Source: Candidatus Thermodiscus eudorianus (lineage in GTDB: Archaea; Thermoproteota; Thermoprotei_A; Sulfolobales; Acidilobaceae). From it: 64,000 bases of DNA. How positions within the stretch are numbered: position 1 is the first letter of the stretch; every line of letters starts with the position of its first letter. The stretch covers positions 1-64,000 of the forward strand of contig WAOW01000005.1 in the NCBI GenBank assembly GCA_015521085.1, given 5' to 3'. Positions 1 to 64,000 of this stretch are shown here, piece after piece. Made by a program: the position numbers and the translations under genes. The notes beneath the pieces are model-generated. The model saw only the letters and a list, made by a program, of their open reading frames with translations, did not search any database and had not been told where the DNA came from.

Positions 1-821
1 CTGCTACTGGTGCTAGTGTTGTTGTTACTCAGAAGGGTATTGATGAGGTTGCTCAGCACTTCCTCGCTAAGAAGGGTATTATGGCTGTGAGGAGGGTGAA
101 GAGGAGCGACATAGAAAAAATAGCCAAGGCAACAGGAGCAAAAATAGTAACCAGCCTAAGAGACCTCAAACCAGAGGATCTGGGTTATGCGGAGCTAGTA
201 GAAGAAAAAAGAGTAGGAGAAGACAAAATGATATTCATAGAAGGAGCAAAGAACCCAAAAAGCGTAACAATACTCCTCAGAGGCGCCAACGACATGCTAC
301 TAGATGAAGCCGAGAGGAACGTAATGGACGCGCTCCACTCGCTCAGGAACATAATGAAGGAGCCGAAGATAGTCGGCGGTGGTGGTGCTGTCGAGATCGA
401 GATCGCGCTAAAACTAAAGGACTACGCCAAGTCCCTCAGCGGCAAGGAGCAGATGGCCGTAGAGGCGTACTCCGAGGCACTGGAGGTGGTGCCTGTAGTC
501 CTAGCTGAGAGCGCTGGCATGGACGCGCTCGACACACTGCTGCAGCTGAGGAGCCTTCACGCGAAGGGCTACAAGTTCGCCGGAGTTAACGTGGTCGAAG
601 GTAAGATCGAAGAAGACATGACAAAGCTCAACGTATACGAGCCGATACTAGTGAAGAAGCAGGCAATCAAGAGTGCTAGCGAGGCGGCCATAAGCTTGCT
701 GAAGATAGACGATGTCATCTCCGCCGCGCCTCCGAAGAAGGAGGAGGGCAAGGAAGGAGAAGGCGGGGAAGAGGAAGAAGAGGGACCCGGTAAGTTCGGC
801 GGCGGCAACTTCGAGTTCTAG
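1..821 (+). CDS. Thermosome (group II chaperonin) subunit, C-terminal part
   Basis: The reading frame is open from base 3, so the gene enters from outside the window and only the last 270 or so residues are seen. It is a subunit of the double-ring ATP-dependent cytosolic chaperonin. The visible part covers the end of the apical domain, the intermediate domain with [11 protein letters not shown], the conserved ESAGMDALD stretch near the end of the equatorial domain, and a Glu/Gly-rich tail ending in GGNFEF. Codon choice is patchy: the first 85 bases use almost only T-ending codons, the next 200 favour A-ending codons. Family call is secure; which paralogue (alpha, beta, gamma) is not decided. 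Confidence 0.96.
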
Positions 822-860
822 CAGGTATAGCCTTTCCTTACCATCAATAATATCTTATAA

Positions 861-879
861 TTTATTTTATATTTTATTT
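861..879 (+). terminator. T-rich termination tract after the thermosome gene
   Basis: A run of T with occasional A follows the thermosome stop by about 40 bases. Archaeal RNA polymerase stops at U-rich stretches without a needed hairpin, so this is a plausible terminator. It lies at the 3' end of the convergent transporter gene and could serve both. Confidence 0.4.
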
Positions 880-1321
880 AACTTGATAACAGATACACAG
901 CTATTAAAGCTAATACCACCCCGAGAGCCTGTTTCTGCGATAGGTGCTCTCCCAGGAACAAGACCCCTAGCACTACTGTCAGAGCGGGGGAGAGCTGCGT
1001 CAATGGTATGACAACCGATATCTTACCGCCAGCCTCCAACGCCTTCACGAGAAACAGGTAACCCAGGGTCCCGCTGAAGCCAGCGAGCAACGCTATAACG
1101 CCTTGCTTGCCCGTAATGAACAACTTTAAGCCACCACTAGTAGCCAGGACCACCAAGACCATGATGATTATAGCAGTATTGGTAGTTACATAGACTTCCT
1201 GCCAGCTCCTACCCCTCTGGGCTTCCTTAAGCAGAACACCCCATATCCCCCAGAGCAGGAAAGTCAGCAACGCTGGTATCAGCCATCTCGGAAGAACTCC
1301 CAAGGTTCCACCCCTAGGCAA
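878..1321 (-). CDS. EamA/DMT-type membrane transporter, single-domain form
   Basis: A 147-residue integral membrane protein with about five hydrophobic segments, close to one EamA repeat. The terminal segment with PLTQLSPALTVVLGV and FLGEHLSQKQALG is the typical end of an EamA unit. Full-length family members have two repeats, so this half-size form would have to work as a dimer. Substrate is unknown. The start is TTG; no better ATG lies nearby. It is transcribed away from rpoK and converges on the thermosome gene. Confidence 0.8.
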   Translation of the reverse strand: MPRGGTLGVLPRWLIPALLTFLLWGIWGVLLKEAQRGRSWQEVYVTTNTAIIIMVLVVLATSGGLKLFITGKQGVIALLAGFSGTLGYLFLVKALEAGGKISVVIPLTQLSPALTVVLGVLFLGEHLSQKQALGVVLALIAVYLLSS

Positions 1322-1387
1322 AGCATTGTGATAGAAATAGATATATCACTAGACTGGTTAACAATGACCGAGTAATGGGGATACCAG

Positions 1388-1693
1388 GTGAACGCGGAGT
1401 TTAACAACAACTACCCAGTAATCGATGAACGTGTCAGGATAGGCCCTCCCTATCTGACGAGGTACGAAAAAGCCAGGATAATCGGTGTAAGAACCTATCA
1501 GCTAAGCATAGGGATACCGCCACTCGTTCCCCCCGATGTCGTTGGATCGAAGAATCCCGTGGACATCGCTAGGTACGAGGTGGAGAAGGGCATCCTGCCC
1601 ATATCGGTATTCAGATACCATACTTCTGGGTACGGCCAGGCAATACCACTCAAGGTCCTCCTAGAACTCGGGATGAAGCTTGGAGTCGAGTAG
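1388..1693 (+). CDS. rpoK: DNA-directed RNA polymerase subunit K (Rpo6)
   Basis: A 101-residue protein with the archaeal RpoK/eukaryotic Rpb6 core: LTRYEKARIIGVRTYQLS in the first half and a short C-terminal helix segment around PLKVLLELG. In RNA polymerase it clamps the largest subunit and helps assembly. The start is GTG. The 3' end overlaps the following protease gene by 14 bases, which suggests co-transcription. Confidence 0.95.
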   Translation: MNAEFNNNYPVIDERVRIGPPYLTRYEKARIIGVRTYQLSIGIPPLVPPDVVGSKNPVDIARYEVEKGILPISVFRYHTSGYGQAIPLKVLLELGMKLGVE

Positions 1694-2741
1694 CGGCGTG
1701 CTCTCTCCTAGATGCGCCAGTATAATAAGTAGTTACCTCGAAGTAGAAGAGGTCTCCCATGATGACGAGGTAACATCGTTTCTAGTGATACGCTCCAAGA
1801 GAGGCAGCCTAACCTCGTCTCTAGAGGAACTCTACAATAGACTATTAGAGGAGAACTGCTATATGAGGGCCGTTAGAACCAGGATAGGAGTCGTGCTACA
1901 AGTAGCCTCTACTCCGAAGAAGCGCTCCAAAATACCGCTCCACGCGGTACTGGCTGCGGCAACCCTGGCAACCGTTTACATCTCAGGCCTGGCTTTCGCC
2001 AGGGAGGGAACCGGCTTAGCCTGGAGTCCATGGGGGTACCTGTTGGGACTGCTCCTCCCCCTGATAATCCACGAATCCGGGCACTATATAGCCATGAAGA
2101 AATACCATGTGCCTAGGAGCCTACCCTATCTATTGCCAGCCCCGCCGCTACAACTGGGATTCATCGGAACCTTCGGGGCTGTTATAAACATGCGATGGCT
2201 GCCTTCAAGGAACAGGCACCTAGCAATAATTGGTATAGCGGGGCCCATAGCGGGCTTCATAGCTGCAATACCGGTAGCCTACTACGGTATAATGCATTCC
2301 GTGATCAGGCCAGCCACGGGGTTGGCCTCTCTACCGCTAACGCCATTGATCATGATGCTCTTCCCCGCGCCAGGCAACCCCGGGCCCGGGGAAGCTATTG
2401 TGTTAAGCCCGATGGCATTCTCAGCCTACATCGTGTTCTTTGTGACGTTCCTGAACCTAATCCCCGTAGCCATGCTTGACGGGGGCCATATAGTTAGGAG
2501 CCTGCTAGGCTCCCGGGGGCACGCTTTTGTATCACAGCTAGTCATCGTACTCCTCCTGATAGCTTCTACGATGGTCCCCGGCCTGCTAGTATTCACCCTG
2601 CTAGTCCTGGGCCTATACATGCTCTCCCGGGGAGTCCATCCCGGCCCCGCGATAAGCGAGATAGGGGTCGACGCTACGACTGCTTTGATAGCTGTTGTCT
2701 ACACTGTATTGCTAGTGCTAACCCTACCCGTCCCCTCATGA
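1680..2741 (+). CDS. Site-2 protease (M50) family membrane zinc metalloprotease
   Basis: A 353-residue membrane protein with the zinc-binding HESGH at residues 131-135 in a hydrophobic segment and the third ligand in LDGGH at 266-270, the signature of intramembrane-cleaving M50 proteases. A Pro/Gly-rich loop (PAPGNPGPG, about 229-237) precedes the last catalytic segment, as in plant EGY-like and archaeal homologues. Residues 1-85 are a soluble N-terminal region. Natural substrates are unknown. The TTG start overlaps rpoK; a GTG at 1698 is an alternative. Confidence 0.92.
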   Translation: MESSSGVLSPRCASIISSYLEVEEVSHDDEVTSFLVIRSKRGSLTSSLEELYNRLLEENCYMRAVRTRIGVVLQVASTPKKRSKIPLHAVLAAATLATVYISGLAFAREGTGLAWSPWGYLLGLLLPLIIHESGHYIAMKKYHVPRSLPYLLPAPPLQLGFIGTFGAVINMRWLPSRNRHLAIIGIAGPIAGFIAAIPVAYYGIMHSVIRPATGLASLPLTPLIMMLFPAPGNPGPGEAIVLSPMAFSAYIVFFVTFLNLIPVAMLDGGHIVRSLLGSRGHAFVSQLVIVLLLIASTMVPGLLVFTLLVLGLYMLSRGVHPGPAISEIGVDATTALIAVVYTVLLVLTLPVPS

Positions 2742-2754
2742 GGAATGAGGGAAA

Positions 2755-4827
2755 TTGCACCGGCCCCGGAGAGTAGGCTCTAGGTATGTCGCGGGCGGGA
2801 AAGGCTGTTATTTGGGCTCCGGGTTCACGGCGATAATAGCAGAGAAGCCGAAGGCCGCCGAGAAGATAGCTAGAGCCCTTGGTGGAGCCGTCAAGTGTAG
2901 GCTCTACGGGGTCCCTTACTGGATGATTAGGCATAACGGGGAGAGGATAGTAGTCGTCTCCAGCGCGGGCCACCTCTTCGGCGTCACTACCTGGAAACGG
3001 GGCTTTCCCGTGTATGAATATGAATGGCGGCCGCTATGGGAATACGATAAAGGCGCCAGCTACCTTAGGAAATTCTATAATACTCTGAAATACATCCTGC
3101 CGAGAGCTGCAAGATACATAAATGCCTGCGACTATGATATAGAGGGCAGCCTAATCGGATATATGATAATCGAGGCGTTCGGCGACACAGCCCGGGCACG
3201 GAGGATGGTCTTCTCCAGCCTGAGTCCAGCCGAGTTGAGGCTCTCATACAGGAACCTGCGGCCTCTCGATAAAGAGATGGTTGAAGCTGGCAAGGCTAGA
3301 CACGAGATGGACTGGCTTTGGGGCATAAATGTATCGAGGGCGCTGATGCACGCGGTGCGACGGATCGCTGGCAAGCCTATCGTGCTAAGCGCTGGAAGAG
3401 TGCAGTCGCCGACGCTCGTAGAAGCCGTCCGCAGGTGGCGAGAGATAAAACTGGCCGTGCCCCTCCCGGTCTTTCATTTGGTTGTTACCCTGGAGAAGGA
3501 TGGCATAGTGTTTAAAGCGTATCCCCATCAGTGGGCTCCTAAGACCAAGATGGAAGCCGAAGAGATAGCGAGGTATCTAAGAAGCAATCCCCGGATGAAA
3601 ATCACTGGCGTCCACAAGTCGACTGTCAAAGTCAGGCCGCCTCCAGCGTTTAATCTAGGCGATCTCCAGGCTGAAGCAGCACGTTTATACAAGTACTCGC
3701 CCCTGAAGACCCAGAAGCTCGCTGAAGACCTCTATCTAGACGCATTGATAAGCTATCCGAGGACCAATAGTCAGAAGCTGCCTCCTACTATAAACTACCG
3801 GTCGATCTTGGATTCCCTGAGGAGGATAGGCGAGTATAGGATTCTAGTGGACGAGCTCCTCACAGAGACGGGAGGCGTCCTTAAACCCGTGCAGGGTAGG
3901 AAGGATGACCCAGCGCATCCAGCTATATATCCTACTGGAGAGATTCCCCGAGGGCTTGACAAGGACCATGCTAGGATATACGATTTGATAGTGAGGAGGT
4001 TTCTGGCAGCCTTCTCGACCGCGGCCGTAGTTGATAGGACAGATGTACTCATGGTCGACGGCGAGGGTAGATTATACTCGGCTAAGGGAATTGTGGTCGT
4101 AGATGAGGGCTGGTGGCGGTACTATCTATTCCTGAAACCAAAGGAGAACCGTTTACCAGTACTTAGGGAAAACGAGATGATAGATATTATAAAGGTTAAT
4201 TATAATACTAAATGGACCGCTAGGAAGCCTGCGCTCAGCAGGTCGAGTTTACTGAAATGGATGGAGGCGAATGGGATTGGGACCGAGGCCACAAGGGCCA
4301 GAATAATCGAAATATTGTTTAAAAGAAGGTATCTTGAGTCTCGGAAGGGCGCCACGATCGTGACCGACCTGGGAATCATGGTAGCTGATATAATAGAAGA
4401 ACTATTCCCGGACCTTGCAAAGGTGGAGTTGACCAGGAGATTCGAACAATTAATCGAAAAAATAAGGAGCCGTCGATACACGAGGGCCTCCGTTATCGAG
4501 GAAACCATCAAAGAGCTAAACACACTTATAGAGAAGTACTATGAAAAACTAGACTCCGTAGAGCGTAGACTGGCTATTGCATTAGGCGTTCTAGAACCGG
4601 CCGTGAAATGCATTATCTGCGGGAGAGAAGCCGTGACCAGAGAACCCATGCCACTCTGCAAACACCACAACGACGCCCTACACCGCATCAAAGCCCACCT
4701 TCCCACGATAATGGAGAGAATGGGCGTCGACGAGAGCAAGGCTCTGAAACTGCTAGCCTCAAGGAAATCCGACGCCGGCCAATGGGTGGTAGAAGTCTCT
4801 CGCCTCCTAACAGAAACTAACCCCTAA
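2755..4827 (+). CDS. topA: Type IA DNA topoisomerase (topoisomerase I/III-like)
   Basis: Relaxes negative supercoils by single-strand passage. A TOPRIM domain begins with IIAEKPKAAEKIA (residues 28-39) and carries the acidic metal site DYDIEG (126-131). The catalytic tyrosine is Y334 in SYPRTNS. A C-terminal cysteine/histidine group (CIICG then CKHH, about 617-637) looks like one zinc site; bacterial TopA has several zinc fingers. The first in-frame start is TTG at 2755; another TTG at 2812 would place the start just before the TOPRIM motif, as in most homologues, so the N-terminus is uncertain. The last 11 bases overlap the convergent signal peptidase gene. Confidence 0.95.
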   Translation: MHRPRRVGSRYVAGGKGCYLGSGFTAIIAEKPKAAEKIARALGGAVKCRLYGVPYWMIRHNGERIVVVSSAGHLFGVTTWKRGFPVYEYEWRPLWEYDKGASYLRKFYNTLKYILPRAARYINACDYDIEGSLIGYMIIEAFGDTARARRMVFSSLSPAELRLSYRNLRPLDKEMVEAGKARHEMDWLWGINVSRALMHAVRRIAGKPIVLSAGRVQSPTLVEAVRRWREIKLAVPLPVFHLVVTLEKDGIVFKAYPHQWAPKTKMEAEEIARYLRSNPRMKITGVHKSTVKVRPPPAFNLGDLQAEAARLYKYSPLKTQKLAEDLYLDALISYPRTNSQKLPPTINYRSILDSLRRIGEYRILVDELLTETGGVLKPVQGRKDDPAHPAIYPTGEIPRGLDKDHARIYDLIVRRFLAAFSTAAVVDRTDVLMVDGEGRLYSAKGIVVVDEGWWRYYLFLKPKENRLPVLRENEMIDIIKVNYNTKWTARKPALSRSSLLKWMEANGIGTEATRARIIEILFKRRYLESRKGATIVTDLGIMVADIIEELFPDLAKVELTRRFEQLIEKIRSRRYTRASVIEETIKELNTLIEKYYEKLDSVERRLAIALGVLEPAVKCIICGREAVTREPMPLCKHHNDALHRIKAHLPTIMERMGVDESKALKLLASRKSDAGQWVVEVSRLLTETNP

Positions 4828-5266
4828 GGAGCAGCGTCAACCCGCCCAAGTAAGGTATCTTCACGGGCACATCATCAACAGACACCACAACACCTTTAAT
4901 CCTCGAATAAGGTACCCCCCGTACCCCATTCCTCAGGGGACACGGCGGGACGCCCGGATCCGGGATGGGATTGTTATCGCCCTTGACAACATAGCATACA
5001 AGGCCTCCGGCCTCATACACTCCAATGATCCTATGGATTATGTATTTACCGTCTAGCGACTCATACACTATGATGTCGCCAATCTTTATCTCGCCCGGGT
5101 TCTTCTTCTCTAGAAAGACCACATCCCCTGTATGGAACAGGGGTTCCATACTACGACCCTCTACTATGGCCATGCCGCGGACTCCCACAATCACTAGTCC
5201 TACTACCACGAGGACCAGTACTGCCAGTGATAGTATCTTTAGATACCCTGATATGGCTACGCCCAC
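4817..5266 (-). CDS. Signal peptidase I (archaeal/ER type, S26B)
   Basis: Removes signal peptides from secreted proteins at the membrane. A 149-residue protein with an N-terminal membrane segment (about 8-30), the catalytic serine S39 in GRSMEP, and H78 in YIIHRI. Archaeal and ER enzymes use Ser-His in place of the bacterial Ser-Lys dyad, and this matches. A C-terminal hydrophobic stretch follows. GTG start preceded by a purine-rich site. Convergent with topA. Confidence 0.93.
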   Translation of the reverse strand: MGVAISGYLKILSLAVLVLVVVGLVIVGVRGMAIVEGRSMEPLFHTGDVVFLEKKNPGEIKIGDIIVYESLDGKYIIHRIIGVYEAGGLVCYVVKGDNNPIPDPGVPPCPLRNGVRGVPYSRIKGVVVSVDDVPVKIPYLGGLTLLLRG

Positions 5267-5310
5267 CGGGCAAATCCCCTGGGAACTTGTTTAGGTGCTA
5301 TGAGGTTAAA

Positions 5311-5727
5311 CTATGTTGTCACTATCGGTGCACCAGTCACTGCATCTAGGAAAAACGACTCCTTGAACCCGGCCTCCTCAAGATGCCGCTTTGCATCACC
5401 TATGATTTTGCCCCATATCCTGTCGTTTAGGAACCTGCAGAAGCTACAGCCGGGGTTTGACCCTGTATAGTCCAGGAATACAATTATTCGGGATCCATCA
5501 GTACTTACCCTGATCCGGGTGACTACACCGCTTGAGACGATATCAACATCATAGCCTGGCACTACCACTTTCGAGAGCGCGGCCAGGGCCTCGTCAATCC
5601 TCTTCTTCATAAATGGACTCTGCGCTACCCTGGGCCTCTCTTGGGAGCTAGGTTTCAGGAACCTGCTGAAGATACCCAATCGGGGGCCACCACGTCCTGA
5701 GGTTAGAAACGCCTTTAGAGGAGCCAT
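5311..5727 (-). CDS. DUF59/MIP18-like small protein
   Basis: A 138-residue protein. From about residue 40 it resembles the iron-sulfur assembly DUF59/MIP18 fold: a helix ending in SKVVVPGYDVDIVSSGVV, a beta strand, then the SNPGCSFCRF loop where family members have SPGCP followed by a helix. The extra CxxC spacing (C and C in GCSFC) could bind metal. The first 35 residues are basic and may be a non-conserved extension; an internal ATG (MKKRIDEAL) is an alternative start. Function is inferred from weak motif similarity only. Confidence 0.5.
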   Translation of the reverse strand: MAPLKAFLTSGRGGPRLGIFSRFLKPSSQERPRVAQSPFMKKRIDEALAALSKVVVPGYDVDIVSSGVVTRIRVSTDGSRIIVFLDYTGSNPGCSFCRFLNDRIWGKIIGDAKRHLEEAGFKESFFLDAVTGAPIVTT

Positions 5728-5768
5728 TTAAGCCTTCATACTGGTCCCCTACTACTGGTGCCTAGCTA

Positions 5769-6452
5769 GTGCCGGGAAGCTTTATGGAGATAGAAGAAGG
5801 TCTAAAGGATATGGGTATCAAGGTAGCCGTGTTGGCCCTGGATAATGTCACAGTTAGAGATTCCTCGCAGGAGCTCTCACAGAGGATACAGGCTCTTATC
5901 GAAGAGTTCAAAGCAAGGTATAATGACCCGTCAATGCTTACAAGTGACCCCATAGTTAGAGCCTACAGGAAAACGCTCTGGAGGCTTGGAATAGATCCCA
6001 CGAAGGTTAGGCCTAGTAGCGAAGCCCTGGCTAGGCGGATTATACGGGGAAAGCCTGTTCCCAGGATAAACAATATAGTGGATCCGGGTAACGCTGCCAG
6101 CCTATACTATCTAGTCCCGATAGGCCTATACGACCTGGATAAGACGCGTCTGCCGTTGAGGCTGCTTAGGTGCAGGGAGGCCTGCTACTTCAAACCGATA
6201 GGCTCGGAGTCCAAGGTGCTGGGTAAGGGGACCCCTGTTATAGTAGATGCGTCTAACCGTGTAGTCCACGTGTATCCGCATAGGGACGCCATGGAGACTA
6301 GGATCACCATGGAGACTAGGAGGGTCTTGGCCGTATCGCTTGGAGCCGAAGGTATTCCCGACGAGAGACTTGTCGATTCCCTGAAACTATTCGTAGAACT
6401 CGCCAGGATAGACAATCCCGGGTTAAAATCGTCTGACACAGAGTTGATCTAG
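5769..6452 (+). CDS. B3/B4 tRNA-binding domain protein
   Basis: A 227-residue protein built on the B3/B4 domain found in the beta chain of phenylalanyl-tRNA synthetase, where it takes part in editing. The core runs from RKTLWRLGIDPTKVRPSSEAL to NNIVDPGNAASLYYLVPIG. Stand-alone copies are common in archaea and bacteria and are suspected to edit or bind mischarged tRNA or amino acids, without proof for this one. GTG start. The next gene begins 15 bases after the stop, so the two probably share a transcript. Confidence 0.85.
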   Translation: MPGSFMEIEEGLKDMGIKVAVLALDNVTVRDSSQELSQRIQALIEEFKARYNDPSMLTSDPIVRAYRKTLWRLGIDPTKVRPSSEALARRIIRGKPVPRINNIVDPGNAASLYYLVPIGLYDLDKTRLPLRLLRCREACYFKPIGSESKVLGKGTPVIVDASNRVVHVYPHRDAMETRITMETRRVLAVSLGAEGIPDERLVDSLKLFVELARIDNPGLKSSDTELI

Positions 6453-6467
6453 CTGGGGTGTTGGCTT

Positions 6468-7295
6468 ATGGAATATTCGCATGACGACCTAAGGAGGGTA
6501 CTAGTCAAGGTTGCTGGAGAGGCTGCGGGATTCCTGAGGGATATCGCGTGTACAGGCAAGGCTACCGAGAGGGTTGGCGAGGAGACCTTTAAGGCCGACC
6601 TGGAGAGCGAGGCTTACATAATCGACGCCCTCGTCAATGAGGGGGTTTCAGGGCGCTTCGTCACAGAGGAGTCAGGCGTTGTGGAGACGACTAGAGGGGA
6701 CTTTACCGTATTGATCGATCCCTTGGATGGTAGTAGGAACTATGCGAACTGTATACCCTGGAGCTCTGTCTCGATAGCGGTAGCCAGCAGACAAGCTAAG
6801 AGTCTCGATGATGTAATTGCGGGAGTCGTCCAACCCATATTCTATGGCTATCCGATGTCCTTCACCACAGAGAAATGTTATCTGGGGGGAACACCCGTAG
6901 AAAGGCTAGGCGATAGTGAGAGGTTCCTGTACGTCTACGTGGAACACCCGGAGGCGGCCGTGAAACTAGCCGATATCATAGCCATACTTGGCAGGGGGAT
7001 GAAGATTAGGAGCCTGGGAAGCGCCGCCCTAGAGATCGCCTACGTTGCAGTTGGAAGGGGCAAGGCCTTCATAGACCTGAGATCCAAGCTCAGGAACATC
7101 GATGTCGCCGCGGGCATTGGCCTCGTCAATGGATGTGGCGGATATTATCTTGGCCCCGGAGGAGTTAAACCGTCTATCGGGATATCACGGGTCGAGCCTA
7201 TAGGAACTCTTGCCGTCTTCTCCCATGACGTGGAGAGAGACGCGATAGAGGCTATCCGTAGGGGGCCGCTCAGTAGCGCCGGCCAACGCCCATAG
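6468..7295 (+). CDS. Inositol monophosphatase/fructose-1,6-bisphosphatase family phosphatase
   Basis: A 275-residue metal-dependent sugar phosphatase. The first metal-site element is TEES (66-69), followed by the family signature IDPLDGSRNY (83-92). The C-terminal metal aspartate lies in RNIDVAAG. Archaeal members often act on both inositol-1-phosphate and fructose-1,6-bisphosphate, so the true substrate cannot be read from sequence. It follows the B3/B4 gene closely on the same strand. Confidence 0.92.
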   Translation: MEYSHDDLRRVLVKVAGEAAGFLRDIACTGKATERVGEETFKADLESEAYIIDALVNEGVSGRFVTEESGVVETTRGDFTVLIDPLDGSRNYANCIPWSSVSIAVASRQAKSLDDVIAGVVQPIFYGYPMSFTTEKCYLGGTPVERLGDSERFLYVYVEHPEAAVKLADIIAILGRGMKIRSLGSAALEIAYVAVGRGKAFIDLRSKLRNIDVAAGIGLVNGCGGYYLGPGGVKPSIGISRVEPIGTLAVFSHDVERDAIEAIRRGPLSSAGQRP

Positions 7296-7413
7296 CCCTA
7301 TAAGTAGAGGTTGGGCTTGGCAGTTATCCTTTCTAACCTTACATCACTGCGGCCGGTAAACTTTAATTGGGGTCGAGGTTATAGATGCTAACCCTTGAGC
7401 AAGGTGCATCGGC

Positions 7414-7647
7414 TTGGGGATCGTGGCCTACGTTTTAGTCAGGACTGATATAGGGGGAGAATATGATGTTGCGAACTTCGCGAGGTCTCTGAAGCCCTCG
7501 GTTACCGAGGCACTTGTAACGTATGGTAGCTATGATGTGGTTGTGAGATTGGAAGTAAGTGATATGGCCGAGCTGGACGAGATAGTGACTAAGATCAGGA
7601 AGCACCCGCTGGTCAGGGAGACGATAACGCTAGTCTCCAGCGTCTAG
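7414..7647 (+). CDS. Stand-alone Lrp/AsnC-type effector-binding (RAM) domain protein
   Basis: A 77-residue protein equal to the C-terminal alpha-beta domain of Lrp/AsnC regulators, with VLVRTDIGGEYDVAN at the start and GSYDVVVRLEV in the middle. There is no DNA-binding helix-turn-helix. Such proteins form rings and bind amino acids; they may act by joining full-length Lrp proteins. TTG start. Its 3' end overlaps the convergent pelota gene by 18 bases. Confidence 0.85.
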   Translation: MGIVAYVLVRTDIGGEYDVANFARSLKPSVTEALVTYGSYDVVVRLEVSDMAELDEIVTKIRKHPLVRETITLVSSV

Positions 7648-8715
7648 AGATCTAGCAGCGGCTGGCACATTAAACCTCAGCAATGCTATGATGCCGCCCA
7701 TCATTCTAACCCTCTCGCCGATAGGCGAGTCCTCGGGCACGATCACTATATGTCCTCCACGATTCTCTATCTCTTCAAGTGCTTCTGTAACAGTTTCCCG
7801 GGTCTCGTCGTCTATGGAGTAGATTATAGAGTCAACCACGATGACTCTCTCGACGGCGCCCATCTTAGCTAGCAAGTACACTTCCTTGGGCCCCATGGCT
7901 ATGCGTTCTCCACCCCTGGACGCGTCCTTGAGGACCTCCGCTAGTAGCTGCTCAGCCTCCGTTATGGTATACTCTCTCAGGGCAGACCATATGGTAGGTC
8001 TGCGGAGGGCCTCCTCTATACCGCTGCGGCCGCCCATTGAGACGTCATCAACCACGACATGGAGGTTCCTCGACAGGACCTTGACCTTATCGGCCACTAG
8101 ACCTTTCAGCGCGCCGGGCCCGGCTACAACGACTATCCTGGCATCGTAGGTGGAGGCTGTATCCACTATGCGCCTGGCGACCTCGTTGACAAGTCTATCA
8201 AGCTCTTGCTCTCTAGAGGGATCCTCCTTGCCCGGTAGCCTGGTGTGCGTGTCTATTACGAGCTTGATCCCGTGAACGGATAGGACCGCTATCGCGTATT
8301 CGTCGTAGTCAACCGCGGCTATGACGGCTCTGCCCCTTGGACCCGCGCTCTTGAGCTTCTCTAAAGTCTTCTGGGGCCAACCACCCCTCCTCTCTATTAT
8401 TAACTCGGTGCCCGGCGTTACTAGGATCGACTGGTGCTTTCCCTTTACACCATACTCTTCGGGTCCCTCGACGATTACACCGAAGACTCTAAGTTTTCCC
8501 GTGAAGGGCTGGAACTCTACTTGTTTAACAACTAGTTTAACGGTTATAGGCCTCTTCTCCTTCTCACCTCTACCACCTCTGGCAACGTCACGGAACGTCC
8601 TCCCCGTAACATAGTCGCCGGGTCTAAGCACCGTCTTCAGAACCCAGAGGTCCTCCTCGGATTCCGGCTTCACCTTTAAACGCTCCCTTCGCCTATCAAT
8701 TACATCTACTATCAA
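7630..8715 (-). CDS. pelA: mRNA surveillance protein Pelota
   Basis: A 361-residue homologue of Dom34/Pelota, which enters the A site of stalled ribosomes and with aEF1A and ABCE1 frees them. The N-terminal Sm-like domain contains SEEDLWVLKTVLRPGDYV. The central and C-terminal domains show the eRF1-like fold with AAVDYDEYAIAVL and the final IGERVRMMGGIIALLRF. As in Pelota, and unlike aRF1, there is no GGQ loop. TTG start. 65 bases separate it from valS on the same strand. Confidence 0.96.
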   Translation of the reverse strand: MIVDVIDRRRERLKVKPESEEDLWVLKTVLRPGDYVTGRTFRDVARGGRGEKEKRPITVKLVVKQVEFQPFTGKLRVFGVIVEGPEEYGVKGKHQSILVTPGTELIIERRGGWPQKTLEKLKSAGPRGRAVIAAVDYDEYAIAVLSVHGIKLVIDTHTRLPGKEDPSREQELDRLVNEVARRIVDTASTYDARIVVVAGPGALKGLVADKVKVLSRNLHVVVDDVSMGGRSGIEEALRRPTIWSALREYTITEAEQLLAEVLKDASRGGERIAMGPKEVYLLAKMGAVERVIVVDSIIYSIDDETRETVTEALEEIENRGGHIVIVPEDSPIGERVRMMGGIIALLRFNVPAAARSLDAGD

Positions 8716-8780
8716 ATCCCTGCACCAACGCTATCTCATGGCAGACCGAGTATCTAAGAGTACGTCTAAGAGTAGGTGTG

Positions 8781-11228
8781 TTAGCTGGTCTCGACTATAT
8801 AGAAGCCTCCGCCTAGACTGGAGGCTCCTGCCGGAGGCTCGCCCTCGTAGACATTGATCCTAACCTTGTGCATAGCCTCAAGATCCTTGACAGCTGTGCT
8901 TAGAGAGGCTGGAACATAGAATACTACGTTGTTGACTGGCTGTACTAGTTTTAGGCCCCGGTCCCTCTTGTAGGCCCAGATAACCTTGTTAAACTCGATT
9001 ATGCCGAGAGCTAGTTTTGCCAGCTCCTCTCTCTCTTGGTCCTCGAACACCGGGGTTGGATAGCTCTGGACGTGTACACTCGCTCCATAGAGTTTCCTGA
9101 AGGCGTAGTCTGTCACGAAGGGCATTATTGGAGAGAGTGCTATTAGGCTTCTTCTAAGCATTAAGTGTAGTGCGGCCCATGCGCTCTTTTGCTCCTCTAC
9201 CGTGTAAACGCCCTCTCTGTTGTATGCCCTGTTCTTGGCTAGCTCTACGTAGTGAGCTGCGTATATGTCCCAGATGAACTCGTATGACTTCTGTGTTGGG
9301 TCGAATACATCTAAACCGGCATATGCCTCGTCGATCTCTACTAGGTACTTGTCCTGCAGGGCTATGAAGGCCTTATCCGCTAGTGTTAGCTCTGCTGACT
9401 CCGGTTCGGGGAAGGCTGATACAAACCTAGCGAGGTTCCATATCTTTGTCACGAAGTTCCTACCAGTCTTTATCTTGTTCTCGTCAAATCTATAGTCATA
9501 GCCTAGCTTAGCCGCGATAGCAGACCAGAACCTGAACGCGTCTGCTCCATACATCTCCACGACCGGGTCCGGGTCGATTACATTGCCCAGGGATTTATGC
9601 ATCGGGCGACCCTTGGGGTCCAAGCCCATACCGGTTATCCTAACCCATCTAAACGCCCTTTTACCAGTCAACTGATAGACCCTTAACAGGCTATAGTAGA
9701 GCCAGGTCCGGATTATGTCCTGGCCCTGCGGCCTCAGCGTGTTCTTGAAGGCTCTCTTGAAGAAGGCCTCGTCCCTCATCCAGCGTGTAACGTAGAGTAC
9801 GCTGATACTGGAATCAAACCACGTGTCGAACACGCGCTTCTCCCCTTCAAGGTATTCCTTCGGCGCCCCACAGCGTGGACAGGAGTCCCAGGGTGGTTCG
9901 TCTATCCACGGCCTGTAGTACTTCCCGGGTTCTGGGACTAGCTTTGCACCGCACTTTTTACAGGTCCATATGGGTATTTCTGTCGCGTAGTATCTGTCCC
10001 TTGATATGGGCCAGTCCATTGTTATACTATCTATCCAATCGTAGAGTTTTCTCCTGTGCATTTCGGGCTTGAAGTCTATGGTCCCAGCGATCTCCTTAAT
10101 TTTATCCTTATAATCTAGCTGTTTTAAGAAATACTCCTTCCTGTATATAATCTGCAGCGGCGTCTTGCAACGCCAGCAAATGGGGACTTTGTGGGTGATC
10201 CTCTCTTTCTTCACCAGAAGGCCCTTCTCCTCAAGCAGCTCTACTATCCTCTCCCTGGCTTTATCAACGGGGAGCCCTGCTATGGGACCCGCCTCTTCCC
10301 TCATAGTGCCATCCGGGTTTATCAGCCACTTGGGCTTCAAGCCCAGCTCGCTGAACAGCCTGACGTCTTCCTCGTCGCCGAAGCTACATATCATCATAAG
10401 CCCTGTTCCATAGCTTGGATCCACCGCGGGGTGCTCTATTATCTCGACCTCGTGATTGTATATGGGGGCTATCGCTTTCCTACCCTTCAGACCCTTATAC
10501 CGTTCGTCGCTCGGATTATAGGCTAGGGCGGCGCATCCAGCCAGCAATTCCGGTCTTGTCGTGGCGACGATCAAGTCCTCGCCTGTATCAGAGAGCTTAT
10601 ACTTTATATAGTACAGGAACCCCTCCTCGACCCTGTACTCCACTTCAGCCTCGGCTAGGGTGGTTCTACACCGGGGACACCAGCGCACTGGTCGAGAGTC
10701 CTCGTAGATTAGGCCTCTCTTGTACAGTTCGATGAAGGAGGCCTGGGTCAGAGTCCTGTATGTGGGGCTGTCGGTCCCGTCTCGCCAGTAGTCGAAGGAG
10801 CACCCGATCCTCCTCCAGACCTTGACGATCTCACCCTCGGCCTTGTCTAGGAACTCCTTGCAGAGTTCGAGGAACTTTTGCCTGCCTTCGGGGGTCTTAG
10901 CCATCTCATGCGCGTAGACGTTGTGGGTCTTCTCGACCTGTACCTCGACTGGTAGACCATTCCTATCGGCGTAGAACGGTACTACCACATTGTATCCCTT
11001 GAGCCTGAAGTAACGGGCTATCATGTCTATCTGGGCATAATGGGCCGTCCCCGCTACATGCCACTTTCCACTAGCATAGGGTGGAGGCGTGTCCACAACT
11101 AGGATGGGCCTCTCATCGCTTGTATCATAGGAGGGCTTGTATAGGCCCTCCTTCTCCCACTGCTCTATAAGCTCTTTCTCATATTCTACGGACCATCTCT
11201 TCTCACTTATCCTAGGTTTAAGATCCAT
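8781..11228 (-). CDS. valS: Valyl-tRNA synthetase
   Basis: An 815-residue class I synthetase that charges tRNA-Val. The ATP-binding HIGH element appears as HVAG (57-60) in a PPPYASGKWHVAG context, as in crenarchaeal enzymes. The editing domain has ATTRPELLAGCAALA. Two CxxC knuckles (CPRC near 188, CRCK and CKKC/CPRC in the middle) suggest zinc sites. The KMSKS loop is MHKSLGN near residue 540, with H in place of the usual M-S pair. ATG start. Two tRNA-Val genes occur later in this window. Confidence 0.96.
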   Translation of the reverse strand: MDLKPRISEKRWSVEYEKELIEQWEKEGLYKPSYDTSDERPILVVDTPPPYASGKWHVAGTAHYAQIDMIARYFRLKGYNVVVPFYADRNGLPVEVQVEKTHNVYAHEMAKTPEGRQKFLELCKEFLDKAEGEIVKVWRRIGCSFDYWRDGTDSPTYRTLTQASFIELYKRGLIYEDSRPVRWCPRCRTTLAEAEVEYRVEEGFLYYIKYKLSDTGEDLIVATTRPELLAGCAALAYNPSDERYKGLKGRKAIAPIYNHEVEIIEHPAVDPSYGTGLMMICSFGDEEDVRLFSELGLKPKWLINPDGTMREEAGPIAGLPVDKARERIVELLEEKGLLVKKERITHKVPICWRCKTPLQIIYRKEYFLKQLDYKDKIKEIAGTIDFKPEMHRRKLYDWIDSITMDWPISRDRYYATEIPIWTCKKCGAKLVPEPGKYYRPWIDEPPWDSCPRCGAPKEYLEGEKRVFDTWFDSSISVLYVTRWMRDEAFFKRAFKNTLRPQGQDIIRTWLYYSLLRVYQLTGKRAFRWVRITGMGLDPKGRPMHKSLGNVIDPDPVVEMYGADAFRFWSAIAAKLGYDYRFDENKIKTGRNFVTKIWNLARFVSAFPEPESAELTLADKAFIALQDKYLVEIDEAYAGLDVFDPTQKSYEFIWDIYAAHYVELAKNRAYNREGVYTVEEQKSAWAALHLMLRRSLIALSPIMPFVTDYAFRKLYGASVHVQSYPTPVFEDQEREELAKLALGIIEFNKVIWAYKRDRGLKLVQPVNNVVFYVPASLSTAVKDLEAMHKVRINVYEGEPPAGASSLGGGFYIVETS

Positions 11229-11330
11229 TATTAGGCACCCATTAGTGGACAGCGAATCGCCAGGCTCCTGTAAGACTGTTCTCCTTATTAATTAATTGCC
11301 CGGCACTCCACTAGGCCCGGAGGACTCACG

Positions 11331-11744
11331 GTGGACAGGGAATACGCCGCCGCGTACATAGTCGCTTACGCATTCGCATTTGCCATAGGACTCACTATGG
11401 GGTATGCGGCCGGGCCCTTCGGGGCCAGCGTAGTAGTAGATGTAGCTATAGTGGCATACGCAGTCCTCCTCTCAACCTATGTAGAAGCGAGGTGGATACC
11501 GCTATCACTAGCCATAGGGACCCACCTAGCAGCGATACTATCATACTACTCCCACCCGATACCACTGCCATTCCTAATACTAGAGAGGGGGAAACACGGG
11601 TACACCATGAACATAGACCTAGTACAGGCACTCATAGGATACGACCTACTCTTCGAGTACCATAAACAAGGCCAGAAAGAGGAAACACTAAAAACCCCCA
11701 CCTCCAATGACCAAGAGCAGGGGACCCCAGAGGAGCCGCCGTAG
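11331..11744 (+). CDS. Hypothetical membrane protein overlapping tRNA-Glu
   Basis: A 137-residue protein with three or four hydrophobic segments in the first 80 residues and a polar Glu/Pro/Gln-rich tail. GTG start with GGAGGACT just upstream. No family recognised. The stop codon lies inside the first bases of the tRNA-Glu gene, so the last four codons (EEPP stop) are partly tRNA sequence. The hydrophobic pattern and ribosome binding site speak for a real gene, but there is no homology evidence. Confidence 0.6.
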   Translation: MDREYAAAYIVAYAFAFAIGLTMGYAAGPFGASVVVDVAIVAYAVLLSTYVEARWIPLSLAIGTHLAAILSYYSHPIPLPFLILERGKHGYTMNIDLVQALIGYDLLFEYHKQGQKEETLKTPTSNDQEQGTPEEPP

Positions 11745-11812
11745 TATAGCCCGGCCCAGTATGCGGGCCTCTCGAGCCCGTGACCCGGGTTCAAATCCCG
11801 GCGGCGGCACCA
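11735..11812 (+). tRNA. tRNA-Glu (anticodon CTC), CCA encoded
   Basis: A 78-base cloverleaf. The acceptor stem GCCGCCG pairs with CGGCGGC, the anticodon arm is CGGGC-CTCTCGA-GCCCG giving anticodon CTC for codon GAG, and the T arm is CCGGG-TTCAAAT-CCCGG. The D stem is G-U rich. Discriminator A73 and a genomic CCA end the gene. No intron. The 5' end overlaps the last 10 bases of the membrane-protein gene, so its promoter must lie within that gene, perhaps the CTAAAAACC at 11688. Confidence 0.96.
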
Positions 11813-11843
11813 TGCGCGGGCTCGACGGGGTCCCTCTATAGAC

Positions 11844-12917
11844 TCATTGTCGATCGTCCAATAGCTTCTGGTATTGGCTCCGTTTCCTCATTGCTTCTAT
11901 GAACGCTCTCCTGAGCGCTTCCTTTAGCCTGGCTACTGTGACGGCGTCGTTGAGCTTGGCCACTGCTATGTTGCCGTGGCCTCCCTTGTCGACCACTATA
12001 CCCATGTCGTAGAGTGCTTCGATTACGGGCATCGCCTCTCCGTGGCCGGATCTAACTACGAGTAACCGGCCCCCGTCTGTTTTCTCGACCAGCAACGCCA
12101 CTGGGACGTTCACTATCTTGTAAATCGCGGAGGCTAGAGCCGAGGCGCCCCTCTTCTTCCACTTGTCTCTGGCGTCTACGAACCTCAAGTAGCCTAGGTT
12201 GACGGCGGACATGGCCAGTTGGAGAGCGGTGTCGCGTATCTCTTTGTCGGCCTGTTCCGAGAGCTCCACGCCGGCCTTCAACAGGTTTACCCGGTCGTCT
12301 ACCCGGAGTTTTATGCCTGGGTCTTCGAAGGGCAGGGGGTTGGCAACCCACTTAACGTACTTAATCCATGCCTCTCGGTTCCGGGTTTGATTTAGCATCT
12401 TCGAGATCGAAGCTGCGATCGTCACTAGTTTCTCGCTGACTTCCTCCTTGACCCACCTTCTACCTCCTTCCAGGACCGCTACGGCCGTGACGAAGTCGTT
12501 GAGCCTCTGCGTAAACCTGACACCCATCCCCTCTAGGAACCTCTTGATTATAACCGCGGAGGAGGATTTGCCCACGACCCCGAAGACACCATACTTCTCC
12601 TCTAGTTCGGCCAGGTTTGTCAGCGTGCTTGAGTGGTGGTCGAAGTAGTATATCTTGGCGCCGCACCTTTCCTTTAACGCCTTAAGCGCCGCGTCTACCT
12701 CGGGCGTGTAGGGTATATCGACTATAACGACTACCTCCCAGCACCTATCCCCAATCTCGTCAACGATACTCCTCGGGCCCGCCGGTATGAGGCATACCTT
12801 CTCCCTTGAATCTATGGGAAACACGCCCCTCTTCTCCTGGGCATAGTATATGAGCGCGGCTCCAACGACGCCGTCAGCATCCCAGTCGGCTATAACCGCT
12901 ACTCTACAATCCTCCAT
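11844..12917 (-). CDS. DHH family phosphoesterase
   Basis: A 357-residue RecJ/DHH superfamily protein. Motif I is DWDADG (11-16), motif II is in VVIVDIP, and motif III is DHHSS (93-97). A C-terminal DHHA1-like part contains DKGGHGNIAVAKL, the glycine-histidine element that binds the substrate end. Archaeal members include nanoRNases, cyclic dinucleotide hydrolases and the GINS-associated GAN nuclease or Cdc45-like proteins; the intact metal motifs suggest an active enzyme, but the substrate is open. ATG start. Confidence 0.88.
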   Translation of the reverse strand: MEDCRVAVIADWDADGVVGAALIYYAQEKRGVFPIDSREKVCLIPAGPRSIVDEIGDRCWEVVVIVDIPYTPEVDAALKALKERCGAKIYYFDHHSSTLTNLAELEEKYGVFGVVGKSSSAVIIKRFLEGMGVRFTQRLNDFVTAVAVLEGGRRWVKEEVSEKLVTIAASISKMLNQTRNREAWIKYVKWVANPLPFEDPGIKLRVDDRVNLLKAGVELSEQADKEIRDTALQLAMSAVNLGYLRFVDARDKWKKRGASALASAIYKIVNVPVALLVEKTDGGRLLVVRSGHGEAMPVIEALYDMGIVVDKGGHGNIAVAKLNDAVTVARLKEALRRAFIEAMRKRSQYQKLLDDRQ

Positions 12918-12971
12918 TAACCGTCCTCCCTATCCACATCCTCGTCTCTAAAAGCGGATTAATATTATTCG

Positions 12972-15863
12972 TCAACCGCTCCTTTCAATCCTCCTTCTCG
13001 TACTCCAATACTGCCGGTTAGCAGCGTATTCCTCCATGGCCCTCAAGAGGTCCTCGTAGAAGAACCGCTCGCCCTTATTCACGAGATCCGATAGAAGCCT
13101 CTTCGCCCGAGCCGGGCCAACACCATAGGTCATTAGAGCCTCTACCACATACCTGCCCAGGCCTTGGCCAGCGTAGTTAAGGTATAGCGACGCCCTCTCA
13201 CGGACCTCCTTGACGAGTTTCCTCTCCTCGCCCCGTATCTTAGAGCCACTCCTCATTTTCTCATAGGCTTGAAGCATTCTCTCGCCGTACTCGGTAGCTG
13301 GTAGAGGCGCTATTGCGAGGGACCCGCAGTAGGGGCACCTGGGCTTACGCCACGCCTCTGACGCCGTTATCCTCCTCGCCCTCCCACATGAGAGGCATAG
13401 CATTATGACGCTTCTCCTGGACAGGCTCTTCTTGATCGACTCGATTATCTTGTCCATAGCCAGCCTCGAAACCTTAACGGCGACGTCTCTCTTGATATAG
13501 GGGTTGTCCAGGACCTCCCTTGCGAGTGGCGAGGGCTCCCCTCCCGTATCCACGCATCTAACCTCTCTCAGGTTATCCAGGTAGTCATTTAACGCGCGTA
13601 CATCTGCTTTCTCCTGCATAATCTCCCTGATGGTCTCTACCTCAACAACGCTCCCCCTGAGGTTGTCGGATAGGCGCCTGGCGAAATCCAGTGGAAGCCT
13701 CTTATCAGGGTCAACGACGCCCATTCTCTTAGCGACGCGGATGAAGCGGATCAAGTACGTGCGAGACCTCCTGACGGCGTCCTGGAGGAGGACCAGCCTC
13801 TCGGCGTCGTCCATCTCTCTGGCTTTGAGCAGGGCATTCTCTACGAGATGACATGGAACGCCTACTGGCGAGCGGAATACTATGGCGTAGGGAATGTAGT
13901 CGAACTCTACCCTCACATGACTCTCCAGTAGCTTAGATAGTAGGAGGGCCAGCGCTAGGTTTCCATTGCTGCCGAGGCAAGAATACAATATGGTGATGCC
14001 ACCAGTAGACTCTAGAATACCATTATAGGGGTGCAACAGATGCTCTCCGAAGGACCTGGCAGACTCCCTGAGTACCTTTACAACCTTCTCCGCCCACTCT
14101 ACAGGTATCTTCCTGTAGGCAAGCATTCTACGACAGTCCTCGGGGTCGTGCTGGCACAGCGAGAGTATGGAGCAGACTTCCCTCGCGATTCTGTAGCTCA
14201 CAGGTATGATCTCGCCCTCCCATGAGGGGATCAGCGCATCCTCCGATACCAGAGGGACTGCCTCAATTTTACCCTTCTCGTAGTCTATTGATACCGCCTC
14301 CCAGATCCTACCGCCTAGGACAAAGCGGAATCTACCGGTGTCGCGTTGTTTTAGGAGCTGTGACTCTACGAATTTCTCGCTGACGTCTCCCACCCTGGAG
14401 CCGGTTACCATATCGTATACGTGGAATGATAGCTCGTCTGGTATCATTGATACCCTGTAAAAGTATGAGAGCGTCCTTCTACCAAGCCTCACGCTGCCGC
14501 CCTCGGGGTTATAGCGTGTTATATTAACGTTGTCGAGGTGAACCAGTATAGAGTCTATCTCGTCGTCGCTTAACCCGTTCAGGGAACCAGAGCCCCGGAA
14601 AACCCCTCTTATCAAGTCGACGGCCAGCGATCTCTCCTCTATGGTCAGCGCCGCGATCTGGTGAGAGGCCACATCGTAGGAGTTGCGAGGCAAGCTTAGA
14701 TCCTCTAGGTGGCCCTTCTCCGTCCTAACAGCTATCACGCCCGACTCAAGGATCTCGAATATATTAGAGGATGTAACTATCACCCCCCTGCTCACTTCAA
14801 ACAGGCTATGACCTGCTCGCCCGGCTCTCTGAGTCATAGCAATTACCTGCCGGGGCGACATGAATTGCACTACCAGGTCTACTAGACCTATATCAATACC
14901 CAGCTCCATGCTTGATGTAGAGACCAGTATCTTGACCTCGCCTTTTCTGAAACCTCGTTCCACTTCTTCCCGGATACTACGCGATAGGCTCCCGTGGTGT
15001 ACCTCGACTCTATAGCCAATCCCCTTCTTCTTGAGATACCCGGCTAGGCTACTGGCCAACTTCTCGGCGGTACCCCTAGTGTTGGTGAAGACTAGGACAG
15101 AACCGTCAACACTACTAGCTAAATCGGCTATCTTCGCTACGGCTCTCTCCCAGTACCTGTCCCCGTCAACTATAGCGACCTTGATCTCGTATTTCTTCGT
15201 GGAGTAGTCCTCCACTATCGAAAGCCTCCTATCAAAGGCTAGCATATCGGCCGCCTCTGAGACGGACCTCCTCGACAGTGTAGCCGACAAGCCGATGCGC
15301 TGTATCCTCCTCTTGGAGATTCTCTGTAACCGCTCAAGAACTACTGAGAGCTCGGCCCCCCTTTTGCTATCTATGAGCTCGTGTACCTCATCCACTATAA
15401 CCCACTCGACATTACCCCATATCCTCTCCCTATGAGCCGTGGTCAGCATTAGGTTTAGCGACTCCGGCGTTGTCACAACTATAGGTGATGGCTTAGCTAT
15501 GAACCTCCTCCTATCGGACTGGACGGTGTCCCCGTGCCTGAGGAATACGCTTAGCCCAACCGCCTCGGCTATCCTGGCTATTCGAAGCGCTACATCGCGG
15601 TTGAGCGCCCTGAGCGGCGTTATATAGACTACCCTAGCCCCCTTAAGCTTGACGCCATTATCGAGCTTGTCCAAGAGCATTGAAAGAACTGGGAAGAGCG
15701 CTGCCTCGGTCTTCCCGCTCCCCGTGGGAGCTGTTATGAGTGTGTGGCTACCGGTTAGGACAACCGGTATAGCCTTGGCTTGGATTGGGAGGGGACTTGT
15801 GTATCCCAGCCTCTCAATCGCCTTCCTCAGCGACGGGTTGAGCAGGTCGAACACGTTAGCCAT
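12972..15863 (-). CDS. Lhr-type superfamily 2 DEAD/DEVH helicase
   Basis: A large ATP-dependent helicase. Walker A is APTGSGKT (45-52 from the chosen start), the Walker B box is DEVH, motif III is SATL, and motif VI is QRAGRAGH. A four-cysteine zinc ribbon (CLSCGRARR then CPYCGS) and a helix-hairpin-helix-like YGVGPARAKRLL segment lie near the C-terminus. Lhr helicases unwind 3'-tailed duplexes and act in repair. An in-frame GTG at 15956 would add 31 residues, but the ATG at 15863 sits directly before the conserved VFDLLNPSLRKAI start. Divergent from the next gene. Confidence 0.9.
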   Translation of the reverse strand: MANVFDLLNPSLRKAIERLGYTSPLPIQAKAIPVVLTGSHTLITAPTGSGKTEAALFPVLSMLLDKLDNGVKLKGARVVYITPLRALNRDVALRIARIAEAVGLSVFLRHGDTVQSDRRRFIAKPSPIVVTTPESLNLMLTTAHRERIWGNVEWVIVDEVHELIDSKRGAELSVVLERLQRISKRRIQRIGLSATLSRRSVSEAADMLAFDRRLSIVEDYSTKKYEIKVAIVDGDRYWERAVAKIADLASSVDGSVLVFTNTRGTAEKLASSLAGYLKKKGIGYRVEVHHGSLSRSIREEVERGFRKGEVKILVSTSSMELGIDIGLVDLVVQFMSPRQVIAMTQRAGRAGHSLFEVSRGVIVTSSNIFEILESGVIAVRTEKGHLEDLSLPRNSYDVASHQIAALTIEERSLAVDLIRGVFRGSGSLNGLSDDEIDSILVHLDNVNITRYNPEGGSVRLGRRTLSYFYRVSMIPDELSFHVYDMVTGSRVGDVSEKFVESQLLKQRDTGRFRFVLGGRIWEAVSIDYEKGKIEAVPLVSEDALIPSWEGEIIPVSYRIAREVCSILSLCQHDPEDCRRMLAYRKIPVEWAEKVVKVLRESARSFGEHLLHPYNGILESTGGITILYSCLGSNGNLALALLLSKLLESHVRVEFDYIPYAIVFRSPVGVPCHLVENALLKAREMDDAERLVLLQDAVRRSRTYLIRFIRVAKRMGVVDPDKRLPLDFARRLSDNLRGSVVEVETIREIMQEKADVRALNDYLDNLREVRCVDTGGEPSPLAREVLDNPYIKRDVAVKVSRLAMDKIIESIKKSLSRRSVIMLCLSCGRARRITASEAWRKPRCPYCGSLAIAPLPATEYGERMLQAYEKMRSGSKIRGEERKLVKEVRERASLYLNYAGQGLGRYVVEALMTYGVGPARAKRLLSDLVNKGERFFYEDLLRAMEEYAANRQYWSTRRRIERSG

Positions 15864-15971
15864 GCCTGTTATCCACTCGCTTTCTATGCCACCAGGGCCT
15901 CTGGTTTCAGGGAGTCCTAGGTAAAGATATACCCTAGACCCGGGCCTAATAGCCACTGGCTATAGGCCTTG

Positions 15972-17276
15972 ATGCCTAGGAGGTGCAGCCCGGTAGGCAA
16001 AATCTTAGCCCCCCTAGCCCTACTCCTAGTAATCCACAACCTCGACAAGACCGATCTGTTCCAGGGAGGCGCCCTGCTCGGAGCCTTCATGTATAGGGCG
16101 CTGGTACCGCTAATCTCTATGCTAGCCTCGGTGGGCTTGGGCATATACAGTAAAAGCCCCCTTATAGGCCTTTTATCGCTAATCTACCTAAAGCCACAGA
16201 TGGCAGAAGGACTAATACAATACCAGTGGTACATTCTGTCCATCCTAGGTCTAGGCATGATACTTGTCATAGCGTATCTACGTGGCCCCTGGGATAGTGC
16301 TCTGGAGGCGTTTACGATAGGTAAAAGGTACTATATGACCCCAGTGCTGGCGTCCATAACCTCGGCCCTGATACTAGCGAGACTTGGGATGGTGAAACCA
16401 GGTGCTGACTATTGGCCCTTCGTGCTAGGCGGGGGACTCCTATTATCTAGGATAGCAGTAAATCCCCTCATAGCGATAGCTGGTGGAGCCGTTGCCTCGC
16501 TAGGCGTGTTTGGGGTCATAGCGATAAGCCTCTACGCCTCCTTTACCCCCGTACCGCCACTGTATTGCCGTGGATTAAGGGTTGGAAGGCTTGTAGGCTA
16601 TGAAATAGAGACTAGCACAACGAGAATAGTCGCGGGCAGTGCCTTTAAGCGCTGGAGGGCTAGGGGGATTGCGTGCTCCCATGATGGCGACGCAGTCCTA
16701 GCCATGGGGTGGAAGTCTATATTGTGGATTTACAGTAGCAAACCCCTCAAACTTGCTCAATGGGTGGCCAAAGCCAACAGAAACGGCAAGCGGATCGTGG
16801 CAATAGACTTGGACAAGCCTGGTGAAACCGACGACGTTTACAGCCTGCTCAAATACGTGGAAGAATCTGGCCGTGACGTTAATCTATCGCTTGGAGCTAT
16901 CGACGCTGCTTCTAGAGAGGGCATCTTGCTTGCTCTTCCCGAGTCCATAAAGGACGACGATCTAGTAGTAATCTCGTCGTGCATCGAGAGCCCTCGCAGC
17001 CTACAGAAATACCTGTCTGAGATCTCGAAGAAAACCCTAGTAATAGCATCGTTCTGTAAGCCCGAGTCAGACCTGCTAGCACCGGCGAGAGGGCCCGAGG
17101 GATCGGGAGTCATACTAGGCCCGCTCGGGGACCCGCTGCTAACCGCCACAGTACTTGGGAGGTTATTCCCCGACACCTGGAGGCCGCTGAGCGGGCTTAT
17201 AGAGATGAGCCACCGGACTGCGCTGGCATACGCGTATTGCAGCGGGGGCTGGGCTTTAGTGGAAGTAGGTGTTTAA
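15972..17276 (+). CDS. Polytopic membrane protein with unknown soluble C-terminal domain
   Basis: About 434 residues. The first 200 hold six or seven hydrophobic segments; the rest is soluble with alternating strands and helices (RIVAIDLDKPGETDD, DDLVVISSCIES, KTLVIASFCKPESD) that look Rossmann-like. The layout recalls membrane-anchored HerA/FtsK-type proteins, but no P-loop is seen, so no ATPase activity is claimed. The gene starts at ATG directly after a TTG three bases earlier; the divergent helicase gene begins nearby. Confidence 0.65.
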   Translation: MPRRCSPVGKILAPLALLLVIHNLDKTDLFQGGALLGAFMYRALVPLISMLASVGLGIYSKSPLIGLLSLIYLKPQMAEGLIQYQWYILSILGLGMILVIAYLRGPWDSALEAFTIGKRYYMTPVLASITSALILARLGMVKPGADYWPFVLGGGLLLSRIAVNPLIAIAGGAVASLGVFGVIAISLYASFTPVPPLYCRGLRVGRLVGYEIETSTTRIVAGSAFKRWRARGIACSHDGDAVLAMGWKSILWIYSSKPLKLAQWVAKANRNGKRIVAIDLDKPGETDDVYSLLKYVEESGRDVNLSLGAIDAASREGILLALPESIKDDDLVVISSCIESPRSLQKYLSEISKKTLVIASFCKPESDLLAPARGPEGSGVILGPLGDPLLTATVLGRLFPDTWRPLSGLIEMSHRTALAYAYCSGGWALVEVGV

Positions 17277-17309
17277 TACGCCTTGACAATCGCTATTGGG
17301 TTATGATGG

Positions 17310-17621
17310 GTGCGGCGCGTGTCCGAGGAAGACATGGAAGTCGAAGTAGCTACATATGCTGTCACTAACCCGGAGCTACTGGAAGCAATGATCGAGATCT
17401 CAGAGCTCTTAGAGAAGGTCGCTAGGGGCGAGCTAACGGTTCAGGAAGCCCGCGCTATATACGCCGAGTCGATACTGCCAAGGTTTAAGGAACTGGAGGA
17501 GAAATACAAGCCCAAAGAGAAGAAAAAGAAGGAGGCCAAAAAGAAGACCAGTAAAAAGAGCAGGAAGAAGGAGAGCAAAAAGAAGACCAGTAAGGCGGAG
17601 GCCAAGGCCAAAAAGAAGTGA
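17310..17621 (+). CDS. rpo13: Probable RNA polymerase subunit Rpo13
   Basis: A 103-residue protein: an acidic N-terminal stretch (EEDMEVEVA), a helix-turn-helix-sized core (LLEAMIEISELLEKVARGEL-TVQEARAIY), and a tail of about 45 residues that is almost only Lys, Ala, Ser, Glu. This layout, with the pattern 'LL..ARGELTVQEA' followed by a lysine-rich tail, matches Rpo13 of Sulfolobus, a crenarchaeal subunit that contacts DNA in the polymerase clamp. The assignment rests on remembered motif and composition. GTG start; another GTG three codons later is possible. It ends directly next to a convergent gene with no spacer. Confidence 0.65.
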   Translation: MRRVSEEDMEVEVATYAVTNPELLEAMIEISELLEKVARGELTVQEARAIYAESILPRFKELEEKYKPKEKKKKEAKKKTSKKSRKKESKKKTSKAEAKAKKK

Positions 17622-18011
17622 CTAGGCTAGCTTATACTGTTTTACCTCTACCTTGTAGCCTAGCTCCTCCAGCGCCCCGACAATGACGTCCAGGGGGACC
17701 CTCCTGTCGAAAGACAATACCACTATCCTCTTATCCCCCTCCCTGACGAGCTTGATCTTGTCGACTATAACCCTCCCAAGTATCATGTCGTTCATGGATT
17801 TCGACGGCACTAGGTAATCCTTGAACTTCTTCTTCTGTGTTTCATAGAATACGTCAAAGTTCCTCAGCATCCTATAGGCCTCGTTTACATCGCTTGATTC
17901 AAAGCCTAGCCTATCGACCACCAGGGAGATAAGTTTTTCAGCCTCCTCCAGAGGGACCCTAACATTCTTGTATTTACCCATGTCTACCTCGACTACTATA
18001 TTCCCGGGCAA
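17622..18011 (-). CDS. Hypothetical protein, alpha-beta, 129 residues
   Basis: Not recognised. The protein has a short N-terminal beta part (IVVEVDMGKYKNVRV), a helical middle with many charged residues (FYETQKKKFKDYLV), and a C-terminal strand-helix-strand unit (KRIVVLSFDRRVPLDVIVGALEELGYKVEV) that resembles a ferredoxin-like half fold. TTG start; an ATG ten codons in is possible. Its promoter region is shared with the divergent PCNA gene, and it abuts the Rpo13 gene stop-to-stop. Confidence 0.65.
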   Translation of the reverse strand: MPGNIVVEVDMGKYKNVRVPLEEAEKLISLVVDRLGFESSDVNEAYRMLRNFDVFYETQKKKFKDYLVPSKSMNDMILGRVIVDKIKLVREGDKRIVVLSFDRRVPLDVIVGALEELGYKVEVKQYKLA

Positions 18012-18046
18012 TCCGTTACACCAAGCTTCCTTAGAGAGGCCCCGGG

Positions 18047-18053
18047 TTTATTA
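18047..18053 (+). promoter_or_regulatory. TATA box of the PCNA gene
   Basis: TTTATTA lies 44 bases before the TTG at 18091. A start of transcription near 18076 would leave a short leader with the purine-rich GAGGGGTAGAGGA site, which supports the chosen PCNA start over the longer open frame beginning at 17968. Confidence 0.5.
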
Positions 18054-18090
18054 CTCTAAAAGGCGGCAATACATAACGAGGGGTAGAGGA

Positions 18091-18846
18091 TTGACGGTCA
18101 GGGTAGTACATCCAGCACCGGTCAAATTCAAGTACATAACCCAGACGCTAGCTAAGATCAATGACGAGGGAGACCTATTCTTCTCCCTAGAAGGCCTCGT
18201 AGCGTACCTCATGAGCCCCGATAAAACCAGTCTAGCGGTGCTGAGAGCGCCTATAACAGCCTTTGACGAGTACAGTGTAGACGATGAGGTCGTGATAAGG
18301 CTACGTACTGATGAGTTAAACAAAATCGTCAGAAGGGCCACGCGGAATGACGCCCTCGTCTTCGAACTTGAGTCGGGAGGCGATACCTTGAAGATCGTCC
18401 TGGAGGATAGGAAGACTGGCATCTCAAGGACCTTCTACCTTCCAGTTACTTTACTGGAGGCCAGGGAGATAAAGGAGCCAAGGATGGAGGGGAAAGCTAG
18501 GTTCATACTAGAAGCCGATGATTTCAAGAGTATGATCCAGGACGCCAAGATAGTTGGAGACGTCCTGGAGCTCAGGGCCACGAAGGAAGAGGTAATCGCG
18601 AGGGCCGCCGGGGAGGAGAAAGAGTACGAGTGGATAATGAAGGAGGGGGATCCATTGCTTAGCTTGAACGTAGCGGAGGAGTCGACTTCATCATATACGC
18701 TAAACAGCCTGCAGGCCCTGACAAAGCCTACCGGAGCCGCCGAGAGTGTAACGGTCGAGTTCGAAAACGACTATCCCCTGAGGGCGACCTTTACGTTCCC
18801 AAACGCCGAGAAACTGATTATCTACGCCGCGCCCGCCCTCGGCTAG
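18091..18846 (+). CDS. pcn: DNA polymerase sliding clamp (PCNA)
   Basis: A 251-residue clamp protein that tethers polymerase, FEN1, ligase and others to DNA. N-terminal VHPAPVKFKYITQTLAKI and the C-terminal PLRATFTFPNAEKLIIYAAPALG with the acidic-patch and interdomain features are typical of crenarchaeal PCNA. Crenarchaea usually have three paralogues that form a heterotrimer; only one is in the window. The frame is open upstream to 17968, but the TTG at 18091 follows a strong ribosome binding site and starts at the conserved N-terminus. The 3' end overlaps the zinc-ribbon gene by 29 bases. Confidence 0.94.
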   Translation: MTVRVVHPAPVKFKYITQTLAKINDEGDLFFSLEGLVAYLMSPDKTSLAVLRAPITAFDEYSVDDEVVIRLRTDELNKIVRRATRNDALVFELESGGDTLKIVLEDRKTGISRTFYLPVTLLEAREIKEPRMEGKARFILEADDFKSMIQDAKIVGDVLELRATKEEVIARAAGEEKEYEWIMKEGDPLLSLNVAEESTSSYTLNSLQALTKPTGAAESVTVEFENDYPLRATFTFPNAEKLIIYAAPALG

Positions 18847-19132
18847 GCTTTCCACCCCTATACCGGGCCTTCGACTTCAACTGCGAATCGATACTGGATA
18901 CGAGGGTATTGGCCTCGCCCCATCTAGCCTTGGGCGCCACCTTTCCAAGCTTCTTCACGATAGGCGCATTACAGTAGAATCCCCTATTGCCCCAGAGCGC
19001 TAGTATACAGTAGGGGCATATCAACACGGTCCTCCCATTATAGCGGCACTGGTATACGTAAGCCTTCCTACCGCAAACCTCGCACCGATACCAGCCTAGC
19101 GTGGCCCGAGGCATAACGCGACATCCCCGCAT
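18818..19132 (-). CDS. Small zinc-ribbon protein
   Basis: A 104-residue basic protein with two CxxC pairs, CEVCG (about 18-22) and CPYC (about 39-42), that should form one zinc ribbon, and an Arg/Lys/Gly-rich C-terminal tail (GGKPSRGRARRR) suited to nucleic acid binding. No family recognised. ATG start, with a second ATG at codon 7. Convergent overlap with PCNA; upstream lies a GC-rich foldable region. Confidence 0.7.
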   Translation of the reverse strand: MRGCRVMPRATLGWYRCEVCGRKAYVYQCRYNGRTVLICPYCILALWGNRGFYCNAPIVKKLGKVAPKARWGEANTLVSSIDSQLKSKARYRGGKPSRGRARRR

Positions 19133-19140
19133 TCGTCTAA

Positions 19141-19226
19141 GCCGTCATTCCTCGCCGCGGTCTACCAAGCGGGCCCGGGGAGGCTTGTCGCCCGCCGCGA
19201 TTGCCGCGGCTCCCGGGTCCGGCGTT
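19141..19226. ncRNA. Candidate structured RNA or terminator, GC-rich intergenic element
   Basis: A strongly GC-rich stretch between two genes read leftward. Bases 19171-19179 pair with 19212-19220 (nine pairs, one G-U), and inside this GCCGCG at 19194-19199 pairs perfectly with CGCGGC at 19205-19210 over a five-base loop. A GTTTTAA follows on the plus strand. Strand and class are undecided: it could be a small RNA, a terminator of the DUF72 gene, or a leader of the zinc-ribbon gene. Confidence 0.35.
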
Positions 19227-19240
19227 TTAACTATACCTTC

Positions 19241-20008
19241 CTAGGGGTTATTTAGGATAGAGGACTCATAGAGTCTCTTAAACGCGACTGCGTCCTCATA
19301 GGAAAACACGTTGTTGAACAATACATACGAGAGCCCCCACCTGCCACTCCTGACTATATCAAGCAGCCTCTGGAGGTCCTCTACTGTATACTTGTACCTG
19401 TAATTGACCTCGCTTCCCCCCAGCCCGTGGAGACGCGTGTAGAGCGTATCCTGGCTAGGGGGAGGCGTGCGCCCCCTTAAGACGTCGCCAGCGATGAGGA
19501 GGCCGAACTCCCTGTTGAAGCTCTCAAGGAGATCCCTCCTATTCCACCATTCCCCTCGGGGCTCCCAGGCCAGGGTATATCCCTCTGGCCAGTGCTTTGA
19601 TAGGAAGGTCGATAGACGGTTTATGTTTTCTTCCGTTGGCTTGAAGCTCGCCGGCGTTTGCAGGACTATTATCATTGCTCCGATCGCCTCTGCCGCGTTT
19701 ATAGTCTCTCCCCAAGCCCATGCAACCACTTTATTGTCCTGGAAGAAGCCATAGTCCTCCTTGCCGCCGGGAACGGGCTTTTTCAGTCTTTTCCATAGCT
19801 TTGCATTGTACTTGTGGGTAACTAGCATCCATGCTTTAATGCTGAACTCGAAGTCCTCCGGAGCCTCCTGTCTTATGCGTTTTAGAGACGAGATTACACG
19901 GGGGTCGTAGAAGGTCTGCTGCACCTCTACTATGTCTAGCTCGGCGAATACCAGTCTACGCGACCTGGTAAAACCACAGGTACCCACTTTAACGTTGATC
20001 CTCGTCAA
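19241..20008 (-). CDS. DUF72 family protein
   Basis: A 255-residue TIM-barrel-like protein of the DUF72/YecE family. Typical elements are the N-terminal KVGTCGF, VEVQQTFYD, FEFSIKAW, the LAWEPRGEWW segment, and TLYTRLHG near the end. Function in the family is not established; a role in repair or in sugar chemistry has been suspected. TTG start, overlapping the upstream metallo-beta-lactamase-fold gene by 20 bases, so the two are probably one operon. Confidence 0.9.
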   Translation of the reverse strand: MTRINVKVGTCGFTRSRRLVFAELDIVEVQQTFYDPRVISSLKRIRQEAPEDFEFSIKAWMLVTHKYNAKLWKRLKKPVPGGKEDYGFFQDNKVVAWAWGETINAAEAIGAMIIVLQTPASFKPTEENINRLSTFLSKHWPEGYTLAWEPRGEWWNRRDLLESFNREFGLLIAGDVLRGRTPPPSQDTLYTRLHGLGGSEVNYRYKYTVEDLQRLLDIVRSGRWGLSYVLFNNVFSYEDAVAFKRLYESSILNNP

Positions 20009-20738
20009 TCCACGAGGGTCCCTCCTTCTCTACCATGTCTAGATACTCTCTGGCGGCCGGCCCGATATAACACCTGACGCTGGTGCAGAGTATGCCTGGG
20101 TCTAATCCCTTGATCCTGTCGAGGCTTCTCCACCAGTCCCTCTCGCTAGACCCCCACTTGTTAGAGAGGCTCCCCAGTGCATCTCCGACGACTACAAGTC
20201 TATCCTCGCCCTCGACAACTATTGATTGGCTACCCGGGGTATGACCTGGGGTGTGTATCATGGAGAGGGTGATCTTGTCCAGGCTCAACTCGTATGGGTC
20301 CCCCTCGACAACTAAACCCACAGGGACCCCCCGGAACCGGAGTCCATAATCTCTAGCAGCGGTCCTATCTTCGTCGCCTTCCTCGATCCATCTTGAGTCT
20401 GGTGGGCGAGCTGCTATAGTAGCTTTTAGAACATCGTGGACCCACCAGTCTCCCCCCGAATTATTTACATGCCCATGCGTATTTACAGCGATCTCGATCG
20501 AGAACCGCCTGGGGTAGCCTAGCTCTGCCAGGGAAGCTGCGATCGCCTTAACCGCGGCCTCGACGCCGGACCCAGTGTCTACTAGAACCGCTTTTTCGCC
20601 GTCGACTACCAGGACTGACACGGCGTCTATAGGAGTGGCCAGGCCTGGGTAAAGAACTAGGTACGCGTATCCCGTTAGCCTTAACTTGAGCGGCACCACT
20701 GGGACCCTTTCCCGTCCTCTACTGGGTAAATGCTTCAA
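19989..20738 (-). CDS. Metallo-beta-lactamase-fold hydrolase with altered metal motif
   Basis: A 249-residue MBL-fold protein. The usual THxHxDH motif is THGHVNN: the first two histidines are kept, the Asp-His pair is Asn-Asn. The later HTPGHTPGS and VVGDAL elements are intact. Loss of the Asp-His pair would remove the second metal, so it may be a one-metal enzyme or inactive. The 3' end overlaps DUF72 and the 5' end overlaps the AbrB-ACT gene by 20 bases, suggesting a three-gene leftward operon. Confidence 0.88.
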   Translation of the reverse strand: MKHLPSRGRERVPVVPLKLRLTGYAYLVLYPGLATPIDAVSVLVVDGEKAVLVDTGSGVEAAVKAIAASLAELGYPRRFSIEIAVNTHGHVNNSGGDWWVHDVLKATIAARPPDSRWIEEGDEDRTAARDYGLRFRGVPVGLVVEGDPYELSLDKITLSMIHTPGHTPGSQSIVVEGEDRLVVVGDALGSLSNKWGSSERDWWRSLDRIKGLDPGILCTSVRCYIGPAAREYLDMVEKEGPSWIDEDQR

Positions 20739-21138
20739 AACTCCTAATCCTTACCAGCGTAACCACGTCTAGCTCTTCCAACGCCCTCTTAACGTCCTCT
20801 ATGCCTGCCTTGGCCTTGGACACGTCTACGATCACTGTACAATTCCCGCTCTCCCCTCTGGAGATGGCAGCGCACCTAGTCGCTACTATATCTATGTGCA
20901 TTTCCGCTAGTTTTTGCGTTAGCATGGCTAGCGCTCCTGGTTTATCCATCATCTCTACTTCGATCTCGTAGATGTATTTGCTTGACGCCGATATGGGGGA
21001 GATAATTATCTCCCTCCGGTCCAGGTCGGCTAGTAGGACTACTATCATCCCGGGCTCTATGTCTAGCGCCTCTCTGATAGTCTGGGGTATTGTTACCCTG
21101 CCCTTCGAATCTATCTTGGCCAGAGAGGTCAGTCTCAT
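20719..21138 (-). CDS. AbrB/SpoVT DNA-binding domain fused to an ACT domain
   Basis: About 139 residues. The first 45 form a swapped-hairpin AbrB domain (AKIDSKGRVTIPQTIREAL); the rest is an ACT domain (YEIEVEMMDKPGALAMLTQKLAEM) that usually binds amino acids. The protein is thus likely a ligand-responsive transcription regulator; ligand and targets are unknown. The open frame reaches 21177, but a TATA box at 21184-21192 places transcription start near 21162, and an ATG at 21138 follows a G-rich site, so the shorter form is preferred. Divergent from the nuclease/MoxR gene group. Confidence 0.85.
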   Translation of the reverse strand: MRLTSLAKIDSKGRVTIPQTIREALDIEPGMIVVLLADLDRREIIISPISASSKYIYEIEVEMMDKPGALAMLTQKLAEMHIDIVATRCAAISRGESGNCTVIVDVSKAKAGIEDVKRALEELDVVTLVRIRSFEAFTQ

Positions 21139-21183
21139 CCCACTAACCCCCACTTCCGTTCCACTAGTAGATAACATTGGGAG

Positions 21184-21192
21184 ATTTATAAA
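21184..21192 (-). promoter_or_regulatory. TATA box of the AbrB-ACT gene
   Basis: Read on the minus strand this is TTTATAAAT. Distance to the ATG at 21138 is about 50 bases, leaving a leader of about 25 bases with a G-rich ribosome binding site. It makes the longer start at 21177 unlikely. Confidence 0.5.
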
Positions 21193-21269
21193 GAGATATT
21201 GGGTTATTTCGCGAAGAGGCCATTCAATTATAAGACGCCATACAATGATACAGGTATGGGGGTGGGTGT

Positions 21270-21515
21270 ATGAAGAGGCTCTACAGGATCTATTACAACA
21301 CCTTTAGCGATGAATCGCATGAGAGGGTGAAGGAGGTCCTTAGAAAGAAGTATAATGCAGAGCTAGTAGACCACAAGTCTAGGATACACAGCGACTTCCG
21401 GTATATAGAGCTGCTACTGGAAGAGCCCGGCTACGAGGACGAGATAAGAGATCTTATAAAGGGTCTCCTGGGGACCATGTATGTGAAAGTTGACTGGATA
21501 GATACGACAAAGTGA
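21270..21515 (+). CDS. Small hypothetical protein
   Basis: Eighty-one residues, acidic, predicted alpha-beta (RLYRIYYNTF strand, a helix SHERVKEVLRKKY, then IELLLEEPG and VKVDWID). No family recognised. A G-rich site directly precedes its ATG and the stop is seven bases before the Cas4-like nuclease gene, so the two are very likely co-transcribed and translationally coupled. Confidence 0.7.
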   Translation: MKRLYRIYYNTFSDESHERVKEVLRKKYNAELVDHKSRIHSDFRYIELLLEEPGYEDEIRDLIKGLLGTMYVKVDWIDTTK

Positions 21516-21522
21516 ATGTGGC

Positions 21523-22182
21523 ATGAGGGACCCTAGGAAGATAATAGTGTACCCCAGCGAGTTACATGAATACGCATACTGTCCCCGGTTCTACTTCTTC
21601 GATGTCCACGTGGGGAGAAGCTTTACGGCGGCCGAGCGTATTAGACTCTGGATCGGCCGTATACTACACTGGATCAAGGGATTACCCGACAGGGCCAAGG
21701 GGAGGATACTAGAAGAGAGAATCGAGGTCGAGGTCGGATCGAACATCGTGCTACGAGGGCGACCGGACTCTTATGAAGTCCGTGGAGGCGATCTCGTAGT
21801 TATAGAGAGGAAGAGTGGCAGGGGTCCCTCGAAGGGCGTGTGGGTGAGTGATTCAGCCCAGGCATCGGCCTACGCCTTCATGCTGACTCGCCTGCTCAAC
21901 GCGAAGAACGCTCTAATAAAGATCGAGTACTTAAGCCGGTCTCGCTCGTCGACCCTGGACGAGGAGAAGGTTTCTAGGCTCCTCAAATTGATAGACGAGG
22001 TGGTGCTGGTGAGGGAGCACGGTATAGTCCCCTACGCGAAGAGGAGCGCCAGGAAATGCGCTAAGTGTCCTTTCAGGGAGCTGTGCTATAAGCTCGACGA
22101 GGGACTCGATGGCCTCGACGCTGAACTCTATGAGCCTGGCCGTTGGCTGGCCGAGGTCCCTGTAGACGACTCGTTTAGCTAG
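21523..22182 (+). CDS. Cas4-like RecB-family exonuclease, not CRISPR-linked here
   Basis: A 219-residue PD-(D/E)XK nuclease of the Cas4 group. The first iron-sulfur cysteine is in EYAYCPRFYF near residue 20, the catalytic residues are in RGRPDSYEV (D) and VVIERKSG (ExK), and the other three cysteines are in CAKCPFRELC near 182-191. Four cysteines fit a 4Fe-4S cluster. Cas4 proteins cut single-stranded DNA ends. No CRISPR repeats or other cas genes occur in the window, so this is a solo Cas4. A MoxR-VWA pair follows. Confidence 0.87.
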   Translation: MRDPRKIIVYPSELHEYAYCPRFYFFDVHVGRSFTAAERIRLWIGRILHWIKGLPDRAKGRILEERIEVEVGSNIVLRGRPDSYEVRGGDLVVIERKSGRGPSKGVWVSDSAQASAYAFMLTRLLNAKNALIKIEYLSRSRSSTLDEEKVSRLLKLIDEVVLVREHGIVPYAKRSARKCAKCPFRELCYKLDEGLDGLDAELYEPGRWLAEVPVDDSFS

Positions 22183-22246
22183 CGGTCCCAACGGGTAATT
22201 AGCTCTGGAGCATCCAGTTAATCAAAGGTGCTGGGGAGCCTGTGCT

Positions 22247-23185
22247 ATGCCGGGAGTAGGGTCGATCGAAGAGCTAGTCCGCGAGATATACGGTGAGGCC
22301 ATCAAGTCGGATATAGGGAGCCCAGTAAGGGACCCCCAGGAAGCGGTCAGGATTCTTGAGGATAAATACAAGCTTGTCGTCGATAAACGAATAGTAGCGG
22401 TCACCTACGCCGCCTTCATGACTTCAAGACCTGTTCTATTCGAGGGACCCCCCGGGACTGGGAAGACTGAGATAGGAGAGGCCCTCCTGGAGCTCTGGAG
22501 CGGGAAAAAGCCCTTCATACTTCCATGCAGTGAGAACTACGATGAGTACAAGGTTATAGGCGACTTCCACCCAGTAATGGCCTTGAGAAAGGGTTTCAAC
22601 GAGGAAAGCTTCATCCCCCGGCCCCTGCTAGCGGCCCTCATACTGGACACAGGGGTTCTAGTGGATGAGATAAGGAGGAGCAGCGAGGACTTCCAAAACC
22701 TGCTCCTGGATATATCGGATAAGAGGAGGATAATAGTACCAGAACTCAGGCGAATGTTTAAGGCTAATGGGTACGGCTTCCAGATAATATTCACTAGTAA
22801 CCCGGAGGACATAGCCCAGAACGAGTTAAGCGACGCGTTCCTCAGGAGGGTTGTCAGGGTGAGCTTCGACTATCCGCCGAGAGACGTTGAGGCCAGGATA
22901 GTCAGGATCAGGACCAACTCTAAACCCCGGATACCCCCAGACATAGCAGGCACCATAATCGACGTGATAACCGCTCTCAGGAAGTCGGGAGTCCAGCACA
23001 AGCCTGGCACGGCTGAGGCCGTGCTATGGGCTAGGATGGCTCAGGAACTAGCGCGGATCCGTGGATCCGACATAGTCAGCGTGAACGACGTCGCGGAGGT
23101 GGGGATGCCCGTGCTCGCCAAGAGGGTTGAGGACGAAGAAGAGGTCAGGGAGATCCTAGAGAGGTTCCTCGGTGGCGGACCTTGA
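22247..23185 (+). CDS. MoxR-type AAA+ ATPase
   Basis: A 312-residue AAA+ protein with Walker A EGPPGTGKTE (about 66-75), Walker B GVLVDEIRR, and sensor I FTSNP. MoxR ATPases act as chaperones that load metal or remodel protein complexes together with a VWA partner. The partner gene starts inside the stop codon of this one (TTGA overlap), which shows translational coupling. ATG start. Confidence 0.93.
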   Translation: MPGVGSIEELVREIYGEAIKSDIGSPVRDPQEAVRILEDKYKLVVDKRIVAVTYAAFMTSRPVLFEGPPGTGKTEIGEALLELWSGKKPFILPCSENYDEYKVIGDFHPVMALRKGFNEESFIPRPLLAALILDTGVLVDEIRRSSEDFQNLLLDISDKRRIIVPELRRMFKANGYGFQIIFTSNPEDIAQNELSDAFLRRVVRVSFDYPPRDVEARIVRIRTNSKPRIPPDIAGTIIDVITALRKSGVQHKPGTAEAVLWARMAQELARIRGSDIVSVNDVAEVGMPVLAKRVEDEEEVREILERFLGGGP

Positions 23186-25173
23186 GCATCGACGATGACG
23201 ATATTATCAATACCATTATAGAGGTCGGATACAAGCTGAGAGGTCAAAATAAGACCGTCTCCACTGCAGATCTCGTAAAAGCTGTTGAACTAGCGAAGTC
23301 ATACAAACTACTCACCGGTTCGATGACAAGGACAGACCTAGCATACATCCTCTGGACCTCCTTCACTGGCGTGCAAGCGGGGCTTGAATACTTCGAGGAG
23401 CTAGTTGCGAAGGAACTAGCCGGGAGGGGGGTGAGGGAGCGTGCAGAGAAGATTGCTAGAGAGCTGAGAAAGGAGATCGGGGCGATGGGAGTACGCCCCG
23501 GCGATAGGGTCTCCAAGAAGAGGCTAGCCAAGAAGTCCAGCAAGGAGAGGAGAGCAGCGTTAGCCTCGTATACAAAGCTAAAGAGTATCGGGGCGATAAG
23601 GGGCAGGCCGGGCAGGGAGAGACTACTCTCGAACCAGGAGCTAGATAGGCTCGCTTGGAGAATCGCTCTCAACGGCTACTCAAGTATCGACGAGGCCGCT
23701 AGAGGCATGTACAGCGCTAGATGGGATGACTTAATGAACACCGTTGAAGCAAGAATTAGGCCCGACCGGAGTCAATTATCGGGTATGAGCGAGAGGAACC
23801 TTCTCAAATTAGCTGAAGCTGCCAAGAGAAAGCATGACCGTACAACGCGAGAGCTCGTGGCCGAAGAGCTGGCTAGAAGGGTGAACTCTGGATCAAGGAT
23901 ACATGATCCCAATCGGGTGGCCGAGATCCTTGAAGATGCAGGTCTTCTTACACCCGTCATAAGGAGGAGGCTGGCTAGCGTCTCCAGGCTCGATGTAGAC
24001 AAGCTTGGAGTTAATGACATCATCGACGCCGCCAATACTATGGGCATCGACGCCGGAGGCGAGCTCGTCGCCAAGGGAGTCAACAGCCTAGACTCTGAGG
24101 ACGCAAGGAAGCTAGTCAGCAGCGTCAATCCACGACTCCTATGGAGTCTCGGGAGGGGATCCTTGAGGAAGCTTGGAGGGGGCCTATTACTGGAGGCCGC
24201 TGTTAACGCTGCTAAGAGCTTAAGGGAGGCGCTTAAATATGCCGAGACTGGAGACGAGGCTAGAGCTGATATGGCGAAGTACTATGTAGAGCGCGCCCTG
24301 AGGGAATTGCATAGAGGCGGCACCGCCGATGGTTCCTCGCTTGTTAACTACTCTCATGTGGTTGAAATGATAAAGGAGTCTAACGCCATCATTGGCCTCG
24401 CTACATCTTTGAAGGGACCAGTGAATCCCGGGTTGGTAGATGAGGCTCTCAGGGGCCTAGACTACCCCGCTAGGATTAGGTTGCTTAGGGATATGTATAG
24501 GAGGGCTAACCCGGAGTGGAGCCGGTTGATCCTACGCGCGGCCGAGCGTATTCTGAATAGATTCTCGGCCCGGGAAGGGCTGAGGCTGCTCAGGGATAGG
24601 TATCTAGGTCAAACGCCTCCGGGCCGCATCGATGTGAGGAGGAGCATATATGGGAGTATAAGGTACGCTCCGAGGCCTATAGTATATCTGAAGAGGAAGA
24701 AGACATCTAGGATAAGCCTAGCACTGGACTCCAGCGGGTCTATGCTCGATTACTCGACATGGGCTATTGCGGTAGCAAGTCTATTCCCAAGGCATCTCCA
24801 GAGGCTCGTCGTATTCAGCCACGATACTATAGTGCACGAGGGCCCCTTCACGAAGAGAGAGTTTATCAGAGCTCTCTTCGACGCCGATTTCACCGGGTTC
24901 ACGAACATCTCGAAAGCCCTACTGCAGGCTAACGTCCCGGGTGTTAAGAAGATGATTGTGATAACCGATCTGAGGCAAACGATCAGGGACGAGCCGGTCG
25001 AGGAGGTTGTTGCCAGGCTAGTCAAGGCGGGTAAACGGGTTATCTTCATAGTACCAGGGAGCCACGACGAGATAACCCGGGTTAGAGTCGAAGAGCAGGG
25101 AGCTAGGGTCGTTATAGCCTCCACGCCGAGGAGGGCCGCACAACACTTGCTCAGGATACTCCTCCGATCCTAG
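23182..25173 (+). CDS. VWA-domain protein, partner of the MoxR ATPase
   Basis: A 663-residue protein. The first 500 residues are mostly helical and charged, with no recognised domain. The last 155 form a von Willebrand A domain with the metal-dependent adhesion site DSSGS in ISLALDSSGSMLDYS, the threonine in FTGFTNISKAL, and the aspartate in VITDLRQ. This is the usual CoxE-like companion of MoxR. Its stop lies about 90 bases before the ribosomal protein operon, which has its own TATA box. Confidence 0.9.
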   Translation: MSIDDDDIINTIIEVGYKLRGQNKTVSTADLVKAVELAKSYKLLTGSMTRTDLAYILWTSFTGVQAGLEYFEELVAKELAGRGVRERAEKIARELRKEIGAMGVRPGDRVSKKRLAKKSSKERRAALASYTKLKSIGAIRGRPGRERLLSNQELDRLAWRIALNGYSSIDEAARGMYSARWDDLMNTVEARIRPDRSQLSGMSERNLLKLAEAAKRKHDRTTRELVAEELARRVNSGSRIHDPNRVAEILEDAGLLTPVIRRRLASVSRLDVDKLGVNDIIDAANTMGIDAGGELVAKGVNSLDSEDARKLVSSVNPRLLWSLGRGSLRKLGGGLLLEAAVNAAKSLREALKYAETGDEARADMAKYYVERALRELHRGGTADGSSLVNYSHVVEMIKESNAIIGLATSLKGPVNPGLVDEALRGLDYPARIRLLRDMYRRANPEWSRLILRAAERILNRFSAREGLRLLRDRYLGQTPPGRIDVRRSIYGSIRYAPRPIVYLKRKKTSRISLALDSSGSMLDYSTWAIAVASLFPRHLQRLVVFSHDTIVHEGPFTKREFIRALFDADFTGFTNISKALLQANVPGVKKMIVITDLRQTIRDEPVEEVVARLVKAGKRVIFIVPGSHDEITRVRVEEQGARVVIASTPRRAAQHLLRILLRS

Positions 25174-25223
25174 GGAATCACATTAAAACCGGTAGACAAC
25201 TCCTAAGCTTCCGGGAGATAGAG

Positions 25224-25230
25224 CTATAAA
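25224..25230 (+). promoter_or_regulatory. TATA box before uS19 and the ribosomal protein operon
   Basis: CTATAAA, with transcription expected to begin near 25252. This favours the TTG at 25266, which follows GGGGGG, over the GTG at 25236 as the uS19 start. It also shows that the operon need not depend on the upstream MoxR-VWA genes. Confidence 0.5.
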
Positions 25231-25265
25231 GCGGAGTGGATTCGCGCTATCGGGGGGTTAAACGG

Positions 25266-25709
25266 TTGGCTAAAGACATAGAGTTCCCGCCAGAGTGGGC
25301 CCGGTTCAGGTATAGAGGTAAGAAGCTTGAGGAGCTACTAGAAATGCCTCTAGATGACCTGGTCAAGCTACTACCATCGAGGCAGAGGAGGAGCCTGCTC
25401 AGGGGCTTCACACCAGCCCAGAAGAAGTTACTGCTGAAGATACGCAAGTTGAGGCCTAAAATAGTCGAGGCCTGGAAGAAGGGTAAGAGGCCTCCCGTGA
25501 TAAAGACCCATGTAAGAGATATGGTGATTCTGCCGGAGATGGTCGGCTATACCATTGCAGTCTATAACGGAAAGGAGTTCGTGCCCGTCCGTATTGTTCC
25601 CGAGATGATCGGGCACTATCTAGGAGAGTTCAGCCACACGACCAAGATCGTGACACACGGCGAACCCGGGCTCAAGGCGACGAGGAGCAGCTTACACATA
25701 GGCAAGTGA
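25266..25709 (+). CDS. rps19: Small ribosomal subunit protein uS19
   Basis: The first gene of the ribosomal cluster. Archaeal uS19 features are [32 protein letters not shown], and the C-terminal [19 protein letters not shown]. The protein lies in the head of the 30S subunit near uS13. The start was set at TTG 25266 from the TATA box and ribosome binding site; a GTG 30 bases earlier gives a longer form. uL3, uL4, uL23 and uL2, which normally precede uS19, are absent here. Confidence 0.95.
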
Positions 25710-25724
25710 GGGGGTGCATAGGAT

Positions 25725-26198
25725 TTGCCTCGCTGGAAATACAGCGTAAAGATACGGGACGAGAGCAAGATCGCAAAGGCTGTAATATGGGATGCGCCGG
25801 TGCATCCAAAGATAATGAGAGAGGTGGCGGAGGCCATCAAAGGCATGTGGCTGGGCGAGGCCAGGGAGTATCTACGCCGGGTCATTAAAATGGAGGAAGC
25901 TGTACCTTTCAGGCGGGCTCATGGAAAACAGGCACATAGAAGGGGTCTAGCCGACAGGTGGGGTTGGCCCATAGGAAGATACCCCGTGAAGGCTGCCAAG
26001 TACATGTTAAAACTGGTTAACAACGTGGAAAACAACGCAGCCCAGAAGCAGCTAGACGTTGAGCGGCTCAAAATCATACACGTGGCCGCCCACAAGGGCC
26101 TAACGCTCAAGAGGTGGATGCCCAGAGCCTATGGCAGGGCGTCCCCGAAGAATAGAATCCACAGTCACGTGGAGATTGTAGTGGAGGAGGTGAGTTAG
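25725..26198 (+). CDS. rpl22: Large ribosomal subunit protein uL22
   Basis: A 157-residue archaeal uL22, whose long beta hairpin lines the exit tunnel. Visible signature: PVKAAKYMLKLVNNVENNA and the C-terminal RASPKNRIHSHVEIVV. TTG start 15 bases after uS19, and one base before the uS3 start follows its stop, so the genes are tightly coupled. Confidence 0.96.
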   Translation: MPRWKYSVKIRDESKIAKAVIWDAPVHPKIMREVAEAIKGMWLGEAREYLRRVIKMEEAVPFRRAHGKQAHRRGLADRWGWPIGRYPVKAAKYMLKLVNNVENNAAQKQLDVERLKIIHVAAHKGLTLKRWMPRAYGRASPKNRIHSHVEIVVEEVS

Positions 26199-26199
26199 C

Positions 26200-26913
26200 G
26201 TGGTTACCAGGGCCCACAAGATATTCCTCAACCTCGGCTTGATAAGGGCGAAGGTAGACGAGTACCTGGCCCAGAACTTCTATGAAGCCGGATACAGCGG
26301 CGTCATAGTCACTCAGTCAGGGCTTGGAACTCGAATACACATCTATGCTGAGAGGCCAGCCCTGATAATTGGCAGGAGAGGCTCTACGATAAGAAGGCTA
26401 CACAATATATTCCAGACGGTCTTCGGCTTCGAGGGAGTACAGATAACTGTAAGCGAGCCGGAGAACCCAGAGCTGGATGCAAGGGTCCAGGCCTTCAGGA
26501 TAGCCAGGAACATAGAGAGGGGCTTCCACTTCAGGAGAGTAGCCTTCGCGGCGCTGCGAAGGATAATGGCGAACGGGGCCATCGGAGTCGAGATAACGAT
26601 CAGTGGTAAGCTAACGAGCGAAAGGGCCAGATTCGAGAAATACAGTGCAGGTAAAGTGTACAAGGCCGGGCATAACGTGGATATGCTAGTAGATCGCGCT
26701 ATTGCCCACGCGAAACTTCCAAAGGGCATTATAGGTGTCAAGGTCGTTATAGCGAAACCAGGCAAGCCCGCCGACTACATTAGAATCAAGGAAGAAGAGG
26801 AAGTAAGAGACCTCATAGAACGCATCAGGGGAGAAGAAGAGGTAAGCGAAGGCGAACTCCCAAGCGAGCTCGAAGAGTTAATAGAAGAGGTGGGAGAGAG
26901 TGGCGAAGCATAA
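26200..26913 (+). CDS. rps3: Small ribosomal subunit protein uS3
   Basis: A 237-residue head protein of the small subunit. It has a KH domain with IIGRRGSTIRRLHNIF (the GxxG loop is GRRG) and the C-terminal uS3 domain with ARFEKYSAGKVYKAGHNV. The tail is acidic, as in crenarchaea. GTG start; the final 14 bases overlap uL29. Confidence 0.96.
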   Translation: MVTRAHKIFLNLGLIRAKVDEYLAQNFYEAGYSGVIVTQSGLGTRIHIYAERPALIIGRRGSTIRRLHNIFQTVFGFEGVQITVSEPENPELDARVQAFRIARNIERGFHFRRVAFAALRRIMANGAIGVEITISGKLTSERARFEKYSAGKVYKAGHNVDMLVDRAIAHAKLPKGIIGVKVVIAKPGKPADYIRIKEEEEVRDLIERIRGEEEVSEGELPSELEELIEEVGESGEA

Positions 26914-27109
26914 AGTCAAACCCAGCGAGCTAAGAGAGAAGGATTCAAAGGAACTAGAGGATCTCTTGAGAGAGTTCAGGACCGAGTTAATCGTCCTAAG
27001 GCACAAAGCCTCCGTTGGTGTGCTGGAGAACCCTGGCAGGCTCAGGGAGCTCAAGAGGAATATAGCGAGGATACTGACAATCCTCAATGAGAGGAAAACT
27101 AAAGGGTAA
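26900..27109 (+). CDS. rpl29: Large ribosomal subunit protein uL29
   Basis: A 69-residue two-helix protein with ELREKDSKELEDLLREF and LRELKRNIARILTILNE, at the tunnel exit where SRP docks. GTG start inside the end of the uS3 gene, so translation is probably coupled. Confidence 0.95.
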   Translation: MAKHKVKPSELREKDSKELEDLLREFRTELIVLRHKASVGVLENPGRLRELKRNIARILTILNERKTKG

Positions 27110-27115
27110 GATTTA

Positions 27116-27397
27116 ATGAAGAGAACACCCAAAAACATTATTTTCCATGAGTTAATAGGGTTAGAGATCGAAGTCCTCAATCACCCTAACCCCGAACTTA
27201 TAGGGGTGAGGGGTGTAATCCTCTGGGAAACCCCTAGAACCCTCTGGATAGCTGCTGCTACGGGGAAGACCTTGGTAATACTTAAATCCGGGGGTTTATT
27301 CCGAGTTAAGCTACCAGGCGGGAAGTATACGCTGGTGAGGGGAGACCATATAATGGGATCTCCCCCAGAAAGGGCACGGAGGATAGTGAGGAGGTAA
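27116..27397 (+). CDS. rnp1: RNase P protein subunit Rpp29 (Rnp1)
   Basis: A 93-residue Sm-like beta-barrel protein with ELIGLEIEVLNHPNPELIGVRG at the start and the typical RGDHIMGSPPERA end. It binds Rpp21 and the specificity domain of RNase P RNA in tRNA 5' maturation. Its place between uL29 and uS17 is normal for archaea. The matching RNase P RNA gene is also in this window near 42.2 kb. Confidence 0.94.
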   Translation: MKRTPKNIIFHELIGLEIEVLNHPNPELIGVRGVILWETPRTLWIAAATGKTLVILKSGGLFRVKLPGGKYTLVRGDHIMGSPPERARRIVRR

Positions 27398-27402
27398 GGA
27401 GA

Positions 27403-27750
27403 ATGCCTGCCGTGAAGCCTGTCAAGGCTTTAAAGATACCCGGGGTATCGCCACCCGAAAGGGAGTGTAGTGATCCCAATTGCCCCTGGCATGGCAGCTT
27501 AAGAGTCCGTGGCATATTAATCGAGGGGACCGTCGAAAAGGTTAGGGCTAAGAGGATGGCCGTGATTAGACACGAATACCTCTACTACGACCCCAAATAC
27601 AAGAGATACGCTAGGAGAAGCAAGAAAATCCATGCGCACCTGCCAGACTGCATCGACGTGAAACCCGGGGACAGGGTTGTAATCGGAGAGACCAGGCCCA
27701 TCTCGAAGACCGTCAAGTTCGTAGTACTAGGAGTAAGGAAGCGTAGTTAA
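27403..27750 (+). CDS. rps17: Small ribosomal subunit protein uS17
   Basis: A 115-residue OB-fold protein that binds 16S rRNA early in 30S assembly. Motifs: DPNCPWHGSLRVRG (archaeal N-terminal extension with two cysteines), RRSKKIHAHLPDCIDVKPGD, and TRPISKTVKFVVL. ATG start five bases after the Rnp1 stop. Confidence 0.96.
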   Translation: MPAVKPVKALKIPGVSPPERECSDPNCPWHGSLRVRGILIEGTVEKVRAKRMAVIRHEYLYYDPKYKRYARRSKKIHAHLPDCIDVKPGDRVVIGETRPISKTVKFVVLGVRKRS

Positions 27751-27787
27751 ACCCTATGCAACAGCTTAGATGGAGGGGAGACATGGA

Positions 27788-28207
27788 ATGCCCAAGAAAA
27801 AGTACGGTGCAGTGCTCTCAAGAACTGGCGTTAACGCTGGACTACAGGTCGGGAGCTACGTAAGCGTCGCCGACAATAGTGGAGCTAGGGAGGTTATGAT
27901 CATCAACGTCCCCGGCGTGAAGACAAGGGTTAGACGCCTTCCCTTCGCAGGTGTAGGCGATCTAGTCGTGGTGACCGTTAAGAAGGGAACCCCCCAGATG
28001 AGGAGACAGGTCACCTACGCCGTTATAGTAAGGCAGAGGAGGCCCTTCAGAAGGCCTGACGGGACCTGGGTCTCTTTCGAGGACAACGCTGTAGTCATCG
28101 TATCACAAGACGGTACTCCCAGAGGCAGCGAGATCAGGGGACCCGTAGCGAAAGAGGCAGCGGTTAGATGGCCTAGAATAGCCAAGCTGGCTACGACGAT
28201 AATATAG
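27788..28207 (+). CDS. rpl14: Large ribosomal subunit protein uL14
   Basis: A 139-residue protein at the subunit interface. Motifs: [29 protein letters not shown], and the end [19 protein letters not shown]. The frame is open from an ATG at 27770, but the site GGAGGGGAG at 27773 lies a proper distance before the ATG at 27788 ([10 protein letters not shown]), so the shorter start is used. Confidence 0.96.
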
Positions 28208-28209
28208 GG

Positions 28210-28638
28210 GTGTCAATCGCAATGGTTAGGCTTACAGTGAGTAGGCATCCTAGAAAGCAGAGAAAGGCGTACTATAATGCACCCCTTCATGCGAGGCAGA
28301 AGCTGGTTACCGCGCCCCTAAGCAAGGAACTCCAAGAAAAGTATGGCATAAAAAGGCTCCCTGTGAGGAAGGGCGACAAGGTCAGAGTTACAAGGGGAGA
28401 CTTCAAAGGTGCCGAGGGAGAAGTCGTGGAGGTCAACCTGAAAACCTACAGGATACACATCGACGGCGTAACCATAGAGAAAGCCGATAAAACACCGGTA
28501 TTCCGGCCCATACATCCCTCGAAGGTTGAGATTATAGACCTAAAACTAGATGACTGGAGAAGGAGGATAATAGAGAGAAGAGGAGCGAAGAAAGAACTGA
28601 CCGAGGGAACCCAGGTAGAAAGAGGCGGTGAGGAGTAA
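28210..28638 (+). CDS. rpl24: Large ribosomal subunit protein uL24
   Basis: A 142-residue KOW-domain protein. N-terminal [20 protein letters not shown] and the KOW element [21 protein letters not shown] mark archaeal uL24 (eukaryotic L26). It starts large-subunit assembly and lies near the tunnel exit. GTG start two bases after uL14; an ATG four codons in is an alternative. The stop overlaps the eS4 start (TAATG). Confidence 0.96.
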
Positions 28639-29399
28639 TGGCGCGAATGGGAGGACAAAGGAGGCTTAAAGCGCTCGCGGCGCCTAAGTTCTGGCCCATA
28701 CTTAGAAAGGAGTACAAGTGGAGTGTAAAGCCGCGACCAGGTCCTCACCCTTCAGAATTCAGCTTACCCCTCCTGTTAATTGCTAGGAACGTGCTGGGAT
28801 ATGCCAAGACCGGTAGGGAGGCCAGAAAGCTCATAAGCGAGGGGCATTTCAAAGTTGATGGGAGGATTAGGAAGGACTACAAGTACCCGGTCGGCTTATT
28901 TGACGTAATCGAGATCGTAGACACAGGGGAAGCCTTCAGATTCATACCATACCCAGTCAAATTCTTCAAGCTACATCCAATACCTAAAGAGGAGGCTGGA
29001 ATAAAGCCTGTCAGGATAAACAACAAGACTACAATTAGGGGAGGTCACATACAGCTCAACCTCCATGATGGGAGAAATCTACTAGTTAAAGTCAAGGATC
29101 CCAGGAATCCGGTCGAAGACGTATACAAGACCCTTGATACGCTAGTGATAACCATACCGGATCAAACGATTAGAGATCATCTAAAATTCGAGAACGGAAT
29201 GCTCTCGATAATCACCGCTGGTAGAAACGTTGGGAGGGTAGGCAGGATAGTTAACGTTCAGAGGGGTTGGGGACGCACGAGGAGTATAGTAACTATCGAA
29301 GACCAGGAAGGCCATAAGTTCCAGACTAGCCTAGAATACGTCTTCGTCATAGGAAAGGATGAGCCTGTGATAAGCCTTCCGGAGGGTGCGTGGAAATGA
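28638..29399 (+). CDS. rps4e: Small ribosomal subunit protein eS4
   Basis: A 253-residue archaeal/eukaryotic protein with an S4-like RNA-binding domain (KTGREARKLISEGHFKVDGRI), a central domain, and a C-terminal KOW element (GRNVGRVGRIVNVQRGWGRT). ATG start shares bases with the uL24 stop, and its 3' end overlaps uL5 by ten bases. Confidence 0.96.
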   Translation: MARMGGQRRLKALAAPKFWPILRKEYKWSVKPRPGPHPSEFSLPLLLIARNVLGYAKTGREARKLISEGHFKVDGRIRKDYKYPVGLFDVIEIVDTGEAFRFIPYPVKFFKLHPIPKEEAGIKPVRINNKTTIRGGHIQLNLHDGRNLLVKVKDPRNPVEDVYKTLDTLVITIPDQTIRDHLKFENGMLSIITAGRNVGRVGRIVNVQRGWGRTRSIVTIEDQEGHKFQTSLEYVFVIGKDEPVISLPEGAWK

Positions 29400-29956
29400 G
29401 CCTCCCAGTTGCACCGGAGAAGCTAGAAGAGATCCTTGAGGCCTGGAAGAATCCCATGAGGAAACCCAGGATATCGAAGGTGACAGTCAATATAGCCATA
29501 GGGTACAGTGGTGAAAAGCTAATGAATGCGGCAAAGGTGCTTGAAGAGCTAACCGGGCAGAAACCCGTATTCAGGAAAGCTAAGAGAACCATTCGAGCAT
29601 TCGGGGTTAGGAAGGGAGAAAACATAGCAGTAATGGTCACTCTAAGGAAAGAACGAGCTATCAAATTCCTTGAAAAAGCTTTAGAGGCTGTAGGGAAGAG
29701 GCTCAAGGAGAAGAGTATTGACGAGTTCGGAAACATCGCGTTTGGCATAGAAGAGCATATCCTTATACCCGGCGTAAAGTATGACCCAGAAGTGGGTATC
29801 TTAGGCATGGATGTCGTGGTCACTATCGAGAGGCCGGGCCACAGGATCGTGAGACGGAAGAGGGCTAGGAAGAACCATATACCGAGGAGACATCGCGTCA
29901 CTAGGGAAGAGACCATGGTGCTATTAAACCAGATGTTCGGAGTGTCATTTGTATAG
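29390..29956 (+). CDS. rpl5: Large ribosomal subunit protein uL5
   Basis: A 188-residue protein that binds 5S rRNA. Motifs: [43 protein letters not shown], and [19 protein letters not shown]. It overlaps eS4 by ten bases at its ATG start. Confidence 0.96.
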
Positions 29957-29969
29957 GGGGTGTCGAGTA

Positions 29970-30134
29970 GTGGCGAAGATAAGGCCACCGAAGCCTAAGA
30001 GGATGGGGAGAGGCGCGCAACGCTGCCAGAGGTGTGGTACTAGGGACGCTGTAATCCAGAAATATGGCCTATATCTTTGCAGACAGTGTTTCCGGGAGAT
30101 AGCCCCTCTACTGGGGTTTAAGAAGAATCGCTAG
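29970..30134 (+). CDS. rps14: Small ribosomal subunit protein uS14, zinc-binding form
   Basis: A 54-residue protein with a four-cysteine zinc site, CQRCG and CRQC, and the C-terminal [14 protein letters not shown] longer frame opens at a TTG at 29949 but overlaps uL5; the GTG at 29970 follows GGGGTG and gives the usual family length, so it is preferred. Confidence 0.95.
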
Positions 30135-30146
30135 AGGGGTGGGATA

Positions 30147-30548
30147 ATGGTTATGCTTGACACGTTGGCGAATGCGCTTGCAGCTATACAGAACGCTGAA
30201 ATGAGGGGTAAGAAGGAGACCCTGATAATGCCTGCCTCGAAACTAATAGCCGCAGTTCTCCGTGTACTCCAGCAGGAGGGTTACATAGGCGAGTTCGAAT
30301 ACATCGACGACGGTAGATGGGGTAAATTCCGCGTGCAACTCCTTGGCAGGATAAATAAGACCAATGTCGTCAAGCCCAGGGTCCCTGTCTCCTATAGAGA
30401 GCTGACCGCCATGCCAGAGAGCTTGAGAAAGTATTTGGCGAGCAGGGATATAGGTGTACTGATACTCTCGACGAGCCAGGGTGTTATGAGCCATAAAGAG
30501 GCTATAAAGAGAAGGATAGGGGGCATACTACTAGCCTACGTCTACTAG
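30147..30548 (+). CDS. rps8: Small ribosomal subunit protein uS8
   Basis: A 133-residue rRNA-binding protein. Motifs: [34 protein letters not shown], and the end [21 protein letters not shown] start 12 bases after uS14. A 140-base gap follows before uL6, the largest inside the operon. Confidence 0.96.
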
Positions 30549-30688
30549 CCCCCATTTCCCGTCACTATTATATGGTAAAGAACCCTTCTATAACCCCTTA
30601 GAGCCCTCGTATTACTCTTGAACCCCGGGATCCAGCGGGCAAATAGTCTATAAAGGGGCTTGTATAGGGGTAGAAGAGGCTGGGGTAG
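30549..30688 (+). promoter_or_regulatory. Gap between uS8 and uL6, possible internal promoter
   Basis: The only sizeable spacer in the operon. It holds TATTATATGG at about 30569 and CTATAAAGG near 30650, the latter about 40 bases before the uL6 start, so the second half of the operon may have its own promoter. The repeated CTATAA-CCCC/CTATAAAGGGG words may also form a weak hairpin. Confidence 0.35.
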
Positions 30689-31252
30689 GTGCAGGTAGCG
30701 ATGGGTAAAGATGTGCATGTGGTTAAAGAGGTCGAGATACCAGATGGAGTTAACGTAGAAATAGAGAATGAGAAGGTAACAGTTACTGGTCCTAAGGGGA
30801 GTCTAACCCGCGTGCTGCCCCGGGTTAAAGGCGTACTGGTACGGAGAGAAGATAGTAAGATTGTCATTGAATCTTATTTCGCCGATGCTAGAAAGAGAGC
30901 GATGATAGGTACAATCGCAGCTCATATCAAGAACATGATAGTAGGTGTAACTAAAGGCTATCGTTACAAGTTGAAGGTGATCTACAGCCACTTCCCTATC
31001 AGTATAAAGATTGAAGGTGATAAGTTCATTATAAGTAATTTCCTCGGAGAAAAGGCTCCCAGAGTTGCCAAGATCTTGCCCGGCGTCAAGGTCACGGTCA
31101 AGAAGAATGATGTAATAGTCGAGGGAATCGATATCGAAGCCGTAGGCCAGACCGCGGCCAACATAGAGAGAGCCACAAAAATCACTGGGTTCGATAGGAG
31201 GAAGTTCATGGACGGGATCTACATATACGAGAAGGGGGTGGTTGAAGGATGA
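30689..31252 (+). CDS. rpl6: Large ribosomal subunit protein uL6
   Basis: A 187-residue protein with two repeated alpha-beta domains. Motifs: EIPDGVNVEIENEKVTVTGPKG and TAANIERATKITGFDRRKF. It lies near the factor-binding site. The GTG at 30689 and the ATG at 30701 (MGKDVHVV) are both possible starts. The stop overlaps the eL32 start. Confidence 0.95.
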   Translation: MQVAMGKDVHVVKEVEIPDGVNVEIENEKVTVTGPKGSLTRVLPRVKGVLVRREDSKIVIESYFADARKRAMIGTIAAHIKNMIVGVTKGYRYKLKVIYSHFPISIKIEGDKFIISNFLGEKAPRVAKILPGVKVTVKKNDVIVEGIDIEAVGQTAANIERATKITGFDRRKFMDGIYIYEKGVVEG

Positions 31253-31656
31253 CTGAGAGAGAAGAGGTCCTTGAGAGGTTAAGGGAGAGGAGGAAGTTGC
31301 AGAAAAAGCTAGCCAAGCACAGGGAAAAACCCGTGTTCAGAAGGTATCTCTCGTGGCGTTTCTGGAAGTTTGAAAGAAGAGAGTACTGGCGGAAGCCGAA
31401 GGGCAACGATAGCAAAATGAGGTTGCAGATCAAGGGATATCCGCCTATAGTCAAGGTGGGCTACGGTACTCCCTCTGACCTTAGAGGCCTGCACCCAAGC
31501 GGCCTCAAGCCGGCTAGGGTCGCCAGTATTAGAGACCTAGAAGGGCTAGATCCCCAGGAGCACATAGTTGTTATAGCCTCTACAGTCGGGCTCCGTAAGA
31601 GGAATACGCTTGTAAGGGAGGCGCTCATGCGTGGATTCAGGGTGGCTAATCCGTAG
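31249..31656 (+). CDS. rpl32e: Large ribosomal subunit protein eL32
   Basis: A 135-residue archaeal/eukaryotic protein with a charged N-terminal helix, then FRRYLSWRFWKFERREYWRKPKG and the conserved GYGTPSDLRGLHPSG. ATG start overlaps the uL6 stop by four bases. Confidence 0.96.
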   Translation: MTEREEVLERLRERRKLQKKLAKHREKPVFRRYLSWRFWKFERREYWRKPKGNDSKMRLQIKGYPPIVKVGYGTPSDLRGLHPSGLKPARVASIRDLEGLDPQEHIVVIASTVGLRKRNTLVREALMRGFRVANP

Positions 31657-31659
31657 GGG

Positions 31660-32133
31660 GTGTGGCTGATGGACTACAGGCTGCAGAGGCGATTAGCAGC
31701 GGAGGTCTTCGGCGTCGGCGAGAGTAGAATATGGATAAGCCCTAACCCCGAACACGAGGAGGAGATCTCGCAGGCCGTAACACGGCGGGATATCATAGCG
31801 CTGGCCAAGAAGAATATCATACGCGTAGAACCGAAGAAGGGTAATAGCAGAGAGAGATGGCTGTACAGGCATTCGCAGAGAAGGAAGGGCAGGAGGAGAG
31901 GATACGGTAAGAGAAAAGGCGCTCAGGGAGCCAGAGTCGATCCGAAAGAGGACTGGATACATAGGATAAGGAAGATGAGAAGATATCTACGATGGCTCAG
32001 AGATCATGGAGTGATAGATAGGGGTATTTATAGGAGGTATTACAGGCTAGCCAAGGGAGGAGCATTTAGGAGCCTCGGCGATCTGAGGAGGCATCTAGCA
32101 GAGGCTGGCTTGCTTAAGGAGGGCGGACAATAA
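31660..32133 (+). CDS. rpl19e: Large ribosomal subunit protein eL19
   Basis: A 157-residue basic helical protein. Motifs: [21 protein letters not shown], the Arg-rich [15 protein letters not shown], and [22 protein letters not shown]. Its TAA stop shares the A with the ATG of uL18. Confidence 0.96.
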
Positions 32134-32768
32134 TGGGGCGCGGACCTAGATACAGGGTACCCTGGAGGAGGAGGAGAGAAGGTAAGACCAACTACTACAA
32201 GAGGCTAAAGTTGATTGCGTCAGGCAAGCCTAGGATGGTGGTAAGGAGGACTCTCAAGTACATAATAGTACAGTTCGCCGAAGCCAAGATAGAAGGGGAC
32301 AAGATGATCGCCGTCGCGCATAGCAGAGAGCTTGTCAAGAAATACGGGTGGCTTGGAGGAACGGGTAACACCTCTTCCGCATACCTGACGGGGCTACTAG
32401 CGGGATATAGAGCGCTACTTGCCGGTGTAGAGGAGGCTGTCCTCGATATAGGCCTAGCTGATCCCGTCCCGGGATCGCGTGTATTCGCAGCGTTGAAGGG
32501 AGCCCTAGACGCTGGATTAAAGATCCCCCATAGCGAGGAGATACTTCCTTCCATGGAGAGGATACGAGGCGAGCACATAGCGTTATGGGCCGAGGAACTC
32601 GCCGAGAAAAACCCGGAAAAATATCGAATACAGTTCTCTAAATATCTAGAGAAAGGCCTAAAACCCGAGGGACTACCCAGCCATTTCGACGAGGTGCTAG
32701 AGAAGATTAAACGCGAACACGAAGTCAAACTCGCACGAACCCGAATCGCTAAAGGAGGTGAGGAGTAG
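32133..32768 (+). CDS. rpl18: Large ribosomal subunit protein uL18
   Basis: A 211-residue 5S rRNA-binding protein of the archaeal L5e/L18 type. Motifs: [39 protein letters not shown], and [24 protein letters not shown]. Start and stop share single bases with the neighbours. Confidence 0.96.
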
Positions 32769-33406
32769 TGAGCATGGCTAGCCCTAGTTTAGAGAACTGG
32801 GTTCCGCGAACCAAAGTGGGAAGACTGGTTCTAGAAGGTAAGATCACAAGCCTCGAAGAGATCTTCCGGAGGAACCTTCCACTATTAGAACCAGAGATAG
32901 TCGACTACCTAATAGGAGAACAGCTACAGCACGAGGTAATCGACGTCTCTATAGTACAAAAAATGACCGATGCTGGGAGGGTAACCAAGTTCAGGGCCGT
33001 CGTTGTTATAGGAAACGGTGACGGATACGTTGGCCTCGGAAAAGGAAAAGCACGTCAATTCAGGGAGGCGATCAACAAGGCGTTGAGAAACGCAAAACTA
33101 AACATTACTCCCGTGAGGAGGGGCTGTGGAAGCTGGGAGTGCACTTGTGGTGAGTCTCATAGCGTCCCCTTCACGGTCAGGGGGAAGAGTGGTAGCGTCG
33201 AGGTAATCCTGAAACCCGCGCCGAAAGGCACCGGCCTGGTTGCAGGAGACGTTGCAAAGAAGGTCTTAAGGCTAGCTGGAATCAGCGACCTGTGGACCTT
33301 TACAAAGGGAGAGACCAGGACCAGCTACAACTTCGCTAGGGCAGTCTTCCTAGCCCTTAGGAACACATACAGGTTCATGACGCCGCTAGACTGGTATAGA
33401 TCCTAG
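32768..33406 (+). CDS. rps5: Small ribosomal subunit protein uS5
   Basis: A 212-residue protein with the S5 domain ([21 protein letters not shown]) and C-terminal half ([23 protein letters not shown]). A cysteine cluster, CGSWECTCG, between the halves may bind zinc and is seen in archaeal uS5. GTG start overlaps the uL18 stop; an ATG two codons in is equally possible. Confidence 0.96.
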
Positions 33407-33420
33407 CGAGGTGGGTTGAG

Positions 33421-33903
33421 TTGCCATTGTACGTTGTAATTAGATTAAGAGGACAAGCGGACGTGAACCCTGATACAGAACGAACCCTCTACTTATTACG
33501 GCTGAGGCAGAAATACGCGGCGTCACTATACCACAGTAGCCTGCCTGGTATCGAGAACATGCTGAGGAAAGTACAAGACTGGGCTACATGGGGTGAAATC
33601 GATAGAGACACCCTCATAAAGCTCCTGCGTACAAGGGGGCGACTCATAGGAGACAAGCCCTTAACAGACGAGTGGGTAAAGACTAATCTAGGTCTGGAGA
33701 AGGGAATCCCCGAACTAGCTGATAAGTTACTGAGCGGAGAGATACATTATCATAGGCTTGAGGAAAAAGGCGTTAAACCATTCTTTAGACTGCATCCGCC
33801 TAGGGGAGGATTCAGGAGAACCATAAAACGCCACTACACTAACTCCGGAGAACTCGGCTATCGGGGAACCGATATAAATAAACTATTAGTAAAAATGATA
33901 TAA
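33421..33903 (+). CDS. rpl30: Large ribosomal subunit protein uL30
   Basis: A 160-residue archaeal uL30 with the strand VVIRLRGQADVNPDTERTL, a long central insertion, and the C-terminal FRLHPPRGGFRRTIKRHY. TTG start. A perfect AAGGAGGTGG just after its stop serves uL15. Confidence 0.96.
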   Translation: MPLYVVIRLRGQADVNPDTERTLYLLRLRQKYAASLYHSSLPGIENMLRKVQDWATWGEIDRDTLIKLLRTRGRLIGDKPLTDEWVKTNLGLEKGIPELADKLLSGEIHYHRLEEKGVKPFFRLHPPRGGFRRTIKRHYTNSGELGYRGTDINKLLVKMI

Positions 33904-33911
33904 GGAGGTGG

Positions 33912-34379
33912 ATGATAATGGTGGTGAGGAGAAGGAAAAAGACCAGGAAGCTAAGAGGACGATCAAGGACCATGAGCTGGGGTCAAATAGGCCAGCATAG
34001 GAAGAGCGGTTCAAGAGGTGGGAGAGGCGCTGCAGGGCTCGGAAAACATGAGTGGACGTGGACGATAAAATACGCTCCAAGATGGTTCGGGAAACACGGG
34101 TTCAACCCGCCCAGGATAAGAGTAGGCTACAAGCCTAAGCTAATTAACTTAGACGAGCTCTCAGAGCTCTTCGACAAGCTGGCTAGAAAAGGAGGACTAA
34201 ACTACGAAGGCGACATGCCGGTCATCAATCTCATAGAGCTAGGATACAACAAGCTCCTAGGCTTCGGAAAAATAACCAAACCAGTTAAGGTCATTGTCCC
34301 AAAGGCAAGCAAATCCGCTATAGAAAAGATAGAAGAAGCCGGGGGGGAAGTCGTACTCCTGTCGAGCACCGAGGAATAA
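33912..34379 (+). CDS. rpl15: Large ribosomal subunit protein uL15
   Basis: A 155-residue basic protein. Motifs: RRRKKTRKLRGRSRTMSWGQIGQHRKSGSRGG region (residues 4-35), WFGKHGF, and the C-terminal KVIVPKASKSAIEKIEEAGG. A strong AAGGAGGT precedes the ATG. In many archaea secY follows; here the operon ends and a thioesterase gene comes next. Confidence 0.96.
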   Translation: MIMVVRRRKKTRKLRGRSRTMSWGQIGQHRKSGSRGGRGAAGLGKHEWTWTIKYAPRWFGKHGFNPPRIRVGYKPKLINLDELSELFDKLARKGGLNYEGDMPVINLIELGYNKLLGFGKITKPVKVIVPKASKSAIEKIEEAGGEVVLLSSTEE

Positions 34380-34442
34380 ACTCCAAACCCAAACGTAAAA
34401 TATCCTCCCGTCCTCTCCTCTATCCCATACGGTCGGGAAATC

Positions 34443-35447
34443 GTGACGAATGAATGTATACGGGAGTTGTCTATCTCAGAAACACTAGTCGAGACAGTCC
34501 ATCTGGTGAGCCCGACACACATAAACCCACTAGGGATATTACACGGCGGTGTTGGGCTCAGGTGGATGATCACAACAGCTAGCATGGCAGCTATGCGCGT
34601 CGCCAGGGGACCCGCATTCATAGCCCATTTGGACCACGTGTTCTTCATCAATCCCGTGCATCTAGGACACAATGCCGTCATAACTAGCTGGGTCGAATAT
34701 ATAGGTAGAAGTAGTATTGAGCTCACCACACTCATGGAAGAAGAAAACCCGGCTACAGGCGATAGAGTGCTTACGACAGCAGCACACATGACTTACGTTG
34801 CAGTCGACGAGTCCATAAAGCCCAGACGCGTTCCCACGTGCCTAACCCCAAAGGGTCCTCTTGAGAGAGAACTGCATGAGAGGGCTAAGCAGAGGAGAGA
34901 ACAGAGGGGACCGAGGTTAAACCCCCAGGACCTAAACCCGCCCAAGTCGATCCACCCAGAAGCCCAATTAACCTCGTATAAACTGGTAAATCCCGAGGAC
35001 ACTCTCGCATTGAACGCAATGCATGGCGGAAGACTCATGTACCTTATGGACGAGCTAGCCGGGATCACCGCCATCAAATACTCTAAGGGGATAATGGTTA
35101 CAGCTGGCGTCGACGCGACCGACTTTGTATCCCCGATCTGGGTCGGTGACATACTGGAGATACACACGGCTGTTACCTACGTTGGCAATACTAGTGTCGA
35201 GGTCACAGTCAAGGCTATAACTGAGAACCCTAGCGGCGACGTGAAAAGACATGCCACGACAAGTTATTTCACGCTTGTACATTTGGGGGCCGACGGAAAG
35301 CCAAGGCCTGTCCCGCCTTTCAAGCCTAGGGAACCCTGGCAGAGGGAGTTGTATGAAAGAGCTAGAGAGAGGAGGAGGCAGCGCAGCGAGCTACTTAAAT
35401 TCTTCAAGCAAGAAATAAAGTATATTAAACCTCCAAAAATCAAATAA
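34443..35447 (+). CDS. Acyl-CoA thioesterase with two tandem hotdog domains
   Basis: A 334-residue protein with two hotdog units of the BACH/BFIT type, about 10-125 and 178-290. Each begins with the catalytic-helix element: NPLGILHGGVGLRWM in the first, LNAMHGGRLMYLMDELAG in the second (Asp-Glu likely general base). Each is followed by a charged helix ending in an REL-ERA-RRRQR type motif, so the gene is an internal duplication. It probably hydrolyses acyl-CoA; chain length preference is unknown. GTG start with TATA-like AAAATATCC at 34398. Confidence 0.87.
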   Translation: MTNECIRELSISETLVETVHLVSPTHINPLGILHGGVGLRWMITTASMAAMRVARGPAFIAHLDHVFFINPVHLGHNAVITSWVEYIGRSSIELTTLMEEENPATGDRVLTTAAHMTYVAVDESIKPRRVPTCLTPKGPLERELHERAKQRREQRGPRLNPQDLNPPKSIHPEAQLTSYKLVNPEDTLALNAMHGGRLMYLMDELAGITAIKYSKGIMVTAGVDATDFVSPIWVGDILEIHTAVTYVGNTSVEVTVKAITENPSGDVKRHATTSYFTLVHLGADGKPRPVPPFKPREPWQRELYERARERRRQRSELLKFFKQEIKYIKPPKIK

Positions 35448-35537
35448 TTTTATCTACACATTAATATATAAGTGTATGCTAGAGTAAAATAATAATCCCC
35501 TCAAAGGAAACGATACAGTTACCGGCCGACCATAAGC

Positions 35538-35614
35538 GGGCCGGTAGCTCAGCCTGGAAGAGCGCCGCCCTCGCACGGCGGAGGCCCCGGGTTCAAATCC
35601 CGGCCGGTCCACCA
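35538..35614 (+). tRNA. tRNA-Ala (anticodon CGC), CCA encoded
   Basis: A 77-base cloverleaf. Acceptor GGGCCGG pairs with CCGGTCC and contains the G3-U70 pair that identifies alanine tRNA. Anticodon arm CCGCC-CTCGCAC-GGCGG gives CGC for codon GCG. T arm CCGGG-TTCAAAT-CCCGG, discriminator A, genomic CCA. No intron. AT-rich DNA with TAAAATAATA about 45 bases upstream may hold the promoter. Confidence 0.96.
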
Positions 35615-35743
35615 GACAACACAACCACGCTATACCAACCATTCCTCTCCCGGTGAAAACCGTGAACCGAGCCAGTAGCGTGGACAAGCAAGGTTTGAAA
35701 TAATAACCATGATTAGCTATATATTATGCTAGAGTATAGTGGG

Positions 35744-36148
35744 GTGGCCCGCTTGTCACTGGCTAGAAGAAAGTACTTGGTTAAAGACGTTATGACAGTA
35801 AATCCAGTTACAGTGAAACCCTCCTCTACAGTCTGGGAGGCCGTCACTCGAATGGCTAGCCTCGACATTGGCGCGCTACCTGTTATCGATGAAGAGGGAA
35901 AGCTAGTTGGCATCTTCACAGAACGCGATTTGTTAAAGAGGGTTATAGCAAAGAAGCTCGACCCCGAGAAGACTCTTATATCCGAGGTAATGACGCCAAG
36001 CCCTGTTAGTATAGATCCCGAGGAGCCCGTGGAAAACGCACGGTTCCTAATGGCCAAGTTAAAAACTAGGCATCTACCAGTTGTCGATAAAGATGGGAGA
36101 CTCATAGGTATCGTATCAATCCGGGATATAGAATACGTCGAGGCATAA
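35744..36148 (+). CDS. CBS-domain-pair protein
   Basis: About 134 residues forming two CBS domains (VKDVMTVNPVTVKPSSTVWEAV and ISEVMTPSPVSIDPEEPVENA) with the ends GIFTERDLLKRV and GIVSIRDIEYVE. Such Bateman modules bind adenosine nucleotides or similar ligands and regulate partner proteins. An ATG at 35726 gives six more residues, but a TATA-like GCTATATATTA at 35714 lies too close for it to be in the mRNA, so GTG 35744 or TTG 35753 is more likely. Confidence 0.9.
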   Translation: MARLSLARRKYLVKDVMTVNPVTVKPSSTVWEAVTRMASLDIGALPVIDEEGKLVGIFTERDLLKRVIAKKLDPEKTLISEVMTPSPVSIDPEEPVENARFLMAKLKTRHLPVVDKDGRLIGIVSIRDIEYVEA

Positions 36149-36228
36149 ATCCCTCTCGGTGAAACCAGCTAATAGGGACAAGAGCACTTGGAGGAGCCCG
36201 ACTAGGTTGGAGTCTGTGCACCAAACTC

Positions 36229-36236
36229 TATAAAAT
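36229..36236 (+). promoter_or_regulatory. TATA box of tRNA-Val(GAC)
   Basis: TATAAAAT, 30 bases before the first base of the tRNA; an identical box precedes the second tRNA-Val copy at 38159-38166. Position fits archaeal tRNA promoters. Confidence 0.7.
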
Positions 36237-36265
36237 CCTCTCCAGGCTAAATGAGGGATATGGCA

Positions 36266-36343
36266 GGGCCCGTCGTCTAGCCTGGTTAGGACGCCGCCCT
36301 GACACGGCGGAGGTCCGGGGTTCAAATCCCCGCGGGCCCACCA
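36266..36343 (+). tRNA. tRNA-Val (anticodon GAC), CCA encoded
   Basis: A 78-base cloverleaf: acceptor GGGCCCG with CGGGCCC, anticodon arm CCGCC-CTGACAC-GGCGG giving GAC for codons GTC and GTT, T arm CGGGG-TTCAAAT-CCCCG, discriminator A, genomic CCA, no intron. It equals the tRNA-Val at 38196 except for base 34. Confidence 0.97.
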
Positions 36344-36362
36344 ACACAATCACGACTCCTTA

Positions 36363-36508
36363 TTGTTTTATTCTTATATCTTATTATATAGACTATGTAT
36401 CTCAAAAAAATAACATGTGTTTGATAGTGTTTCGCTTAGCTTCGTGAGAGTGAGACATACAAGTTTAAACTTAGTTTATAACTTTCTTTGAGACCGCAAT
36501 AAAAATTA
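36363..36508. other. AT-rich spacer after tRNA-Val(GAC)
   Basis: This 146-base stretch is clearly richer in A and T than the rest of the window and holds no gene, tRNA or clear repeat that can be seen. It is the left margin of an AT-rich patch that runs to about 37450. Confidence 0.5.
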
Positions 36509-37318
36509 TCAAAAGCTGGCCTGCGTAATCTTGACCCTAAGATCTTTAAGTTGCTCTAAAAGGCTTTTTAATCGCTCAAAATTTTCTTCATTTTGTTTAT
36601 AATTTATTGATTCTTTCAATACTAAATATGCTAGCTCCTTACTGTTTTCTACAGTATCTAATTGTACGTTAAAACCCTCGATCATCTTTCTAGCAATATT
36701 ATACATTACGTCAATGAGTCTCATTAAAAGTTCTTCAAACAGTTCAGATGCACCAAATAAGCTAAGTAGATCTCCAAACTCAGATAACATAATACTAGAT
36801 TTTTTATATATCCGTCGTATTTGTTCTACTATATACTCCGTTGGGTATGGAAGTGTATAGCCATAATCACACTCTACACTGGATGAAAGTAATAGAGTTA
36901 GATCTGCCTTGAAATATGTAATAGCCTCCTCTGCAGTATCAACTCGGAACTTTCTAAAGCGTTTTTCATTCTTCGTCTCATCAACGGTTTCACTAATTAC
37001 CTCTATTTCATTAGCAATCCTTATAATAGTTTTCTTCGTATCGAAAGCACATTTTAATATATCATCCACCACAGACATTAAATCTTCATTTATATTTATA
37101 TTTTTTGAATTATAATTATATATAGAATATAGTATAGATTCTAACCGTTCTATAAGATCGCCTAACATTTTTGACATATCCCTTAATCGCTGTTTTTCTT
37201 TCAGTTGAAGCTCAATTTCTCTCCTTATTTCATGCTCACGTAGATAAAATATAATACCAGTAACAGTCCCTATTATGCCTATAATACTAGCTACAGTTAG
37301 TAACATTATTCTATACAC
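36509..37318 (-). CDS. AT-rich orphan gene: membrane-anchored coiled-coil protein
   Basis: A 269-residue protein not recognised as any family. A hydrophobic N-terminal segment (about 4-25, LLTVASIIGIIGTVTGIIF) anchors it, followed by a charged coiled coil (REHEIRREIELQLKEKQRL, 27-60) and a helical rest with Lys, Glu and Ile. Base composition and codon use (ATA, AAT, TTA, AAA) differ sharply from its neighbours, which suggests recent acquisition or weak constraint. GTG start. It reads against the surrounding genes and lies between the two tRNA-Val repeats. Confidence 0.72.
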   Translation of the reverse strand: MYRIMLLTVASIIGIIGTVTGIIFYLREHEIRREIELQLKEKQRLRDMSKMLGDLIERLESILYSIYNYNSKNININEDLMSVVDDILKCAFDTKKTIIRIANEIEVISETVDETKNEKRFRKFRVDTAEEAITYFKADLTLLLSSSVECDYGYTLPYPTEYIVEQIRRIYKKSSIMLSEFGDLLSLFGASELFEELLMRLIDVMYNIARKMIEGFNVQLDTVENSKELAYLVLKESINYKQNEENFERLKSLLEQLKDLRVKITQASF

Positions 37319-37454
37319 CCAAAACGTCTTTATAACTTACAACCTATTTATATAAATTTATTTATATACTATATAATAATTATATATAATGATTTTATTT
37401 GTGAGTATAGGATTATAATATAAATCGTCTCATTTTGTCCTTGGGTGTAGAGAG
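37319..37454. other. AT-rich spacer before the UMP kinase gene
   Basis: The right margin of the AT-rich patch. It contains long A/T runs and, near its end, ATAATATAAATCG at 37413-37425, a likely TATA box for the UMP kinase gene with transcription starting near 37445. The divergent orphan gene probably also starts from here. Confidence 0.45.
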
Positions 37455-38135
37455 TTGAGGGCGATTGTTGTAAAGATTAGTGGATCCCTGATTTACCCGC
37501 CGAGGCTAGAGTATGTGGCTGAACTCCGCCGGATTATCTCCGAGATCCATGAAAGTGGTATGAGGTTGGCGATTGTAGTTGGAGGAGGACCTATAGCACG
37601 AGAATACATAAACGTGCTTCGGGGACTAGATATTAATCAATCTCTACAAGATCTCTTAGGCATTAAAGTATCTCGGTTGAATGCGCGTTTACTTGCTTCG
37701 CTTCTCTATCCCAGAAGCCCCCTTGAGATTCCAAGTAATGTAGAAGCTGTACTGGAGGTCTATTCCCGGGGACAGATACCGGTAGTAGGAGGATTTGAGC
37801 CAGGGCAGAGTACCAACGCCGTTTCCCTATTAATTGCGGAGGCGATCAATGCGGAGAAAGTGATAAATATGCTCAATAAAGTTGAGGGGGTGTATGATAA
37901 AGATCCAAAGCTACCTGGCTCAAGGCTCCTTGAAAGGATAACTTTGAATGACCTAGAGGAAATAGTATCTTCCTACGAACAACAAGCGGGGCGATATACC
38001 CTGATAGATCATCTAGCTGTGAAGATAGCGCGTCGTAGTAGGATACCGATACACTTCATAGACGGCTCTGATCCTAGTAACCTCCTAAAGGCGCTGAGAG
38101 GCGAGAGGATCGGCACAATAGTAGAGCCAGACTAG
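37455..38135 (+). CDS. pyrH: UMP kinase (archaeal type)
   Basis: A 226-residue amino acid kinase-fold enzyme that makes UDP from UMP. Motifs: VVKISGSL at the N-terminus, VVGGGPIAREYI, the UMP site VVGGFEPGQSTNAVSLL, and the ATP site NKVEGVYDKDPKLPGSRLL. TTG start after GTAGAGAG. The stop codon lies three bases inside the second 163-bp repeat, so the gene end abuts the tRNA-Val promoter region. Confidence 0.95.
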   Translation: MRAIVVKISGSLIYPPRLEYVAELRRIISEIHESGMRLAIVVGGGPIAREYINVLRGLDINQSLQDLLGIKVSRLNARLLASLLYPRSPLEIPSNVEAVLEVYSRGQIPVVGGFEPGQSTNAVSLLIAEAINAEKVINMLNKVEGVYDKDPKLPGSRLLERITLNDLEEIVSSYEQQAGRYTLIDHLAVKIARRSRIPIHFIDGSDPSNLLKALRGERIGTIVEPD

Positions 38136-38292
38136 GTTGGAGTCTGTGCACCAAACTCTATAAAATCCTCTCCAGGCTAAATGAGGGATATGGCAGGGCC
38201 CGTCGTCTAGCCTGGTTAGGACGCCGCCCTTACACGGCGGAGGTCCGGGGTTCAAATCCCCGCGGGCCCACCAACACAATCACGACTCCTTA
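38130..38292 (+). repeat. 163-bp direct repeat, copy 2 (promoter plus tRNA-Val TAC)
   Basis: Second copy of the element at 36200-36362, at a spacing of exactly 1930 bases and with a single mismatch at 38231. It begins in the last codons of pyrH. The sequence before copy 1 also reads GAGCC-GACTAG, like the pyrH end, so copy 1 may have been derived from this place. Confidence 0.97.
38196..38273 (+). tRNA. tRNA-Val (anticodon TAC), CCA encoded
   Basis: Same 78-base tRNA as at 36266 but with anticodon TAC (loop CTTACAC), which reads GTA and probably GTG. TATAAAAT at 38159-38166 is the promoter. All other bases, including stems, loops and CCA, equal the GAC copy. Confidence 0.97.
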
Positions 38293-38397
38293 AATACCAT
38301 ACATAATAGCTAGACTTGACATCCTCCGTGTGACAGTTTCGTAGACTTTTACTGGCAAATACAATCCCGTTATTAGGAGACCCGGCTTAAATTGCTC

Positions 38398-39786
38398 ATG
38401 GTGGATAGCGTGGCTTATGACGCGATTATTGTCGGAGGCGGGCCAGGCGGGTATCCAGCTGCGATTAGGCTGTCTGAACTGGGTTACAAGGTCTTGCTAG
38501 TTGAGGAGGATCGGCTAGGCGGTGAATGCACTAATTATGGATGTGTGCCTACTAAAAGCCTTAGGAGTGTCGCTGCCTCATTAGATCATTTATCAAGGAT
38601 TAACTATAATATAAATAATATAATTGGTGAATCCTTCTCATTCGCCCGAAACATCGCAAATGACGTCTCTACAAGCATCGAATCACTACTAGCTAGCTAC
38701 GATGTAGAAGTCGTCAACGGCAGAGCTAGAGTACTTCCATCAAAAACCGTCGATATAAATGGGAGGATCTACGAAGCTAGAAAGGCTATTATCTTGTCCA
38801 CAGGCAGCACGCCCCTAATACCACAATGGGCAAACGTCGATGGAAGGAGAGTGCATGACAACAGGTCCATTTTAAACTTCGAATTCGAGTCAATCGACTC
38901 CATAGCAGTGGTAGGCGGTGGCTATATAGGTGTAGAGTACTCGTTTATCCTCGCCAGACTCGGCTTAAAGGTTACCTTGATAGAGGCGTTGGATAGACTT
39001 CTGCCTGGAATGGATAGGGATTTCGGCTTGTTGGCTAGGAGAATGCTCTCAAGGCTCGGTGTGAAGATCCTACTGAAGACGCCGGTTAACAAAGTCAAAC
39101 TTAATGATAAATCTATAGAGATCCTGACTAGTAATGGCTCTATACACGCCGACTCGCTCCTGATAGCCATCGGCCGCGTGCCCAGGAATGAAGAGGCAAG
39201 GAGAATTGGCCTGGATCTAGACCGGAAGGGCTTCGTGAAAACCAACAAATGCGGGCAAACCAGCATGCCAGGAATCTACGCGGCTGGCGATATAGCCGGG
39301 CCTCCATTACTAGCCCATAAAGCCATGAAACAAGCAGTAAACGTGTCAGAATGCATTAACGGCGGCAAGCCGAGGGGCATCGACCCGATACCGCAAGTGG
39401 TTTTCGGGCCAGTAGACTTTGTGTCTGTTGGAATCACCCTGGAAGAAGCCAGGAGTATGGGATTGAACGCTGTTGAAGTAAGAATACCAGTTGGTGGATT
39501 GGCTAAATCGAGGATCTATGGAATTAAAGAGGGCTTCACCAAAATAATATATAATAAACTAGACAAGAAAATAATAGGTATCCACATGGCCTACCCCGAT
39601 GCAGGCGAGAGTGCTGCCATAGCGGCTCTAATAGTACGTAAAGGTCTTACAGTTGAAGAAGCTAGTGAAGTAGTGTTCCCACACCCTACCATGAGTGAAG
39701 CCCTAAGCGAAGCCCTCGAAGCCGCAAGTGACAGGCCAATACATATAAGAGGTTTTAGAGTTAGGGAGGTCAAGCCCTCCGGCTAA
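38398..39786 (+). CDS. lpdA: Dihydrolipoamide dehydrogenase-like flavoprotein
   Basis: About 462 residues. FAD site IVGGGPGGYPAA, redox-active disulfide in GGECTNYGC (two cysteines five apart), NAD site VVGGGYIGVEYSF, second FAD site GIYAAGDIAGP, and the C-terminal active-site His-Glu region FPHPTMSEALSEAL. In archaea it may serve a 2-oxoacid dehydrogenase, glycine cleavage, or another thiol; no such genes are nearby. An in-frame TTG at 38392 is two codons upstream of the ATG used. Convergent overlap of 17 bases with the next gene. Confidence 0.9.
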   Translation: MVDSVAYDAIIVGGGPGGYPAAIRLSELGYKVLLVEEDRLGGECTNYGCVPTKSLRSVAASLDHLSRINYNINNIIGESFSFARNIANDVSTSIESLLASYDVEVVNGRARVLPSKTVDINGRIYEARKAIILSTGSTPLIPQWANVDGRRVHDNRSILNFEFESIDSIAVVGGGYIGVEYSFILARLGLKVTLIEALDRLLPGMDRDFGLLARRMLSRLGVKILLKTPVNKVKLNDKSIEILTSNGSIHADSLLIAIGRVPRNEEARRIGLDLDRKGFVKTNKCGQTSMPGIYAAGDIAGPPLLAHKAMKQAVNVSECINGGKPRGIDPIPQVVFGPVDFVSVGITLEEARSMGLNAVEVRIPVGGLAKSRIYGIKEGFTKIIYNKLDKKIIGIHMAYPDAGESAAIAALIVRKGLTVEEASEVVFPHPTMSEALSEALEAASDRPIHIRGFRVREVKPSG

Positions 39787-41995
39787 TAACTATCATGGCG
39801 TGATCCTTTACCCGCGGCACTCTTACATTAATGTAGTCGTTCCTGGCTTCTATATCAAAGTTATCCCCTGTAATGGGATTCCATGCCGACGGTTCGCCTT
39901 CTATTAGAGTACGAGATACTTTGAGGGTTAGATTGGCCACGGGGATTATAGTCCTGATAGGATGAACCCTGTATGCGGGGTCAAAGCCTGGCAGCGATTG
40001 TTTGCTAGGCCCTGTGGGCGCACTTAGTATCCTCTGGTTTGTCGTGTGGTTTACCAGGTGGATTACCAGCTGCTCTCCCTTTCTATATGCTTCCATCTGG
40101 ACTGTATCAGGTCCTTCAAGTGTTATGGGTGGCCTAGGCGCGTAACGGCTTAAGGGCCTGGCAAAAAGCTCCGCGTAGTCGGGGAGACCTAGCCTGGAAT
40201 AATGTGCTCCCAAGCGGAAGGAGTAGTAGAGCGTACGGCCCCTTCCGTATTCGTTGTATGTAACTGCAGCCAGGTCTAGTACTGAGTCCGGAGCTGGAGT
40301 ACTCTTGCCTAGGGTGTATTCGTACCCATAGGCACTGCGGCCGAGCCTCGCCATTGCTAGGGGATGTGCTGACACTATTCTGGCTCTGACTAGCTCTCCT
40401 AGACGTGGTTCGAAGCGCTCCTTCACAAAGGCGGCGCTGTGATCTCCGAGTGGGATGGCTTCTGGGAGGTCCCTCCATAAGTCACCGTTACCATCTTTGT
40501 TCAGGTGTACGTAGCCAAAGCCGAAGTGGAATGTGCCTTCATAGTTGAACCCGAAGACTTCCTGTAGCGCTATTGCCTCGCGATAGGTGAAGTCGGGCCT
40601 CATTATGCCAAACTCGTGTGTTGCGATAAGCGTGCCGCCCTCGTATACGTATCTTTCCAGTTCTTCCTTACCGTCTTCGGATAGAATGGTCATTCCGGGG
40701 GCTATAATAACGGGGTGTTTCTCGTGTATAGCCTCCTTGTCTAGGTCTTGGGCCGATATAATACTCCATGGGAGGTGCTTGTGCATTGCCATGAATATGA
40801 ATCCTTCCACCTCGCCTATATAGTACTCTGGCTTATTCCAGTACTGCTTGTCGTGAGTGTCCGGGTCGAAGAGTATTCCCAGATAGTTAACTGGTTCTCT
40901 ATCTACGAGGTAGTCCTCGACACGCTCCATCTCCTCGTAGACAGACTCCAATGCCTCCACAGCCCTATTGTCGGTGAAGAACTGGGACGAGAAGATCGTT
41001 GCCTGGGGATAGCCTCCCGCCGCGACTATTTCCCATAGACCGAGCCGTATAGCCTCTTCCGGAGGGCTATGGACTGGGCGCAGATCGTAGAACATGTTCC
41101 TGCTGACGAAGACCGGTTTATCTTTGTCGCCTAGGAGGGCTCGTGTTAACTTGGTTACTATAGTTAACATGCCTGGCCCTCTCACGTCGACTTCGCTAGC
41201 CTCGGCGAAGACGCCGTCGAGTATGTGTCTGGTTTTCGAGACTACGATGTTACCCCTGCCAGCCCATCCTGCAGGGTGACTGTTATACATGAAGAGGGCG
41301 TTGGGATTAGCTCTTTTAACTGCTCTAGCCATCCTTTCAATTGCCCTTACGTTGACCTTGTATCTCCACTCCCAGGCATGCCTTGAAACCTCGTCTTCCA
41401 TGTTAATCCTTGTGGGTAGTTCTTCCCCATACTCCGACGAGAATTTTAGTCTACAGTACTTGCAAAAACAAGCGCGTTGTGGATCGGGTAGATACCTAAA
41501 GCTATCTAGAAGTAGTCCGTCTGCTCCAGTTAATTTTACTGCCTCCTCCACTTCGGGGACAAAGTACTGGTCCAGTGCCGGACTGTTGGGGCATATGAGG
41601 GGCCAGTGGGGATCGATTATCTTAGCGGTCCTAGGATAGTGTTCTAGTACAACGACCTCTCCCTCTGAATTCCTTTGGGCCCAGCTCGGATGCAGCCTAT
41701 ACAGGTATCTGTTGGCCGTGTGAGCAGCCATGACGATGACATGGATGCCGTGCTCTCTGGCTTTGTCGACTAACTCCTTTAGGTCTAATGCAGCATTGTG
41801 ATGCCTTGGATAAAGTCTGCTTCCAGCGTAAAAGACCCTGCCCCAGCCGTCTCTAGCGAATACTATCAGAGTGTTCGCACGGACCTTCCTCGCAAGCGAT
41901 ACCAGCGTATCGCTTGTAATTCTATCGGCGAAAAACCCGTAGGGATCCTCTATGTTAAATTGGAGGACGCGGATGAACTTGTTTTTCCACCACAT
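39770..41995 (-). CDS. GHL6-like glycoside hydrolase with beta-galactosidase trimerisation-like domain
   Basis: A 741-residue protein. The first 300 residues look like a TIM barrel of the hypothetical glycosyl hydrolase GHL6 group: RDGWGRVFYAGSRLYPRHH, HPSWAQRNSEG, and GADGLLLDSFRYL where Asp is a likely catalytic or substrate residue, followed by CFCKYC. A middle part (YLGILFDPDTH to GTLIATHEFG) resembles the GH42-type trimerisation (glutamine amidotransferase-like) domain, and a beta-rich C-terminus follows. No signal peptide is seen, so it is probably cytosolic. Substrate unknown. ATG start. Confidence 0.72.
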   Translation of the reverse strand: MWWKNKFIRVLQFNIEDPYGFFADRITSDTLVSLARKVRANTLIVFARDGWGRVFYAGSRLYPRHHNAALDLKELVDKAREHGIHVIVMAAHTANRYLYRLHPSWAQRNSEGEVVVLEHYPRTAKIIDPHWPLICPNSPALDQYFVPEVEEAVKLTGADGLLLDSFRYLPDPQRACFCKYCRLKFSSEYGEELPTRINMEDEVSRHAWEWRYKVNVRAIERMARAVKRANPNALFMYNSHPAGWAGRGNIVVSKTRHILDGVFAEASEVDVRGPGMLTIVTKLTRALLGDKDKPVFVSRNMFYDLRPVHSPPEEAIRLGLWEIVAAGGYPQATIFSSQFFTDNRAVEALESVYEEMERVEDYLVDREPVNYLGILFDPDTHDKQYWNKPEYYIGEVEGFIFMAMHKHLPWSIISAQDLDKEAIHEKHPVIIAPGMTILSEDGKEELERYVYEGGTLIATHEFGIMRPDFTYREAIALQEVFGFNYEGTFHFGFGYVHLNKDGNGDLWRDLPEAIPLGDHSAAFVKERFEPRLGELVRARIVSAHPLAMARLGRSAYGYEYTLGKSTPAPDSVLDLAAVTYNEYGRGRTLYYSFRLGAHYSRLGLPDYAELFARPLSRYAPRPPITLEGPDTVQMEAYRKGEQLVIHLVNHTTNQRILSAPTGPSKQSLPGFDPAYRVHPIRTIIPVANLTLKVSRTLIEGEPSAWNPITGDNFDIEARNDYINVRVPRVKDHAMIVISRRA

Positions 41996-42170
41996 AATTC
42001 ATGCACCGCGAGAAGCACAGCTTGAACGCTCATTTCCTCTTCGCTCCATCAGAACCCACATTGGAACGGAATTATATAGTTTTGTAGCAATCTAAATTAC
42101 AAAATACTTTTATATTATATAATAATTTATTATAGGATGTGCTCCATCACGAATAACAAGCACGGAAAAC

Positions 42171-42180
42171 CTTATACTTA
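42171..42180 (+). promoter_or_regulatory. TATA box of the RNase P RNA gene
   Basis: CTTATACTTA preceded by the purine-rich GGAAAACC, which can serve as a TFB recognition element. Transcription would start near 42202-42207, shortly before the first helix of the RNA. Confidence 0.5.
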
Positions 42181-42208
42181 CCAAGTTACAATAGCCCCGA
42201 AAACGACA

Positions 42209-42550
42209 ATAATAGAAGGCCAGCCCCGGCTGGCGGCCGACGGGCCATAAAGGGCCCGAGGAAACTCCGCCCTCCCCGCGGCAACCGGGCCCCGCAAGGG
42301 GCGCGGGTGAAACCCGCGGCAACGACACAGAAACGACACGGCCCCAGGCCGATGACAGTGAAGCTGCGAGACCCTCCAGGTAACTGGAGGGTGGTAACCA
42401 GCCGAGGAGCCTGGGGATGCGGTGAAACGGTCGACCCCGGTGGAGCAAGGCTTCCAGCCGAGGAGGCGCCGCGCGAGGCTGGAGGAGTGACCGCTGAGTC
42501 GAATGCCGCCGTAGTACAGAAGGCGGGTTATAGCCGGGGCTGGCTCTACT
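42209..42550 (+). ncRNA. rnpB: RNase P RNA
   Basis: The catalytic RNA that trims tRNA 5' leaders. Helix P1 forms from 42219-42231 with 42532-42544 (13 pairs). The conserved core is recognisable: GAGGAAACTCC near the 5' side (CR-I), an ACAGAAACGACACGG segment, GGTGAAACGG, and near the 3' end AGTACAGAAGGCGGGTTAT (CR-V). Size of about 330 bases fits the archaeal type A form. Exact ends are estimated. Its protein partner Rnp1 is encoded in the ribosomal operon of this window. Confidence 0.93.
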
Positions 42551-42591
42551 AGATAGAGTAGCGCTATGACCGGTGAGAGGCTGGGAATCTA

Positions 42592-43659
42592 ATGAGGGTA
42601 CATGACGCGTATATGAGGCCCTTCGATAACTTGAGAATAGCAGTCACAGTCGAGTGCAACTACAAATGCATCTTTTGCCACGTGGAAGGCGAACCCGTTA
42701 CAGGACCGGTTAAGCCCGGGAGACTTAGCCCTCTACTGAAAGCTGAGGACTACTATGTCATTGCCCGTGCAGCTAGCCTACTTGGCGTGTCTAAGTTCAA
42801 AATAACTGGAGGCGAGCCCCTGATCAGAGGAGATATTGTTAGTATAGTGAGAGAGCTAAAAGCCGGAGCCCCCGACGGAGAGATCTCTATGACGACCAAC
42901 GGCTACCTCCTAGAAAAGCTGGCTGGCCCCCTGGCTGAAGCTGGTCTGAACCGCGTTAACATATCCATACACAGCCTTAGGAGTAAGGTCTACGAATTCA
43001 TTACAGGAGTCAATGGATTAGAGAGAGCACTAAATGGCCTGAGAGCCGCCGCCAATCAAGGCCTCCGACTAAAGGTCAACATGGTAGTCCTGAAAGGGGT
43101 CAACGACAAGGAGGTCTGGAACATTCTAGACCTCGCGTATAGATTCGATGCAGTGCTACAGTTAATAGAGCTACACCCGGTGGGGATGGGAGCCAAGTTC
43201 TTCAAGAACTACTATGCACCCCTCAATACAATAGAAAAAGAGCTAGTAAGACATGGAGCCAAAGTGGTGAGGAGAAAGCTCCACAATAGACCGGTCTACG
43301 TACTCCCCTCGGGGGCGAAGATCGAAATCGTACGCCCCTACAACAACCCGCTCTTCTGCATGGGATGCAGTAGGATCAGGGTCGGTCCTTTCGGGGACCT
43401 TTCACCCTGTTTGAACTGGAAGGGTCCGCGTCCCTCGCTTCTACCAGACATAAGAGAAGGCAATCTAAACGAGAGAATACTGGCCGCGGCAAGGAAACTG
43501 GTTGAGGTCAACAAGATCAGGAGACCCTATGTCCTCCCGAAACTGACGAACGGGGCCGAAACACGCGCGGGGATGACTCATAGGATAGCCAGGATAAAGA
43601 TGCCTAAGAAGCGCTACTATGATATAATTCTTGAGGAACTAAAGCGCCAGCTTCTATGA
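42592..43659 (+). CDS. moaA: GTP 3',8-cyclase MoaA (molybdopterin synthesis)
   Basis: A 355-residue radical SAM enzyme for the first step of molybdopterin formation. The SAM cluster cysteines are C22, C26 and C29 in ECNYKCIFC; KITGGEPLIRGD is the SAM-binding GGEP; a second cluster is bound by CMGCSRIRVGPFGDLSPCL near 255-273, the feature that separates MoaA from other radical SAM proteins. It implies a tungsten or molybdenum cofactor. The last 56 bases overlap the convergent membrane-protein gene. Confidence 0.93.
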   Translation: MRVHDAYMRPFDNLRIAVTVECNYKCIFCHVEGEPVTGPVKPGRLSPLLKAEDYYVIARAASLLGVSKFKITGGEPLIRGDIVSIVRELKAGAPDGEISMTTNGYLLEKLAGPLAEAGLNRVNISIHSLRSKVYEFITGVNGLERALNGLRAAANQGLRLKVNMVVLKGVNDKEVWNILDLAYRFDAVLQLIELHPVGMGAKFFKNYYAPLNTIEKELVRHGAKVVRRKLHNRPVYVLPSGAKIEIVRPYNNPLFCMGCSRIRVGPFGDLSPCLNWKGPRPSLLPDIREGNLNERILAAARKLVEVNKIRRPYVLPKLTNGAETRAGMTHRIARIKMPKKRYYDIILEELKRQLL

Positions 43660-44368
43660 ATAGAAAGCCTGTTATCCATAGGACGAGCCAGTAGTTTGCC
43701 CATGGCTTTCCTGCCAAGGCGGCGAGCACGCCGAGCAATGATACACCGACTCCTACAAAGACTAGGCCCGAATCCTGTGTAAACGGACACCCAGAGCGTT
43801 CCACAATCCCCGCTAGGACCACCGAGAGTGCTAGGGTTGATGCAGAAATCGCTGCTGAGAGGAGCGGGTCAACCATCACCACAATGGGGGCTATGGTTAG
43901 CATCATAAAGACGTGGCCGCGCTTACTTTCCATATAGGAGAGCATCACTGACGTGGCGATGGATAGAGCAGAGTAAAGCGGAAGCCAAGAGACGCCTCCA
44001 TAAGCATATGCTGGTAGTATCACCACGGGCCAGTAGGCTAGAGACAACTCTATTTTCTTCGTGGAATAGAGTATGAGGAGGAGTGTCGCGTAGAAGACTG
44101 CCGTCAATACTATTATGCTACTATAATATATTGAGAGCAATATTATAATGATTGTCGATACCGATAGTGTTGTTGAAAGCTTATGCCCCGAGATATTGTA
44201 GAGAACTAAGCCAAGTGATAACACGATTATAGTATAGATGATAGGGACTACTGCTGATTCTACTACGAGTGACAGTAAAGCTATTCCCCCGGCCGAGGCA
44301 ATTAACACGCATCCAGCCACGCTACTCGATGTGCATCCGTCTCTAGAATTGTTCATAGAGCTCACCAT
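43604..44368 (-). CDS. Hypothetical polytopic membrane protein
   Basis: A 254-residue protein with seven or eight hydrophobic segments and almost no soluble part. No family recognised. Its start overlaps the end of the UbiA-type gene by seven bases, so the two are probably one operon and may work together, for example in quinone, heme or lipid handling. Four cysteines are scattered and show no metal motif. Confidence 0.7.
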   Translation of the reverse strand: MVSSMNNSRDGCTSSSVAGCVLIASAGGIALLSLVVESAVVPIIYTIIVLSLGLVLYNISGHKLSTTLSVSTIIIILLSIYYSSIIVLTAVFYATLLLILYSTKKIELSLAYWPVVILPAYAYGGVSWLPLYSALSIATSVMLSYMESKRGHVFMMLTIAPIVVMVDPLLSAAISASTLALSVVLAGIVERSGCPFTQDSGLVFVGVGVSLLGVLAALAGKPWANYWLVLWITGFLFIEAGALVPQELYHSSAS

Positions 44369-45255
44369 ATATTATTTATAATATGAATCTCTAATGGCAA
44401 TAATATAAATATTATTCCTACTAGGGGACTGGCAAACTTTATCATATTACGCGCAAGAATTTTACTGGGAGACCTCTTGAAACTCGACACAACGCGTAAA
44501 GCCATGAAACCCAGTATAGTCACTATAGAAGCGCTAAGAAATCCTCCACCTAGCTTCACGGAAACTATCCATGATAATAGTATTGTAGCTGTGACCGAAT
44601 ACAGCGCCAGTTGAGCAAATGCGTGGGATCCTAGCTTAGAGGGAATCGTTGGGATACCAGCACCATTGTACTGGTCCTCATAGTAATAGTGTATAAAGGC
44701 TACATGGAGGGGTTGCCACACGTACACTATGGATGCCAGCATTATCCCCAGTAGGTCTATCGACGCCCTAGCAGCTGCCCATCCGCCTAGAGCAGGCATG
44801 CTCCCCGCTACACTCCCAAGCAAGAGGGCCCATTCGGTTCTTCTCTTAGCTATCTCGGTATAAGCAATAATATCGAAATACAAACCTATTAAGGAAGCTA
44901 AAACCACGTATTTGTTTATGAAGGCACCTGCTAGAGTACCCATCAGAATCAAGCCAGATATCCCGTAAAGTGCCTCCCTCCTAGATAGAGAGCCACTGGG
45001 CAATGGACGGGATCTAGTTCTCGGCATGAGCCTGTCGATATCAACCTCCAAGTACATGTTAAGGGCTGTAACACCACCAGCCGATCCTATGCCAGTCAAT
45101 GTTAGGAGAAGCAGGGTACGGGCGTCAAGGCCCCCGCCACCTATAAAGTATGCACCGTACATGGTAATCATCAGTAACGCTAGCTGTTTTGGCTTAGTCA
45201 TTAACAGCAACTGCACTATTCTGCTTCTCCCACTCATACTCGTCCCACTGTCCAT
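44362..45255 (-). CDS. UbiA-family prenyltransferase, heme O synthase (CtaB/CyoE)-like
   Basis: A 297-residue membrane protein with about eight segments. The first Asp-rich site is NMYLEVDIDRLMPRTRSRPL, the wording typical of protoheme farnesyltransferase (N..D.D..M.RT..RPL), and the second is IHYYYEDQYNGAGIPTIP, where the usual YxxDYxxAGxPM is recognisable. Heme O synthase feeds heme-copper oxidases, but none is encoded in the window. A menaquinone or lipid role is the alternative. ATG start, 30 bases from the divergent rhomboid gene. Confidence 0.82.
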   Translation of the reverse strand: MDSGTSMSGRSRIVQLLLMTKPKQLALLMITMYGAYFIGGGGLDARTLLLLTLTGIGSAGGVTALNMYLEVDIDRLMPRTRSRPLPSGSLSRREALYGISGLILMGTLAGAFINKYVVLASLIGLYFDIIAYTEIAKRRTEWALLLGSVAGSMPALGGWAAARASIDLLGIMLASIVYVWQPLHVAFIHYYYEDQYNGAGIPTIPSKLGSHAFAQLALYSVTATILLSWIVSVKLGGGFLSASIVTILGFMALRVVSSFKRSPSKILARNMIKFASPLVGIIFILLPLEIHIINNIW

Positions 45256-45285
45256 GCTATTCCTAGCATTTATAAGCAGAAGTCT

Positions 45286-46074
45286 ATGAAGTTTACTTGG
45301 GGTCGGGATTACTCGATGCTACCTGTAAGTGACACGGGATACCGCGGGTCTAGAGCGTTTCCAATAGTAAATACCACTATTATAATATTAAATATAATTA
45401 TATTCTTTGTTGGAATAACCTATCCCTCCCTACTCGTCCCAGGAGCGATAAACTACAATGAAGTAGTGTACGATCTCGGAATGGTGCCAGGAAGACTACT
45501 AGCAGGAGAAGGATACCATACACTGATAACTTCAATGTTCCTCCATGGAGGACTAGCGCATCTCCTAGGAAACATGCTCTACCTGTATATCTTCGGCGAC
45601 GACATCGAAAGAGTCATGGGCCGCTTAAGATACCTGGTCTTCTACATCCTCTCGGGCCTGGGAGCAACATTATTCCACATAGCCAGCATCACATTTATGC
45701 CGTCGCACCTGATAGGAAACGCCGCTCTCTCAACCGGTGTAAACCCCTTCCTCATCCCGGCTATAGGCGCTAGCGGCGCTATCAGCGGCGTGTTAGGGGC
45801 GTACCTTACATTGTTCCCCCATAGCGAGGTGGAAGTACTGACTTTCTGGGGATACATCCCGATCCCGCTCCGAATGCCGGCCAGCGTCTATATCCTAATT
45901 TGGTTCGTATACCAGCTGGCGATGGGGCTACTAGTAGTCTTCACCGGCGTACAAGCCGGCGTAGCCTTCTGGGCGCATATAGGAGGATTCCTAACGGGCA
46001 TCGCGCTCCTGTTAATATTCGCGAGGAAGTACGTCAGGCCCAGGAGACTAGTAATAGTCTATGGGGGCTACTAG
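45286..46074 (+). CDS. Rhomboid family intramembrane serine protease
   Basis: A 262-residue membrane protease. The catalytic serine is S163 in GASGAISG, the partner histidine is H231 in AHIGGF, and the first core segment has HGGLAHLLGNMLYL with the oxyanion-side histidine and asparagine. It cleaves membrane protein substrates; none is known here. Convergent with the CitG-like gene, stop to stop within five bases. Confidence 0.93.
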   Translation: MKFTWGRDYSMLPVSDTGYRGSRAFPIVNTTIIILNIIIFFVGITYPSLLVPGAINYNEVVYDLGMVPGRLLAGEGYHTLITSMFLHGGLAHLLGNMLYLYIFGDDIERVMGRLRYLVFYILSGLGATLFHIASITFMPSHLIGNAALSTGVNPFLIPAIGASGAISGVLGAYLTLFPHSEVEVLTFWGYIPIPLRMPASVYILIWFVYQLAMGLLVVFTGVQAGVAFWAHIGGFLTGIALLLIFARKYVRPRRLVIVYGGY

Positions 46075-46078
46075 AGGG

Positions 46079-46906
46079 TTAGGGGAGAGGCAAAGGCTTC
46101 TCTACGTATGCAAGGGCAACGCCCGCGTATGCGCATCCAAGTAGTCTATCGTTGTCCTGAGACTTGCCTAGCGCCCCCTTGTCTAGCTTGATAAAATACT
46201 CTAGGATGCCCTCACTTGGAACTCTCTCGAAGAGCCCTCTATCCAGTCCGATTCTATAGAAGGCTCTCAAAGAGGCCTCAAGGATATTGCTCGCCGATAA
46301 GGCCTCGCTATAAGCATCCTTTATTGACGTGAAGTGGCGTGCGTTGAATGCAAAGCCTGCATCGAGATCGTACAACACCTCAGCAAGGTCCCCTAGCGAA
46401 AGAGAATTCAACCTTATGCTATGCCTAGTTATACCTTTCCTATCAAGGTTTAAGAGGTAGTCACTTGCACCTACACCCTCTAATCCCTCCACGAAGTCAA
46501 TCGCGTCCGAGACGCCTGTAGTGTAAGGCAGTATCCTGGACAGCCTGCTTGCTTCATACATGACGCTCTTACCGGATACACTAGAGTAGCCAGTAGCGAT
46601 GGCTGTTGCGATCGCCGAGTAAACGATGCCTGGCACGGGCTTTCTTCCCGTGAAGTCGAAGGCGTCCCTTAGTGCATCGGCTATCATCCTACCGAGCCCC
46701 AAGCTCTTTGCGTCAATGTCTCCCCTCCCAAGCTTAATGCCTCTCTCGAATGCCTGTTCCATGTAGTTAAACAGGATCACACTCTCGGAGAGTCGTGTTT
46801 CGAATAAAGCGTCCAGTCTCAGCCTGTGCGTAGCGCCCGGTTTAACCGGCGTCGAGAGCACTATCAGTAGAGCCTGGCGCAACCGGTCGAGGTCACGTTG
46901 AGGCAA
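46079..46906 (-). CDS. CitG/MdcB-like triphosphoribosyl-dephospho-CoA synthase family protein
   Basis: A 275-residue helical protein. The N-terminal KPGATHRLRLDALFETRLSES resembles the family KPGNVHRxxDF element, and a later DAIDFVEGLEGVGASDYLL and TSIKDAYSEAL continue the pattern. In bacteria the family makes the prosthetic group of citrate lyase or malonate decarboxylase. No such enzyme is in the window; archaeal members probably do another nucleotide transfer. TTG start. Assignment rests on moderate motif similarity. Confidence 0.6.
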   Translation of the reverse strand: MPQRDLDRLRQALLIVLSTPVKPGATHRLRLDALFETRLSESVILFNYMEQAFERGIKLGRGDIDAKSLGLGRMIADALRDAFDFTGRKPVPGIVYSAIATAIATGYSSVSGKSVMYEASRLSRILPYTTGVSDAIDFVEGLEGVGASDYLLNLDRKGITRHSIRLNSLSLGDLAEVLYDLDAGFAFNARHFTSIKDAYSEALSASNILEASLRAFYRIGLDRGLFERVPSEGILEYFIKLDKGALGKSQDNDRLLGCAYAGVALAYVEKPLPLP

Positions 46907-46924
46907 GCACTCACCCGTGATTAG

Positions 46925-47329
46925 TTGAAGGTCTGGCCTGTATATCGGTTTATCTTTAACCTTAACGCGGGTAGCACACTATACCCGGGTGGTATAATCT
47001 TGAAGAACTGCTATAACGTAGGACTCGTAATCGAGTCAAGCGAGCCCACGATTATACCTGCCATTCTCGATACCATAAATAGGAAGCTCTCTACCACGTG
47101 TGAAAACAACGTTCGAGGTAGCTCATGGTCCCTCCACGCATGTAGTACCACGCTAATCAGTGTTTCAGCATTAATCCCCGAGATAAAGACTCTCTCACAG
47201 GCTAGCTTAACAATAGTAGTAGCGATTCATTCAAACGATCCCAGACTTCTAGCTAGTATAGTAGGACTACTGAAGACCATGCTGGACGAAGACTTCCCCG
47301 GACAGGCTTATATTAGGCTCTCCACCTAG
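46925..47329 (+). CDS. Possible KEOPS Pcc1-like protein
   Basis: Up to 134 residues; a TTG at 47000 (KNCYNVGLVIESS) would give about 109. The pattern of strand VGLVIESSEP, a helix to INRKL, and a final SLTIVVAIHSNDPRLLASIVGLLKTML resembles Pcc1 of the KEOPS complex, where the last helix carries LRAxxNS. KEOPS adds t6A to tRNA. Similarity is only in pattern, so this is tentative. It lies divergent from the CitG-like gene, and the last 62 bases overlap the amidohydrolase gene. Confidence 0.4.
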   Translation: MKVWPVYRFIFNLNAGSTLYPGGIILKNCYNVGLVIESSEPTIIPAILDTINRKLSTTCENNVRGSSWSLHACSTTLISVSALIPEIKTLSQASLTIVVAIHSNDPRLLASIVGLLKTMLDEDFPGQAYIRLST

Positions 47330-48484
47330 GGACTCCATTATATCCCATATGAATCGAGGGCCTGGTAGTAGAGGGGGAGAGCCATCGCCATAAACCTCGG
47401 ACGCATACTTTGAGACCTCCCTAACCTCCCTCTCCACATCAGACAGAGATTCGCCTGTATCCGGTATAACACTCTCGTCAACAACTATGTTGCCAGCTAC
47501 CATAACCATGCGTGGCAATACCCTCCCGGTGATAACGTCTTCAAGAGGACTGTCATATGCTACGAGATCCCCATTGTGTTGCACTCCATAATCAATGTAG
47601 CCGCCAGTTGTTATCCTATACAATACACTGCCTAGGCGTGCTGGGAACAGGCGGAGAATTAATCCTATGTGCCTCGACACTGTGCCTATTAAGTGGGGCC
47701 AGTCGCTTCCAAAGCTGGTGACTCCCTCCAGGCTCGTCCGGCTACGTCCATAGAGAATCATATTCGAGCCGGGACACGATGAGCATCGTATTCCCATTTC
47801 ACGGGGGTTATCCTCGATACAATGCACTGCTATTATCCTAGGTAGGCGGGGTGCCTCAGAGACCCGCGCTACGAACTCTGATTTCTCGCTTATGCCTTCG
47901 GACAGGTGCAGACCTAGAGGCATGCCCGTATTAGAGGCCAGGACTAAGGCTTCCCTAAACGTAGACCTGCTAGCCCACCGTAAGCTATGCACGAAAATAC
48001 CTATACGGAGCAGACTATCTTCTAAATAATTATAGTATTTATTGTATAAGTGTAGTACCTCTGCCGGCTTCATCCAGCCAGCTCTATCCATCGAGGTTGG
48101 AAGGAGAACTAGCCTCGGACCACCCGGGAACCTAAGCCTAGCCTTGAGATTAGCTTCGAGAACTCCCGTGAAAGCGATAAGCGTCACACCCTCAAGCACA
48201 GCCCTCTTCAAAGCTAGCTCGGCCAGTCTAGCCGATAAGCCTATGTCCTGTCTGAGCATGACCTCGTCGACATGAAGCCTGCGCTCGTCCAACCACCTAT
48301 AACTGTCGGGCCAAAACCCCCTTTGATTATCCAAGCCCGCATCAATAACCTGAGGATGAGCATGCGTATCCGAGAAACCAGGAATAACAACTGTTCTATA
48401 AGAAACGTCCATGTGGAAAGGCAGTCTCAAGTCCTCTACAATCCTTCCATGAATAATAGCTGTATCGGCCTCCAGATACGGCAA
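47267..48484 (-). CDS. Amidohydrolase superfamily protein
   Basis: A 405-residue metal-dependent hydrolase. First metal pair HAH (41-43) in PGFSDTHAHP, a third histidine in LGLHLSEG, a fourth in IAVHCIED, and the aspartate in FGSDWPH. This is the layout of the SsnA/Atz/cytosine deaminase group, whose members deaminate or dechlorinate ring compounds; the substrate here is open. It overlaps the convergent Pcc1-like gene by 62 bases at the 3' end. Confidence 0.85.
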   Translation of the reverse strand: MPYLEADTAIIHGRIVEDLRLPFHMDVSYRTVVIPGFSDTHAHPQVIDAGLDNQRGFWPDSYRWLDERRLHVDEVMLRQDIGLSARLAELALKRAVLEGVTLIAFTGVLEANLKARLRFPGGPRLVLLPTSMDRAGWMKPAEVLHLYNKYYNYLEDSLLRIGIFVHSLRWASRSTFREALVLASNTGMPLGLHLSEGISEKSEFVARVSEAPRLPRIIAVHCIEDNPREMGIRCSSCPGSNMILYGRSRTSLEGVTSFGSDWPHLIGTVSRHIGLILRLFPARLGSVLYRITTGGYIDYGVQHNGDLVAYDSPLEDVITGRVLPRMVMVAGNIVVDESVIPDTGESLSDVEREVREVSKYASEVYGDGSPPLLPGPRFIWDIMESLGGEPNISLSGEVFVQHGLQ

Positions 48485-48604
48485 GCCCCACGCTACCCCC
48501 CTTGATTATACGGGATCCCAGACAGGGATTAATTAATGATGACCAGGTATTGCGAAAGACAATAAACCCAGCCGTAAACACGTCTAAAACCATGGTGGAC
48601 ATTC

Positions 48605-49990
48605 ATGGCCAGGCTAGTCGTTGTAGGCGGTGGCGCCGCCGGAATGGCAGCAGCGTCCAGGGCAAAGAGGCTAAACAAGAAGCTCGATGTAACGGTTTTC
48701 GAGAAGACTAGATGGGTTAGCTTCGCCCTATGCGGAATACCGTACCACGTAGGGTGCATCGTGAAGAGGCTCAGCGACCTCCTATACTATCCTCCAGAAG
48801 AGTTTACCAGGAAGCGGGGAATAGACCTGAGGCTAGAAACCGAGGTGACCTGGATAGACATAGACTCGAAGAAAATCCACTACCGGGAATTAAAGAGCGG
48901 CAAGGAGGGCGAACTTGAATTCGATTACCTCCTCCTAGCGACCGGCGCCCGGAGCAAAGCCCCCCGGATATGGCCCGAGCTAAATGAAGCACGCAACGCG
49001 TTCTACATAAAACACCTAGACACGGCACAGGAAATAAGAGACTACGCGCTTCGACTCAACACCGGGTCAAGAGCGGTCATCGTTGGCGCTGGATACGTTG
49101 GGCTAGAGCTGGCAGAGACCCTAACCGAGCTCGGCCTTAAGGTGACTCTAGTCGAGGCACTAGACCAGGTAGCGCCTAGAACCCTGGATCCCGATCTAGC
49201 AGAACTAGTTAAGTCCGAGCTCGAATCGAATAACGTAGAAGTCATAACGGGAGCCCCGGTCAAAGAATTCAGGATATCTGATGGACGTGTGACAAGCGTG
49301 GTTACAGAGAAGGGCGATATTGCAGGCGATCTCTTCATAGTAGGTGTAGGTATTGAGCCTAACATCGAGTTAGCCAAGTCAATAGGTCTAAAGATAGGAG
49401 AGACGGGCGCCATATGGACAGACGAGTATATGAGAACCAGTATAGACTATGTATATGCTGTGGGAGACGCTGTAGAGCACAAGGATCTAGTCACCGGGAG
49501 AAGAGTCTGGAGACCCTTCGCTCCAGTGGCCAACAAGCAGGGCTATGTGGCTGGGAGCAATATAGCTGGAAGGGAAGCCGTCTTCCCAGGCAGTGTTGGA
49601 ACAAGTACATTCAAGACTTTCAATGCTGTAGTCGCGCGGACCGGTTTATCTAAGAGTGAAGCCGAGAACATGGGATATAACGTGGTCGAAGCCAAGGTAA
49701 ACGCCAGGACCAAGGCACACTACATGCCCGGCTCGGAACCCCTAACCCTGAAGGTAGTAGCAGATGCTGACACAGGAAAGCTACTAGGCGCGCAAGCCGT
49801 AGGTAAGAGTGAAACCGTGCTTTGGAGGATAAACGTTATAGCATCACTCCTAACGACACAGGCAACGGTGTGGGACCTCTTTGCAACAGATATAGGATAC
49901 GCACCCCCACTAGCACCCGTATGGGATAGCCTCATAGTAGCTGCAAGGCTGCTAATGAGGACCCTGGGTGAGAAACCTAAGAAAGCCTAG
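48605..49990 (+). CDS. CoA-disulfide reductase / NAD(P)H sulfur oxidoreductase-like flavoprotein
   Basis: A 461-residue enzyme with FAD site LVVVGGGAAGMAAASRA, the single active cysteine C43 in SFALCGIPYH (family SxxxCGxPYY), NAD site VIVGAGYVGLELAE, and YAVGDAVEHKD. Single-cysteine members reduce CoA disulfide, oxygen or, in archaea, elemental sulfur via CoA persulfide. This suggests sulfur metabolism or redox defence. ATG start. A structured element follows in the space before ribK. Confidence 0.9.
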   Translation: MARLVVVGGGAAGMAAASRAKRLNKKLDVTVFEKTRWVSFALCGIPYHVGCIVKRLSDLLYYPPEEFTRKRGIDLRLETEVTWIDIDSKKIHYRELKSGKEGELEFDYLLLATGARSKAPRIWPELNEARNAFYIKHLDTAQEIRDYALRLNTGSRAVIVGAGYVGLELAETLTELGLKVTLVEALDQVAPRTLDPDLAELVKSELESNNVEVITGAPVKEFRISDGRVTSVVTEKGDIAGDLFIVGVGIEPNIELAKSIGLKIGETGAIWTDEYMRTSIDYVYAVGDAVEHKDLVTGRRVWRPFAPVANKQGYVAGSNIAGREAVFPGSVGTSTFKTFNAVVARTGLSKSEAENMGYNVVEAKVNARTKAHYMPGSEPLTLKVVADADTGKLLGAQAVGKSETVLWRINVIASLLTTQATVWDLFATDIGYAPPLAPVWDSLIVAARLLMRTLGEKPKKA

Positions 49991-50037
49991 ACGTTAAGGC
50001 TTGATAGGCTTTATTTGCGGGGGCCCGCTTTAGACTA

Positions 50038-50132
50038 CATAGATATATGGGCCGTGGACTCCCCCGCTCTCCCACGAATCCCCGGGAGCACTCCGGGGCT
50101 TGATGAGTGGGAGATTCCTCCACGGCCGTAGG
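50038..50132. ncRNA. Candidate structured small RNA with kink-turn-like bulge
   Basis: A long imperfect hairpin between two convergent genes. Outer stem 50050-50058 with 50119-50127 (nine perfect pairs), upper stem 50068-50075 with 50107-50114 (eight pairs), apical stem 50080-50085 with 50093-50098 (six pairs). Between upper and apical stems one side is GAAT and the other CTTGATGA, which holds a box C-like TGATGA and could form a kink-turn bound by L7Ae. The internal loop (50059-50067 / 50115-50118) resembles an H/ACA guide pocket, but no clear ACA box follows. A TTTATTT at 50010 could be a promoter for the plus strand. Strand not proven. Confidence 0.5.
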
Positions 50133-50137
50133 ACGCG

Positions 50138-50557
50138 TCAAGGATCGCCCAGAATAATCCTTAACAAGTCCCCGTCTTGGAGGTTAAGGAGTTCCCTTAA
50201 ATTTTCCTCCGCTACGAACTCGACTACATTCTCCTTGTAAACGGTTATCTGGGGGCGAACTATCCAGACTGGGATTCCGTTTATGTAAGCCGGGTATACC
50301 ATTACGGGGGCTAGCTTGACCCCGGGTATCTCGGGGGGCTCTATCACAGTCCCTTCCAGGCTCTTCAGGCACTTGTTGAAGTCCTCTACATCGTCATCGG
50401 CTAGCCTTGCATTTAACGTTCCTGGATAGGGTGTTATCCCTAGTTTGTGGCGGAATCCTTTCCCGTATATGCTTACGTAGAACGCTCCTTCTCCGAGGCC
50501 TGTGAATACGGTTGCCTTGAACTCTCTTCTGCACCCCGTGCTCGCTGGCAGTTGCAT
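50138..50557 (-). CDS. ribK: CTP-dependent riboflavin kinase
   Basis: A 139-residue archaeal RibK (DUF120 fold) that makes FMN with CTP as phosphate donor. Motifs: FTGLGEGAFYVSIYGKGF, ITPYPGTLNARL (PGTLN with the metal-binding Thr-Asn), and a C-terminal LLNLQDGDLLRIIL. The N-terminal DNA-binding domain found in some homologues is absent. Two flavoprotein genes lie on the other side of the window region. Divergent from the next gene. Confidence 0.93.
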   Translation of the reverse strand: MQLPASTGCRREFKATVFTGLGEGAFYVSIYGKGFRHKLGITPYPGTLNARLADDDVEDFNKCLKSLEGTVIEPPEIPGVKLAPVMVYPAYINGIPVWIVRPQITVYKENVVEFVAEENLRELLNLQDGDLLRIILGDP

Positions 50558-50580
50558 CCACCGGTTACCACTAACTGAAT

Positions 50581-50609
50581 CCTCTAAACAATAATAAACC
50601 AGTTAGAGG
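50581..50609 (+). promoter_or_regulatory. Inverted repeat around a TATA-like element
   Basis: CCTCTAA at 50581-50587 and TTAGAGG at 50603-50609 are perfect inverted copies that bracket ACAATAATAAACC. In the divergent space between ribK and the exported-protein gene this could be an operator overlapping a promoter. Seven bases can also pair by chance. Confidence 0.25.
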
Positions 50610-50633
50610 CCCATAACCGCATCGGTGTGATAG

Positions 50634-51851
50634 TTGAAGAGGAAAGCTATAATAATCATAATTATATTAGTATTTGGGTTATTAGTTCGCGTCCCCCTCG
50701 CGAGTAGAGCACAGGGGACCCTCTACAACAATTATCCGAATCCCTATGCCGAAGTCAAAGAAACAGAGGCGACGACGATAATAAATACTACATTTTATAA
50801 AATAATAATAAATAAAGAATTAAAGGAGATTAGCTCTCTCATTATCAAGAAGGGAAGCGATGCAGGCGTAACCGTGAATCCCCAGACGCTGCCCGCAATA
50901 ATAGTTCTATTGCAAGACAACGGAAACGTGGAGAGAGTTTCATGGGACAACTATACGGTAGTCAACTACACCGAGGACCTCCTGAAAATAGAGCTAACCG
51001 GAGAAGCCCTAAATAGACATGTAGAACTCTCCCTGTATCTAGGATCATATACGCCATACATCAACGTGAAAATCAAGATATCAGGAACACCTGCAAAGGT
51101 CTATTTCGTTCTACCAATAGACGAGAAACACGCGGGCAACTGGAAACAAGCCATCGCACAATACAGCGATGAAACCCTTAACGTCGATATAACGGGGCCG
51201 GAGATGATACTTCTAACAGGGAAACTCCACTCGGCCGCCCTAATCGGGACTCCAGAGAATAATACTATACCGAGTCTGGTTGCAGGATACGTGGAACCGC
51301 CCGAGGCAGAAGCCGGGCCGGATCAAGTGGGCGTGCTCGATCCAGCGTCGCTTCCCGCTAACCCATTAGCCGGGTTCGGCAACGAAACTGGGCTACTATA
51401 TTCTATTGTCTTCAGCAGCAGGGATATGATCTCGTTTAGGCTGGCCGTAGCAGGGTATGAGCCCTATGCGTTGCTGGCTAGTGGTCTGGAAACCGTGGTT
51501 ACAGCAGTATATTCGGGGGCCTCGAACGACTTCAAGGAGGTGATATATGGGAGAGAGATTATAGCTAAGTTGAATGAAACGGTGGTGATCCTACAAGATA
51601 AATTAAATAATATTAATAAAAAATATAAAAATATTAGTAAGACCCTTGAAGAATACAAAGGATGCGAATCCTACTGGAAAAATGAAATCAAGGTAAGAGA
51701 ATATCAAATAGCCAAACTCAGAGAAAAAGTGAAGCGCGAGGGCACAATAGCTGTAACTGTATTCGTAATAGGCATCATACTTGGAACCATTGGCGGCTAC
51801 TATGCTATCGGAATAGAGAAAAAGACGAAAGGATTAAGGAGGAGACGCTAG
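50634..51851 (+). CDS. Exported membrane-anchored protein with C-terminal coiled coil
   Basis: A 405-residue protein with a signal peptide (KRKAIIIIIILVFGLLVRVP), a beta-rich extracellular region (about 30-300), a coiled coil (LNETVVILQDKLNNINKKY to IAKLREKVKR, 312-370), and a C-terminal membrane helix (373-395) followed by Lys/Arg. It is thus a type I surface protein on a stalk. No family recognised. Codon use turns very AT-rich at 50750-50830 and 51590-51650. TTG start. Confidence 0.75.
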   Translation: MKRKAIIIIIILVFGLLVRVPLASRAQGTLYNNYPNPYAEVKETEATTIINTTFYKIIINKELKEISSLIIKKGSDAGVTVNPQTLPAIIVLLQDNGNVERVSWDNYTVVNYTEDLLKIELTGEALNRHVELSLYLGSYTPYINVKIKISGTPAKVYFVLPIDEKHAGNWKQAIAQYSDETLNVDITGPEMILLTGKLHSAALIGTPENNTIPSLVAGYVEPPEAEAGPDQVGVLDPASLPANPLAGFGNETGLLYSIVFSSRDMISFRLAVAGYEPYALLASGLETVVTAVYSGASNDFKEVIYGREIIAKLNETVVILQDKLNNINKKYKNISKTLEEYKGCESYWKNEIKVREYQIAKLREKVKREGTIAVTVFVIGIILGTIGGYYAIGIEKKTKGLRRRR

Positions 51852-53221
51852 TCCTCTACTGCAAGGAGTCTAATCAACCCACCTATATTCTCAACCCTCT
51901 CCAGGTTCCACGCACGCAGCAGGAACTCCTTAGCCCTATCCTCGTCCACATACATAGTTACGAGTTTCAAGAACTTGTTCTCGACACCGCCTCGGTCCAA
52001 GGGGTTCATGAAGTGGCCTGGCGGATAGACGTTCTCTTCCGACACGGTTCTACCATCCTTAAACTTGATCGTGATTCTATTCAGTATCCCATCGGGATAT
52101 AGTTCGTCGGCCTTCGGATCCACTTCGACCTTCATCTTCCTCATTAGCTTCCGCACGTCCTCGGCGAGATACCTCTCTGGTTTAAAGGTTTCAAGCCATA
52201 TCTTTCCGTCGATGAGGGCCGCCGCGACTATGTATGGGAGGCTGTGGTCCGCTGTCTCCCTAGTCTTTGGATCCCATTTCTCCGGGTCCTTTACAATTAT
52301 CTTGTAGCTAACAGTAAAGGTGTCTATCTTGACCTCCTCAACATCATCTGGGTTGATCTTGCCTACCTTCTCGACTATCTTCAAAGCAGCATCTACTGCA
52401 GACATGGAGTGGTACTCGACAGGCCAGTACTTTATACTAGTCTTTAGAAGCCTGAACTTTGGTTTGCCGAGTTCTGGGAGCTCAAATTTATCGCCGCACA
52501 GCGCGACATTGAAGAAGCCGAACTCTCCCTCGAATACCGGAGAGGGGCCCGTCATGCCTTTCCAAGCTAGTAGAGCGGAGAAGAGGCCATTCCTAGAGGC
52601 ATGAGCGGCAGCACAGCCTTTCCACATGGAGAGCTCTCCGGCCCTAGTCTGCCTTAATGCTAGACTCGTGTTTGTTGCTATATTGATAGCATGCTCCATC
52701 TTAGCTACGTCTAGGCCTAGGACTTTAGCCGCACCTACAGCGCTGCCTATATTTATATATACTGTGTGGTCAAGCCCCCTAGACCTTACACTATAGGCGT
52801 CGGCTAATGCTCCTATCACTTCATAGGCAGCTACTATGCCTTCAATAACCTTCTCAGCCGGCGCATCAACTATCTCTGCTGCAGCGACAACCGCGGGGAT
52901 CGAATCGCTAGGATGAAGGGCTTCCTTGGAGAGGTATGTATCGTTGAAGTCGAAGTAGCGTGCTGCACACCCGTTCGCGAAATCAGCTTGATCAGCCGAC
53001 GCCTCCGAACGCGTACCCCACAGTGTGGCTCGTATCCTTGATCCCGCTGTGCCCCTAGCTATGTGTCTCGCTATAGAGACGGGCTCCTCCCTGTAGGCCC
53101 CTACGGCGACTCCTAGCGTGTCGATAAACCTCTTCTTCACCTCTTCTATAACCTCGCTTGGAAGTTGGTCGTAGGATAGGGAGTTAGCCCACTCTGCTAT
53201 CCTCCTAGCTATAGTCGTCAA
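51848..53221 (-). CDS. MmgE/PrpD family protein
   Basis: A 457-residue member of the MmgE/PrpD (2-methylcitrate dehydratase-like) family, with RFIDTLGVAVGAYREEP, ARYFDFNDTYL, the HPSDSIPAVVAAAE element, and KYWPVEYHSMSAVDAAL. Family members include 2-methylcitrate dehydratase, itaconate decarboxylase and iminodisuccinate epimerase; no methylcitrate genes are near, so the substrate is open. ATG start. The 3' end overlaps the preceding exported-protein gene by four bases. Confidence 0.92.
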   Translation of the reverse strand: MTTIARRIAEWANSLSYDQLPSEVIEEVKKRFIDTLGVAVGAYREEPVSIARHIARGTAGSRIRATLWGTRSEASADQADFANGCAARYFDFNDTYLSKEALHPSDSIPAVVAAAEIVDAPAEKVIEGIVAAYEVIGALADAYSVRSRGLDHTVYINIGSAVGAAKVLGLDVAKMEHAINIATNTSLALRQTRAGELSMWKGCAAAHASRNGLFSALLAWKGMTGPSPVFEGEFGFFNVALCGDKFELPELGKPKFRLLKTSIKYWPVEYHSMSAVDAALKIVEKVGKINPDDVEEVKIDTFTVSYKIIVKDPEKWDPKTRETADHSLPYIVAAALIDGKIWLETFKPERYLAEDVRKLMRKMKVEVDPKADELYPDGILNRITIKFKDGRTVSEENVYPPGHFMNPLDRGGVENKFLKLVTMYVDEDRAKEFLLRAWNLERVENIGGLIRLLAVED

Positions 53222-53352
53222 AACGCATCACCACGTCGTAGAGTATCGATACCGAGTAAATATAATGTGCCCTCCCCCATAAACCTGAGATAACATGGCG
53301 GATCGAAAACTCTCCAGGCTCTAACAAGGCGTCGGTACGCGAGGGTCCCGGT

Positions 53353-54357
53353 TTGCTGTGGCAGGCTAAGTATCCCTACCTGGTTAATCTAGGAGAATAC
53401 GCTAGGAGAGAACACGACTACTACGGGCCAATAGAAGAGCTCCTAGAGGACGATGAGGCCCTGAGACTCTCGGCTAAGAGACTCGCTATTGTGTTAGAGA
53501 GCGGCGAGCTCCCCGACAGTATCGGGGGCGATACCTGGGAGGAGGTGCTATCCTTCCATTCCGCGCTAGCCGCAGTAGCTAAGTCGGGGTCGCTACGTTT
53601 GTTGAAAAGGTTCTCTGAGGCCGAGGCCCGTAGGGCTCGTAGGTTTATCTCTAGGGAAACTAGGGAGGGTGTGGTGAGGCTGGCTCGTAGCCTGGGCTTA
53701 AGGGTGTATGAGAGGCGTGTTGCGTTGAACTGGCTGTATAGTCCGGCTAAAGGTGTTATACCCCGGTTGCTCCAGTATGCTGTGAATTTGCCTGATTATC
53801 TATCTGTTGCAAGCCAGGTAGACGAGCCCAGGTTGAAGCTGGTCAATTCCTTTTTACTGGAGGGGCTAGTGTACATGGATAGAACACTACTAGAAGAATT
53901 ATTATTATTAAAAATAAAAATATATATCGAGGATCTAGCCGGAGCATACAGCGAACTAACCCTTCCAAGACTAGAAGAACTCGGAAAGAAGACGGCCTCC
54001 CGAATCGACTGGAGAACCATGGGGAAGTTCGATCCAGCCAAGATACCCCCATGTATTAGAGAGATAGTGAATGATATGAAAAACGGTGTAACACCGACAC
54101 AAGGCCAATTCTACATGCTAGTAACATTCCTAGCAAACACCGGTGCACCCCCGGAATACTTAGAAGAACTCCTCTACTCCTCAAAAATCGCTCCAAGAGC
54201 ACTAACAAGTCTAATGGCGGATATCCTACTAGACGAGGCCCGCAACTACAAGCCCTATACGTGCGATGTCGCCCTCAGAGAAAAGATATGCTCGGAATGC
54301 AGGGGTAAAGGACCGCTGTCTGAATACATAGCCTCTACCCGCAGACACCGGGATTAG
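53353..54357 (+). CDS. priL: DNA primase large subunit PriL
   Basis: A 334-residue protein of the archaeal/eukaryotic primase. The C-terminal iron-sulfur domain is recognised by four cysteines, C234 (IPPCIREI), C304 (PYTC), C313 and C316 (KICSEC), and by GVTPTQGQFYMLVTFLANTG. It supports primer synthesis by PriS, which is not in the window. TTG start. Codon choice shifts abruptly near base 53860: G/T-ending before, A/C-ending after. The last 23 bases overlap the Tyw3 gene. Confidence 0.9.
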   Translation: MLWQAKYPYLVNLGEYARREHDYYGPIEELLEDDEALRLSAKRLAIVLESGELPDSIGGDTWEEVLSFHSALAAVAKSGSLRLLKRFSEAEARRARRFISRETREGVVRLARSLGLRVYERRVALNWLYSPAKGVIPRLLQYAVNLPDYLSVASQVDEPRLKLVNSFLLEGLVYMDRTLLEELLLLKIKIYIEDLAGAYSELTLPRLEELGKKTASRIDWRTMGKFDPAKIPPCIREIVNDMKNGVTPTQGQFYMLVTFLANTGAPPEYLEELLYSSKIAPRALTSLMADILLDEARNYKPYTCDVALREKICSECRGKGPLSEYIASTRRHRD

Positions 54358-54946
54358 CAGATAACTCGCCCGCAAGCGAAGACAGCCTACGCCTACCCTC
54401 TTCAACAGCGCTATTGGCTCTCCTAACAAGCGCTTCTAAATGCCTCCTACCCAGTTTCACCACAATCACCCCATCCACCACCATGGGCGTCGAGATTTGA
54501 CTTGCACTCATGAGCTCAACGACTACCCCGCTAGAGCCACCGTTATAGGATATAATCCCGCTGTGCTTGAAGCCGTGCTCCCTGGCCTTTTCCAATAGAT
54601 AACGCGCGCATTCCATGCTATTCGTTCTCACATGCATTATAGGACCCGTTGCCTTCAGCCATAGATTCTGGTAGCCTCTCGAAAGAACCCTGATAAGTTC
54701 TTCCGGGGTAAGGCGGTTGTGCGTCTTATAGACTATCCTAGACTCTCCATCCCGGCCCCAGTGGACCTTCCCCTCCACTAGGGCTATTCTACCTATACAG
54801 CTGCTTGTAGTGGCTAGTCTCCCCATTCTATTAAATACGTCTAGTAAACCGCCTATCCCCGGGTCCAGGTACCCCACGTCTCTCTCGGTAACGGCGACTC
54901 TCATAGCCTCGTCCTTGACCCGGCTCCACTGTCTCCTCCTAGTCAC
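54335..54946 (-). CDS. taw3: tRNA wybutosine-synthesising protein 3 (Taw3/Tyw3)
   Basis: A 203-residue methyltransferase that modifies a wybutosine precursor at position 37 of tRNA-Phe. Motifs: VGYLDPGIGGLLDVFNRM, TTSSCIGRIALVEG (conserved TTSSCSGR), and RTNSMECARYLLEKAREHGFKHSG. Its start overlaps the end of the Trm5-type gene by four bases (ATGA), so the two are coupled and act in the same pathway. Confidence 0.92.
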   Translation of the reverse strand: MTRRRQWSRVKDEAMRVAVTERDVGYLDPGIGGLLDVFNRMGRLATTSSCIGRIALVEGKVHWGRDGESRIVYKTHNRLTPEELIRVLSRGYQNLWLKATGPIMHVRTNSMECARYLLEKAREHGFKHSGIISYNGGSSGVVVELMSASQISTPMVVDGVIVVKLGRRHLEALVRRANSAVEEGRRRLSSLAGELSANPGVCG

Positions 54947-55833
54947 TCCTCGATCACCACGTCAACAGCCATCTGCAGCGTCCTCGGACCCACAGGCCGG
55001 ACCCTGCGTACGCCCACCACCTTATATCTAACCCCTAACTCCTCCAGCCTCTCCCCCACGAGAATAGCGGCCTTCTTAAAGGGATCGCTCCCCTTAGGGG
55101 ATCTAACGTGGAGGTAAACGTGAATAAACCCCCTGCCTCCACGCAGGGCCTTCACTGCGTAAGGCAGATACTCCAGTGCCAGCTCTGGGAGGGGCATCAG
55201 CACCCTATCCGCTACGTTCGATAGGCTAGACTCGATTACCTCGGCCGCGTCCCCCAGTAACGGTTCAACGAGGCCTTGAACCCTGTTTAGCTCTACATTC
55301 TCCACCATATACTTGTATGCGTCCGGGTTGATGTCTATGCTATAGACCTTGCGAGGCGTGGATTTACAGGCTATGATTACAGAGAATATTCCAACGCCAG
55401 CGAACATATTGACCACGATCTCTCCAGGTCTCACCAGCCCAGCCACACGCAAGTGCTCGTAGTTTAGCCTAGGAGTGACGAAGGCCCTCCTTATGTCTAC
55501 CTTGAACCTGCATCCATGCTCAGAGTATACAGTCTCGCTCCTAGGCTCGCCTGCCAGGTGTATGTACTCCCTAGTCTTGTAGGGACCCTCCACCGGCGTA
55601 GCCGCCATCCACACGCTCTTAATATAGGGTAGCTCTTCGATCAGCCTCTCAGCTATCTTGACCATATCGCTAAGGGACACATTGCCGTCAAACGGCTTCT
55701 TGATTATAGCTATATCCCCGACTATATCGAGCCTCGACCATATACTACTGGCCCTGTCCCCTCCCAGCACCTCAGCGGCTATCCTCTTCAACAGCCTGCC
55801 AGCCAAGCCCTGCGAACCCCTTGCAGATTTCAA
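54943..55833 (-). CDS. Trm5/Tyw2-family tRNA methyltransferase or aminocarboxypropyltransferase
   Basis: A 296-residue class I SAM enzyme. Motifs: the family RRAFVTPRLNYEHLRV, SAM motif I VVNMFAGVGIFSVIIA, acidic motif II VYSIDINPDAYKYM, and motif IV reading MPLPE where Trm5 has NLP. It either methylates G37 of tRNA (Trm5) or adds the side chain in wybutosine synthesis (Taw2); both act before Taw3, encoded next. The MPLPE variant makes the choice uncertain. ATG start. Confidence 0.88.
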   Translation of the reverse strand: MKSARGSQGLAGRLLKRIAAEVLGGDRASSIWSRLDIVGDIAIIKKPFDGNVSLSDMVKIAERLIEELPYIKSVWMAATPVEGPYKTREYIHLAGEPRSETVYSEHGCRFKVDIRRAFVTPRLNYEHLRVAGLVRPGEIVVNMFAGVGIFSVIIACKSTPRKVYSIDINPDAYKYMVENVELNRVQGLVEPLLGDAAEVIESSLSNVADRVLMPLPELALEYLPYAVKALRGGRGFIHVYLHVRSPKGSDPFKKAAILVGERLEELGVRYKVVGVRRVRPVGPRTLQMAVDVVIEE

Positions 55834-55871
55834 CCCTGGCCTGGCTCCAAGTAAATAACCGGGGAGATGTA

Positions 55872-56144
55872 ATGGTAATAGATGATACCATGGCTAGAGC
55901 CATGGAGTTGCTAGAGAAGTCACGTAGGCTGCCCAGAGATCTGAAAATAGTATTCGAGTACTTCTACAAGAATCTATCAGTAGGAGACCTGAGGGCGGTC
56001 AAAGAGTTGACTAGGATGGGCGTGAGGGATCCCCAGGACAAGATAGATAAGCTAGTGGAGGAGGGGCTGATTGAGAAGGGCCTAGACTGCTATAACCTGG
56101 CCAAGCCCCTCAGGGAGTATATCTATAGGAGGGGGCGATTGTAG
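55872..56144 (+). CDS. Small winged-helix-like protein
   Basis: About 90 residues, helical, with KIVFEYFYKNLSVGDLRAVKELTRMG, DPQDKIDKLVEEGLIEKGLDCYNLAKPLREYI: a helix-turn-helix plus wing pattern typical of small archaeal DNA-binding proteins. The frame is open upstream from 55821, but the ATG at 55872 is preceded by GGGGAGATG and is preferred. Divergent from the Trm5-type gene, convergent with the unknown operon. No named family. Confidence 0.65.
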   Translation: MVIDDTMARAMELLEKSRRLPRDLKIVFEYFYKNLSVGDLRAVKELTRMGVRDPQDKIDKLVEEGLIEKGLDCYNLAKPLREYIYRRGRL

Positions 56145-56149
56145 AGCCG

Positions 56150-57223
56150 CTATATGGATATGTCCTCGGCTATGAGCCGGGTTTCTCCAAGCCTCCTCCA
56201 GATAAGCCTAAGGCTAGCCCTGGAGGGCCTAACAGGGAGCCTTGATACATCGAATTCCACGTCAAAATCCACTCGCGAACCCGGTTTGAGGGGAGGTAGA
56301 GTCCTGCGGGCGAGCCTAGCCCCCAGAGCCAGTACCACTAGCATCGTAGACCCCAGAGTATCGTCACCAACATTCTCGACGTAACCCTTAACCCTAACTC
56401 TATCCCCCACGGTCTCTACCTTGTCAACCACGAGCTTAGGCTCCGGTGCAGGAGCCCTCAGCTCTCTTACGACAACCTCAGAGACTAAGCCGATCCTCGG
56501 GAAAAACCTATACCCCGGGTTAACGTATCGGACGGAAACCGGTATCGGCGACCCTCTATAAGGGATTCCTACCTCTACGTAATGAACTCCCTGACCCATA
56601 ACCCTCTCAACACGTGACCCGCCGGCAATAACCTCGAACTGGGAGTCGTGGTAGGGCGCGTGAACCACTACGCCTGCAACGCGCTTACCTCCAAAGCCCC
56701 TACCTATGTTGGCGTCTACCTTGTATAGATCCCCTGGTTCTAGTGCCACGGCTCCAGTCCAGTAGGAGACAGAGTAGCTAGCCTTCTCGCTGGCAAACCT
56801 GGAATAAAGAAAGACGTCGGCAATCCTTATGGGGTGCACGGCGTCACGGAAGACTAGGATTTTGTGGCTTTCTTGTCTAACAACCTTTGTAGCTAGAATC
56901 GGCTTTACATCGTACACCGCCTTCAGGTAGACCCCGCTATCGGTCTCAGCGACGAACTGGGGTCTAAACTCCCTGGACACTGATACACCGTCTACAACCA
57001 GCTTCCATGAGAGGGGAGGTTTAACGTCGGGATCAACGAAGACGCCGACAGACAGGACTAGAGTCTCCACGCGCTCACCGGCTCTGGGTAGACTAACCCA
57101 TAGAGCCCCCTTGACAGAAGCCCCAGGCCCAGATCCGACCTTGGGGCCTCCCAGAGCGTAACCCCACACCGGTATCCCTTTGCCGGAGGACTCCTCAACC
57201 CTATCCAGCTCGCCCGACGCCAT
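56150..57223 (-). CDS. Hypothetical beta-rich protein with CARDB/arrestin-like end
   Basis: A 357-residue protein, last gene of a three-gene leftward group. It is nearly all beta strand. The C-terminal 95 residues (VRVKGYVENVGDDTLGSTMLVV, LPPLKPGSRVDFDVEFDV) follow the immunoglobulin-like CARDB/arrestin pattern. The first half is beta-sandwich-like too. No signal peptide or membrane helix, so it is probably cytosolic. Family and role unknown. Confidence 0.65.
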   Translation of the reverse strand: MASGELDRVEESSGKGIPVWGYALGGPKVGSGPGASVKGALWVSLPRAGERVETLVLSVGVFVDPDVKPPLSWKLVVDGVSVSREFRPQFVAETDSGVYLKAVYDVKPILATKVVRQESHKILVFRDAVHPIRIADVFLYSRFASEKASYSVSYWTGAVALEPGDLYKVDANIGRGFGGKRVAGVVVHAPYHDSQFEVIAGGSRVERVMGQGVHYVEVGIPYRGSPIPVSVRYVNPGYRFFPRIGLVSEVVVRELRAPAPEPKLVVDKVETVGDRVRVKGYVENVGDDTLGSTMLVVLALGARLARRTLPPLKPGSRVDFDVEFDVSRLPVRPSRASLRLIWRRLGETRLIAEDISI

Positions 57224-57275
57224 TACCCTTCACTCCAATGCCATAACTATAGAATAGAAGAAAATAATCTAGACC

Positions 57276-58148
57276 CTAGTCCCACCAGGCTCCTGCGGGA
57301 GGTAGAGGGTCCCTAACTCTTAGCAGGGGCCTCTCAGAGGCGAGACACTCCTCAGCCATTTCGTGGGGGCTACAATACCTCTCGTAAATATAACGTAGAA
57401 CTCTCGTAGCGCTAAATGGATCTAGACCCGCCTCGATGGACGCGGCCCTAAAGGCATAGGCGGTCGTAGTCCTCAAAACCACGTCCTCTCTAGGATCCAG
57501 AGGGACCCCCGCACTGATCCTCTCAAGCATCTCCCCGTCAAGTTCAAGGACGCCCGACCTGATGGCGAGCCCCAGCATACTTGAATCGACGACTACATCG
57601 GCATTCCATAAATCATGGGAGGGTAGCACGCCTAGGCTATACAGCTCCATGGCCAGGCGTAAAGGCTTCGATCTAGCCGGGGATCTGTACGCCTTGAAGT
57701 CCTCGGCGAGTTCCAGGAAACCATAACCCTTATACACGAGCTGGCCGCGGGACTCAACCACTAGCCTGTAAAACTCTCCGCCGTAGATCCTAGAAACTTT
57801 AATCCCTATATCCCTCAACAGCATGACGCGCCTGTCAACGTCTGGAACCCTGATCCCAGCGCTCCTAAATATGTCGTCTCCAAGCTTCTCCCTCTTGATA
57901 TTGGACAGTTCTAAGGCCGTTAATCCACCGCTCCTGGCGTGCTCCAATATGATAGAATGGAGGCGCTGCCGTTTACTACCTAGGCCGTAGTCGATCGCAT
58001 GAGCCACTACAGCATATCGCACTATATCCTCTCTTGAGAGATCGGTTACTGGAGCCGGAGAGGGAGACCCTTGGGTCGTATAGTGCATGGCCATAAACCT
58101 AGCCAGCCACTCTAGGCGGTCTCTATTGATGCTTAAACCCGCCAACAA
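57276..58148 (-). CDS. Hypothetical helical protein, middle gene of unknown operon
   Basis: A 290-residue protein, mostly alpha-helical. Visible features: AHAIDYGLGSKRQRLHSIIL, an SRIYGGEFYRLVV segment, DLWNADVVVDSSMLGLAIRSGVL, and near the C-terminus a cysteine/histidine group (YCSPHEMAEEC) that could bind zinc or iron-sulfur, followed by PPAGAWWD. The overall size and the late cysteines recall DNA glycosylase-like helical proteins, but no helix-hairpin-helix with a catalytic aspartate was found, so no function is given. Its start is six bases from the preceding gene. Confidence 0.6.
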   Translation of the reverse strand: MLAGLSINRDRLEWLARFMAMHYTTQGSPSPAPVTDLSREDIVRYAVVAHAIDYGLGSKRQRLHSIILEHARSGGLTALELSNIKREKLGDDIFRSAGIRVPDVDRRVMLLRDIGIKVSRIYGGEFYRLVVESRGQLVYKGYGFLELAEDFKAYRSPARSKPLRLAMELYSLGVLPSHDLWNADVVVDSSMLGLAIRSGVLELDGEMLERISAGVPLDPREDVVLRTTTAYAFRAASIEAGLDPFSATRVLRYIYERYCSPHEMAEECLASERPLLRVRDPLPPAGAWWD

Positions 58149-58154
58149 TGAGGG

Positions 58155-58601
58155 CTACACCATGATAACCCTTCTAATACCGTCCTCCATGACATAAACG
58201 TGGCGCCTGGATAGCGTTGTTATAGCGATCCCATCGTCGTAGACTACAGCGTTCTCGTATAGGGCTCCGGGGGGTGGGTATATGGTTAGGTAGAAGCCTA
58301 TCCCCTCTACAGCGGTATAGCTTACCCCGTAGGATCCTACATAGGTGTCGACATGTCTCGAAAATACTATGTCGACGGGCTTTCCTGTACCTTTAAGGGG
58401 GAAGGCAAAGTCTATGTAGACGATCTTCCTTTCGCCCCGTCTACCCTCGACGTGCTCTCTGATACCCTGGAAGAGGCCCTTCACACCAACCTCCCGGATG
58501 CTAAACCTTATAACAGAGTTGGAGCCCTCGACAACGAGATCGCCACCGTCGTCGCGTAAGATTACATACCCGTCGCGCCACTTAAACGAAACCCTCTTCA
58601 T
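58155..58601 (-). CDS. Hypothetical beta-rich protein, first gene of unknown operon
   Basis: About 148 residues, mainly beta strands with aromatic and charged residues (VSFKWRDGYVILRDDGG, YIDFAFPLKGTGKPVDIVF, YLTIYPPPGALYENAVVYDDG). No family recognised. The frame is open to a TTG at 58646, but the ATG at 58601 follows GAGAGGAGGT and is preferred, which also removes the overlap with the divergent thiI gene. Confidence 0.6.
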   Translation of the reverse strand: MKRVSFKWRDGYVILRDDGGDLVVEGSNSVIRFSIREVGVKGLFQGIREHVEGRRGERKIVYIDFAFPLKGTGKPVDIVFSRHVDTYVGSYGVSYTAVEGIGFYLTIYPPPGALYENAVVYDDGIAITTLSRRHVYVMEDGIRRVIMV

Positions 58602-58645
58602 CCGATACCTCCTCTCCAGAGTAGTAGTTGAGAGGAGGTTAATCA

Positions 58646-59818
58646 ATGCGCGAACCCCAGATATACCATGGGGGCACTATGGAGCCCGTGGCACTAGTCA
58701 GGTACTCCGAGATAGCCGTGAAAGGTAGACACACCAGGCCCCGGCTAGAGAAGATGCTGGCTAGCCACATAAAGGAGGCCCTCGAAAGGAAGGGGTTAGA
58801 AGGGCTGGTAGAAAGACTACAGGGTAGAATCATAGTTAGGAGGCCCACGGACGTGGCAGCCGCATCCAAGGCGGCGGCTAGAGTCTTCGGCGTCAAATCG
58901 ACCTCGCCAGCAGTAGCAGTAAAATTCTCAAACCTGGAGGATTTAGCTAGTAAGGCCAGCGACTACTTCGCAGAAAGGATTAGAGGAAAGAGGTTCAGGG
59001 TCACGGCAAGGCGAAGCGGTACCCATGACTTTACGAGCCTAGATGTAGAGAGGCTAGTCGGCTCTAGACTCCTAGCTTCAACAAACGCCTCGGTGGACCT
59101 AAGAGACCCGGAATACATAGCCTATGTAGAGATTAGAGACCATACTGCGTACTTCTACGACACCATAATCAAGGGACCCGGGGGACTGCCTCTTGGTAGC
59201 GAGGAGCCTACACTGGTACTCTATAGCGGGGGGTTCGATTCAACGGCTGCCGCCTGGCTCGTCATGCGTAGAGGGTCCCCCGCTGACCTAGTATACTTCG
59301 ATGCCGGGGTGAAGGAGGCTCTGGATAACGCTGTGGAGACGGCGAGGCTCATGGCTAGAGAGTGGGTCTATGGTAGGAGGCTGAAGATGTATGTAGTTGA
59401 CTTCAGGGATGCTATGAGGGTTGTCGCTTCCAGTGTGAGGCCTAAGTATAGGGTTCTCGTGCTGAGGAGGCTAATGTTGATAGAGGCCCAGAAGCTAGCC
59501 CTGAATAATGGGTACGAGGCTCTGGTTACTGGGGAAAGCATAGGGCAGGTGGCCACACAGACGGTTAGGAACATGAGGTTAATTGGCTCGTCCATGGAGC
59601 TCCCCGTTATCAGGCCGGTGTCTGGTATGGACAAGGATGACGTAATGAGGCTTGTAAGGGATATAGGCCTGTATGAGAGTGTCAGCAGGCAGGTGGAGAC
59701 CTGTAGTCTGGGCGTTGATCCTACCCCGAGGGGGGACCCCGCTATATTCGGGGAGGAGCTGGATAAAGCCGTTGGGAAATATAGGGTTACGGCTAGTATA
59801 GTTGAGATAGGCGGATGA
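58646..59818 (+). CDS. thiI: tRNA 4-thiouridine synthase ThiI-like
   Basis: A 390-residue protein with a THUMP RNA-binding domain (ferredoxin-like part ALVRYSEIAVKGRHTRPRLEK, then VKSTSPAVAV and FRVTARRSGTHDFTSLDVE) and a PP-loop ATPase domain with SGGFDS (about 193-198) and VTGESIGQVATQTVRNM. The archaeal form lacks a C-terminal rhodanese domain, and none is seen. It makes s4U8 in tRNA and may also serve thiamine synthesis. GAGGAGG lies before the ATG at 58646; an ATG at 58679 is possible. Codon choice shifts near 59290. Confidence 0.92.
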   Translation: MREPQIYHGGTMEPVALVRYSEIAVKGRHTRPRLEKMLASHIKEALERKGLEGLVERLQGRIIVRRPTDVAAASKAAARVFGVKSTSPAVAVKFSNLEDLASKASDYFAERIRGKRFRVTARRSGTHDFTSLDVERLVGSRLLASTNASVDLRDPEYIAYVEIRDHTAYFYDTIIKGPGGLPLGSEEPTLVLYSGGFDSTAAAWLVMRRGSPADLVYFDAGVKEALDNAVETARLMAREWVYGRRLKMYVVDFRDAMRVVASSVRPKYRVLVLRRLMLIEAQKLALNNGYEALVTGESIGQVATQTVRNMRLIGSSMELPVIRPVSGMDKDDVMRLVRDIGLYESVSRQVETCSLGVDPTPRGDPAIFGEELDKAVGKYRVTASIVEIGG

Positions 59819-59860
59819 GCGCAGCGTTCACTCTGACCGTGGGGATGGAGACGCCCTCGA

Positions 59861-60763
59861 TCAGCGACGCTCCAAGAGCCTCGTTCCCCTCCTCCTAGCC
59901 TCGGAGAAGTGTTTCTCGACTATGTAGAGGTGCTCTCCCTGGTCTACTAGTATAGAGTCTCCGACCAGTAGCGTCTCAAGGCGGGCACCCGAGACGTATA
60001 TCTTCTCTATGATATCTACATTAGCATAGTCGAGGAACATGCCCGGGGGCCTGGAGACGTCGTAAACCGTTATCTCGGCCCTGGCACCCTTCTCTATCCG
60101 GGCGGGGCCCAATCCTATAGCGCGCCTCAACCTGTTGGACTCCTCTAGAGGATCCCCCTCAAGCCTGGAATACGTAAGCCTCCTGAATAACGCGAGAACC
60201 TTCTCTCCCCCTATACTCCCTGAGGGACCCTCTACGTGTACTAGACCTTCGCCAGTACATCCCTCGCCCTCAAGGGGTACAACTACCTGAGCCTCGCTAG
60301 CGATAGATTCTCCTTTACACGCGGGATATGCTAAACCATACCTGCCTCCGACCTCGGCCAGCAACCTGTTGGGCAACTCTAGGCTCGTATACTCTATTAT
60401 AACGTGGCCTATCCCGGCCATGTGGGCTTCGTATACCGCTGGTAGTGCGAGGGTTACGGCCTCTGAGACGCCCAGTTTCTCATAGAATGCTAGTCTCTCC
60501 GGAAGGCTTGGTTGCTTCATCCTTATGGGGTATGATACCGCATCTATTATCGCGGTGAGGCTTGGCGCGATTATCCTGCCAGTCCCGCCGAGGACTAAAT
60601 TCACGAACGTATACTCCTCGGGTACCGGGGCCTTGCCGAAGTCGATCACTTTACCATTTTTTATGTAGACATAGCCGTCTCGGATGATATCTTGCCCAGT
60701 GTACAGTATAGAGCCCGTAACCAATACGTCGAACAACGCCGACACCCGATAGATCGACTCCAA
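59861..60763 (-). CDS. Degenerate amidohydrolase-like protein
   Basis: A 300-residue protein with the frame of an amidohydrolase: N-terminal DVLVTGSILYTGQDIIRDGYVYIKNGKVIDFG, then GGTGRIIAPSLTAIIDAVSYP in the place where active enzymes have PGxxDxHxH, and a C-terminal IEKGARAEITVYDVS with SGARLETLLVGDSIL. All the metal histidines of the first pair are lost (IIDAVSY). It is about 100 residues shorter than usual, with a shortened barrel. It is probably non-catalytic, a binding or regulatory protein. Divergent from the PINA gene. Confidence 0.65.
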   Translation of the reverse strand: MESIYRVSALFDVLVTGSILYTGQDIIRDGYVYIKNGKVIDFGKAPVPEEYTFVNLVLGGTGRIIAPSLTAIIDAVSYPIRMKQPSLPERLAFYEKLGVSEAVTLALPAVYEAHMAGIGHVIIEYTSLELPNRLLAEVGGRYGLAYPACKGESIASEAQVVVPLEGEGCTGEGLVHVEGPSGSIGGEKVLALFRRLTYSRLEGDPLEESNRLRRAIGLGPARIEKGARAEITVYDVSRPPGMFLDYANVDIIEKIYVSGARLETLLVGDSILVDQGEHLYIVEKHFSEARRRGTRLLERR

Positions 60764-60803
60764 TCGAGTTAATGATAAGCTTATACGGCCTACATAATGC
60801 CAT

Positions 60804-62390
60804 TTGTTAATGCTGGGAATAAATGAAGTAACACGGCTTAACCGGGGATTGCGCGTGGAAGAGAAGAAACTCTACGTAGCCGATATAGACTCCGTGATAG
60901 ACGGTTCCCTGCTGAGGCTTATCCAGCGCGGCGAAGTGGCTGGTAGGATAATTATCCACAAGGCTATCGTAGAATTCCTATATTCTGAGGCTAGAAGAGG
61001 CCTATCTCATGGATTCACTGGTCTAAGCGAGCTCTCTAGGCTCTTAGCACAGGCTACCGATACGGTAGAAGTGATGGTTGTGGACGATGAAACTAGGTAC
61101 CCGAGGGAATTGACGATAGATTCCGTGAAGAAGATTGTCAGGGACTACGCGTGGAAGTCGGGAGCGGTGCTCGTGACTAGTGATAGAATACAGGTGAGTG
61201 CAGCAAAAGCTATGGGAACCCCCGTGCTCTTTGCAGCCGACACGGGGAGGAGGAGGCTTAGGATAGAGGACTACTTCACAGACAAGACCATGAGCGTTCA
61301 CTTGAAAGAAGGAGCCCCTCCGCTAGCTAAGATAGGCAGGCCCGGTAAATGGGCGTTCGTAGCGATCTCCAGCGAGCCGATGACACGCAAGGATATAGAG
61401 GAAATAGCTAGGGAGGTGGTCGAGGCCGCATCCCGGATGGAAGACGGGTTCGTAGAGATAGATAGGCCCGGATCGACCATAGTACAGTTACACGACTATA
61501 GAATAGTCATAACGAGGCCCCCGCTAAGCGAGGGCTGGGAAATAACCGCTGTTAGGCCAATAGCCAAGCTCAGCCTCGACGACTATAACATCCCGGAGAA
61601 ACTGCTTAATAGGCTCATAGAACGAGCCGAGGGAATATTGATAGCGGGAGCCCCCGGAATGGGTAAGACCACGTTCGCCCAAGCGCTAGCCGAGTTCTAC
61701 GCTAGTAAGGGTAAAATAGTGAAGACCATAGAATCGCCTAGAGACATGCGGTTACCCCCGACGGTGACCCAGTACTCTAAGAACTATGCAGACCTGGGAG
61801 AGCTACATGATATACTCCTCCTATCCAGGCCCGATTATACCTTCTACGACGAATTAAGGAGCGATGAGGACTTCCAGCTGTACGTCGACCTAAGGCTAGC
61901 CGGGATTGGAATGGTCGGGGTAGTCCACGCTACAACGCCGATAGACGCTGTACAAAGGTTCATACGAAGGGTGGAACTAGGCATGATCCCGAGTATAATA
62001 GACACTGTGATATTCATCAACGAAGGCCAAGTGGAGAAGGTATACGAGCTCTCAATGACGGTAAAGCTGCCTACAGGCCTCAGGGAGGCAGAACTCTCCA
62101 GGCCAGTGGTCGAGGTGAAAGACTTCCTCACAGGAGAGCTTGAGTACGAGATATACACCTTCGGAGAGCAGACTATGGTGGTCCCGGTAAAGGAGAAGGG
62201 GAAGAAGCAGGCAGAGTCCCTGGAAAAGCACATCCTGAAGATGTTGCCTGACGCTGCGGTCGAGATACGAGACAGGGTCATCCTAGTAAGGGTGCCACGC
62301 TACAGTCCAAAGCTCACCGCCAGGAGAATCAAGAGGCTGAGGAAGCTGGCTGAGAAGGCTGGATACGAGCTTAGAATTATACCCTTTTAG
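60804..62390 (+). CDS. PIN-PilT-type ATPase (PINA-like)
   Basis: A 528-residue protein with an N-terminal PIN-like domain (VADIDSVIDGSLL and VTSDRIQVSAA carrying acidic residues), a PilT/VirB11-type ATPase with Walker A GAPGMGKTT near 280-288 and Asp-rich motifs (FYDELRSDEDF, VVHATTPIDAVQR), and a C-terminal KH-like domain (AVEIRDRVILVRVPRYSP). In Sulfolobus this hexameric PINA promotes Holliday junction migration and binds Hjc and Hjm. The Hjc gene lies directly convergent at 62396. GTG/TTG alternatives exist; the ATG used is the first in frame. Confidence 0.88.
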   Translation: MLMLGINEVTRLNRGLRVEEKKLYVADIDSVIDGSLLRLIQRGEVAGRIIIHKAIVEFLYSEARRGLSHGFTGLSELSRLLAQATDTVEVMVVDDETRYPRELTIDSVKKIVRDYAWKSGAVLVTSDRIQVSAAKAMGTPVLFAADTGRRRLRIEDYFTDKTMSVHLKEGAPPLAKIGRPGKWAFVAISSEPMTRKDIEEIAREVVEAASRMEDGFVEIDRPGSTIVQLHDYRIVITRPPLSEGWEITAVRPIAKLSLDDYNIPEKLLNRLIERAEGILIAGAPGMGKTTFAQALAEFYASKGKIVKTIESPRDMRLPPTVTQYSKNYADLGELHDILLLSRPDYTFYDELRSDEDFQLYVDLRLAGIGMVGVVHATTPIDAVQRFIRRVELGMIPSIIDTVIFINEGQVEKVYELSMTVKLPTGLREAELSRPVVEVKDFLTGELEYEIYTFGEQTMVVPVKEKGKKQAESLEKHILKMLPDAAVEIRDRVILVRVPRYSPKLTARRIKRLRKLAEKAGYELRIIPF

Positions 62391-62395
62391 AGGCC

Positions 62396-62839
62396 TTAGC
62401 CGGTGAACTCCGTTAACCTCCTATGTCTAGGAAACATGAGTTCATCGAAGACCTCCAGGCGAAGGCCATCTTCGGGGACGGCGATCTTAGCGCTACCACC
62501 TGGGGTAAGTGGTAAGTCCTCTAGCCTGTGAATCCGCCACTCCACCGATCCAGGCAGCCTAACCGCTACAAGGGCTATCGCACCCGCCCTTACAGCGAAC
62601 TCCCTCAAACCCTTGACCTGGCGGGCTGGCACGTATACAGGCTTTCCACGACGGCCCTTCTTGGCTTCAATAACCAGTACGACTCCCTTCTTCACCGCGA
62701 CTAGGTCCGGCTGGTATCTCCTCTTAGTTCCCGAACCACTTGAGGGACCCCGTACGACTGCATAGCCCATGTCCCAGAGTATGTTTGCCAGCTCGTTTTC
62801 TAGGCGCGACGCTATGGCTTTTCCAAATCTACTACCCAT
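62396..62839 (-). CDS. hjc: Holliday junction resolvase Hjc
   Basis: A 147-residue PD-(D/E)XK nuclease that cuts four-way junctions. Conserved elements: RxxENELANILWDMGY with the N-terminal glutamate, RGPSSGSG loop, and the catalytic D45 (YQPDLVAV) and E58-x-K60 (VIEAKKG). Its stop is six bases from the PINA stop, a convergent pair of genes that work together in recombination and fork repair. ATG start. Confidence 0.93.
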   Translation of the reverse strand: MGSRFGKAIASRLENELANILWDMGYAVVRGPSSGSGTKRRYQPDLVAVKKGVVLVIEAKKGRRGKPVYVPARQVKGLREFAVRAGAIALVAVRLPGSVEWRIHRLEDLPLTPGGSAKIAVPEDGLRLEVFDELMFPRHRRLTEFTG

Positions 62840-62896
62840 CCTCTACTACCAGTCTAGGGGCTGAGATCCACTGGTATATCGATATATCCTAGTCTA

Positions 62897-62905
62897 ACTA
62901 TAAAA
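62897..62905 (+). promoter_or_regulatory. TATA box of the stomatin-like gene
   Basis: ACTATAAAAG lies 16-25 bases before the ATG at 62921, so transcription may start very close to the start codon, with little or no leader; the GGGGGA just before ATG could also be a ribosome binding site. Confidence 0.4.
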
Positions 62906-62920
62906 GGTGTAACTGGGGGA

Positions 62921-63781
62921 ATGATCACCGAGGTGCCTGGCTTGCTGGAGAGATTCTTCACCCTATTGCAGGCTGCCGGCGTGCCCGAGGTCTCTTCCTC
63001 GATAATAGAGCTACTGGTAGTTCTATTCATACTCCTGATATTCCTATCCATGAGCATAAAAGTCGTTAAGGAGTATGAGAGGGCTGTCATATTCAGGCTT
63101 GGCAGGCTTCTAGGGGCAAAGGGGCCTGGCTTATTCTTCATAATACCCTTTGTAGACAACTTCATAAAAGTCGACCTTAGGATCGTGACGGCAGACGTGC
63201 CAGAGCAGAGGACTATAACCAAGGATAACGTCACGGTCGGAGTCGACGCCGTCGTCTACTACAAAGTGTTCGACCCAGTCAAAGCCGTGACCAAGATAGA
63301 AAACTACCACTACGGAGTCCTCATGCTGGCCCAGACAACCCTGAGAGACGTGATAGGCCAGGTGGAACTAGACGACCTACTCACGAAGAGAGAGGAGATA
63401 AATAAGAAGCTCCAAGAGATCCTCGACATCCTAACAGACCCGTGGGGCATAAAGGTAACAGCTGTGACGCTAAAAGAAGTCAAGCTACCAGAAACGATGC
63501 TAAGAGCCATGGCAAAACAGGCCGAGGCAGAGAGGTGGAGAAGGGCCAGGATAATCGAGGCCGAGGGAGAGAGGCAAGCGGCGAAGATAATGGCGGAAGC
63601 CGCCGAATTCTACGAGAAGCACCCTGCCGCGCTGAGGCTCAGAGAGCTGCAGACCCTGGTCGAGATAGCTAAGGAGAAGAACCTGATAGTAGTCAGTTCC
63701 GGGGCAGGGCTTCAGACTACGATGAGTGAGATGATTGGCGTGGCCTCCGCCGTGGAGAAGCAGAAGAGCAAAAGGGAGTAG
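62921..63781 (+). CDS. Stomatin/prohibitin-like SPFH domain protein
   Basis: A 286-residue membrane protein. One N-terminal membrane helix (about 22-45, IELLVVLFILLIFLSMSI), then an SPFH domain (VKEYERAVIFRLGRLLGAKGPGLFFIIPFVD) and a long helical/coiled-coil part (QAEAERWRRARIIEAEGERQAAKIMAEAAEF). Archaeal stomatins form membrane platforms and often sit next to an NfeD-type protease gene; here an exported-protein gene follows at six bases. Confidence 0.93.
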   Translation: MITEVPGLLERFFTLLQAAGVPEVSSSIIELLVVLFILLIFLSMSIKVVKEYERAVIFRLGRLLGAKGPGLFFIIPFVDNFIKVDLRIVTADVPEQRTITKDNVTVGVDAVVYYKVFDPVKAVTKIENYHYGVLMLAQTTLRDVIGQVELDDLLTKREEINKKLQEILDILTDPWGIKVTAVTLKEVKLPETMLRAMAKQAEAERWRRARIIEAEGERQAAKIMAEAAEFYEKHPAALRLRELQTLVEIAKEKNLIVVSSGAGLQTTMSEMIGVASAVEKQKSKRE

Positions 63782-63786
63782 ACGCT

Positions 63787-64000
63787 ATGACGCGCCAATA
63801 CTCTAGGCTGGTAATCACTGTTTTTTTCATGGCGCTCCTAGCGGCGTCTATCATAGTTGCTAGCGCAGAATCCGGGAACACAACCGCGACTACTATGAAG
63901 AGCGAAAAGATAGACCTGGGCAGGAAGTACTGTGGGAACGTGGAGAAGAAGTATGGAATACTTCCAAGGGGGTCGAAATACGATAGGATAGTAGGCCCTA
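63787..64000 (+). CDS. Exported protein, 3' end outside the window
   Basis: The reading frame opens at an ATG six bases after the stomatin gene and runs past the end of the window (71 codons seen). Residues 1-27 form a signal peptide (VITVFFMALLAASIIVASA) followed by a Thr/Ser stretch and YCGNVEKKYGIL. NfeD-like membrane serine proteases commonly follow stomatin genes and also start with a signal peptide, but no protease motif is visible in this part, so the identity stays open. Confidence 0.75.
   Translation, partial: MTRQYSRLVITVFFMALLAASIIVASAESGNTTATTMKSEKIDLGRKYCGNVEKKYGILPRGSKYDRIVGP

Follow-up and report, generated by a model that had tools for sequence, protein, structure and literature searches.

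Shared flanks of two tRNA-Val genes in Candidatus Thermodiscus eudorianus suggest replacement of one isoacceptor gene by a recoded copy of another

Introduction

Anticodon switching has been established by experiments in yeast and, more widely, by genome screens, and the loss of a single-copy tRNA gene in yeast can be rescued by an anticodon change (Yona et al. 2013, PMC3868979). In Pseudomonas, duplication gives rise to new copies of tRNA genes (Ayan et al. 2020, PMC7661048). An integrase of the Thermococcales acts on segments of as little as 104 bp and recombines them with the same outcome as homologous recombination (Cossu et al. 2017, PMC5495485). Among the open papers that we searched, none reported the replacement of isoacceptor genes with shared flanks in archaea, which is no proof that such a report does not exist.

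Here we describe a pair of tRNA-Val genes in the heat-loving archaeon Candidatus Thermodiscus eudorianus. The window is the whole stretch of DNA that was analyzed, 64,000 nt long (positions 1 to 64,000 of contig WAOW01000005.1, assembly GCA_015521085.1). The pair looks like a clear new case of an already known form of tRNA gene turnover.

Results

The sequence and a repeat finder place the two genes in a direct repeat of 169 nt, the copies of which are offset by 1930 and identical at 167 of 169 positions. Each copy is a whole transcription unit made up of a TATA-like promoter, a tRNA-Val gene and 19 nt of 3' flank, as follows.

36194..36362, + strand: repeat copy 1, comprising a GAGCC remnant, a pyrH-type stop (GACTAG, 36200-36205), the promoter, tRNA-Val(GAC) and the 19-nt 3' flank
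36219..36240, + strand: promoter-like stretch CACCAAACTCTATAAAATCCTC (TATA-like) of copy 1
36266..36343, + strand: tRNA-Val(GAC) (ARAGORN), anticodon at 36301-36303, the sole GAC gene found in the genome
38124..38292, + strand: repeat copy 2, comprising the last pyrH codons, the promoter, tRNA-Val(TAC) and the 19-nt 3' flank
38149..38170, + strand: promoter-like stretch of copy 2, the same as in copy 1 and in its native place
38196..38273, + strand: tRNA-Val(TAC) (ARAGORN), anticodon at 38231-38233, the sole TAC gene found in the genome

The copies differ at a neutral position, C36199/A38129, and at the wobble base, G36301/T38231; the codons they read are all that distinguishes the two genes. 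The initial annotation had described a repeat of 163 bp (36200-36362 and 38130-38292, 162 of 163 identical, offset 1930) in which the first anticodon base is the sole change. Both statements match the DNA; the repeat extends 6 nt further leftwards, and the extra mismatch falls in that extension. The annotation had also likened the GAGCC-GACTAG before copy 1 to the end of pyrH, and it is indeed the end of the pyrH-like gene at 37455-38135. The last two codons of this gene lie inside copy 2 (38130-38135), and copy 1 repeats the last pyrH codons, starting with GAGCCCGACTAG (the last four, with one change), yet has no pyrH gene in front of it.

The window pair is the sole flank-sharing pair among the 42 tRNA genes found in the genome, and chance is excluded as the source of this sharing because the 5' flanks have a local score of 70 for the window pair and 20 for the next best pair. 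The repeat finder detected no partial tRNA-Val fragment between the two copies, and an Rfam scan gave nothing but tRNAs above the cut-offs. Other assemblies from the family break at tRNA-Val genes, and a pair of near-identical units could in principle be an assembly artefact. The repeat, however, has four unique flanks and two base differences, and each anticodon is present once in the genome; both anticodons are needed, which also counts against an artefact, and we find such an error extremely hard to credit.

The 1.52-Mb assembly has one Val isoacceptor gene each for GAC, TAC and CAC. The initial annotation had proposed a comparison with the third of these, and tRNA-Val(CAC), located 54 kb away (C5:92462-92540), proved to have the same body as the GAC and TAC genes and unrelated flanks. 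Across 47 genomes of the order, the GAC and TAC bodies differ only at the wobble base in 15 of the 33 pairs compared, and most of the other pairs differ by few positions. D-loop changes are likewise common to the isoacceptors within a genome, with all three reading TGGTCAGG in G017 and G062 and the isoacceptors of G059-G061 reading TGGTTAGG. The near-identity of Val isoacceptors is a family trait that comes from concerted evolution, constraint or both. Since it is family-wide, identity of the bodies apart from the wobble base is no evidence of a recent event, and flank identity alone is. Of the 338 Val codons counted in 16 window genes, 174 are GUU or GUC, and because these codons need the single GAC gene under standard wobble rules, selection presumably keeps the anticodons apart.

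The gene order in the window is thioesterase, tRNA-Ala, CBS, tRNA-Val(GAC) and ORF269, pyrH, tRNA-Val(TAC) and lpd, with the following features around the repeat copies.

34443..35447, + strand: thioesterase-family gene, 90 bp before tRNA-Ala
35538..35614, + strand: tRNA-Ala(CGC), the upstream synteny anchor
35726..36148, + strand: CBS-domain gene, which adjoins pyrH in congeners and is separated from it here
36151..37441, no strand: lineage-specific insertion of 1.29 kb in the CBS-pyrH gap, holding copy 1 and an AT-rich part; its ends were placed by hand, give or take some nt
36509..37318, - strand: orphan ORF269 (269 aa, 31% GC), within the insertion
37455..38135, + strand: pyrH-like gene of the amino-acid-kinase family, directly before copy 2 and adjoining tRNA-Val(TAC) in congeners too

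In the congeners G003 and G004 the order is thioesterase, saccharopine-dehydrogenase-like, tRNA-Val(GAC) inverted, UbiA-like, tRNA-Ala(CGC), CBS, pyrH, tRNA-Val(TAC) and lpd, and CBS and pyrH are about 17 bp apart. Copy 2 thus occupies the place of the congener TAC gene, between pyrH and lpd, and shares with it the 22-nt promoter stretch and the GACTAG stop. The congener GAC gene is 2.6 kb distant and on the opposite strand, with the saccharopine-dehydrogenase-like and UbiA-like genes on either side; its flanks are unrelated, and the 22 nt of the CACCAAACTCTATAAAATCCTC stretch precede tRNA-Val(TAC), not tRNA-Val(GAC), in both congeners. The outer flanks of copy 1 carry no trace of the congener GAC locus, and a sequence search of the 95%-complete assembly of the window's genome, which had no positive control, gave no match to the saccharopine-dehydrogenase-like and UbiA-like neighbors.

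The flanks of copy 1 (GAC) and copy 2 (TAC) are identical at 66 of 66 positions upstream and 19 of 19 downstream. Against the congener TAC gene, the 5' flank of the window pair is identical at 44-45 of 66 aligned positions, and against the congener GAC gene at 35 of 66, the level of unrelated flanks. By its flank, copy 1 is therefore nearer to a gene with the other anticodon than to its same-anticodon relatives, as is required of an anticodon switch; the tRNA bodies, all identical, are uninformative in this respect. Because the congeners carry the promoter and the pyrH stop beside TAC, not GAC, copy 1 derives from the pyrH/TAC side, as had been surmised in the initial annotation. The copying appears to be recent, since the window pair has 1 neutral mismatch in about 91 flanking nt versus 2 of 66 between G003 and G004 in the same 5' flank. 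The earlier proposal of a recent duplication or conversion with the anticodon kept different thus stands as regards recent copying from the pyrH/TAC side, and loses the identity of the bodies as evidence. Relatives in which the genes lie apart with diverged flanks had been expected to speak against that proposal; G003 and G004 are such relatives, and they show that the sharing is lineage-specific and leave the proposal intact.

The AT-rich part of the insertion (36363-37440, 1.08 kb) has a GC content of 29%, versus 51% for the window. ORF269 has no Pfam family, and searches of 197 genomes of the order and of viral contigs, phages and plasmids yielded no clear relative; its weak matches are to 68 residues in G043 and to a coiled-coil-type PHROG, and an N-terminal hydrophobic stretch and a probable coiled coil were judged by eye. 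One way to account for the arrangement is that pyrH and tRNA-Val(TAC) were duplicated in tandem, that the first pyrH was lost down to its last codons, and that the anticodon then changed, which would be a variant of our favored explanation with a larger first copy. Copy 1 does begin with the GAGCCCGACTAG codons just after CBS, where a duplicated pyrH would begin. The 46 nt between CBS and copy 1, however, contain no other pyrH remnant, and nothing that follows copy 2 or lies in the rest of the genome corresponds to the AT-rich 1.08 kb after copy 1. We consider a duplication of this size improbable.

An imperfect 40-bp similarity flanks the CBS gene (35642-35690 and 36150-36198; CCTCTCCCGGTGAAAACC and CCTCTCGGTGAAACC). 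Its score of 13 was equalled in 3 of 500 shuffles, which places it at most weakly above shuffled sequence.

Shared flanks of Val isoacceptor genes were found in other genomes of the family. In G016 the GAC and TAC genes are separated by 735 kb, yet their 5' flanks match over 48 nt (47 identical), whereas their downstream flanks have nothing in common; the same tract is decayed in its sister G042 (39 of 49) and absent from the genus mates G043, G044 and G046. The GAC and TAC flanks of G016 (47 of 48) are closer to each other than are the TAC orthologues of G016 and G042 (41 of 48), which suggests a conversion after the two split, although rapid change in G042 could produce much the same pattern. 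The G016 GAC gene retains GACG versus TACA in the TAC gene, so the tract stopped short of the anticodon. In G017 and in G062 the GAC and TAC genes have 55 nt of 5' flank in common, with a sharp end and unrelated 3' flanks, which is not so in their genus mates. Homogenized tracts with sharp ends, at non-orthologous loci and absent in close relatives, are present in G000 (the window's genome), in G016/G042 and in G017/G062, which makes at least three independent events, the window included; those outside the window are weaker forms, in two other genera, with distant loci and only the 5' flank shared. It seems that single-copy isoacceptor genes recombine repeatedly in the family, under selection on the anticodon. 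Shorter or other shared flanks were seen for the GAC and CAC genes of G018 (18 nt) and, by gapped alignment, of G015. In G033 the tRNA-Val genes (L180, L181 and L182) share about 90-100 nt downstream, closely for GAC and TAC and less so for CAC, and their upstream flanks differ.

These cases bear on a further alternative, in which the original GAC gene first relocated to the gap between CBS and pyrH and was then overwritten, to either side of its anticodon, by conversion from the TAC gene, with the wobble base spared by selection or by the ends of the tracts. Conversion of Val isoacceptors looks recurrent in the family (G016/G042, G017 and G062, with genus mates lacking it), and in G016 a tract did end before the anticodon, the GAC gene keeping its own bases 3' of it. 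The source of the flanks is the TAC locus, and conversion of a moved GAC gene would give the same picture. Against this alternative, both flanks are shared, so the gene would have had to move and then undergo conversion in two tracts or in one that was interrupted, and the outer flanks of copy 1 do not resemble the congener GAC locus. For a simple conversion both loci would have been in place before the tract; in the congeners the GAC gene is elsewhere and the CBS-pyrH gap measures about 17 bp, and since a prior move of the GAC gene would be needed, we do not file the window pair as a simple conversion. We regard this course of events as possible, though rather unlikely.

In many family genomes, cassette arrays lie directly behind tRNA-Val genes, each cassette being about 0.75-1.2 kb long. 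The loci are as follows.

L072 7980-10540: C5:89988-92540 of the window's own genome
L071 7200-8995
L081 5955-7245
L090 1410-3125
L110 7190-7996
L092 7156-8045

The gene pairs examined in the cassettes are toxin-antitoxin-like (PIN, PemK/MazF and ParE families), and none of the cassettes inspected showed an integrase. At its end a cassette carries a conserved AT-rich stretch (TGCATATC.. GTTCTC) together with a copy of the tRNA-Val 3' half that starts at the anticodon loop; the CAC gene of this genome, which lies beyond the window, has two such ends behind it. Cassette insertion seems to spare the anticodon, because the copies mostly read GTTCTC before ACACGG, even behind GAC genes (G015 and G059). 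The arrangement looks like an integron-like insertion of cassettes with the tRNA 3' half as the site. An exact search of viral contigs for the tRNA-Val 3' half found none.

In the congener G001 (L070 11026-13767; G001:C158), a tRNA-Val(GAC) without its 5' part lies beside weakly integrase-like ORFs and a PaREP1-family ORF, and the locus continues with tRNA-Val(TAC) and then pyrH, in inverted orientation. The possible integrase pieces had a sub-threshold match to an archaeal integrase (E 0.011), and a PDB sequence search returned nothing relevant for them. The tRNA-Val region of G001 is plastic.

Could the two copies in the window be the attachment sites of a tRNA-targeting integrative element? 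The tRNA-Val 3' halves resemble attachment sites in the family, and G001 has the 3' part of a GAC gene beside a possible decayed integrase. Such elements, however, repeat the 3' part of a tRNA gene, not a promoter and a whole gene, and the segment between the copies consists of the host pyrH and an orphan ORF; neither an integrase nor another element gene was found there. We rejected element integration for want of a 3' tRNA fragment and of a recognizable element gene between the copies, and judge it very improbable.

Discussion

We think it probable that the present GAC gene began as a copy of the TAC unit, took on a GAC anticodon and supplanted the ancestral GAC gene. The entire unit for tRNA-Val(TAC) behind pyrH, promoter included, would recently have been copied, by break repair or another recombination event, and placed in the CBS-pyrH gap as part of the 1.29-kb insertion. 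The anticodon of copy 1 may then have become GAC through a single T-to-G change, or the old GAC gene, the body of which would already have been identical, may have donated it in a short conversion tract; since the bodies were identical before the event, point mutation and conversion are indistinguishable by sequence. Copy 1 would finally have taken over from the ancestral GAC gene, which would have been lost from its place along with two neighboring genes. We infer this order of events because GUU/GUC decoding would be erased, with lethal effect, if one tract ran across the only GAC gene, a stage that is avoided when the copy acquires GAC before the old gene disappears. The other cases in the family, with only the 5' flank shared and the loci distant, look more like conversion than duplication, which lends conversion some weight here too, and no intermediates (two TAC genes, or old and new GAC genes together) were seen among the relatives compared.

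The locus suggests that a recoded copy of a neighboring gene can take the place of a presumably essential single-copy isoacceptor, and that isoacceptor families stay identical through recombination and not by selection alone. A bolder idea, which we hold to be a long shot, is that tRNA-Val genes are a recombination hub at which a cassette recombinase or a short-homology integrase drives the copying of isoacceptors, the window pair being the most complete product. If so, functionally distinct tRNAs would evolve in concert and could replace one another. By analogy, an integrase of relaxed specificity such as that of the Thermococcales (PMC5495485) is a possible agent of tRNA gene copying here, although the segment that separates the two copies in the window revealed no integrase.

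As in Pseudomonas (Ayan et al. 2020, PMC7661048), the new tRNA gene comes from a copy of an existing isoacceptor gene. The Pseudomonas copies, however, lie in tandem duplications of 45-290 kb and leave the anticodon unchanged, whereas the unit here is of about 169 nt and carries an anticodon difference. The locus also resembles tRNA remolding and concerted evolution (PMC4981973), in which paralogues are kept alike and anticodons change, but these are described for multicopy animal genes, and here the genes are single-copy isoacceptors of an archaeon. The locus further resembles the switching described by Yona et al. (2013, PMC3868979), in which one isoacceptor gene assumes the role of another through an anticodon change, most often at the first base. 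Their screen compared tRNA bodies with those of same-anticodon genes and found one archaeal species. Detection by tRNA bodies, the usual approach, does not work in archaea whose anticodons each have a single gene and whose bodies are identical. In contrast to the cases of Yona et al., the anticodons here are single-copy, the bodies are identical and the whole promoter unit was copied, and the event is visible only in flanks and synteny, which record the event at this locus and, read in the same way, reveal partial events that arose independently in other genera of the family.
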